Below, piece after piece: positions 1 to 34,719 of a stretch of DNA of 34,719 nucleotides. The notes beneath the pieces were generated by a model that made no database searches, was not told the DNA's origin, and was given only the letters and a program-made list of their open reading frames with translations. The stretch covers positions 1 through 34,719 of the forward strand of contig RCNO01000027.1 of assembly GCA_003731685.1 (NCBI GenBank), in the 5' to 3' direction. Made by a program: the position numbers and the translations under genes. This stretch comes from Bacteroidetes/Chlorobi group bacterium MS-B_bin-24 (lineage in GTDB: Bacteria; Bacteroidota; Ignavibacteria; Kapaibacteriales; UBA2268). Within the stretch, counting starts at the first letter, position 1, and each line of letters begins with the position of its first letter.

Positions 1-85
1 AAGAAGAGAAAAAGTTTTATTGGATTTGAAAAAATTAGATGAAGAAATAATTCATTCTTTAGATTTTAAAAGTAAAAATTTATGA
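1..85 (+). CDS. 3' end of an unknown gene (partial)
   Basis: An open frame enters from the left edge and stops at TGA 83-85, giving about 27 visible residues. They are rich in Lys, Glu, Leu and Asp and look like the end of a charged helix or coiled coil. The frame converges on rtcB. Nothing visible identifies a family, and the piece is short enough that it could be a chance open frame. Confidence 0.4.
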   Translation, partial: RREKVLLDLKKLDEEIIHSLDFKSKNL

Positions 86-147
86 GTTCATCATTCGGCG
101 TCATAATATCGTTCAAAATAGATTCGAATTAAGTTTCTGCAAAATTT

Positions 148-1579
148 CTATCCTTTGATTACTGCAAGTGGTTTTACTTTCGCAACTGGTTTCGTAATTG
201 ATAAATTGTTTACAACATTTACAACTGTTTCGACATCTTTATAGGGCTGTTGGAGCTTCTTCGGATAAAGAAGATATACTTGGGGTTTTTACAATTATCC
301 CTTGGCTTTCTAACTCTCCAAGCAAAGTTTTTGAATTGATTTCCTTCTTAGCTTGAGAGCGACTCATTGTTCTGCCAGCCCCATGGCAGGAGCTACCGAA
401 AGATAAATTCAAAGAATTAGGTTGGGCAATCAAAACAAACGATGATGTCCCCATTGAACCCGGCACCAATACTGGTTGACCAATTGAAGCATAAATACCT
501 TTGAGCGATGTAGAAGGGAAAGCTCGGGTTGCACCTTTTCGATGGACTATAAGTGTCCTTTTTTTGTTTCCGACTTTATGCTTTTCAATTTTAGCGATAT
601 TGTGTGCTAAATCGTAAAGCAAGGCAAAATGCAGAGGTTTGATTTTTTTTGTGAATCGCAGGAATATCTCTTTGATTTTATTTGCAATGAGTTGACGATT
701 GACAAAAGCAAAATTAGCAGCAGCATTCATAGCGTTATAATAGCTTTTGCCTTCGTTCGAGGAAAATGGGGCACAAGCAAGTCCCCGGTCAACTAATTCG
801 ATTCCGTATTTTTTTGAAGCGGACTGAAAATCTTTAACATAATCGGCACAAATTTGGTGTCCGAAGCCTCTTGAACCTGTGTGTATCCAAATAACAACTT
901 GGTCTTTGAACAATCCGAGTTTCTCAGCAATTTCTGGTTCGAAAATATTGCTTACATAACCGATTTCAATGAAATGATTGCCGGAGCCAAGGCTTCCGAT
1001 TTCGGTTATGCCTCGTTCGAATGCTCTTTCGGATATGCCTGCAAGATTATCGACAGGCAATTTGCCTTTATCTTCGATGCATTCAATGTCCGATTCAGTA
1101 GCAAAACCATTTTCCAAAGCCCAATTAGCCCCTTCGAAAAGTAATTTTTCGAATTCTTTATTGGATAGTTTAATTAGAGCTCCTTTGCCTGTGCCAAGAG
1201 GAATGATTGAATAAATCTCGTTTACAATTTCCTTTAAGTGTTTTTGAATTTCTTTCTTCTTCCAATTTGTTATGTTTAATCTAATACCACAATTAATATC
1301 ATAACCAACTCCACCGGGGGAAATAATACCATCTTCAACATCAAAAGCAGCAACACCACCGATTGGAAAACCATAGCCTTGATGAATATCGGGCATAGCA
1401 AGAGAAAACCCAAAAATTCCGGGTAAAGTAGCAACATTGACTAATTGTTTTAAGCTGTCGTCATTTTGAATCAAAGGAATTTGTTTCGGGTCGGCGAAGA
1501 AGCGAGCCGAAACTTTCATTAATTTATTACTTTCCGGAGAAATTTCGTAAATAAACTCATCTATTTTATTTATTTCCAT
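148..1579 (-). CDS. rtcB: RNA-splicing ligase RtcB, apparent 3' frameshift
   Basis: RtcB joins RNA 2',3'-cyclic phosphate or 3'-phosphate ends to 5'-OH ends using GTP and Mn2+. Visible family signatures are the metal-site segment GGVGYDINCGIRL with Asp94 and Cys97, GSGNHFIEI, HTGSRGFGHQ, VHRKGATRAFP, and the guanylylated His399 in CHGAGRTMSR. The uninterrupted frame stops at TAA 239-241 after 446 residues, ending EEAPTAL. Removing one base of the run at 244-246 continues the frame as AYKDVETVVNVV and on to IKG, stopping at TAG 148-150. That gives 476 residues, close to the 481 of the Pyrococcus enzyme. The lost part holds Tyr446 and Lys475, equivalent to guanine-pocket residues as I recall them from that structure. 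The gene lies 18 bp downstream of archease. The frameshift may be a real mutation, a recoding site or a sequencing error. Confidence 0.93.
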
Positions 1580-1597
1580 AGCAAATCCCTATTTTAT

Positions 1598-1993
1598 TTA
1601 AATATCAAACACAATTTTAGTTCGATATAAGTGATTGTATTTAACTATCTTTAAATTATAAAAAGTAGCAGATTTTATATAAATTTCTCTATTTTTGAAT
1701 TTACCAAAATAATTCCTTGAAAATAAATGAATTGAATCTATTCTTATTTCAGAATTAATCAAGTAAAATCCTAAATCCATTTTATAAATTAAAAAATTAA
1801 GAAAATCAACTAATAAAGTTTCTGAATCAACATCACTAACTTCATAGTTTTCCGAGTAAATTTTCTTTGATTTTAAAGGAGATATTCCGGATATTGCCAT
1901 TAAACCTAATGCTGAATCATAAAATAATCCTTCGAGTGTTGTCGATTCAACATATATTGCCTTATCTGCTGTATGTGGAATTTCGACAAACAT
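1598..1993 (-). CDS. Archease, RtcB activator
   Basis: Archease is a small acidic protein that speeds RtcB guanylylation and turnover. The 131-residue product begins MFVEIPHTADKAIYVES, with the typical N-terminal HTAD metal-site motif, has the family's ALGLM stretch near residue 30, and ends VFDI, the characteristic archease C-terminus. Length is close to the usual 140. The stop is 18 bp before rtcB and the start is 1 bp after the aminotransferase stop, so the three genes probably share a transcript. Conservation of the archease-rtcB pair argues that RNA ligation or repair is, or recently was, functional here. Family assignment is secure from motifs and neighbour. Confidence 0.92.
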   Translation of the reverse strand: MFVEIPHTADKAIYVESTTLEGLFYDSALGLMAISGISPLKSKKIYSENYEVSDVDSETLLVDFLNFLIYKMDLGFYLINSEIRIDSIHLFSRNYFGKFKNREIYIKSATFYNLKIVKYNHLYRTKIVFDI

Positions 1994-1994
1994 C

Positions 1995-3272
1995 TTAGGA
2001 TTTTACATATTCAGCGATAGCATCAGCAAATCTATCTAAATCGCTTTCGGAGGTGTATATGTGGGGTGTAATCCGAACCCCGTGTATGTTTTCCCAATTT
2101 ATTGCAACCGTAAATATCTTGTGTTTTGTGAAAAGGTAGTCTGATATTTCCTCTGGTTTTTTTCCATCAATGGAAAATATGCCCAAACCACAAGAGAATC
2201 CCTTTTTCAACGGAGTTAAAATTTTAACCGATGGTAAACGCTTTAGTTTTTCGACCCAATAATTTTTTAAATTTCTCAATCTTTCTTCTTTCCTTGCTAT
2301 TCCTATTAGGTCATTAAAATTCAATGCATCTGCAATAGCCATTTCCGCAGGGAATGAACGAGTCCCTAATGACTCAAATTTTCGAATGTCTTCGCTATAA
2401 GGATTGTCGTTTGGGAAAAGTGGTGGTATTTGTTTTATTAACTCCTTGCGTATATAAAGCATTCCTGTTCCGAATGGGGCACACAGCCACTTATGCAAAC
2501 TCGTAGCAAAAAAATCGCAGCCAAGTTCTGGTATTTTGAAATCAATGTGTGCGAAAGTATGAGCACCATCGACCAAAACATAAATGCCTCTTCTGCGAGC
2601 TTCTTCTGCAATTTCTTTAATAGGAAGGATTTGTCCATTCCAATTTATCATATGAGTTAAGTTTACAACCCTTGTTCGGGAAGTAAATTTTGAAACATAA
2701 GATTGAACAAGATAGTCTTTATCTTCGGAGGGTAAAGTTAAATTTACCCAAACTAATTTGATTTTGTCACGGAGTTCACGAAAATTCCAAGCATTAATCA
2801 CGTTAGGATAGTCCTGTTTGGCAAGAACAACTTCATCGCCCTCTTTCAAATCCAAGCCATAGATGATTGTGTCCATCCCTTCGGTGGTGTTCCTGTTGAT
2901 AGCAATTTCTTCAGGTGAGCATCCTGCCAGCTGGGCTAATTTTTTTCGGATTGGTTCTCGTCCTTGGTCGAGAATTCGCCACATAAAGTAAGCTGGTCCT
3001 TCATTCGAGATTTGATTATATCGAACAAAAGCGTCCTGAACGCTTTTTGGCTGGGGGCTAACACCACCATTGTTTAGGTTTAAAATTGAAGGGGAGACGG
3101 TGAAAGATTGTTTAACCCAGAACCAAAACTCATTGCTACTCTGGGAGTTAATCAAATTTTGTTCAATTGCTTCAGAGTTCATCATTGCTGTTTCTTTTGC
3201 TAACGACTTGATTGGACGAAGCAGCCCAATCAAGGAGAGAGAAGTTAGAATTGTTCGACGCGACATTCCCAT
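1995..3272 (-). CDS. Tat-exported class V aminotransferase
   Basis: This is a PLP-dependent fold-type I enzyme of the class V group (isopenicillin-N epimerase/cysteine desulfurase-like). The DGAHTFAHIDF segment supplies the PLP-binding Asp and His, and SLHKWLCAPFGTG holds the Schiff-base lysine. The frame stays open up to 3362, but the start at 3272 (MGMSRRTILTSLSLIGLL; an alternative ATG is at 3266) is preferred. It leaves a twin-arginine signal (SRRTIL followed by a hydrophobic stretch) at the N-terminus and avoids overlap with the divergent glycosyltransferase. Length is then 425 residues. The substrate is unknown: no desulfurase active-site Cys loop is obvious, so amino-acid epimerase, lyase or aminotransferase activity in the periplasm are all possible. 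It heads the archease-rtcB transcript. Confidence 0.85.
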   Translation of the reverse strand: MGMSRRTILTSLSLIGLLRPIKSLAKETAMMNSEAIEQNLINSQSSNEFWFWVKQSFTVSPSILNLNNGGVSPQPKSVQDAFVRYNQISNEGPAYFMWRILDQGREPIRKKLAQLAGCSPEEIAINRNTTEGMDTIIYGLDLKEGDEVVLAKQDYPNVINAWNFRELRDKIKLVWVNLTLPSEDKDYLVQSYVSKFTSRTRVVNLTHMINWNGQILPIKEIAEEARRRGIYVLVDGAHTFAHIDFKIPELGCDFFATSLHKWLCAPFGTGMLYIRKELIKQIPPLFPNDNPYSEDIRKFESLGTRSFPAEMAIADALNFNDLIGIARKEERLRNLKNYWVEKLKRLPSVKILTPLKKGFSCGLGIFSIDGKKPEEISDYLFTKHKIFTVAINWENIHGVRITPHIYTSESDLDRFADAIAEYVKS

Positions 3273-3296
3273 TTTGAATATCCAAATGTTAGAATT

Positions 3297-3304
3297 CAAA
3301 TTTA
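3297..3304 (-). promoter_or_regulatory. Candidate promoter of aminotransferase-archease-rtcB
   Basis: On the minus strand TAAATTTG fits the Bacteroidota -7 element TAnnTTTG. A TTTG at 3326-3329 lies 21 nt upstream, close to the -33 element. Predicted transcription start is near 3290, 18 nt before the ATG. Confidence 0.45.
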
Positions 3305-3310
3305 ATAAAT

Positions 3311-3318
3311 TAATTTTG
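3311..3318 (+). promoter_or_regulatory. Candidate promoter of GT2 gene
   Basis: TAATTTTG matches TAnnTTTG and would start RNA near 3325, 13 nt before the ATG. It is only 6 bp from the opposite-facing element at 3297-3304, so the two promoters could not easily be occupied at once. Confidence 0.4.
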
Positions 3319-3337
3319 CATTTAACAAATATGAAAA

Positions 3338-4285
3338 ATGATTGACTTATTAATAATTTCATACAATGGCAAAGATTTTACAAGCCAAGCAATAGAAAGT
3401 GCCTTAGCAAACACTGTTCAACCCCGAAGTATTATTGTTTTGGACAACAATTCCACTGATGGTAGCGTAGAATATCTCTCCTCGAAGTTCAAAGATATTC
3501 AAATCATTGCGAACAAAGAGAATCTTAGTTATGGTGGAGGAGCGAATTTAGGCATTAAATTTTGTAATTCTGATTTTGTGGTTATTTCGAACAATGATGT
3601 AATTTTCCCCCCGAACTTTTTCTCGAAATTGCTTGAGGCGATAGATTTGCTTGATGGCAAATTTGGAATTTTGGGTCCTCTACAAATCTACCCAAATGGC
3701 AAGCCGCAGTTTTCTTTTGGTAGTTTGCACAGTGTCTTATCTGCATTGTTAGATGTTACTTTTCTTCACAGCTTATTTTTAATTTTGGTAAGAATGTTCT
3801 ATAAAGTTTTTCACTACCCCCGGTTTTTGAAGGTTGGCTATGTCGATGGAGCAGTTATTTGCGTTAATCGAAAAGCTTTTGAATCTATTGGTGGGTTTGA
3901 TGAAAATTTTCGCCTTTACTCCGAAGATACAGACCTTTGTCTAAGAATGAAGAAAAAAGGCTATAATGTCCTTGTTGATATGGGCAACACCGTTGTGCAC
4001 TATCGTGGCCAAGGAAAGAATGACAGGATAGGAGTAACACCTCAACGGATTGAGCAATTTGTTAATGCTCGGGTGTTGTATTGCCAAAAGAACTTGTCAT
4101 CGCTTTCGGCAAAGCTTTACTTTTTACTCGAAAGTATTTTTTATCTGGAATTGTTAGTGGTTAACTTGATTAGAAGAATCTTTGGTAAAAGCAACAAAGA
4201 TACAATTAAGTTTTGTCTTACATCATCAAAATTATTTTTCATAAAATTTTTAGGAAACAAAAAATTTAAGCAAAAAAGTTATTAG
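3338..4285 (+). CDS. GT2 family glycosyltransferase
   Basis: This inverting GT-A transferase uses a nucleotide sugar and probably acts in surface polysaccharide assembly at the cytoplasmic face of the membrane. It shows the N-terminal IISYNGKDFTSQAIESAL segment, VLDNNSTDGS, the metal-binding region SNNDVIFP near residue 88, and the GGFDENFRLYSEDTDLCLR acceptor/catalytic segment near 185-205, as in rhamnosyltransferase-like GT2 enzymes. A hydrophobic stretch near residues 125-150 and another near 265-285 suggest membrane association. The length of 315 is normal. The start at 3338 is the only ATG giving the full Rossmann strand. It stands alone, with no polysaccharide cluster around it, so donor and acceptor cannot be told. 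Confidence 0.9.
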   Translation: MIDLLIISYNGKDFTSQAIESALANTVQPRSIIVLDNNSTDGSVEYLSSKFKDIQIIANKENLSYGGGANLGIKFCNSDFVVISNNDVIFPPNFFSKLLEAIDLLDGKFGILGPLQIYPNGKPQFSFGSLHSVLSALLDVTFLHSLFLILVRMFYKVFHYPRFLKVGYVDGAVICVNRKAFESIGGFDENFRLYSEDTDLCLRMKKKGYNVLVDMGNTVVHYRGQGKNDRIGVTPQRIEQFVNARVLYCQKNLSSLSAKLYFLLESIFYLELLVVNLIRRIFGKSNKDTIKFCLTSSKLFFIKFLGNKKFKQKSY

Positions 4286-4308
4286 GATATTTTTTGAAAA
4301 TTATTTTT

Positions 4309-4316
4309 TAATTTTG
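4309..4316 (+). promoter_or_regulatory. Candidate promoter of ferredoxin gene
   Basis: TAATTTTG fits TAnnTTTG. Predicted RNA start is near 4323, giving a 38-nt leader that contains the strong ribosome site AAGGAG at about 4349. Confidence 0.4.
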
Positions 4317-4342
4317 AATGCCTTCGGGCTATTGTTTTTTGA

Positions 4343-4552
<210 letters not shown>

Positions 4553-4576
4553 TCTTGACCGAAATAGTTCGATAAC

Positions 4577-4612
4577 AAACCCGAGGAATGTCTTTCCTCG
4601 GGTTTATTTTTA
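4577..4612 (+). terminator. Intrinsic terminator after ferredoxin
   Basis: A perfect 12-bp stem (AAACCCGAGGAA at 4577-4588 with its complement at 4594-4605) encloses a 5-nt loop and is followed by ATTTTTAT. It closes the ferredoxin transcript and isolates the next gene. Confidence 0.9.
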
Positions 4613-4683
4613 TCGTTATTATAAGATAAATTTTTAAACCAAATATCAATTTTATCGTCTAATTGTTTTTAAAGGGAGTTGAT

Positions 4684-7600
4684 ATGAAACACTCTGTTTT
4701 TCTTTGTGTAATTCTTTGTTTGTTAGTAATAAATTCTCCAAGCTTTGCTCAATTTGGGAAAAACAAAGTTCAATACCAAAAGTTTAATTGGCGGTATATT
4801 CAAACCAAGCATTTCGACATTTATTTTCATAACAACAATAAAACCCTTGCAATTTTTGCTGCAAACGTCGCAGAATCTTCGCTTGAGTCAATCCAAAAAA
4901 CTTTAAAATATAGGATAACAAAACGAATTCCATTAATTATCTACAATAGCCATAATGAATTTCAGCAAACCAATGTAATTGATATATACCTTCCCGAGGG
5001 CATTGGCGGAGTGACGGAGCTTTTCAAGAATCGCGTCGTAGTACCTTTTGAAGGGAACTATTCCCAATTTAAACATGTTATTCATCACGAATTAGTCCAC
5101 GCAGTTTTGAATGATATGTTTTATGGCGGTACTTTTCAATCGGCACTGTCCCGTGGAAATATGGTCGAAATTCCTATTTGGATGAACGAAGGGCTATGCG
5201 AATGGGAAAGCATTGGCGGGTTGGACATTGCAACCGATGTCTATATTCGCGATTTAACCTTAAGCGAAAAACTCCCCGAATTGAATCAACTCGACGGTTA
5301 TGATGCTTATCGTGGTGGACAATCTTTCTGGTGGTTTGTTTCCGAAAGGTATGGAAATCACAAAATCCCTGAACTGCTTGCAAAATTGAAATCTACTGGG
5401 AATGTGGACAATGCTTTTCGTTCTACATTCAATTTAAAATTAGAGGACTTTTCGGAAGAATGGAAAAGGTATTTGAAAAAATATTATTATCCAGATATTG
5501 ATAAATTCAGCTATCCGTCGGATTTTGCGATTCGCCTTACTGACCATAAGAAGAAAAGAAATTTCTACAATACTTCCCCGGCAATTTCCCCACAAGGGGA
5601 TAAAGTTGCTTTCATTGCCGACAAAGATGGTTTGTTCTCGCTCTTCATAATGGATATTGATAAAAAGAAGGAGAACGAAATTGTTACAAGTTTTCGTCAG
5701 CAAGATTTCGAGGAATTAAATGTTTTAACCCCGGGAATTTCATGGAATCCCGATGGAACTAAACTTGCCATCTCGGCAAAATACGCTGGCGAAGATGCAA
5801 TTTACATTGTCAATGTTAATACAAAAAATTATGAAAGAATAACTCTTGGATTTAAACAAATTTCTTCTGTTTCTTGGTCTCCAAATGGCGATGAAATAGT
5901 TTTCTCGGCAACTGTACTCGATAGGAGAGATTTGTTCCTGTACAATTTTAAATCGAAAACAATAACCCGATTGACTGATGATATTTTCTATGATGAACAT
6001 CCAATTTGGTCACTCGATGGCAAGAAAGTTTATTTTATTTCCGACCGCTTAGATTATTCTGATGAAAGTTTAAATCCTTGGAATGTAACATTTGGTAAAA
6101 GCGATGTTTACGAATTAGATATTATTACCAAAAAGATTAGCCGATTAACATTTTCCCCAGAAGCAAATAAAACCAGCCTTGCGCTGAGTGGTGATGGAAA
6201 CTTTCTTTTCTTCGTTAGCGATGAAAATGGTATTGGAAACATATATAGGTTGAATCTAAATACCACTGCAATTGAACCAATAACTAATTCACTTTCCAAT
6301 ATCACGCAGATTTCACATTCCATTATTGGCGACAATCTTGTTTTTTCGGCATTAACCGAAGGTGGTTTCGATTTATTTTTGATTAAAAATCCGACAAACG
6401 TTAAACTCGATATTGCCTCGTTGCCATTGACCCGTTTTCGAGCATCAATGATTGAAAATAAATCTAAACAAGAAGAGAATGTTGTTATAGACTCAACCAT
6501 TTCTGATTTCTCAAAGGTTAACAAAGGATATGGCAATTTCAATATTGATTTCGAACGCCAAAATATGGTTAAACCTAATCGAGATGTATATTTAACATAT
6601 GGAACATCGTCGGCAACAGGCAAGGTCGATACAAATTTTGCCGATTATGAATATAAACTTAAATTCACTCCCGATTTGATATTGGGAAATCCCTATTATA
6701 GTTCATTTTGGGGATTCCAAGGGCTTGCTCAAATGTTGTTTAGCGATATTCTTGGCGACCACCAGATTTACATCGCAGCAAATTTATGGCTGGATTTAAA
6801 GAACAGCAACTTTTACCTGCAATATTCTTATTTGCCGAACATAATTGATTATAATTTCTCAGTATTCCAAAGTTCTCTGTTCTTTACGATGTTGAACCAA
6901 AGCACTACGAACTACGATTTATATCGCCTGAGGAACTACGGGGCAGGGTTTTCGGCATCTTATCCTCTTAGTTTGTTCAATAGGTTTGAATTAAATTTAA
7001 CTTTATTTAATGCAACAAAAGAAAATACAACGGAATATACAGAACCTTCTGTTTCTCGCACTATAATCTATCCAAATGTTCGATATGTTTATGATGATGT
7101 TCTTTATGGTTCGTTCGCACCAGTTCGGGGAACAAGGTATTATGTTGAATTTCGGGCAGTTCCAAAAATATTTAAGAACTCGATTAATTTTTATACTTTT
7201 AAATTTGATTATCGTAGATATTGGGATTTAGGCTACTTTTTGAAGATTGCTGTTCGGGGAACTGGAGCAACAAGCTTTGGACCAAACCCACAAAAGTTTT
7301 TCCTCGGTGGAGTTTATAATTGGTTAAATTATTCATTAAACAACGGAAACTTTTTGTTCGAAAATCCCGAGGACTTTGCCTTTATGGAACTGATAACTCC
7401 ATTAAGAGGATGGAGTTATAGTGATGCAGTGGGTAATAATTTCTTTCTTACCAACTTTGAACTCAGATTTCCTTTATTTACAGCCTTGCTGCCCGGTCCA
7501 ATACCAATTATTTTCAATGATGTTTTTGGCGTAGCCTTTTTCGATGCCGGTGGCGTTTGGAGAGGGAAAATTTCGAACTTTAGATTTTCTCCACCCGAAG

Positions 7601-7764
7601 TAATTAATGAAGCACCAGAACCAAATCATCTTTTGATGAGTCTTGGTATAGGAGCACGTGCTTGGATATTGGGCTTGCCAATAAAATTAGATGTTGCTTG
7701 GAGAAAGGAAGCTCAGGGTTGGGGAAAACCTTGGTATATTTTTTCGATTGATTACGATTTTTAA
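4684..7764 (+). CDS. Secreted peptidase-MA/TolB propeller/barrel fusion
   Basis: A 1026-residue outer-membrane protein. The ATG at 4684 is chosen because AAAGGGAG lies about 10 nt before it and a clean signal peptide follows (hydrophobic core, then SFA-Q). Residues 30-250 look like a gluzincin metallopeptidase: HELVH at about 135-139 supplies two zinc His and the catalytic Glu, and WMNEGL near 166-171 supplies the third ligand. Residues about 290-590 carry at least five PD40/TolB-type propeller blades (for example SWNPDGTKLAIS, SWSPNGDEIVFS, IWSLDGKKVYFIS). From about 640 the sequence becomes alternating beta strands with a BamA/Omp85-like end (FFDAGGVW, then GIGARAW) and finishes in Phe, the usual BAM recognition residue. 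It probably displays a protease-propeller on the cell surface or in the periplasm. The substrate is unknown. Confidence 0.85.
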   Translation: MKHSVFLCVILCLLVINSPSFAQFGKNKVQYQKFNWRYIQTKHFDIYFHNNNKTLAIFAANVAESSLESIQKTLKYRITKRIPLIIYNSHNEFQQTNVIDIYLPEGIGGVTELFKNRVVVPFEGNYSQFKHVIHHELVHAVLNDMFYGGTFQSALSRGNMVEIPIWMNEGLCEWESIGGLDIATDVYIRDLTLSEKLPELNQLDGYDAYRGGQSFWWFVSERYGNHKIPELLAKLKSTGNVDNAFRSTFNLKLEDFSEEWKRYLKKYYYPDIDKFSYPSDFAIRLTDHKKKRNFYNTSPAISPQGDKVAFIADKDGLFSLFIMDIDKKKENEIVTSFRQQDFEELNVLTPGISWNPDGTKLAISAKYAGEDAIYIVNVNTKNYERITLGFKQISSVSWSPNGDEIVFSATVLDRRDLFLYNFKSKTITRLTDDIFYDEHPIWSLDGKKVYFISDRLDYSDESLNPWNVTFGKSDVYELDIITKKISRLTFSPEANKTSLALSGDGNFLFFVSDENGIGNIYRLNLNTTAIEPITNSLSNITQISHSIIGDNLVFSALTEGGFDLFLIKNPTNVKLDIASLPLTRFRASMIENKSKQEENVVIDSTISDFSKVNKGYGNFNIDFERQNMVKPNRDVYLTYGTSSATGKVDTNFADYEYKLKFTPDLILGNPYYSSFWGFQGLAQMLFSDILGDHQIYIAANLWLDLKNSNFYLQYSYLPNIIDYNFSVFQSSLFFTMLNQSTTNYDLYRLRNYGAGFSASYPLSLFNRFELNLTLFNATKENTTEYTEPSVSRTIIYPNVRYVYDDVLYGSFAPVRGTRYYVEFRAVPKIFKNSINFYTFKFDYRRYWDLGYFLKIAVRGTGATSFGPNPQKFFLGGVYNWLNYSLNNGNFLFENPEDFAFMELITPLRGWSYSDAVGNNFFLTNFELRFPLFTALLPGPIPIIFNDVFGVAFFDAGGVWRGKISNFRFSPPEVINEAPEPNHLLMSLGIGARAWILGLPIKLDVAWRKEAQGWGKPWYIFSIDYDF

Positions 7765-7785
7765 ATTTATTTCGTCTAATTTAAT

Positions 7786-7793
7786 TAAATTTG
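7786..7793 (+). promoter_or_regulatory. Candidate promoter of WYL regulator
   Basis: TAAATTTG fits TAnnTTTG and predicts RNA starting near 7800, 21 nt before the ATG. No good -33 element is seen. Confidence 0.35.
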
Positions 7794-7820
7794 TGCTTAA
7801 TTTTTTTCAATTAGGGGAAA

Positions 7821-8948
7821 ATGCCAGGACAACCACACAGATTGCTGTATATGTATAGGAAATTTCTTGAAGGGGAAGTTTTAACTTCGGGACAACTTCA
7901 GGATATGGTTTCCGAAGAAATTGAGATTGTTAGCCGTCGCACTATCCAAAGAGACCTACGATTGCTTCAAAAACTCGACCCTTCGTTAGTTGGAGTAGAA
8001 AAAGGGAGAGAAATCTTTTGGTCCATACCACGCGATTATCGTTATCCCAAGCAGGTTGTCCGTTTCGACACAAACGAATTGCTTGCTTTCCATTTTTTAA
8101 AAGCACATTTGAAAACATTTCGTGGCACAGTTATCGAAAAAGATGTTGAGCGTCTCTACAAAAAAATCGAAAAGCTGGCTCCTTACGAAGTGGTTCTCGA
8201 CGAAACGATTTATTGGGACCAAAATGTCGGATATTACGATTATTCGAAATTAAACGATATTCTAGAAAAGGTTATTAAAGCAACTGCAACGAAAGGATGG
8301 TATCAGGTTACTTATAACGCCCCCAAAACTGGTACTTCAAAAGATATAATTGCACGATTTGAAACGATTTTTTCCTATCTGGGTCTTCTTTATGTTGTTG
8401 CATATATTCCCAAACATAAAATACACGTTAGTTTAGCAATTCACAACATTTCTAATCTCCAAGAATTACCTGATTACTTCGATGTGGCTCCACCATTTAA
8501 CTTCCGTGAATGGTCGTCCTATCGCTTTGGAGTTTTCTCGGGTGAAATTTTCGACGTCAAATTGCTAATCAAAAAAGAGTTTAAACATTTCTTTCTGAAT
8601 CGGAGATGGCACGTCAGTCAAGTCGAAAAGTTCGATAAAGATGGAAACCTGATTTTGGAAATGAAAGTCCCTGTTGGAGTGGACTTGATTAATTGGATTC
8701 TGAGTTGGAGCGATGCAATTATTATTTTGGAACCACCTGAATTAATTAAAAAAGTTGTTAACCGCCTTGCACAAGCATTAAATAACTACAAGATAATGTT
8801 CCCCGATATTAAACCTAAGCTTGACGAAACGGAAGACGATAAATACGAGGCTCCTACCGAAGAGAAGATGGAAACATCGACACCCAAAGAAGTTAAAGAG
8901 CCTGCTTCCAAATACAAAATTACATTGAAATCAAAGAAAAAGTCTTGA
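7821..8948 (+). CDS. WYL-family transcriptional regulator
   Basis: Residues 1-70 form a DeoR-like winged helix (SRRTIQRDLRLLQKL is the recognition helix), followed by a helical linker. A WYL-like Sm-fold domain spans roughly 150-215 and a C-terminal WCX-like extension runs to about 330. In the motif position the sequence is GLLYVVAY rather than WYL, so the ligand-contact residues differ from the type family. The last 45 residues are Glu, Lys, Pro and Thr rich and probably disordered. AGGGGAAA precedes the ATG. It ends 5 bp from the convergent dtd gene. WYL proteins often regulate stress or defence genes through nucleic-acid or nucleotide ligands, but no such target operon adjoins this one. 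Confidence 0.85.
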   Translation: MPGQPHRLLYMYRKFLEGEVLTSGQLQDMVSEEIEIVSRRTIQRDLRLLQKLDPSLVGVEKGREIFWSIPRDYRYPKQVVRFDTNELLAFHFLKAHLKTFRGTVIEKDVERLYKKIEKLAPYEVVLDETIYWDQNVGYYDYSKLNDILEKVIKATATKGWYQVTYNAPKTGTSKDIIARFETIFSYLGLLYVVAYIPKHKIHVSLAIHNISNLQELPDYFDVAPPFNFREWSSYRFGVFSGEIFDVKLLIKKEFKHFFLNRRWHVSQVEKFDKDGNLILEMKVPVGVDLINWILSWSDAIIILEPPELIKKVVNRLAQALNNYKIMFPDIKPKLDETEDDKYEAPTEEKMETSTPKEVKEPASKYKITLKSKKKS

Positions 8949-8953
8949 TTTGC

Positions 8954-9397
8954 TTATTTGTCGATTATAATCGTAACAGGACCATCATTTACTAATTCAA
9001 TGTTCATCATTTCTCCAAAATCGCCAGAAACGATGGGAATTGGATAGTTGTTTCTCAAATATTCAACAAATTGTTGGTAAAGATTTTTGGCAAGTTCAGG
9101 ATTCGCAGAAAACATAAAATTTGGACGAAAGCCTCTCGAAACATCCCCGTAAAGAGTGAAGTTCGATATAACCATTATTTCGCCGTTTATGTCCCGCACA
9201 GAAAGATTCATCTTATTTTCGCTATCTGGAAAAATCCTCAAATTAACAATTTTGTTTGCAAACCATTTTATCATCTCCATAGTATCATCGGTTTTAATTG
9301 CTAAAAAGACGAGAAGCCCGTTGCCAATGCTTCGCTCTTCCTTTGTGGAAAGAATCTTAACCGTTGCTTTTTTGACTCTTTGAATTACTGCACGCAT
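8954..9397 (-). CDS. dtd: D-aminoacyl-tRNA deacylase
   Basis: DTD hydrolyses D-amino acids (and glycine mischarged on tRNA-Ala) from tRNA. The start at 9397 (MRAVIQRVKKATV) is preferred over an in-frame upstream codon at 9418 because it matches the universal DTD N-terminus. The product has 147 residues, the usual size. NDGPVTIIID near the C-terminus contains the cross-subunit Gly-cisPro motif and catalytic Thr region. The other signature, normally SQFTLYG, reads SNFTLYGD here, a Gln to Asn change next to the oxyanion Phe-Thr. The gene is divergent from fmdB-like and convergent with the WYL regulator. Confidence 0.94.
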   Translation of the reverse strand: MRAVIQRVKKATVKILSTKEERSIGNGLLVFLAIKTDDTMEMIKWFANKIVNLRIFPDSENKMNLSVRDINGEIMVISNFTLYGDVSRGFRPNFMFSANPELAKNLYQQFVEYLRNNYPIPIVSGDFGEMMNIELVNDGPVTIIIDK

Positions 9398-9417
9398 AAA
9401 TCTTTTGTATAAATACA

Positions 9418-9425
9418 CAAAATTA
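9418..9425 (-). promoter_or_regulatory. Candidate promoter of dtd
   Basis: On the minus strand TAATTTTG fits TAnnTTTG. Predicted RNA start is near 9411, leaving a 14-nt leader before the ATG at 9397. Confidence 0.4.
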
Positions 9426-9491
9426 ATAAAATGAAATAAACCAACTTATTTTTCGTTATTGAGAAATTGAAAAATAAAGAGAGGTGGTGCT

Positions 9492-9797
9492 ATGCCAATT
9501 TACGAGTATAAGTGTGAAAAGTGTGGGAAGTTATTTGAGTATCAGCAAAGAATTACCGACCCTCCACTGGAATTTTGTCCACCAGAAATTTGTGAAAATT
9601 CCGAACATAAAGGTCAAGGGAAAGTGCACCGACTAATTAGCAAAGGTGTTGGATTAATTTTCAAGGGCAATGGGTTCTATATTACTGATTACGCCCGTAA
9701 AAACTCTTCACTTGCTACTGTGGACAAGAAAGATCATTCTCTTGACCATTCGAAAAATGGAACTTCCGCTACAAAACCCGTGGAAAAGAAAGATTAG
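9492..9797 (+). CDS. FmdB-family zinc-ribbon protein
   Basis: The 101-residue product has the FmdB/CxxC_CxxC_SSSS N-terminus MPIYEYKCEKCGKLFEY, a second Cys pair in FCPPEIC, and the family's LISKG and FKGNGFYITDY segments near residues 50-75. The second zinc half is unusual: CPPEIC has three residues between cysteines and is followed by an inserted ENSEHKGQGK stretch, where most members have CPxCGG. The tail is polar and disordered. An AGAGGTGG ribosome site precedes the ATG. The family's role is poorly known (putative regulator or metal chaperone). A terminator follows immediately. Confidence 0.88.
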   Translation: MPIYEYKCEKCGKLFEYQQRITDPPLEFCPPEICENSEHKGQGKVHRLISKGVGLIFKGNGFYITDYARKNSSLATVDKKDHSLDHSKNGTSATKPVEKKD

Positions 9798-9819
9798 TAA
9801 AGTTTTACCAATGGTTAGG

Positions 9820-9856
9820 GGGAAGGTTAAAAAATAGCCTTCCCTTTTTTATTTTT
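9820..9856 (+). terminator. Intrinsic terminator after FmdB-like gene
   Basis: A ten-pair stem with one G-T wobble (GGGAAGGTTA 9820-9829 with TAGCCTTCCC 9835-9844) encloses an A5 loop and is followed by TTTTTTATTTTT. It is a textbook rho-independent signal. Confidence 0.9.
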
Positions 9857-9878
9857 GTAGTTTAAATTAATTTTGGAA

Positions 9879-12110
9879 ATGACAAAAATTTCAATTCAGG
9901 AAGACATAGAAGAACAGAGCCCTATATTGAAAAATTTAAACCCTGTCCAGCGAGAAGCTGTTAAGGCAATCGAGGGACCATCATTGATTGTTGCTGGAGC
10001 GGGAAGTGGCAAAACAAGAGTTCTGACACATAAAATTGCTTATCTTATTGACAATGGAGTGCCCCCCCAAAACATACTTGCTTTGACCTTCACGAATAAA
10101 GCAGCGAATGTAATGAAGGAACGAATAGCCACGCTGGTAAATCCAGAAGCCTCGAAAAGAATTTGGGCTGGAACTTTCCACTCTATGTTTGCAAGGATTC
10201 TACGATTAGAAGCTTCGGCTTTGGGCTATACTCCGAACTTTTCAATTTACGATGCTGACGATTCAATAAGTGTAATTAAAAGAATTTTGCAGAGTTATTC
10301 CGTGTCGAATAATCGTTTGAGTCCCGATAATGTTCATCACATAATTTCGCTGGCAAAAAACAAAGTAATTTCCCCTGAAGAATTTGCTCGAAATGCTTCT
10401 ACGCCCATTGAACGGGAGATTGCTAACTTTTACAAAGAATATCAAGACTACCTACATCAAAATAATGCAATGGATTTTGATGACCTCTTGGTCAATACAT
10501 ACGAACTTTTTAATTCCTTCCCTGAAATTTTAGAAAAATATCAGGAGCGATTTCTGTTTATTCTTGTTGATGAATACCAAGATACAAACAGAGTGCAATA
10601 CCTTGTATTGAGGAAGCTTTCTTCAAAATACAAAAACATAACAGTTGTCGGCGATGATGCCCAAAGTATTTACAAATGGAGAGGAGCAGACATTAGAAAT
10701 ATATTGGATTTTCAAAAGGATTTTCCCGAAGCCAAAATATTTCGGTTGGAGCAAAATTATCGGTCGACAAAGAATATTCTTTCCGCTGCCGACAGCGTGA
10801 TTAAGTTTAATCGCAAGCAAATTGAAAAGAAGCTTTGGACGGAGAATCCCGAAGGCGATTTGTTTGAACTTTATGCTTGTGAAACCGAAAAGGACGAAGC
10901 AAATTTAGTGGTGAAGAAAATTAAGGAACTTGTTTCGGAAAGCGATTATTCGCTGGGCGATATTGCTGTATTTTACAGAACAAATGCTCAATCTCTGGAA
11001 TTTGAAAATGCTTTCCGTCGGGAAAATATAAATTACATTGTTGTTGGCGGAATGTCGTTCTATAAACGCAAGGAAATTAAGGATGTTTTGGCATATCTTA
11101 AATTATTAACTAATCCAAATGATAACGAAGCATTTTTGAGAATAATCAATGAGCCACCGAGAGGCATTGGGAAGGTGACTCTTTCTCATTTATTAAACTA
11201 TTCTCGACAGAACAAAGTTGCACTTTTTGAAGTTTTAGAAAAAATTGATGAAGTTCAAAATATTCAATCTCGTGCCGAAGCAATTTTAAAAGAGCTTAGG
11301 AATTGGGTTTTGGAAACACAAGAAAAATTAAAGAAAAAAGAACGAGTTGGAGAAATTATCATCGAATACATACGACAATCGGGATTAATTCAAATGTATG
11401 AGGAAATTGGAACCGAAGATGCTTACGATAGGATAGAAAATATCGAGACACTTTTAAGCGATATTTATGACTTTCTACGAACAAATGAAAACTTTGGCAT
11501 TGAAGACTATTTGCAACAAATAAGCTTAATATCGGATATAGACGAAAAAAATCTTTCCACCGAACAAGTCAAGTTAATGACACTGCATTCCGCAAAAGGT
11601 TTGGAATTTCCCGTAGTTTTTATTGTTGGGCTCGAGCAGGGTTTGTTTCCTCTGATAAGGTTTCGCAGTAATACTGATGACGAAGAAGAAGAAGAACGAA
11701 GGCTTTTCTATGTTGGTTTAACTCGAGCAAAAGAAAAAGTCATTTTAACATATTGCAAGAACAGACAAAGATTTGGAGTTGATTCTTATCAAGTGCCATC
11801 GAAATTTTTGAGTGAAATCGACAAGAAATATTTAGTTGTTTATGACAAAGAGCTTCAAACAAAATCAAGTTATTACCACAAAAGTTATACAGGAACACCG
11901 AAATCTGAATCGGCAGTTGAATACAATGAATATGACCAGACCGACGATGGAGTATTGAGAATAGGGGATAAGGTGGTGCATCCATTTTTTGGCATTGGCA
12001 GGGTGGAACACCTTGAAGGAAGTGGAAACTACGCACAAGCACTTGTGAACTTTGAATCCGTAGGTCGTAAAAGACTTATGTTGCAATATGCCAAATTGAG
12101 AAAAATTTAA
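9879..12110 (+). CDS. pcrA: UvrD/PcrA-type superfamily 1 DNA helicase
   Basis: A 3'-5' helicase for nucleotide-excision repair, replication restart and removal of RecA or stalled RNA polymerase. Motifs in order: Q motif NPVQREAV, Walker A GAGSGKTRVL near residue 45, DEYQDTN (motif II) near 230, GDDAQSIYKWRGAD (III), LEQNYRST (IV), MTLHSAKGLEFPVVF (V) near 565, and VGLTRAKEK (VI) near 610. The last 50 residues (GDKVVHPFFGIGRVE onward) form the Tudor-like domain with which PcrA/UvrD bind RNA polymerase. Length 743 is typical. The ATG at 9879 is chosen over an upstream in-frame TTG at 9873. Any TAnnTTTG promoter at 9868-9875 would start RNA inside the gene, so the true promoter is elsewhere. Confidence 0.95.
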   Translation: MTKISIQEDIEEQSPILKNLNPVQREAVKAIEGPSLIVAGAGSGKTRVLTHKIAYLIDNGVPPQNILALTFTNKAANVMKERIATLVNPEASKRIWAGTFHSMFARILRLEASALGYTPNFSIYDADDSISVIKRILQSYSVSNNRLSPDNVHHIISLAKNKVISPEEFARNASTPIEREIANFYKEYQDYLHQNNAMDFDDLLVNTYELFNSFPEILEKYQERFLFILVDEYQDTNRVQYLVLRKLSSKYKNITVVGDDAQSIYKWRGADIRNILDFQKDFPEAKIFRLEQNYRSTKNILSAADSVIKFNRKQIEKKLWTENPEGDLFELYACETEKDEANLVVKKIKELVSESDYSLGDIAVFYRTNAQSLEFENAFRRENINYIVVGGMSFYKRKEIKDVLAYLKLLTNPNDNEAFLRIINEPPRGIGKVTLSHLLNYSRQNKVALFEVLEKIDEVQNIQSRAEAILKELRNWVLETQEKLKKKERVGEIIIEYIRQSGLIQMYEEIGTEDAYDRIENIETLLSDIYDFLRTNENFGIEDYLQQISLISDIDEKNLSTEQVKLMTLHSAKGLEFPVVFIVGLEQGLFPLIRFRSNTDDEEEEERRLFYVGLTRAKEKVILTYCKNRQRFGVDSYQVPSKFLSEIDKKYLVVYDKELQTKSSYYHKSYTGTPKSESAVEYNEYDQTDDGVLRIGDKVVHPFFGIGRVEHLEGSGNYAQALVNFESVGRKRLMLQYAKLRKI

Positions 12111-12131
12111 AATGGAAATTGAGGAAATTTT

Positions 12132-12178
12132 AACAAGTTTTGCACGAGATTTCAACAAGTTTTCCACAATTTTTCCAC
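12132..12178 (+). promoter_or_regulatory. Helically phased direct repeats before AlbA_2 gene
   Basis: AACAAGTTTT occurs at 12132-12141 and 12154-12163 (22 bp apart), and TTTTCCAC at 12160-12167 and 12171-12178 (11 bp apart). Spacings of one and two helical turns suggest protein binding on one DNA face. TTTTCCACA differs by one base from a DnaA box. This may be an operator for the downstream winged-helix protein. Confidence 0.35.
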
Positions 12179-12196
12179 TTGGTTATAGATTTTTTT

Positions 12197-12847
12197 ATGG
12201 ATATAGAAAAGCTCAAAGAAATCATAATTGAAGGCGAATCTTCGACAGTTGAATTCAAAAGAAAAGTAACAACTGCCGAAAAAATTGCCAAAGAACTTTG
12301 TGCTTTTGCAAATACAAAAGGTGGTTACCTGATTATTGGAGTTGACGATGACCGCAAAGTTGTCGGAGTTGACTCCGAGAAATCTGAAATCGATATAATT
12401 GAAATAGCCTGTCAGTTTACAATTTATCCCCCAATTACTCCTAAAAGCATTGAAGTTATAAATTACAACAAGAAAGACATTATTGTGGTTGAAATCGAAG
12501 AGAGTAACAATAAGCCTCATACAATTGAAGGAATCGACGAAAAGGGTAGGACTCGACGATTTGCATACATAAGAATTGGCGAAAAGTCTGTTGTTGCCAG
12601 TAAAGAAATGAAACGATTACTTTCGGGCTTGAATGCAAATTCCAAACCTATGAAGATTTACATTGGTGAGCAAGAAAAACGATTATTTGACTATTTGGAA
12701 AAGCACGAAAAAATTACCGTTCGCGAATTTGCTAAGCTTGTAAATATTTCGGAAAGAAGGGCTTCTGCTGTGCTTGTAAAACTTGTAAGAGTTGGTGTTC
12801 TTCAAATTTTTACCGATATGAATAACGATTACTTTGGTTTGGCATAG
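12197..12847 (+). CDS. AlbA_2 (Schlafen-like) winged-helix protein
   Basis: A 216-residue protein. Residues about 1-130 are an AlbA_2/Schlafen AAA_4-type domain: the STVEFKRK start, CAFANTKGGYLIIGVDDD and a VGVD turn, and RRFAYIRIGEKSVVAS are the family's conserved segments. Residues about 150-216 are a winged helix (VREFAKLVNISERRASAVL). Many proteins of this type act as regulators with a nucleotide or nucleic-acid ligand. The ATG at 12197 is chosen because the domain begins there; the open frame extends further upstream without homologous-looking sequence. It starts 86 bp after the helicase gene and its last 19 bp overlap the end of convergent lpxK. The target is unknown. Confidence 0.82.
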   Translation: MDIEKLKEIIIEGESSTVEFKRKVTTAEKIAKELCAFANTKGGYLIIGVDDDRKVVGVDSEKSEIDIIEIACQFTIYPPITPKSIEVINYNKKDIIVVEIEESNNKPHTIEGIDEKGRTRRFAYIRIGEKSVVASKEMKRLLSGLNANSKPMKIYIGEQEKRLFDYLEKHEKITVREFAKLVNISERRASAVLVKLVRVGVLQIFTDMNNDYFGLA

Positions 12848-13848
12848 TTCTTCAGTATTTTTTCGACCGCGTCGAAAATTAATTCTATCTTTTCGACTTC
12901 TAATTCCAAAACAGCAACAACCAATTCTATTCCGTTTTCGATAAACTTCTTTTGGAATGTTTTAAGTTTGACATAGTCCTTTTCGGTTGTTACTAAATAA
13001 TGGATGTTAAGGCTTTTAATCTGCTCAATAATTTTTTCAACATCGGAGGTAGAATAATAATGATGGTCACGAAACTTGAAATGGATTACAATTTCGGGAA
13101 AAAGTTTTTCAAGACTTTGTCTAAAATTTTCGTTCCTACCTATTGCACTTACCAAAGCAATCTTTTCGTTAGCAAGCTCTTGTGGGTTAACTTTTTCGTT
13201 GTTTGAGTTGTAAAAATCTTTGATAACTTTTCGATATTTTAGAATTCTTTCGGAAAATTGAGCCAAATGTTGCTTGTTTTGTTCGTCAACGCCGTCTTCC
13301 AAAAGAATGAAATCCGCACGTTCTAAATTTTTTAATGGTTCCCTGAGTATTCCTTTGGGGAAAAGATATGGCTTGTTTAAAGTTTCCTTATCGATTAGAA
13401 CGATGTCCAAATCACGATGGAGTTTGCGATGTTGGAAGCCATCGTCTACTAATATTATATCACAATTTTCAAGTTTGTTTATATACGGAATGGCTTTGTA
13501 TTTTTTCTGTGAAATGACTAAAGTGACATCTAATTTTTGTAAAGTCAAATACATTTCGTCCCCAATTTGCTCCCAAGAGAATGCATTTTTATTTTTTTCG
13601 ACGATTTGAATTTTTTTGTCTATCCTTTTGTATCCTCTCGAAAGGATTGCTGGTTTTATGTTGCGTTCAAGAAGAAGTCTGGCAAGCAAAATTGTAAATG
13701 GAGTTTTACCAGTTCCACCGAAAGAGACATTTCCAATGCTTATTACAGGAGAATTTGCTAGAACAATAGAAAAGATTTTAGTATCGAAGAGAAAATTTCT
13801 TGTTTCAACAATAAATGAAAAAAATTTAGAAAGCAAATAAAGAAACAT
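12829..13848 (-). CDS. lpxK: Tetraacyldisaccharide 4'-kinase LpxK
   Basis: LpxK phosphorylates the 4' position of the lipid A disaccharide at the inner membrane, the sixth step of the Raetz pathway. The 339-residue product has an N-terminal hydrophobic membrane-association helix, a P-loop in GNVSFGGTGKTP near residue 40-50, the second Walker-type motif VDDGFQHR near 135, and TTEKDYVKL near 295. It starts 1 bp after the stop of the Memo-AMMECR1 gene, and its stop overlaps the AlbA_2 gene tail to tail. Presence of lpxK shows that the organism makes lipid A. No other lpx gene is in the window. Confidence 0.95.
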   Translation of the reverse strand: MFLYLLSKFFSFIVETRNFLFDTKIFSIVLANSPVISIGNVSFGGTGKTPFTILLARLLLERNIKPAILSRGYKRIDKKIQIVEKNKNAFSWEQIGDEMYLTLQKLDVTLVISQKKYKAIPYINKLENCDIILVDDGFQHRKLHRDLDIVLIDKETLNKPYLFPKGILREPLKNLERADFILLEDGVDEQNKQHLAQFSERILKYRKVIKDFYNSNNEKVNPQELANEKIALVSAIGRNENFRQSLEKLFPEIVIHFKFRDHHYYSTSDVEKIIEQIKSLNIHYLVTTEKDYVKLKTFQKKFIENGIELVVAVLELEVEKIELIFDAVEKILKNYAKPK

Positions 13849-13849
13849 A

Positions 13850-15358
13850 TTAATGGATGATTAAAGCTTCGAAGGAAAAAATCTCTGCCTCTGGGTCGAG
13901 ATATGTGGTTTTGGATAATCCAGCTTTCAAACACAAATTTTCAAGGAATGTTCTAACATCCCAATTCCTTTCCGATGCAACTTGTGGAAGCAAAAGCCCC
14001 GAATGATTTCGATAACGAATGAATAATCCATGCTTTCCAATTTGAATTTCATTTTCAGAGAAAACTTTTTTGAACCGTGATAAGATGGTTATTTCATAAG
14101 ACAATTCAGGTAATTCTTGGGATTTAACAGGACCGAAACGCCAATCACTTGTAGCACTGAGTTTGGCAACTTCAAAAACTTCCCAATATAAAGGCTTGAC
14201 AGGGAATAAATGTCCCATACAAGCTCTAAGTTCGCCGTTCTTTTCTATTGTAACAAATGCAGTGGAATGCTCCGAAAGAAAGCCAGTAGGTGTCGAAAAT
14301 TGGCTAATATCGGGTTTTTCGCCTTTTGCAACTGCTTCGACGGTTTTCTTTGCCAAGTCAAGAAGAAACTTCTTGTCATTTGGGGTTAGCTTTGGTAGAG
14401 ATGATACTGAAAATTCAGGGTCATAAGTTAAAGCCCCAGCAAAATAGCCCACAACTTGGTCTTTCATTCGAGGTGCATAAGGGGAATCTCCGCTTGTCCC
14501 GTAATGAATCGGGACGGGTTTGTTTGCGCCCAATGCTTCGGAAACACTCAACACCACAGCGATGGGTCCACCACCACAAACTTCAACTTCTCTCGAATTG
14601 AGCAAGCTGGTTAGTTTGAAATAATCAAAACGTGAAAATGTTTGTACAAATTTCTCATCAATGCTATATGCAGTTTTATAACTATGATAGTGAGAAAGGT
14701 CTGAGCTTGCTATTAATAGAACTTCATTGGCTTGTGGAGTATTTTGCAAAGCCTTATAAATTGCCATTGTTAAAGAATGGATAATTACATTTTCTTGGCT
14801 ACCCATAACAATTGGAACGATTTTAGCGTTTGGCAGAACTTTTTGGACAAAGGGAATTTGCACCTCGAGGGAATGCTCAGGAGTAACTCTTTGCCACTGG
14901 TGACCTTCCATAGATAGTTTAACGTAGATATTCTGGCATGAAATTCGGTTGGCGAGTTCTTTGTCGACCAAAACTGGTCCAAGGGGGGTTACGTATGCAT
15001 CGCCCGAAAAGACCGAAGCATATGGAAAATAAACTTGATGGGAAGGAGAGATGATGATTACCGTTTTGATGTTTCTCCCTACTAATTCCCGATAAGCTTT
15101 GCCTGCAACGAAACCGCTGTATACATATCCAGCGTGGGGCGAAATTATACCAAGTATTTTGACATTTTCGGGGATAACTTTTGGCTTATCCAGTTCGAGA
15201 TATTTTTCAATTTCGGCATTTAGAGAATCAGCATCGGCAGGGTAGAAAGCACCAGCCACAGTCGGTGGCCTATATGAAATGCTTTTTTCCGAGGGAGCAT
15301 CTTGCGACATAAGTTCCATTCTCCCAAGAATAATTAACAAAAGAATAAATGCAAACAT
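13850..15358 (-). CDS. Memo-AMMECR1 fusion (AmmeMemoRadiSam B+A), exported
   Basis: A 502-residue two-domain protein. After an N-terminal hydrophobic segment (FAFILLLIILG) that looks like a short signal peptide, residues about 28-300 are a Memo domain: SPHAGYVYSG, SPSHQVYF and CGGGPIAVVL give the two His and the Cys equivalent to the metal site of human Memo1, and SSDLSHYHSY is also typical. Residues about 315-500 are an AMMECR1 domain (STAFVTIEKNGELRACMGH, then DWRFGPV and LPELSYEITILS). In many prokaryotes these two proteins accompany a radical-SAM enzyme (AmmeMemoRadiSam); none is in this window. The gene lies 36 bp after the transketolase C-half and 1 bp before lpxK. The reaction is unknown. 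Confidence 0.88.
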   Translation of the reverse strand: MFAFILLLIILGRMELMSQDAPSEKSISYRPPTVAGAFYPADADSLNAEIEKYLELDKPKVIPENVKILGIISPHAGYVYSGFVAGKAYRELVGRNIKTVIIISPSHQVYFPYASVFSGDAYVTPLGPVLVDKELANRISCQNIYVKLSMEGHQWQRVTPEHSLEVQIPFVQKVLPNAKIVPIVMGSQENVIIHSLTMAIYKALQNTPQANEVLLIASSDLSHYHSYKTAYSIDEKFVQTFSRFDYFKLTSLLNSREVEVCGGGPIAVVLSVSEALGANKPVPIHYGTSGDSPYAPRMKDQVVGYFAGALTYDPEFSVSSLPKLTPNDKKFLLDLAKKTVEAVAKGEKPDISQFSTPTGFLSEHSTAFVTIEKNGELRACMGHLFPVKPLYWEVFEVAKLSATSDWRFGPVKSQELPELSYEITILSRFKKVFSENEIQIGKHGLFIRYRNHSGLLLPQVASERNWDVRTFLENLCLKAGLSKTTYLDPEAEIFSFEALIIH

Positions 15359-15394
15359 AAATTAATGAAAATGAAAAATATAGCAAAACAAAAT

Positions 15395-16423
15395 TTAAAT
15401 TAAATCTTGAGAAATTGGGGCAATGTCCTCTACATTTCGGTAAACGTGGTTCGATTGTGGTTTGTTATCACGCCTATCTATTGCTTTTAAAGCTGACGAA
15501 TAAATTTCTTTCCAAGTTAGCCCAAACTTTTCTAACAATTCCTCTGGTTCGCCACTTTCGCCGAAGCGGTCGGGAACGCCAACAAATTCGATTGGGACGG
15601 GGTAGTTTTTTGCAAGGACTTCTGCAACAGCGCCACCAAGTCCTCCGTGAACTTGATGCTCTTCGGCTGTTACAACTGCACCGCAAGTTCTTGCAGCCTC
15701 GACAATAGTTTCAACGTCAATTGGTTTAAGTGTGTGACTGTTGATGACCATAGCCGAAATTCCTCGTCTTTTCCAAAGCTCATCGGCAGCGAGGAGTGAT
15801 TGCCATACCATAATGCCACAGGCAATGATGGCTATATCTTTGCCTTGACGAAAGATTTCAGCTTTGCCAATTTTAAAAGGGGTCTCTTCGGTGGTAAAGT
15901 AGGGAACTGGCGCTCTGCCAAATCGAACAAAAGCAGGACCATAAAATTCAGCAACTGCAAGAGTAGCCTTCTTGGTCTCGAGGTAATCACAAGGAACAAC
16001 AAGTTTCATATTTGGTAAGGTTCTTAGCAAAGAAAGTTCTTCGAGAGACTGATGAGTTGCACCGTCTGGTCCAACTGTTATTCCAGAATGTCCCCCACCA
16101 ATTTTAACATTAGCATTATTATAACAAACTGAAATTCGTAATTGGTCGGCATTCCTAAAAGCAGAAAAAACACTATATGTAGCAAAGAAGGGAATTTTAC
16201 CCGATAAAGCCATTCCAACTGCAATGGTTGTAGCGTTTTGTTCTGCAATTCCGATTGAAAAAAATCGGTCTGGAAACTTCTCTTTAAAGAAAGAGGTTAA
16301 TACTGAACCAGTTACATCTGCTCCAAGAACAACGACATTCGGGTATTTCTCGCCAAGCTCGACCAAAGCTTCGCCAAATCCATAGCGTGTTGCTTTTTTG
16401 CCAAGTAATTTAAATTCGTTCAT
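15395..16423 (-). CDS. Transketolase, C-terminal half (split enzyme)
   Basis: A 342-residue subunit with the pyrimidine-binding and C-terminal domains of a two-gene transketolase. GIAEQNATTIAVGMA carries the catalytic Glu that activates the TPP ring, and GPDGATHQSLEEL contains conserved substrate-site residues. With the N-half it would move two-carbon units between sugar phosphates in the non-oxidative pentose phosphate pathway. Split transketolases are usual in archaea and many anaerobes. Its ATG overlaps the stop of the lipoprotein gene (ATGA, 16420-16423), implying coupled translation. After about residue 315 a polar tail extends past the conserved domain. Confidence 0.93.
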   Translation of the reverse strand: MNEFKLLGKKATRYGFGEALVELGEKYPNVVVLGADVTGSVLTSFFKEKFPDRFFSIGIAEQNATTIAVGMALSGKIPFFATYSVFSAFRNADQLRISVCYNNANVKIGGGHSGITVGPDGATHQSLEELSLLRTLPNMKLVVPCDYLETKKATLAVAEFYGPAFVRFGRAPVPYFTTEETPFKIGKAEIFRQGKDIAIIACGIMVWQSLLAADELWKRRGISAMVINSHTLKPIDVETIVEAARTCGAVVTAEEHQVHGGLGGAVAEVLAKNYPVPIEFVGVPDRFGESGEPEELLEKFGLTWKEIYSSALKAIDRRDNKPQSNHVYRNVEDIAPISQDLI

Positions 16424-17004
16424 ACTTTTACCTTGATAAGTTTCTCAAGCACAGAGAAGTTTAAATTTTGCACCAAATCCATAGCTGTTTCGCGAAAATT
16501 TGGATAATTTATCGCTTCGATTTTAATATGAAAGCGTCCGTAGTAAACTAAATCCAATTTGCTTCCATTCGAAAGTTCATCACTCGAAAAAACCCCAGCA
16601 CCATTTTTGATGAAGTAAACATCCTTTCCCGGTTTAAGTTCATATAAATTTTTTAAATGCTCAGGCAGATTAGAAAAACTAAGGTAATCGTAAATGTATA
16701 TAACAACTAAACCTAACGATGAAACATATTCACCTGAAGCAGTATTTACTGTGAGAGAAGAGTATTTAATCTTTCCAGTATTAACTTTATCGAGCCTTAA
16801 ATCTCCAAAGCTTTCCGGGAAAATTTTTTTTAAAATGTCCGAAGAAATTGGTTCTGTGCTAATATTTTGGTAATTCGATACTATTGGTTTACTTTCAAAT
16901 GAAATAGTCGTATCGGCAACTTGCTGCTGATTATCGGCTTTTTCTTTTTTTGAGCAGCCAGAAAACATTAACAATGTCAATATTGCAAAAAGAATCGCTT
17001 TCAT
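16420..17004 (-). CDS. Lipoprotein between transketolase halves
   Basis: A 194-residue lipoprotein beginning MKAILFAILTLLMFSGC, a signal peptide with lipobox FSGC, followed by a Ser/Lys/Glu/Gln linker and a mixed alpha-beta domain of about 150 residues that I do not recognise. The start at 17004 overlaps the stop of the transketolase N-half in ATGA, and its own stop overlaps the start of the C-half in ATGA, so all three reading frames are translationally coupled. A periplasmic or membrane-bound product between two cytoplasmic enzyme subunits is odd. Nothing in it hints at sugar binding. Existence is well supported, function is not. Confidence 0.85.
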   Translation of the reverse strand: MKAILFAILTLLMFSGCSKKEKADNQQQVADTTISFESKPIVSNYQNISTEPISSDILKKIFPESFGDLRLDKVNTGKIKYSSLTVNTASGEYVSSLGLVVIYIYDYLSFSNLPEHLKNLYELKPGKDVYFIKNGAGVFSSDELSNGSKLDLVYYGRFHIKIEAINYPNFRETAMDLVQNLNFSVLEKLIKVKV

Positions 17005-17870
17005 TCCAATTCCTTCAATGCTATTAAAGCTTGTTCTTCGGTTGGTGGGATACCATGCCATTCGTATTTGTCGAACATAAAGGAAATGGGGTATCCCATC
17101 TTCGTTTTTGCAATAATCACAGTTGGCCTGCCAATTTTCTGTTCGTGATTCTGTATAAATTTTTTAAAAGAATCATATATTTCAGAATAATTATGTCCAT
17201 CGATTGTCAGAACCTCAAAATTAAAAGCTTCGAATTTTTTTTCGATGGGGTAAATGCTCATCACATCTCTAACTCTGCCGTCAATCTGACAATCATTGTT
17301 GTCGACAATCCAGCAGAGGTTGTCGAGTTTGTAATTTCCTGCTGCCATTGCGGCTTCCCAAGTGGAACCTTCTTGGAGTTCTCCATCGCCAGTAAGTGCA
17401 AATACTCTGCGGTCATTTTTATCCAGGTACTTGTCGCTCAAAGCCATTCCAACTGCAATAGAAATGCCTTGACCAAGCGAACCAGCAGCGGTTTCGATTC
17501 CCGGCAAACCAACGTCGAGTGCCGGATGTCCTTGCAATCTTGAACCTAATTTCCGAAGTGTTTTAAGTTCTTCAACAGGAAAAAAGCCAGCTCGGGCAAG
17601 CGTAGCGTAGAGAATTGGACAAATATGTCCTGCACTCAGAACAAATCTATCTCTTTGTTCCCATTTTGGGTTCTGAGGGTCGTAGCGCATTATTCCACCA
17701 AAGAAAAGCACTGCAAATAAATCGGCTGTCCCCAAAGAACCACCCGAATGCCCTGAACCAGCAAGAGCAAGACTTTTGATAACATCCTTGCGCAATTCTT
17801 TGGCAATTGGCTTAAATTCCCAGCTTTCTCTCGGTTTGTTCTCGAATGTTACTTTTTCAAATTCAAACAT
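17001..17870 (-). CDS. Transketolase, N-terminal half (split enzyme)
   Basis: A 289-residue TPP-binding subunit. LAGSGHSGGSLGTADL near residue 35-50 is the diphosphate-binding entry, and GDGELQEGSTWEAA followed by VDNNDCQIDG makes the GDG-to-NN thiamine diphosphate motif. The ATG at 17870 is chosen over an upstream in-frame TTG at 17891. It is the first gene of a five-gene minus-strand operon (this gene, lipoprotein, C-half, Memo-AMMECR1, lpxK) and is divergent from flhF. Confidence 0.94.
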   Translation of the reverse strand: MFEFEKVTFENKPRESWEFKPIAKELRKDVIKSLALAGSGHSGGSLGTADLFAVLFFGGIMRYDPQNPKWEQRDRFVLSAGHICPILYATLARAGFFPVEELKTLRKLGSRLQGHPALDVGLPGIETAAGSLGQGISIAVGMALSDKYLDKNDRRVFALTGDGELQEGSTWEAAMAAGNYKLDNLCWIVDNNDCQIDGRVRDVMSIYPIEKKFEAFNFEVLTIDGHNYSEIYDSFKKFIQNHEQKIGRPTVIIAKTKMGYPISFMFDKYEWHGIPPTEEQALIALKELE

Positions 17871-17899
17871 AATTTCAACAACTTCAAGCAATAAAAAAG

Positions 17900-17907
17900 C
17901 AAAATTA
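17900..17907 (-). promoter_or_regulatory. Candidate promoter of transketolase-lpxK operon
   Basis: On the minus strand TAATTTTG fits TAnnTTTG. Predicted RNA start is near 17893, 23 nt before the ATG. Confidence 0.4.
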
Positions 17908-17961
17908 TAAAATATTAAAAATGTATTTTTATTTAAAATTAAATTTGCAAAAATTTGTTTT

Positions 17962-17981
17962 TGGCATAATAATTACTTTTG
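17962..17981 (+). promoter_or_regulatory. Candidate promoter of flhF operon (two readings)
   Basis: TGGCAT-N5-TTACT (17962-17977) resembles the sigma-54 -24/-12 element with GG and the downstream pair 10 nt apart, but the normally invariant GC is AC. The overlapping TACTTTTG (17974-17981) fits the Bacteroidota TAnnTTTG element. Either reading puts the RNA start near 17988, 21 nt before the ATG. Confidence 0.4.
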
Positions 17982-18008
17982 TTTTTATTAATTCCAAAAA
18001 GGGGAAAG

Positions 18009-19124
18009 ATGAAAATAAGGAAGTACAGAGTAAGAAATTTCCAGGAAGGAAAGGATAAAATTATTGCAGAACTTGGTCCGGAAGCGATAATTTTGTCAAC
18101 AAGGGTTATACCTCCATCGCCACCAGAAATGGAAAAGATGGTAGAATTAGTGGCAGCATTGGATACCGAAGATACCAAAGACGAAAAGTATTTCAAAGAG
18201 ACCAAGCCTTCGATAGAAAAGCCAGAGTATACCAAATCGGAATTGATTGAATTTTCTTCCAGCATTTATAAAGAGCTGGTTAGTTTGAAAAATCTTATTT
18301 GGAATTTCTATGAAAAAATAAATTATACTTTCATTTCCCACCTTCCTCCCGATATTGCAGAGTTATCGAAGCTGATGTTGAAAAATGGATTTTCCACAGA
18401 CTTCACTTTATCATTTGTTCAGAGTTTAAAAGAGAATAAATACATTGACTTTGAAGAATTACGGCAAACAGCAATTCAGATTCTTGCAGATAAAATTACT
18501 TATGCTTCTGCAATAGAAAAGAGTAATGTGCAACAAATATTAATCTTCATTGGTCTAACTGGATGTGGCAAAACATTGAACATCATAAAGTTGGGCGTTT
18601 TGTTTAAAATTCTTCTTAATGCCAAAGTCAATGTTATTTCTTGCGATTATAGAAAAATAGGCGGGTGGGAGCAGTTGCAAATACTTTCTGCAGTCTCAAA
18701 CTTACCTTCTTTTTATTGCCAATCCAATGCAGAATTAGGTGAATACCTTAAAAACATTGGTTCTTACGATTTCCTGTTGATTGACACAAGTGGAGGAAGC
18801 CCGAAAGACGAGAGTTTAATAAGCGAGCTCGAAGAGTTGGTTGGTTTAGCTACACCATCGAAGAAGATATTGGTGCTTTCGGTTGCAAACGATAAAATGA
18901 ATTTCAAAGAAAATTTAAAAGGTTTTGGAAAACTAAAACCAGATTACCTTTTGCTTACAAAGTTTGACGAAGTTGATACTATTGGTCACATTTACGAACC
19001 TCTTTTGGAAATATCCAGCCAAATTAAACCGATTTATTTCTCCTCAAGTCCAGACATTCCTTATGGAATTGAGCCTGCTGGCTCTGAATTCTTAAAGAAG
19101 TTTTTAATTAATTATGTTGAATGA
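18009..19124 (+). CDS. flhF: FlhF-like SRP-family GTPase
   Basis: FlhF helps set flagellar number and position. The 371-residue product starts MKIRKYRVRNFQEGKDKI, with the family's ELGPEAIILSTR segment, then an acidic linker, a helical N domain and a G domain from about residue 180. The P-loop GLTGCGKT is at 182-189. The motifs deviate from canonical FlhF: the residue after GKT is Leu rather than Thr, the TDTYR-type segment reads SCDYRKIGG, and DTAGR reads DTSGG, losing the conserved Arg. TKFDE is intact. GTP binding is plausible but hydrolysis may be altered. AGGGGAAAG precedes the ATG. It leads flhG, an unknown gene and fliA. Confidence 0.87.
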   Translation: MKIRKYRVRNFQEGKDKIIAELGPEAIILSTRVIPPSPPEMEKMVELVAALDTEDTKDEKYFKETKPSIEKPEYTKSELIEFSSSIYKELVSLKNLIWNFYEKINYTFISHLPPDIAELSKLMLKNGFSTDFTLSFVQSLKENKYIDFEELRQTAIQILADKITYASAIEKSNVQQILIFIGLTGCGKTLNIIKLGVLFKILLNAKVNVISCDYRKIGGWEQLQILSAVSNLPSFYCQSNAELGEYLKNIGSYDFLLIDTSGGSPKDESLISELEELVGLATPSKKILVLSVANDKMNFKENLKGFGKLKPDYLLLTKFDEVDTIGHIYEPLLEISSQIKPIYFSSSPDIPYGIEPAGSEFLKKFLINYVE

Positions 19125-19905
19125 GAAAATGAGTTCGGATTTTCGTGAAAAAATAATTGTTTCATTCATAAGTGGAAAAGGTGCAATAGGCAAAAGTGTC
19201 ATCCTTTCGCTTATTGCAAGGGTTCTTGTCGAAGATTTCTCGAAAATTTTAATTTGGGATAACGATATATTTTCTCCTATTCAGCATTTTATCAACAATG
19301 TCGAACCCAATACTCGACTCGTAGATGTTCTCGAAAATAACTTGACAATCAATAAAGCGTTGACTAAAATCAACGAAAGAATTTCATTAATAGGAGGGGG
19401 AATTAATGAATTAGACTTTAATCCTGAAATTTCCGATGTGCTTATCAAAAAATTTGTAGAATTGATGAAAGAGCACGATTTTGATATTGTTTTTATTGAT
19501 AATCATTCTGGGTTCAGCAAAACAATAGTGGATTTTTGCAAAATCTCTTCACTTAATCTTATGTTCCTTTCCGATGACCCTACTTCTGTTTTGGATGCTT
19601 ACGGATTGACAAAAATTCTGTATAAAGCTTTTAGTATCAACAACATTGCGACAATCGTTAATAATGTAATTGATAAAGAAGACGGAATGGAAATTCTTAA
19701 GGTTTTTAATCTTGCCACAACGAATTTCCTTAAAAAAGAATTTTCCAATGTTGGCATCATTTACTACGAAAAGGAATTGAAGAAACATTTATTATATCAA
19801 GATTTATTTGCCCAAACCAAAAACAATGCAGAATTTATTCAAAACATAAGGAATATTTCAAATAATATAATTAATTTCGTTTTGAAACATCAAAGAGTTG
19901 TTTAA
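19114..19905 (+). CDS. flhG: FlhG/MinD-like ATPase
   Basis: A ParA/MinD-type ATPase that partners FlhF in counting flagella. The deviant Walker A is SGKGAIGKSVILSLIA near residue 20-35: the signature first Lys is present, but the usual KGGVGKT is changed to KGAIGKS. The DADLGLAN-like segment reads DNDIFSPIQHF and the Walker A'-like DTGAG reads DNHSG. These are large departures for a family that is normally well conserved. The C-terminus lacks an obvious amphipathic membrane-targeting helix. Two starts are possible: ATG 19114 overlaps flhF by 11 bp, ATG 19129 lies 4 bp after its stop. The assignment leans on the neighbours. Confidence 0.8.
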   Translation: MLNEKMSSDFREKIIVSFISGKGAIGKSVILSLIARVLVEDFSKILIWDNDIFSPIQHFINNVEPNTRLVDVLENNLTINKALTKINERISLIGGGINELDFNPEISDVLIKKFVELMKEHDFDIVFIDNHSGFSKTIVDFCKISSLNLMFLSDDPTSVLDAYGLTKILYKAFSINNIATIVNNVIDKEDGMEILKVFNLATTNFLKKEFSNVGIIYYEKELKKHLLYQDLFAQTKNNAEFIQNIRNISNNIINFVLKHQRVV

Positions 19906-19935
19906 TATTTTTGTTGGAAACAAAGAATTAAAGTT

Positions 19936-20481
19936 ATGGCAAAAAAAGACAAAGAAGTTTTATCGGAAGATAGAAAAAAGGCTTTAAAGGAAAAGGAAAA
20001 AGTTAAAAAAGAGCAAGAAGCCCGTTTAAAGAAAAGACTTAAGATTGAAAGAAAAAGAATAAATAAAATAGTTTCTTTTCCATTTAAGACTTTATTCGTT
20101 TTGGGAATGGTTTCTGGCTGTGTTTTCTTTCTTTACAATTTTTATGCAGAGGCAGAAACTCTTTTGATTTCATTGTTCAAAGGCTTTGTTCTGTTCGTTC
20201 TCGTATACTTTGGGCTTGGGTTGTTAATTCTTATTTGGTTATTCGTTTTAGCCAAAGTTAGACAAAAAGAAGCCGAAGAAAAGAAGCGATTAGAAGAAGA
20301 ATTAGCGAAAGAGCGAGAACGAGAAAATCTTGAAGGGAGATACGAAAGAGAACTCCTTTTGAAGCAAGCACAAGAAAAAAGGGAAGAAGAATTAAAAAAA
20401 CTTCGGGAGCAATTGAATAAAGAACAGACCGCCGAAGGAATGGATTTTACTCAAGCCAATAATATTGGAACTAATCCCTAA
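19936..20481 (+). CDS. Unknown two-TM coiled-coil protein in flagellar operon
   Basis: A 181-residue protein that I do not recognise. Residues 1-45 are extremely rich in Lys, Glu and Arg. Two transmembrane helices lie near 48-67 and 78-104, and residues about 105-165 form a long charged helix predicted to be a coiled coil, with both charged ends probably cytoplasmic. It sits 30 bp after flhG and 9 bp before fliA, so it is probably co-transcribed with flagellar regulators. It could be a polar membrane anchor or an assembly factor, but this is inferred only from position and topology. Confidence 0.75.
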   Translation: MAKKDKEVLSEDRKKALKEKEKVKKEQEARLKKRLKIERKRINKIVSFPFKTLFVLGMVSGCVFFLYNFYAEAETLLISLFKGFVLFVLVYFGLGLLILIWLFVLAKVRQKEAEEKKRLEEELAKERERENLEGRYERELLLKQAQEKREEELKKLREQLNKEQTAEGMDFTQANNIGTNP

Positions 20482-20490
20482 TCTTTATAA

Positions 20491-21264
20491 ATGACCGAGA
20501 AAGAGCAATCGAATTCCATAGATGAAATTTGGTTAAAATATAAGGAAAGCCATTCCTTCCTTTTAAGGAATCAGTTAGTGCTTCGTTATCTTTCTCTTGT
20601 TAAAAGTGTTTTGAAAACTATTAGGTTGCCACAGAATACACTTTTAACATCGAACGACCTGATAAACTATGGGATTATAGGGCTAATCGATGCCATAGAG
20701 AAATTCGAACCCACACAAAATGTTAAATTTGAAACATATGCATATCAAAGAATTCGAGGTGCGATAATTGATGAAATACGCCGACTGGATTGGCTTTCCC
20801 GAAGTGAACGGCACAAAGCCAAAAACCTTATCAAAACAATTGACCAAAGTTACGCTGAAACTGGGGAAGCCAGCGTAGAGGAACTTTCGAAAAGGTTGAA
20901 TGTCTCCGAAGATGAACTGCGTAAATACTTTTCTGCCTATCAATCCAGCCAAAACTCATTTTTTATCACCGAAACTTTGAGCGTCGATGAAGACGAAGAC
21001 GATTTGCTGTTTGTGGCAAACATCTCGACCGAAGAGAAAAATGCACTCGACGATATTGTTGATAATGAAAAAATCGAAATAATTTATAACTTTCTCAAAT
21101 CCTTGCCCGAGAGGGAGAGATTAATAATCACACTTTATTATTACGAAAATTTAAAGTTTAAAGAGATTGGGGTTTTGTTGGAACTTTCGGAAAGCAGAGT
21201 TTCGCAAATTCATTCGGCGGTAATTAAAAAGCTTCGACAGAAATTCAAGGAATTAGAAGAGTAA
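20491..21264 (+). CDS. fliA: Sigma-28 flagellar sigma factor FliA/WhiG
   Basis: A 257-residue group 3 sigma factor. Region 2 runs from about 25 to 110 (NDLINYGIIGLIDAIEKFEP and TYAYQRIRGAIIDEIRRLDW, the FliA-type -10 recognition helix). Region 3 has VEELSKRLNVSEDELRKY, and region 4 has LPERERLIITLYYYENL and a helix-turn-helix SESRVSQIHSAVIKKLR. It probably transcribes late flagellar genes. No flgM anti-sigma gene is visible nearby. It is the last gene of the flhF operon and ends 14 bp before the convergent lipoprotein gene. Confidence 0.93.
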   Translation: MTEKEQSNSIDEIWLKYKESHSFLLRNQLVLRYLSLVKSVLKTIRLPQNTLLTSNDLINYGIIGLIDAIEKFEPTQNVKFETYAYQRIRGAIIDEIRRLDWLSRSERHKAKNLIKTIDQSYAETGEASVEELSKRLNVSEDELRKYFSAYQSSQNSFFITETLSVDEDEDDLLFVANISTEEKNALDDIVDNEKIEIIYNFLKSLPERERLIITLYYYENLKFKEIGVLLELSESRVSQIHSAVIKKLRQKFKELEE

Positions 21265-21278
21265 ATAAAATATACTGC

Positions 21279-21788
21279 TTAAAAATAAGTATCATCTCGC
21301 CAGTATGTGATTTGCCAGATGGAATCCACAGGATTAAACTTCACTTTAAAGTTTGCTTTGCCTTGGAGTTGAATAATATCATTTGGCGAAAAAACGATTG
21401 TTAGCGAGAACGCCCGTTGGATATTTTTTTCCAAAGAATCGCCAATACTTAAATATGAGTCGTTCCAGATTAAGTTTATGTTTGAAGCAGATTGAAACAA
21501 ACCATAAGTAGTTTTGATATCTTCGAATTTGCCCCAACTTAAATCAGCCCCGAGGTCATAATTTCGATAAACAAAAACAAAATCCTCCGATAGGAGCTTG
21601 CTGTAAACTGCTGTATCTTTAAAATTGTATGCATAACTAAAATTTTTAAACAAGCCGTCAATTGTCTTTTGGTCTGAAAGAATAGTTTCATTCTGTCGAG
21701 GCTCAACTAATTTGGGGGCGAATGGGTTGACACAGCCAACTAATGAAAAGAGGAAAATTGCCAATAGCACTTTGAATGACCGATACAT
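21279..21788 (-). CDS. NTF2-like lipoprotein B
   Basis: A 169-residue lipoprotein starting MYRSFKVLLAIFLFSLVGC (lipobox LVGC). The mature part has helices then a curved sheet ending in WQITYWRDDTYF, the pattern of NTF2/SnoaL-like cone folds. It resembles the gene just upstream (shared FKNFSYAYNFKDTAVYSKLLSED-type start and W-ITxW end), so the two are probably a tandem duplication. The ATG at 21788 lies 2 bp after that gene's stop; an in-frame TTG at 21794 is an alternative. Function is unknown. It is the last gene of the ybaB-recR operon. Confidence 0.8.
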   Translation of the reverse strand: MYRSFKVLLAIFLFSLVGCVNPFAPKLVEPRQNETILSDQKTIDGLFKNFSYAYNFKDTAVYSKLLSEDFVFVYRNYDLGADLSWGKFEDIKTTYGLFQSASNINLIWNDSYLSIGDSLEKNIQRAFSLTIVFSPNDIIQLQGKANFKVKFNPVDSIWQITYWRDDTYF

Positions 21789-21790
21789 CT

Positions 21791-22387
21791 TCAAGATTTC
21801 ACTTTTGCCTTCAAAACACTAAAAGTTGGGTAATTTCCATTTTTTGAAATGAAATCTAACCATTGTGTAATCTTCCATAGTCCGTTTCTGTTGATTTTAA
21901 GTACAAATTGTGCTGTTCCTTTGTAGGAGTTGTTTATAGAGTTATCCCTAGAATTAATGTCGAGAATGTAGTCAGAAACAAATATGGTTGAATCGGGGGA
22001 AAATGCAGTTAAGTTCGGATTTGTAAAAAGAAGAACTGGATAACTTTCGGCTGAAAATTTTGAAAAAAGGTTTTTGGCAAAATCAATTTCAGAGCTCAAA
22101 TCCCAAGCAGAGAAAAGGTTCGGATAAACTGAAAAAACATCGGAGCTGGGATAAAACATAAATTTTGTTGCACTATCGTCGGAGAAACAACTTTGATAAA
22201 CTGTTAAATTTTTCTGATTAAAAGAGCGAAGGAAATTATCAATTACAATTTGTGGGGTAGTGGGCGGGGGAAAGTTTGTGTTATTTCCCTCGGGTTCTTC
22301 GGGTGTGCGAGTTTGAAACAAACCACAAGAAGAATTGAACAATAGAATAAAGACAAAAAAGAGGAATATGTTTGCAAGTCTGTTCAT
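21791..22387 (-). CDS. NTF2-like lipoprotein A
   Basis: A 198-residue lipoprotein with signal peptide MNRLANIFLFFVFILLFNSSC, a Pro/Asn-rich linker, and a domain of about 150 residues. The segment IDNFLRSFNQKNLTVYQSCF and the final GLWKITQWLDFIS match the start and end of the next gene's domain. Its ATG overlaps the recR stop (ATGA, 22384-22387). An outer-membrane lipoprotein coupled to a recombination gene is probably chance operon packing. No catalytic residues stand out. Confidence 0.8.
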   Translation of the reverse strand: MNRLANIFLFFVFILLFNSSCGLFQTRTPEEPEGNNTNFPPPTTPQIVIDNFLRSFNQKNLTVYQSCFSDDSATKFMFYPSSDVFSVYPNLFSAWDLSSEIDFAKNLFSKFSAESYPVLLFTNPNLTAFSPDSTIFVSDYILDINSRDNSINNSYKGTAQFVLKINRNGLWKITQWLDFISKNGNYPTFSVLKAKVKS

Positions 22388-22980
22388 TTGATTTCAATTC
22401 TGTTTTCAATAGCGTTCATCAATGTTGCATCGTCAACGAATTGGATTTCTGTACCTATGGGCATTCCACGAGCAATTCTCGTCAATCGAACGGGAAATTT
22501 TCGCAAAAGATTGACGATGTAGTGGATTGTAACTTCGCCTTCGACACTTGGATTGAGAGCAAAAAGAATTTCTTTGGCAGTTTTGGCACGTTCCACAAGC
22601 TCGCTGATTTTTAATTTTGATATTGAGATTCCATCAAGATGATTAATTGTCCCATGCAAAACATGGTAGACACCATTAAATTCATTCGTTTTTTCAATGG
22701 CGATTACATCGTCGGGCTGTTCGACAACACAAATCAAACCTTTATCCCGATTTTCCGAACTACAAATGGGGCAAGGGTTCTGCTCGGTAAAGTTAAAGCA
22801 GATTTTACATAATTGCACTCGGCTTTTTAATTCTGTAAGAGTTTCGGCGAATTGTCGGACAAATTCATCTGGTTGACGAAGCAAAAAGTAGGTGAGTCTT
22901 TGGGCAGATTTTTTCCCAATTGTTGGCAACGACGATAAAATTTCAATCATTTTTTCGATAGTTGGAGAAGTGTATTGCAT
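22384..22980 (-). CDS. recR: Recombination mediator RecR
   Basis: RecR works with RecO (and RecF) to load RecA on gapped DNA. The 198-residue product starts MQYTSPTIEKMIEILSSLP, with the helix-hairpin-helix PTIGKKSAQRL near residue 20, a Cys4 zinc finger (CKIC and CPIC) near 55-75, and the Toprim segment VVEQPDDVIAIEKT near 80, ending in conserved GMPIGTEIQFVDD. The ATG at 22980 matches the usual RecR N-terminus; a GTG at 22989 overlapping the ybaB stop is an alternative. ybaB directly upstream is the standard arrangement, although dnaX, often next to them, is absent. Confidence 0.95.
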   Translation of the reverse strand: MQYTSPTIEKMIEILSSLPTIGKKSAQRLTYFLLRQPDEFVRQFAETLTELKSRVQLCKICFNFTEQNPCPICSSENRDKGLICVVEQPDDVIAIEKTNEFNGVYHVLHGTINHLDGISISKLKISELVERAKTAKEILFALNPSVEGEVTIHYIVNLLRKFPVRLTRIARGMPIGTEIQFVDDATLMNAIENRIEIK

Positions 22981-22985
22981 TTTCT

Positions 22986-23306
22986 TCACAAATTAAAGTT
23001 GAAATAAGAGGATAAAGGTCCTAAAAGCTTTTGTATGTTGGAAGAGCCTTCCTGTTTTGCTTTTTCCAGTGCTTGGTTAACAGCAGCAGAAATCAAATCT
23101 TCGAGTAGAGACTTATCTCCCAGAGCAAAAGCTTCATCGGAAATGCTAATATCAACAATTTCAAGATTACCATTGACTTTGGCGGTGACAAAACCAGCCC
23201 CGCTTTGTGCTTCATATATCCTTCCTCTTGCTTCTTCTTGAATACGCGCCAGCTCGGATTGCATTTTCTGCATCATCTCCATTGCTTCTTTTAAGTCGAA
23301 TTTCAT
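22986..23306 (-). CDS. ybaB: YbaB/EbfC nucleoid-associated protein
   Basis: A 106-residue DNA-binding protein that forms a dimer through two long helices. MEMMQKMQSELARIQEEA and GFVTAKVNGNLEIVDI are the expected N-terminal helix and central sheet, and LEDLISAAVNQALEKA the second helix. It lies directly before recR in a ybaB-recR order seen across bacteria. It is the first gene of its operon. No TAnnTTTG element was found in front of it, only near-matches. Confidence 0.94.
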   Translation of the reverse strand: MKFDLKEAMEMMQKMQSELARIQEEARGRIYEAQSGAGFVTAKVNGNLEIVDISISDEAFALGDKSLLEDLISAAVNQALEKAKQEGSSNIQKLLGPLSSYFNFNL

Positions 23307-23590
23307 ATCTACACTTTTAATTTATGCTACTAACACACAAATTCAAAACGAATAATTCTTTTTATTGTTTTTAGATATTGTCTTTATGTTCGATTTACAA
23401 ATTTTGTTAATTCATAACTAGTAAAATTAGCGAAATACAATTAAACATTTTCTAATAACCAATTTCTTAATATCCTTCGAATCTTGTAAGGGGAGAGCTA
23501 ATTGCGATATGAGAAAAAACTATGAATTGATTAATACTCAGTTTTTTTATAATTTTTCGATAAGCTTATTTCTAATAACAAGAAAAACTT
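23307..23590. other. Divergent intergenic region ybaB/pspA
   Basis: About 330 bp without a supported gene separate the ybaB and pspA starts. It is very AT-rich. It holds a possible sigma-54-like element at 23491-23506, a TAnnTTTG element just before pspA, and a 30-codon open frame (23509-23601) that I do not accept as a gene. No strong hairpin was seen. Confidence 0.5.
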
Positions 23591-23598
23591 TATTTTTG
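23591..23598 (+). promoter_or_regulatory. Candidate promoter of pspA
   Basis: TATTTTTG fits TAnnTTTG and predicts RNA starting near 23605, 34 nt before the ATG. No clear -33 element. Confidence 0.35.
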
Positions 23599-23638
23599 TA
23601 AAAAAAGAGTGTTTTATAATTAAAACAAAAGGTATGTT

Positions 23639-24340
23639 ATGGGAATATTTAGTAGGATTGCAGATATTTTCAAAGCAAATGTAAACGACGCACTCGACAA
23701 AGCCGAGGACCCCGAAAAGATGATTAAGCAAATGGTCCTCGAAATGGAGGAGAGCGTTAACAAAGCTACTCTTGCAGTTGCAAATGCAATAGCCAACGAG
23801 AAGTCGTTGGAGCGAAAAATCGAAAAGGCTCGAAAAGAATCCGAAGATTGGGAATTTAAAGCTCGCCAAGCCTTGCAAGCCGGTCGCGAAGACCTTGCCA
23901 AAGCCGCTTTGGAAAAGAAGATTATTGCCGAAAAGAACTACCAAGACCTTTTGCCAATTTACCAACAGGCAAAAGAAACAACCTCGAAGTTGCGTTCGCA
24001 ACTTAATAGTTTAAAGGCCAAATTGGAAGAAGCTCGTGCTCGGCAAAGCACATTAATTGCACGCTCGCAGGCAGCAAAAGCACAGAAACAAATTTCCCAA
24101 AGTTTGAGTGGGGTCGCAGCAGATGCTTTTTCGAAGTTCGATAAGTATGAAGAAAAAATTGAAAAAATGGAAGCCGAAGCAGCTGCATTTGAACAATTGA
24201 GTTCTGAAAGTCGTTCCCTTGAGGAAGAGTTTAAGATGCTTTCATCCTCTTCCGATGTTGAGCAGCGACTACTTGAACTCAAGTCCCAAATGGGTTTGCT
24301 TCCACAAAATACCGAAAAAGAAACAAATCAGGAGAAGTAA
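23639..24340 (+). CDS. pspA: PspA/Vipp1 (IM30) membrane-stress protein
   Basis: An ESCRT-III-like protein that polymerises on damaged inner membrane. The 233-residue product begins MGIFSRIADIFKANVNDALD, with an amphipathic N-terminal helix and the PEKMIKQMVLEMEESV segment, followed by almost continuous coiled coil rich in Ala, Glu, Lys and Arg through about residue 215, as expected. The C-terminus (SQMGLLPQNTEKETNQEK) is short. The start is fixed by the conserved MGIFSR N-terminus. It is followed 1 bp later by a YbjN-like gene on the same strand. No pspF, pspB or pspC is present, so control must differ from the enterobacterial system. Confidence 0.93.
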   Translation: MGIFSRIADIFKANVNDALDKAEDPEKMIKQMVLEMEESVNKATLAVANAIANEKSLERKIEKARKESEDWEFKARQALQAGREDLAKAALEKKIIAEKNYQDLLPIYQQAKETTSKLRSQLNSLKAKLEEARARQSTLIARSQAAKAQKQISQSLSGVAADAFSKFDKYEEKIEKMEAEAAAFEQLSSESRSLEEEFKMLSSSSDVEQRLLELKSQMGLLPQNTEKETNQEK

Positions 24341-24341
24341 A

Positions 24342-24839
24342 ATGGAAGAGAAGGAATTACTTTCTGCAAACGAAAAGGAAGGATTCATCCAAACCCCGCC
24401 CGAGATTATTTCTCAGATTGATTCAAAATTGAGTTCACTTTTGGATGAACACTTTCTCGGGCATCTGAAGTTTGACAATGGGACTTATACCATACAAAAA
24501 GGCTCATCGCAAATTGTGATAGTGGTTAGACCATATACACAAACAGAAGCTTGCGTCGAGTTCTTTTCGAATGTTGTTACTGGAGCCAAAATTACACCAG
24601 AATTGATGCATTTCCTTTTGCGTAAGAATGCAGAACTTCACTTTGGAGCTTTCGGTTTAATTTTCGATAATACCATAACTTTTTCTCATTCAATACTGGG
24701 AAGTTCACTCGATGAAAAATCATTGAAAATTATATTAACTACGGTTGCTGTCATTTGCGACCATTATGATGATATTATAGTTGACATTGCAGGAGGGAAA
24801 CGAGCCGCCGATTTAACAACGGATTTGGAATTAGAATAA
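24342..24839 (+). CDS. YbjN-like (CesT/YbjN fold) protein
   Basis: A 165-residue protein with the YbjN/T3SS-chaperone-like fold: a long strand region IVIVVRPYTQTEACVEFFS, then LMHFLLRKNAELHFGAFGLI and a C-terminal helix. The ATG at 24342 has AGGAGA about 8 nt upstream, placed inside the end of pspA, and the domain begins right after it; the frame is open further upstream but that part is a shadow of pspA. Related proteins are peptide-binding chaperones. Coupling to pspA suggests a role in the same envelope-stress response. That role is inferred. Confidence 0.8.
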   Translation: MEEKELLSANEKEGFIQTPPEIISQIDSKLSSLLDEHFLGHLKFDNGTYTIQKGSSQIVIVVRPYTQTEACVEFFSNVVTGAKITPELMHFLLRKNAELHFGAFGLIFDNTITFSHSILGSSLDEKSLKIILTTVAVICDHYDDIIVDIAGGKRAADLTTDLELE

Positions 24840-24871
24840 TAGAATCTTACAATATATAAGCCTTTTCATCG

Positions 24872-24910
24872 TAAGAGTGCAATCCAGTATATGATTGCAC
24901 TCTTATTTAA
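24872..24910 (+). terminator. Terminator after pspA-ybjN
   Basis: A perfect 13-bp stem (TAAGAGTGCAATC 24872-24884 with 24893-24905) and an 8-nt loop, 32 bp after the YbjN-like stop. The following TTT is short, so this could be a weaker terminator or a bidirectional one. Confidence 0.75.
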
Positions 24911-25061
24911 AAAAGTAAATGAGCAATTTAAATTAAAGTATTGGCAAATTTTTTATTATAGTCAATTTTCAATTTTATTTGCCTTTTGAAATTTGAAAAA
25001 ACTCAAGACATTCCACCTTAAATTAAATTGAGACTAAAGATTTATCATTATTTAGTTTCTT

Positions 25062-25095
25062 CTTGTTGGGGCAATCTTTGAATTGCCCCTACAAG
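25062..25095. repeat. Palindrome 1 (GGGGCAAT type)
   Basis: Two 14-nt arms with one mismatch (25062-25075 and 25082-25095; core GGGGCAAT/ATTGCCCC) enclose a 6-nt loop. No T-run follows. Palindromes with a GTAGGGGCAATT core are dispersed in many genomes, so this is probably a REP-like repeat unit. Confidence 0.65.
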
Positions 25096-25166
25096 ATGAT
25101 ATTAATTTAATTGGCGGTTATAATCGCAAACCCAAGTTGGTGACTCTATTTGGATTCGCTACCATA

Positions 25167-25199
25167 AGACATCGGATGTTTTTGAAACATCCGATGTCT
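25167..25199. repeat. Palindrome 2 (AGACATCGGATGTTT)
   Basis: A perfect 15-bp inverted repeat (25167-25181 and 25185-25199) with a 3-nt loop, the longest perfect stem found in the window. No T-run follows, so it is not a good terminator. It is likely a dispersed repeat or a binding site. Confidence 0.7.
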
Positions 25200-25252
25200 G
25201 AAAATTACTTATAGGGGGAAACCTATGTGTTTGTCCCTTTAACCTGTGTTCA

Positions 25253-25280
25253 GTAGTTCCAACCGAAAGGTTCAACCTAC
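25253..25280. repeat. Palindrome 3 (GTAG-AACC-GAAA-GGTT)
   Basis: 12-nt arms (25253-25264 and 25269-25280) share GTAG and AACC ends around a GAAA loop with mismatches in the middle. It looks like a decayed copy of a repeat. Confidence 0.4.
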
Positions 25281-25371
25281 AAAATAATCGAGAAATGATA
25301 AATAAAAATTTACGCTTGATTTGGCGGAGCGAATTGTGTATTCACCAAAGTTTCTAAGGGCGAATCAAAAA

Positions 25372-25926
25372 TTAATACTTTGTAAGAGTTGAAGGAAGCA
25401 TTTTTTCGGCTAATCTATAAGCACCAAAAAGCGATAGGGTAAAGACCAAGTCGCCCACAATTGAAATACCAAACAGCTCAAGGGTAGTAGTTCGGTAGAA
25501 AGGAAGCCCGAAAATGTAACATTGAATTAGCCCAGCGATGGTATGAGGGTACATTCCGCTTGTCAGCCAAACTGCAAAATTTGTTATCAAATAAAATGAA
25601 AACGAAGAGGCTAATGTTGCAATTAGAATATTTTTAAACTTATTTTGCTTTCGTAAGTAAGCTCCGCCAACCAGTGCAATTAATCCGAATGAAATATAAA
25701 CAGCCCACATTGTCGAATGGAATCCAATAATTGCATCCGAAATCAACATAGCAAAAAAAGGAACAAATATCGCAAGTATACGATTTTCGAATGTTGCACC
25801 ACCGAAAAGTGCGATGGCAGTCAAAGGTGTAAAATTAGGCGGATGCGGGATTAATCTAAAAACTGAAGCTATCAAAATCAAAGAGAAGGGCAGTATTTCT
25901 TTTTTAAGTTTGCTTTTGCTTTCCAT
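25372..25926 (-). CDS. DUF6580-like integral membrane protein
   Basis: A 184-residue protein with about five transmembrane helices. The segment FRLIPHPPNFTPLTAIALFGGATFENR at the end of helix 1 is the family hallmark (HPPNFTP and ALFGG), and LTSGMYPHTIAGLIQCYIFGLPFYR near residue 130-155 is also typical. The topology is reminiscent of ECF-transporter S components, but no substrate is known. AGGAG lies 6 nt before the ATG at 25926, which fixes the start. It follows the 74-aa gene by about 70 bp in the gyrA-pyrC run. Confidence 0.82.
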   Translation of the reverse strand: MESKSKLKKEILPFSLILIASVFRLIPHPPNFTPLTAIALFGGATFENRILAIFVPFFAMLISDAIIGFHSTMWAVYISFGLIALVGGAYLRKQNKFKNILIATLASSFSFYLITNFAVWLTSGMYPHTIAGLIQCYIFGLPFYRTTTLELFGISIVGDLVFTLSLFGAYRLAEKMLPSTLTKY

Positions 25927-25997
25927 ATTCAACTCCTAAATTTTTTTAAATATTGATTTCCAAGTCATTAATTCAAGTTTACATAATATAGATTATA

Positions 25998-26222
25998 TTA
26001 CATTGAGCTATTTTCATTTTCTGTGCTTCCAAGCAAAGCCTTTAATGTTTTAATAAAAGCTGGGTCATTTGCTTCGATACTCAAGCGAATTCTTTCCCTG
26101 ATTTCATTCATAAGTTGTTTCCTGTAATTAATTTCCTCTAAAGCTTTGTTTCGGAACAAAATGTCGTCCGTAATTTCTTTCTTCAAAGGTTTTATAATTT
26201 TATAATTCTTTTTTTCTTCCAT
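25998..26222 (-). CDS. Small charged helical protein downstream of pyrC
   Basis: A 74-residue protein, rich in Lys, Glu, Ile and Asn and likely all helical, with no Cys, signal or membrane segment. The ATG lies 2 bp after the pyrC stop, the same spacing as pyrC after gyrA, and this operon placement is the main reason to accept it. I do not recognise the family. Confidence 0.65.
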   Translation of the reverse strand: MEEKKNYKIIKPLKKEITDDILFRNKALEEINYRKQLMNEIRERIRLSIEANDPAFIKTLKALLGSTENENSSM

Positions 26223-26224
26223 CG

Positions 26225-27508
26225 CTACAAATTACAAACAAAAAATTGATTGTTATTTATAACAAAACGTGGTTTGCCTTTTAACTTATAACCATCGTAT
26301 GGTGTATTTTGTGATTTACTTTTAAAGAATTGCTTATCGACAATCCATTCATCATTAAGAGAAAAAATTGTCATATTGGCTTCGACGCCTTCTTTGAACA
26401 CAACCAAAGGTAAGTTTAGTATTTTTCTCGGGTTAATACTCATTAATTCTACTATTTTATTCAGCGACAAATCCCCAGTGTGATAAAGATATGTTAGAAC
26501 AACACCTAATGCTGTCTCAAGTCCAACAACGCCATTTGGTGCTTTTTCAAATTCTACATCCTTTTCATTAGACGAATGAGGAGCATGGTCTGTTGCAATA
26601 CAATCGATAATACCTTCCTTCAAGCCTTTTTTTAACGCATCAATATCGGATTTCGTTCTCAATGGTGGATTCATTTTAAAATTAGAATCGAGGTCTTCCA
26701 CTGAGGTTTCGTCTAAAGTTAAATGATGTGGTGTTACTTCGCACGAAACTCGTAAACCTTTGTCCTTTGCTTTTCGAATAAGTTCGACAGAGCCTTTAAT
26801 ACTGATATGCTGTGCGTGATAACGACGATTCCCACAGTATTCCGCAAGCATAATATCGCGTGCGAGGATAATTTCTTCGGCAACAGCGGGATAACCTTTT
26901 AATCCCAACTTTGTGGATACCACACCTTCGTTAATAGCAAAATTTTCGGTCAGATTAACATCTTCGCAATGCTGAGCGATAAGAAAATCATATGTTCCAG
27001 AGTAATCGAAGGCTCTTCGCATAACTTCAGAATTCATCACAGAATGACCATCGTCGGTAAACATAACAACACCAGCCTGATGCAAAGAAAACATTGAAGT
27101 CAAGCTTTCGCCACGCAAATTTTTGGTAATAGCGGCAGCGGGAAAAACATCAACAATGGCATTTTGTGATTTTGATTTAATATACTCTACGATAGTCGGA
27201 TTGTCAATTGGCGGATTTGTATTAGGCATACAAACCACTCCTGTAAATCCACCATTTGCAGCAGCAAGTATTCCCGAATGAATATCTTCTTTGTATGTTT
27301 GCCCGGGGTCACGAAAATGTACGTGCATATCAAAGAAACCAGGAGCGCAAACAAGGTCGTCCCCCTCGATTATTTTCACCTCGGGAGAGACATTAATTTC
27401 CGAGAAGCCAAAGTAATCAATTTTGCCTTCATTAATTAAAATGTTATAAATCCCATCCAATGCTTGTGTTGGATTAACTACCCTAATATTCTTTAAATAA
27501 ATTTGCAT
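26225..27508 (-). CDS. pyrC: Dihydroorotase (class I)
   Basis: Catalyses cyclisation of carbamoyl-aspartate to dihydroorotate, step three of pyrimidine synthesis. The 427-residue amidohydrolase shows the zinc-site HxH in DMHVHFRDPG near residue 60, MPNTNPPIDN near 97, further metal ligands in HHLTLDE and AQHIS, and the catalytic Asp in TDHAPHSSNEK near 308. Length and motifs fit the class I (PyrC/AllB) group and the FRDPG loop favours dihydroorotase over allantoinase. It starts 2 bp after the gyrA stop. Confidence 0.93.
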   Translation of the reverse strand: MQIYLKNIRVVNPTQALDGIYNILINEGKIDYFGFSEINVSPEVKIIEGDDLVCAPGFFDMHVHFRDPGQTYKEDIHSGILAAANGGFTGVVCMPNTNPPIDNPTIVEYIKSKSQNAIVDVFPAAAITKNLRGESLTSMFSLHQAGVVMFTDDGHSVMNSEVMRRAFDYSGTYDFLIAQHCEDVNLTENFAINEGVVSTKLGLKGYPAVAEEIILARDIMLAEYCGNRRYHAQHISIKGSVELIRKAKDKGLRVSCEVTPHHLTLDETSVEDLDSNFKMNPPLRTKSDIDALKKGLKEGIIDCIATDHAPHSSNEKDVEFEKAPNGVVGLETALGVVLTYLYHTGDLSLNKIVELMSINPRKILNLPLVVFKEGVEANMTIFSLNDEWIVDKQFFKSKSQNTPYDGYKLKGKPRFVINNNQFFVCNL

Positions 27509-27510
27509 AA

Positions 27511-30006
27511 CTAATTGTTTGATATATCATTATCAAAAATCAATTCATTTGAATCGGACTGTTCCCCACCGCCATTGTCATTGATGTTCGGTGTCGATGG
27601 GACAACAGTAATGTCCGAGATTAAATCTCCGGGGTCAAGCTTAATTAATTTTACACCTTGTGTATTTCTCCCAATTAATCGAATTTGATATACAGGTTGG
27701 CGAATTATTACTCCCCTTGCAGTAATAACGAATAAATCATCTGTATCGGATACTTTCAAAATGCCAACAACTTTACCAGTTTTTTCGTTAACTTTCATTG
27801 AAATTACACCCTTGGCTCCGCGATGGGTCAAACGAAATTCACTTAGCAAAGTTCTTTTTCCAAAGCCATTTTGTCCGACAATTAATAGCTGAGTACCCTC
27901 GGGGTCATTTGTTGTAATCATAGAAACTACTTTGTCATCGCCTTCCAATGTAATTCCTTTAACTCCAGCGGCAGTTCTGCCCATTGGTCTTACTTCACTT
28001 TCATCAAAGCGACAGGCAAGCCCATTGCTCGTCCCAATTAATATCTGGGAACTACCATCAGTAATGCGAACAACAACTAATTTATCGTTTTCAGATAAGT
28101 TTATGGCAATAATTCCAGTGCTGCGAACATTTGCAAAATTGCTTAATTCTGTCTTTTTAATTATTCCTTTTTCTGTAATCATTACGATGTATTTTGATTC
28201 GTCGAAGGAATCAACGGGCAAAAAGGCTGTAACTTTTTCGTTTGGTTCCTTCGAAATCAAATTCGAAAGTGAGCGACCTCGGGAAATCCTTGAACCCTCG
28301 GGAATATCATAGACTTTAATTTTATAACAGCGCCCTTTATCGGTAAAGAACAGAAGGTCGTGATGCGTTTGAGCTTTGAACACGTATTCTATGAAGTCAT
28401 CATCATTAATTTTGACCCCAGTAACTCCCCTACCACCTTTGCTTTGCCTTCGGTACATTCCAACAGGCATTCTTTTGATAAATCCATTGTGGGAAAGGGT
28501 TACAATTACCTCTTCGTTTGCAATTATATCCTCAATCGTAATGTCTTTGGCTTCGAATACTATTTGTGTCCTTCTTTCATCATTATACTTTTGTTTCAAT
28601 TCAACAAGTTCATCAGCAATTATTTTAAGTTGGATTTCCTTACTGTTAAGAATAGCTTTGTATTCTTCAATCTTTTGCTTAATTTCTTCATATTCTTGTT
28701 TTATTTTGACTTGTTCAAGGTTAGTTAAACGTTGCAGTCTTAAATCCAGAATAGCTTTGGCTTGAATTTCACTTAAACCAAACCGTGTTTGTAATCTTTC
28801 GGAAGCAGATTTTGGGTCGGGTGAAGTTTTAATTAATTCAATGACTTCATCCAAGTGATTTAAAGCAATTAAAAAGCCTTCCAATATATGAAGTTTCTTT
28901 TCTGCTGCTTCTAATTCAAATTTGGTTCGTCGGACAATAACTTCGTTTCTATGTTGAATGAAAAGTTGCATCAATTCAAGAAGGTTGAGGATTTTGGGCT
29001 TGCCCTCGACAAGGGCAAGCATTATTGCACCAAAAGTAATTTGAAGTTGGGTATGTTTAAATAAGTTGTTCAAAACAACCTCGGGCTTTGCTTCTTTCTT
29101 CAATTCAATGACAATTCGAATACCATCTCGGTCGCTTTCGTCACGGATATCAGTAATTTCGTCGAGGATATGGTTTTTTACCAGTTCAGCAATCCTTTCG
29201 ATGAGATTCGATTTACTTACTTGATATGGTATTTCTTTAATTATGATACAGTTTTTATCAATAATTGATTTAGAACGGATTGTTATTTTACCTTTCCCTG
29301 TTGTGTAGGCTTCTTTGATACCTTCATAGCCATAAATAATTCCCCCTGTTGGAAAATCGGGGGCGGGAACATACTTCATCAATTCGTCAACTGTTAGATT
29401 CGGGTTGTTAATTAATGCAAGCAAGCCATCTACAATTTCGCCAAGATTGTGGGGCGGAATATTTGTTGCCATTCCAACAGCGATACCGCTCGAACCATTG
29501 ACCAATAAAGTTGGGAAAACTGTTGGAAGAACAACTGGTTCTTTCAAAGAATCATCAAAATTTGGGCGAAAGTCAACAGTGTTTTTATCAATGTCGCGCA
29601 ATGTTTCCATTGCAATCCAAGAAAGACGGGCTTCGGTATAACGCATCGCAGCAGGTGCATCGCCATCTATGGACCCAAAATTCCCTTGCCCGTCGACCAA
29701 TGGATAACGCATTGCCCAAGGCTGAGCCATTCTTACCATTGCTTCGTAAACGGCTGCGTCCCCGTGAGGATGATACTTTCCAAGTACTTCACCGACAATA
29801 CGAGCAGATTTACGATATGGCTTGTTTGGTGTCAGACCCAACTCGTTCATTGCGTAAAGAATCCTTCGGTGGACAGGTTTCAGTCCATCGCGTACATCGG
29901 GAAGAGCACGGGAAACAATTACTGACATTGAGTAATCGAGGTATGCGTTCTTTATTTCATCTTCGAATATCGTTTCGATTATTTTGTTGTTAAAGAAATC
30001 TTCCAT
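27511..30006 (-). CDS. gyrA: DNA gyrase subunit A
   Basis: An 831-residue type IIA topoisomerase subunit that cuts and reseals DNA. The active-site Tyr123 is in [10 protein letters not shown]. The quinolone-determining segment reads [12 protein letters not shown], so the positions equivalent to E. coli Ser83 and Asp87 are Ala84 and Glu88. The GyrA box, QSKGGRG near residue 530, and six blades of the C-terminal beta-pinwheel show this is GyrA rather than ParC. The Asp/Glu/Asn-rich tail is short and acidic. It heads a run with pyrC. Confidence 0.96.
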
Positions 30007-30027
30007 TTTTTATCTAAATTTATCAAG

Positions 30028-30035
30028 CAAAATTA
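30028..30035 (-). promoter_or_regulatory. Candidate promoter of gyrA
   Basis: On the minus strand TAATTTTG fits TAnnTTTG. Predicted RNA start is near 30021, 15 nt before the ATG. No good -33 element. Confidence 0.4.
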
Positions 30036-30099
30036 CGAAATCAATCGCAACTTTAAGGGAAATTTGAAAACACTTCTTAAACAAAGTTCAGGCAATATT

Positions 30100-31224
30100 T
30101 TATCTTTGTTTTTCGAAATCTTTTATTACCCTTTCAATAATTTCAATCATTTTGTTTGCAGAAATATCCCACGAGAAGTTCCTTGCCCACTCTATAGCTC
30201 CGTCACTAAGTCTGTCGAATAATTCTTTATCAATCAGGACACTGATTATTTTATTAGCAAGGTCATCGATATTTCCAAATTCATATAAAAGACCCGATAA
30301 GCCATCTTTTACAGAATCGCGTAAGCCTTCGACATTTGCCGAAATTACCAATGTCCCGCAGGCATTACTTTCCAAATTCGTTATCCCCCACCCTTCTTTT
30401 ATAGAAGTATTTACGACACAATGGGATTTGCTGAGCAGTTCAATTTTCTGTTCCTCATCCACATACCCCCAAAAAGTAACATCTTGGCTTATTCCAAGTT
30501 CTTCGGCAAGTTTTCGAAGGTCAGGCTCGTGATCTCCTCGCCCAATCACAAACAGTTGTGCATCAGAAATAATTTGCTTAACTTTTTGAAATGCATAAAA
30601 CAATTGCTCAATGCTTTTGTATTTTTTTAATCTCCCAAAATATGTAATGGTTGGACGGGGAAATTTTTCTCTTCTCTCAAATGGGAATTTTGTATGGTCA
30701 AGAGCGTTATATACTATCTCGAAATTTTCTTTGGGATAACCTCTTGATAAGAACTCTTTTAGAGTGCTTTCGGAAACTACCACAAATGGGTGCTTTTTGT
30801 AAACTAAGTCCATCAAAATTTCAGAAATGTAAACGTATAAGCCACTAAATATATTTACTTGCTTGAAAATAGTTTTCCCAAAGAAATGATGTGAAATACA
30901 AAGCAACGGTTTATTTCGAACGTAAAGCGGAGTGAAAAAAGGAATTTTATTGATGTCGTCGATGATAATATCAAAGTTTTCTTTTTTTAGTTTAAAGAAA
31001 TAAAAGAGAGGCACAAACCAGTTAAAAAATGAACGATTACCTATGCGAATGACCTCAATCCCATCTACAATCTCTGTTTTGGGAAGCTCTTTAATCCGAC
31101 AGGAAAGGAGAGTAACCTTATGTCCTTTTGCAACAATTCGTTTAAATATTTCGAAAAGATGGACTTCTGCACCACCTGCAAATTTGTTTTTTATGTCCTG
31201 CCAGTTTATAACTAAAATATTCAT
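30100..31224 (-). CDS. GT4 family glycosyltransferase
   Basis: A retaining GT-B enzyme of 374 residues. KFAGGAEVHLFEIFKRI near residue 15 is the N-terminal acceptor-side loop. PTITYFGRLKKYKSIEQLFYAF near 195 opens the C-terminal domain. EGWGITNLESNACGTLVIS near 285 holds the E-x7-E donor-binding motif. It probably acts on a cell-surface glycan or lipid-linked sugar in the cytoplasm. It is a single gene in its own unit, so substrate cannot be judged. Confidence 0.92.
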   Translation of the reverse strand: MNILVINWQDIKNKFAGGAEVHLFEIFKRIVAKGHKVTLLSCRIKELPKTEIVDGIEVIRIGNRSFFNWFVPLFYFFKLKKENFDIIIDDINKIPFFTPLYVRNKPLLCISHHFFGKTIFKQVNIFSGLYVYISEILMDLVYKKHPFVVVSESTLKEFLSRGYPKENFEIVYNALDHTKFPFERREKFPRPTITYFGRLKKYKSIEQLFYAFQKVKQIISDAQLFVIGRGDHEPDLRKLAEELGISQDVTFWGYVDEEQKIELLSKSHCVVNTSIKEGWGITNLESNACGTLVISANVEGLRDSVKDGLSGLLYEFGNIDDLANKIISVLIDKELFDRLSDGAIEWARNFSWDISANKMIEIIERVIKDFEKQR

Positions 31225-31244
31225 TTAAAACTGAATTAAAGTTG

Positions 31245-31252
31245 CAAAATTA
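31245..31252 (-). promoter_or_regulatory. Candidate promoter of GT4 gene
   Basis: On the minus strand TAATTTTG fits TAnnTTTG. Predicted RNA start is near 31238, 14 nt before the ATG. Confidence 0.4.
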
Positions 31253-31359
31253 TCTATTTTTCCATAAACTCTGGCACATTCGTTGTCTTGTTAAATTTTT
31301 TGGTTTCTTAGAAAGTAAATTAAAAAGTTATAATTCCCAAACAAATTGAGGAAATGCAA

Positions 31360-32352
31360 ATGGAAATGAGAAAAAACATTATAAAAACTCACAGGCGAAT
31401 TTTATTCACTTGTTTAATAATAACCATAAGTGTAGTTTTATCAAGTTGTGGCTTGCAAAAAAGTGTTAGGACAGGGAGCTACAACTCCTACATCCGTGCA
31501 AAATCAAACTATGCTTCTGAAAACCAAAAAGCAACCAACAGGAGTGAAACGAAAGTCGAAAAAAATGAATCCAATTCGATAGCGACAGAAAATACTTCAC
31601 CCGAAAAAGCTGGAAACAATTTTCCTGTGGCTGGGGAGCGAATTACATCTACAAATTTCCAAGAAAAGGAAGATGAATACAAAGAATTTCTTCAACAAAA
31701 AATCGAAAAGTTGGAGGAGGAAATTGCCTATCTTCGTAAAGAAATCGGGCTGCTCTATCAAATAATTGAAGAACAAAATACCAAAGTTTCTCTTGAGCAA
31801 AAAGCTGATAAATCAAAAGTTTCTAATAAAAGCAATAAGGCTACAAAAACATCAGTTAACCACAATACGAGACAAGTAAAACACCAAAGCAATGTTTCTC
31901 GGGCAAAGACTCAGAAAGATGTTCAAAATGATAGAACCGAAGCGAAAGCGACTGAACCGAAGCAAACTCCTGAGTTGCAAAAACTCAATAGCAACAAGAA
32001 CCTTGAAGAAATAGTAAGTTTAATCAAAGACAAAAGATATGATGATGCGTTGAGTAAAATAGAAAAGCAACTACAAGTTGAAAATGAACTTGGTAATTTA
32101 AGTAACCTTTGGTATTGGCAAGGCGAAGCCCTTTTTATGAAAAAAGATTACCAAAGAGCATTGGAAAGCTTCCGAAAAGTTCTGTCAGTCCCTAAATCCT
32201 CTAAGCGGTCGGAGTCGCAAATAATGATTGCAGAATGTTTTACTCGTCTTGGGAAATTATCTGAAGCAAAGAAAGAATATCAAAAGTTTATTGAGGAGTA
32301 TCCTTTTAGCGAATTTGCGCCGAGAGCCAAAAGAATGTTGCAACAATTATAA
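31360..32352 (+). CDS. CpoB/YbgF-like TPR lipoprotein
   Basis: A lipoprotein of about 330 residues. The signal peptide ends in lipobox LSSC near residue 28-31. A low-complexity Ser/Asn/Lys region leads to a coiled coil around residues 100-145 (EEEIAYLRKEIGLLYQIIEE), then a long polar linker, and a C-terminal TPR domain from about 215 (YWQGEALFMKKDYQRALESF, CFTRLGKLSEAKKEYQKF). Coiled coil followed by TPR is the architecture of CpoB/YbgF, which works with Tol-Pal in outer-membrane constriction, but those proteins lack lipidation and tol genes are absent here. ATG 31360 has GAGG at 8 nt; ATG 31354 is an alternative. Confidence 0.8.
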   Translation: MEMRKNIIKTHRRILFTCLIITISVVLSSCGLQKSVRTGSYNSYIRAKSNYASENQKATNRSETKVEKNESNSIATENTSPEKAGNNFPVAGERITSTNFQEKEDEYKEFLQQKIEKLEEEIAYLRKEIGLLYQIIEEQNTKVSLEQKADKSKVSNKSNKATKTSVNHNTRQVKHQSNVSRAKTQKDVQNDRTEAKATEPKQTPELQKLNSNKNLEEIVSLIKDKRYDDALSKIEKQLQVENELGNLSNLWYWQGEALFMKKDYQRALESFRKVLSVPKSSKRSESQIMIAECFTRLGKLSEAKKEYQKFIEEYPFSEFAPRAKRMLQQL

Positions 32353-32355
32353 AAC

Positions 32356-34587
32356 TTAACCCAAGATATCTTCGAGTTGATTGAAATAAATTTTGCTAAG
32401 TTCATCAACTTCGAAAGAAAAAGCATTCGCAATTTCAAATGTCCTTTCAACCACCTCGCCTAATTTTTGATACTTCAGCGAAAATTGTTCACAAAGAAAT
32501 TCAAATTCGTTCGCCTTTTCGGGAGAAAGCGAAACAACAACCCTTCCTTGTGACTCCGAAAAGAGTTGTGCAATGCTCAATTGGTTGCCGAGGTTAATAC
32601 GAGCTCCTAAGCCCTTTGAGTAAACAGCTTTCTCTGCAAGGCATATAGCCAAACCTCCTTCACTGCAATCATGTGCCGAGTTTATAAGATTGTTTCGTAT
32701 AGCTTCCAAAAGAAATTCAATTAATCTTTTCTCCTGTTCCAGATCAACAGTTGGAGCATCACCAACAACCAGACCGAAAAGTTGCTTCAAAAATTCCGAG
32801 CCACCGAGTTCGTTTTTTGTTTCACCTACCAAGTAAATAAAATCCCCTGAATTTTTGAATTCCAATGAAGTAATTTTATCAATATCATCGATTATTCCAA
32901 GCATTCCAATTGTTGGAGTTGGATAAATTGCATAACTTTGGGACTCATTGTGAAAGCTAACATTACCACCAGTAACAGGCGTATTTAAATATCTGCAGGC
33001 ATCACCCATTCCCATTACTGCTTGTTTGAATGTCCAGTAAACTTCTGGATTGTATGGGTTGCCAAAGTTCAAGCAGTTTGTAATTGCAACTGGACAAGCA
33101 CCAACGCAGGCAACATTTCGGGCAGACTCAACCACGGCTATTACAGCCCCTCGATAAGGATTTAAATATACATAACGTGAATTGCAGTCGGTCGAAAGTA
33201 CAATTCCTTTTCCGGGAATTTCTTTCAATCGCAATACGGCAGCATCCCCTGTAATTCGAACAGTATTTGTTCTTACTTGATGGTCATATTGCTCATAAAC
33301 CCATCTTTTTGAGACAATATTTGGAGAGCTGAAAACTTTAATGAATGCTTCTTTGGGATTAATTTCATCCAAATTTAATTTTGCAAAATCAAAGTTTCGA
33401 GTCTCTTCCAAATACTTTGGCTCTTTTGCGAGCCTATCGTATTGCGGTGCGTTACCACCTAAAACTAAATCAATAGCCTTGATTTCTGCAACTTTTCGAC
33501 CCTTGTAGCTTATGTGCAAAATTCCGTCACTAGTTACTTCACCAATTTGGGTTAATGGTACATCCCACTTCTTACAAATTTCTTTTGCGATTTCCAATTT
33601 GTCTTTATCGAAAACGAAAAGCATTCGTTCTTGCGATTCGGAGAGCATAATTTCGTATGGGGTCATATCGGGCTCACGGAGAGGTACCTCATCCAAGTTG
33701 ATTTTCATTCCCGATTTACCGCGGGCACTCATTTCGGAAGTTGAACAACTTATTCCCGCTGCTCCCATATCTTGAACTCCAACGACCACGCCAGCCTTTA
33801 TTAGCTCCAAGGTTGCTTCCAAAAGAAGTTTTTCGGCAAATGGGTCTCCAACCTGAACAGTTGGACGCATATCTTCCGATGAGTCATCAAATTCGCGGGA
33901 GGCAAGAAGCGAAGCACCGTGGATGCCATCCCTTCCTGTGCTACTTCCTACTATGCAAACAGGATTGCCTTCGCCTTTGGCGCTTGCAAAAGCGAGTCTA
34001 TCGGTTCTAACAATACCAACAGCCATAACATTTACAAGTGGGTTGTCGTTGTAGCAGTCTTCAAAGAAAAGCTCCCCCCCTACCGTAGGAACCCCGAAGC
34101 AATTGCCATAATGAGCAATGCCAGCTACAACACCTTTCACCAGAAATTTAGTTTTTTCACTATTAATATTGCCAAAACGCAGCGAGTCGAGAACTGCAAT
34201 TGGACGAGCCCCCATTGAGAATATGTCTCGAAGTATTCCGCCTACACCTGTTGCTGCCCCTTGGAAAGGTTCAACAGCAGAAGGGTGATTGTGGCTTTCA
34301 ATCTTGAAGCAAATTGCATAGCCATTTCCAATATCGACTGCACCGGCATTTTCCTCGCCTGCGGAAACAAGCAATTGAGGTCCATTGCGGGGTAAAGTTT
34401 TCAACAATTTAATCGAATTTTTGTATGAGCAATGTTCACTCCACATAACCCCGAAGACACCTATCTCGGTATAAGTAGGTTCCCTCCCTAAAAGCTTTAA
34501 TATGTTTGTATATTCTTCATTTGTTAAACCACATTGTTGGGCAACATTTGAATCAACCTTGATTTCGGAGTATAAATCTGTTTTCAT
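32356..34587 (-). CDS. purL: FGAM synthase subunit PurL (small type)
   Basis: Converts FGAR to FGAM with ATP and glutamine-derived ammonia in purine synthesis. The 743-residue size is that of the small PurL, which needs separate PurQ and PurS; neither is in the window. MWSEHCSYKNSIK near residue 48-60 carries the catalytic His, and GAATGVGGILRDIFSMGARP, DMGAAGISCSTSEM and HDCSEGGLAICLAE are the conserved ATP/FGAR-site segments of the two pseudo-symmetric halves. It converges on the TPR lipoprotein with only 3 bp between stops. Confidence 0.95.
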   Translation of the reverse strand: MKTDLYSEIKVDSNVAQQCGLTNEEYTNILKLLGREPTYTEIGVFGVMWSEHCSYKNSIKLLKTLPRNGPQLLVSAGEENAGAVDIGNGYAICFKIESHNHPSAVEPFQGAATGVGGILRDIFSMGARPIAVLDSLRFGNINSEKTKFLVKGVVAGIAHYGNCFGVPTVGGELFFEDCYNDNPLVNVMAVGIVRTDRLAFASAKGEGNPVCIVGSSTGRDGIHGASLLASREFDDSSEDMRPTVQVGDPFAEKLLLEATLELIKAGVVVGVQDMGAAGISCSTSEMSARGKSGMKINLDEVPLREPDMTPYEIMLSESQERMLFVFDKDKLEIAKEICKKWDVPLTQIGEVTSDGILHISYKGRKVAEIKAIDLVLGGNAPQYDRLAKEPKYLEETRNFDFAKLNLDEINPKEAFIKVFSSPNIVSKRWVYEQYDHQVRTNTVRITGDAAVLRLKEIPGKGIVLSTDCNSRYVYLNPYRGAVIAVVESARNVACVGACPVAITNCLNFGNPYNPEVYWTFKQAVMGMGDACRYLNTPVTGGNVSFHNESQSYAIYPTPTIGMLGIIDDIDKITSLEFKNSGDFIYLVGETKNELGGSEFLKQLFGLVVGDAPTVDLEQEKRLIEFLLEAIRNNLINSAHDCSEGGLAICLAEKAVYSKGLGARINLGNQLSIAQLFSESQGRVVVSLSPEKANEFEFLCEQFSLKYQKLGEVVERTFEIANAFSFEVDELSKIYFNQLEDILG

Positions 34588-34607
34588 TTTTGCAACATTT
34601 AAAAAAA

Positions 34608-34615
34608 CAAAAATA
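34608..34615 (-). promoter_or_regulatory. Candidate promoter of purL
   Basis: On the minus strand TATTTTTG fits TAnnTTTG with a TTG 21 nt upstream (34637-34639). Predicted RNA start is near 34601, leaving a 14-nt leader, too short for a purine riboswitch. Confidence 0.4.
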
Positions 34616-34689
34616 AACTTTTAAACCCGAAATATGCAATTAAAAGATTTAATTTTTTGTAATTTTAACAAAAATAATAGGTTGCAGGG

Positions 34690-34719
34690 ATGAAAGAATT
34701 AACTAAAAAAGTTGAGCAG
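34690..34719 (+). CDS. Start of a gene running off the right edge
   Basis: An ATG at 34690 opens MKELTKKVEQ and continues to the end of the window. A 19-codon frame from 34634 ends in TGA overlapping this ATG (ATGA). Too little is visible to name it. Confidence 0.35.
   Translation, partial: MKELTKKVEQ

Follow-up and report, generated by a model that had tools for sequence, protein, structure and literature searches.

Contig C27 of the MS-B_bin-24 draft genome carries near its start an rtcB gene whose C-terminus lies in a different reading frame from the rest of the protein, which raises the question of whether the break is an error in the deposited sequence, a mutation that inactivates the RNA ligase, or a site at which ribosomes change frame as they do in prfB. 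The original prediction had put forward all three options. The window analyzed here is the entire contig (34,719 nucleotides), one of 109 in a 2.6 Mb assembly that is 98.8% complete and 4.7% contaminated, and the break sits 244 bases from its base 1. The features concerned are listed in Table 1.

Table 1. Coordinates of rtcB, its frame break and its neighbors in the window.
Feature	Position	Strand	Basis
Convergent reading-frame end REEKVLLDLKKLDEEIIHSLDFKSKNL, cut by the contig end	2–85	+	Sequence reading
Expected rtcB stop TAG	148–150	-	Sequence reading
RtcB C-terminus, 31 codons in the +1 frame (YKDV...IKG)	151–243	-	Pfam RtcB 392–426, below cut-off when taken alone
Premature TAA stop of rtcB	239–241	-	Sequence reading
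rtcB main frame, ending EEAPTAL-TAA	239–1579	-	PF01139, 494.8 bits, profile 1–395 of 426
Three-base C run (GGG on the + strand), point where the rtcB frames diverge	244–246	-	Relatives' consensus EEAPxAYKDV
Archease, full length, upstream of rtcB	1598–1993	-	PF01951, 63.1 bits, profile 2–136 of 136
Presumed aminotransferase-like gene, upstream of archease	1995–3362	-	ORF; similar frame at the same place in four congeneric species (by eye)

Reading of the open frames on the minus strand confirmed the split at the coordinates originally predicted. The main frame runs for 446 codons, the last two before the premature stop being GCC (245–247) and CTA (242–244), and its score lay above the PF01139 cut-off of 27 bits. 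It contains both the GYDINCG and CHGAGR motifs, which we take to be the metal and guanylate center of the enzyme and which are also seen when the sister protein is aligned with Pyrococcus RtcB. The equivalent of Pyrococcus Lys480 and the C-terminal segment that holds it and ends in KG are absent from the main frame and occur solely in the +1 frame, which encodes YKDVETVVNVVNNLSITKPVAKVKPLAVIKG (31 residues, YKDVETVV...PLAVIKG) up to the expected TAG. As a candidate for a tail ORF with a start of its own, this frame is open over 46 codons and contains no ATG. The 445 main-frame codons and the 31 tail codons add up to 476 residues, a total that fits the family as had been claimed: the RtcBs of the four congeneric species have 476, 476, 476, and 482 residues when the first ATG in the open frame is taken as the start. 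Taken alone, the tail aligned with positions 392–426 of Pfam RtcB (E 1.4e-4; 22.1 bits against a curated cut-off of 27), and 28 of its 31 residues were identical to those of the tail in the sister genome G002; judged from these alignments, its match to the RtcB C-terminus is not a chance one. NCBIfam did not discriminate between the window RtcB and the intact sister RtcB, neither of which rose over any cut-off.

The age of the break was approached through codon positions. Between the tail and that of G002, differences at positions 1, 2, and 3 numbered 4/1/14 (P = 3.8e-4 for at least 14 of 19 differences at the third position, with an expectation of one third), and the other three congeners gave 7/3/19, 8/2/13, and 5/1/17. 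Because the differences concentrate at third codon positions, we infer that translation of the tail went on during most of the period after the split. Its coding constraint persists, and therefore the break is either recent or not real.

Comparison with relatives showed the break in this genome alone. The intact sister RtcB, used as a query against 54 family genomes (one per species), matched 24 of them, our genome being matched in two frames. All 23 of the others, comprising 14 close matches with the four congeneric species among them and nine distant RtcB-like ones, are free of internal stops up to position 475 or 476 of the 476. The remaining 30 genomes gave no match; among the 42 of the 54 with completeness of 90% or more and contamination of 5% or less, 22 gave none. 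We inspected the DNA at the 19 closest of the 29 relatives' loci (L004–L022 of L004–L032) and could read EE[AS]PxAYK[DN]V in one frame at 18 of these; the exact motif is missing at the nineteenth (L013), but the genome carrying it (G009) is among the 14 intact close matches. No possible ancestor of a programmed shift site was present in any relative examined. In a search for further genomes of the same species, the contigs of other genomes yielded four loci, one from a congener and three from distant relatives, and a plasmid search gave no match.

These comparisons bear directly on programmed recoding, in which ribosomes would shift +1 at CTA-TAA and so produce full-length RtcB. The resemblance to prfB consists of a Leu codon followed by a stop, with continuation in the +1 frame, and the genome's own prfB (L173, G000:C30) carries the canonical +1 site GGAGG-TAT-CTT-TGA-C, so that the ribosomes of this organism are presumably able to shift. 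PMC12421855 describes three elements of the prfB site: an SD-like element, the slippery sequence CTTT, and a TGA stop with C as the next base. The rtcB site reads ACA-GCC-CTA-TAA-A; both CTTT and TGA-C are absent from it, and its TAA is followed by A. By eye, no G-rich SD-like element was seen in the 40 bases before CTA; their sole purine run, GAAGAAG, codes for the conserved EE and stops 11 bases short of CTA, against a spacing of three bases between GGAGG and the slippery sequence in the genome's own prfB. Re-pairing on TAT by a tRNA that has read CTA would also be poor. Conservation is missing as well: the GeneTack study (PMC3711429) calls a frameshift programmed only when its site is conserved across a cluster of at least five genes, and it regards confirmed singletons as probable products of sequencing error or indel mutation. 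The rtcB break resembles these singletons in being confirmed by homology in one genome only and differs from them in nothing essential, apart from lying near the end of a draft contig. The prfB-like shift is thus unsupported, since the relatives are intact and the prfB elements are absent at rtcB while present in the genome's own prfB; the comparison with sister genomes, proposed at the outset as a check, spoke against it, and we consider it very improbable. The rtcB break is an ordinary isolated frame break and not programmed recoding. A phase-variable gene was likewise rejected, as the break lies at a run of only three bases, with no long homopolymer there and no tandem repeat scoring at least 50 between positions 1 and 1568.

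The residues lost from the main frame are relevant to what a truncated protein could do. By hand count in the sister-protein alignment, Tyr446 and Lys475 correspond to residues 451 and 480 of Pyrococcus RtcB (1uc2/4dwq), and Tyr446 presumably lines the guanine pocket. The original prediction had assigned both residues to this pocket and was right for Lys475, whose equivalent Lys480 contacts guanine (PMC3973293, in part). The same part of that paper reports that Pyrococcus RtcB K480A is inactive alone and that Archease rescues it, whereupon it ligates with ATP; Tyr451 is not among the variants listed there, and no paper naming Tyr451 was among the matches listed. All nine distinct PDB sequences that were matched align through the last residue of the sister RtcB, eight of them to their own last residue too.

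The neighborhood of rtcB is preserved. All four congeneric species have an archease-like frame upstream of rtcB, and they share the gene order (both by eye). In having archease directly upstream, the locus resembles the RtcB/Archease operon as far as PMC3973293 describes it, and it differs in that rtcB is broken 31 codons before its end, alone among the 24 matching family genomes. The intact archease, full length by Pfam, had been taken to argue against a long-standing loss of RtcB, which is a fair reading. A profile search at E 0.001 found no second RtcB in the genome, and for positions 1–420 no non-self match longer than 40 bases, and hence no second copy or overlapping contig with another allele, was found in the genome among the 40 of 67 candidates that were scored. 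Elsewhere in the window (15395–17891, minus strand), the two halves of what we take, from ORF translations, to be a transketolase are separate ORFs, with a presumably lipoprotein-like ORF of 213 amino acids between them that overlaps both.

To see how the break relates to the quality of the assembly, we surveyed ambiguous bases and frame breaks. The 132,000 bp lying no more than 2 kb from the 66 contig ends sampled held 108 ambiguous bases, as against 48 in 756,719 bp of other stretches, which makes the sampled ends about 13 times richer in them than other stretches. Of the 183 Ns, 174 lay in long ORFs, and with the frame of the longest ORF as reference 102 of these fell at third codon positions, which suggests strain polymorphism, and the consensus near many contig ends seems to mix strains. 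Clusters of single ambiguous bases were seen at some ends (C9:102–1974, C13:174–1147, and C18:120–981). The window contains no N, and 46 of the 66 sampled ends are free of N within 2 kb. Homopolymers were examined for the truncation that marks long-read errors: runs of three to eight bases were about as frequent as in the sister genome, and A/T runs of at least nine were about half as frequent (13 vs 25 per Mb), figures that carry no weight either way. The contig-end survey covered 40 further stretches, of which 21 gave a match, and its 47 ORF matches (45 kb) contained no frame break, a sample with low power to reveal an excess at contig ends.

In a general survey, 1104 ORFs taken mechanically from G002 were set against 835 kb of our genome and gave 233 good matches (256 kb), while the reverse survey showed no frame break in 232; antisense ORFs, which were taken along with the others, inflate both denominators. 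The general survey yielded five candidates, namely rtcB twice (once through an antisense ORF), a presumably CBS-domain-like gene, and two others, and the convincing breaks among the 233 matches were two, those of rtcB and the CBS-like gene. The two others, one a weak match (30–38%) at the same CBS-like place and one in a poorly conserved stretch, were dropped as unconvincing once the frames at both places had been read. The CBS-like gene (G000:C11:11919–12439; L130) is split by a frameshift at about position 12,000, not at a contig end; it forms one open frame in G002 and G003 (in the latter resting on an open frame of 179 amino acids), and no close match was found in G001 or G004. With two convincing breaks per 233 ORF matches, a generally indel-ridden assembly was rejected. 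Genomes carry some usual load of young pseudogenes, and this number is compatible both with such a load and with occasional errors.

We hold it highly probable that the rtcB break is an isolated indel, be it an error or minor variant or a real recent mutation. As an error or variant, it would consist of one surplus base in the run of three C where rtcB codon 445 joins its successor, introduced as a consensus error or taken from a minor strain at a contig end, the draft genome having come from a mixed population; the living cells would then produce an ordinary RtcB of 476 residues working with the adjacent archease. The intact gene in the 23 other matching family genomes, the coding constraint on the tail against all four congeners, the full-length archease in a shared gene order, the position of the break near a contig end in an assembly whose sampled ends are rich in Ns, and the second isolated break, in a gene intact in two congeners, all favor such an origin. 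It is weakened by the lack of any N in the window and in most sampled ends, by the unbroken ORF matches at contig ends, by the low number of breaks in the assembly at large, and by the failure to see another allele among the scored candidates; short reads, moreover, rarely produce an insertion of a single base in a run as short as three. Weighing these points, we infer, with a probability only just better than even, that the extra base arose in the assembly or its consensus or belongs to a minor strain, an origin slightly favored over a real null mutation. Of the three options first put forward, error is therefore possible and slightly preferred and inactivation possible as a recent mutation, while the prfB-like shift did not hold.

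A real recent frameshift, to which we give somewhat less than an even chance, would end RtcB at residue 446, remove the Lys480 equivalent, and leave the protein inactive or nearly so beside an archease not yet eroded. The base was deposited without an ambiguity mark, the similar break in the CBS-like gene may mean that the lineage carries fresh pseudogenes, and many family members, to judge from the 30 genomes with no match, lack such an RtcB. By analogy, the inactivity of Pyrococcus K480A alone (PMC3973293, in part) would also be in line with a null allele. The coding constraint retained by main frame and tail alike, the intact gene in the four congeneric species, and the full-length archease speak against it. 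That the truncation is instead functional, with an RtcB that would act without its C-terminus only in the presence of Archease and perhaps with a loosened choice of nucleotide, is less probable still than recoding. The rescue of K480A by Archease and its ligation with ATP, in the part of PMC3973293 cited above, would offer a parallel, and the archease of the window is adjacent and full length. An Archease-dependent ligase of this kind is conceivable but unlikely, because the loss of 31 residues is a larger insult than the K480A replacement of one side chain; the continuing constraint on the discarded tail counts against it too, as does the fact that all nine PDB sequences align up to the very end of the sister RtcB.

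No report of a frameshifted RtcB was found in the literature searched, within the library and terms used, and no papers on this genus were among the matches listed. The matter comes down to one base of a draft genome that alters the annotation of one RNA-repair gene, with little consequence as things stand. The case is a caution that a Leu codon with a stop behind it can mimic a prfB site when the frame fits, and relatives, together with the genome's own prfB as a comparison, tell such a mimic from a real site. A truncation that was both real and functional would test how far Archease replaces the guanine pocket of RtcB, and the truncated protein would be an Archease-dependent ligase with loosened nucleotide choice, a parallel in nature to the K480A rescue seen in the laboratory.
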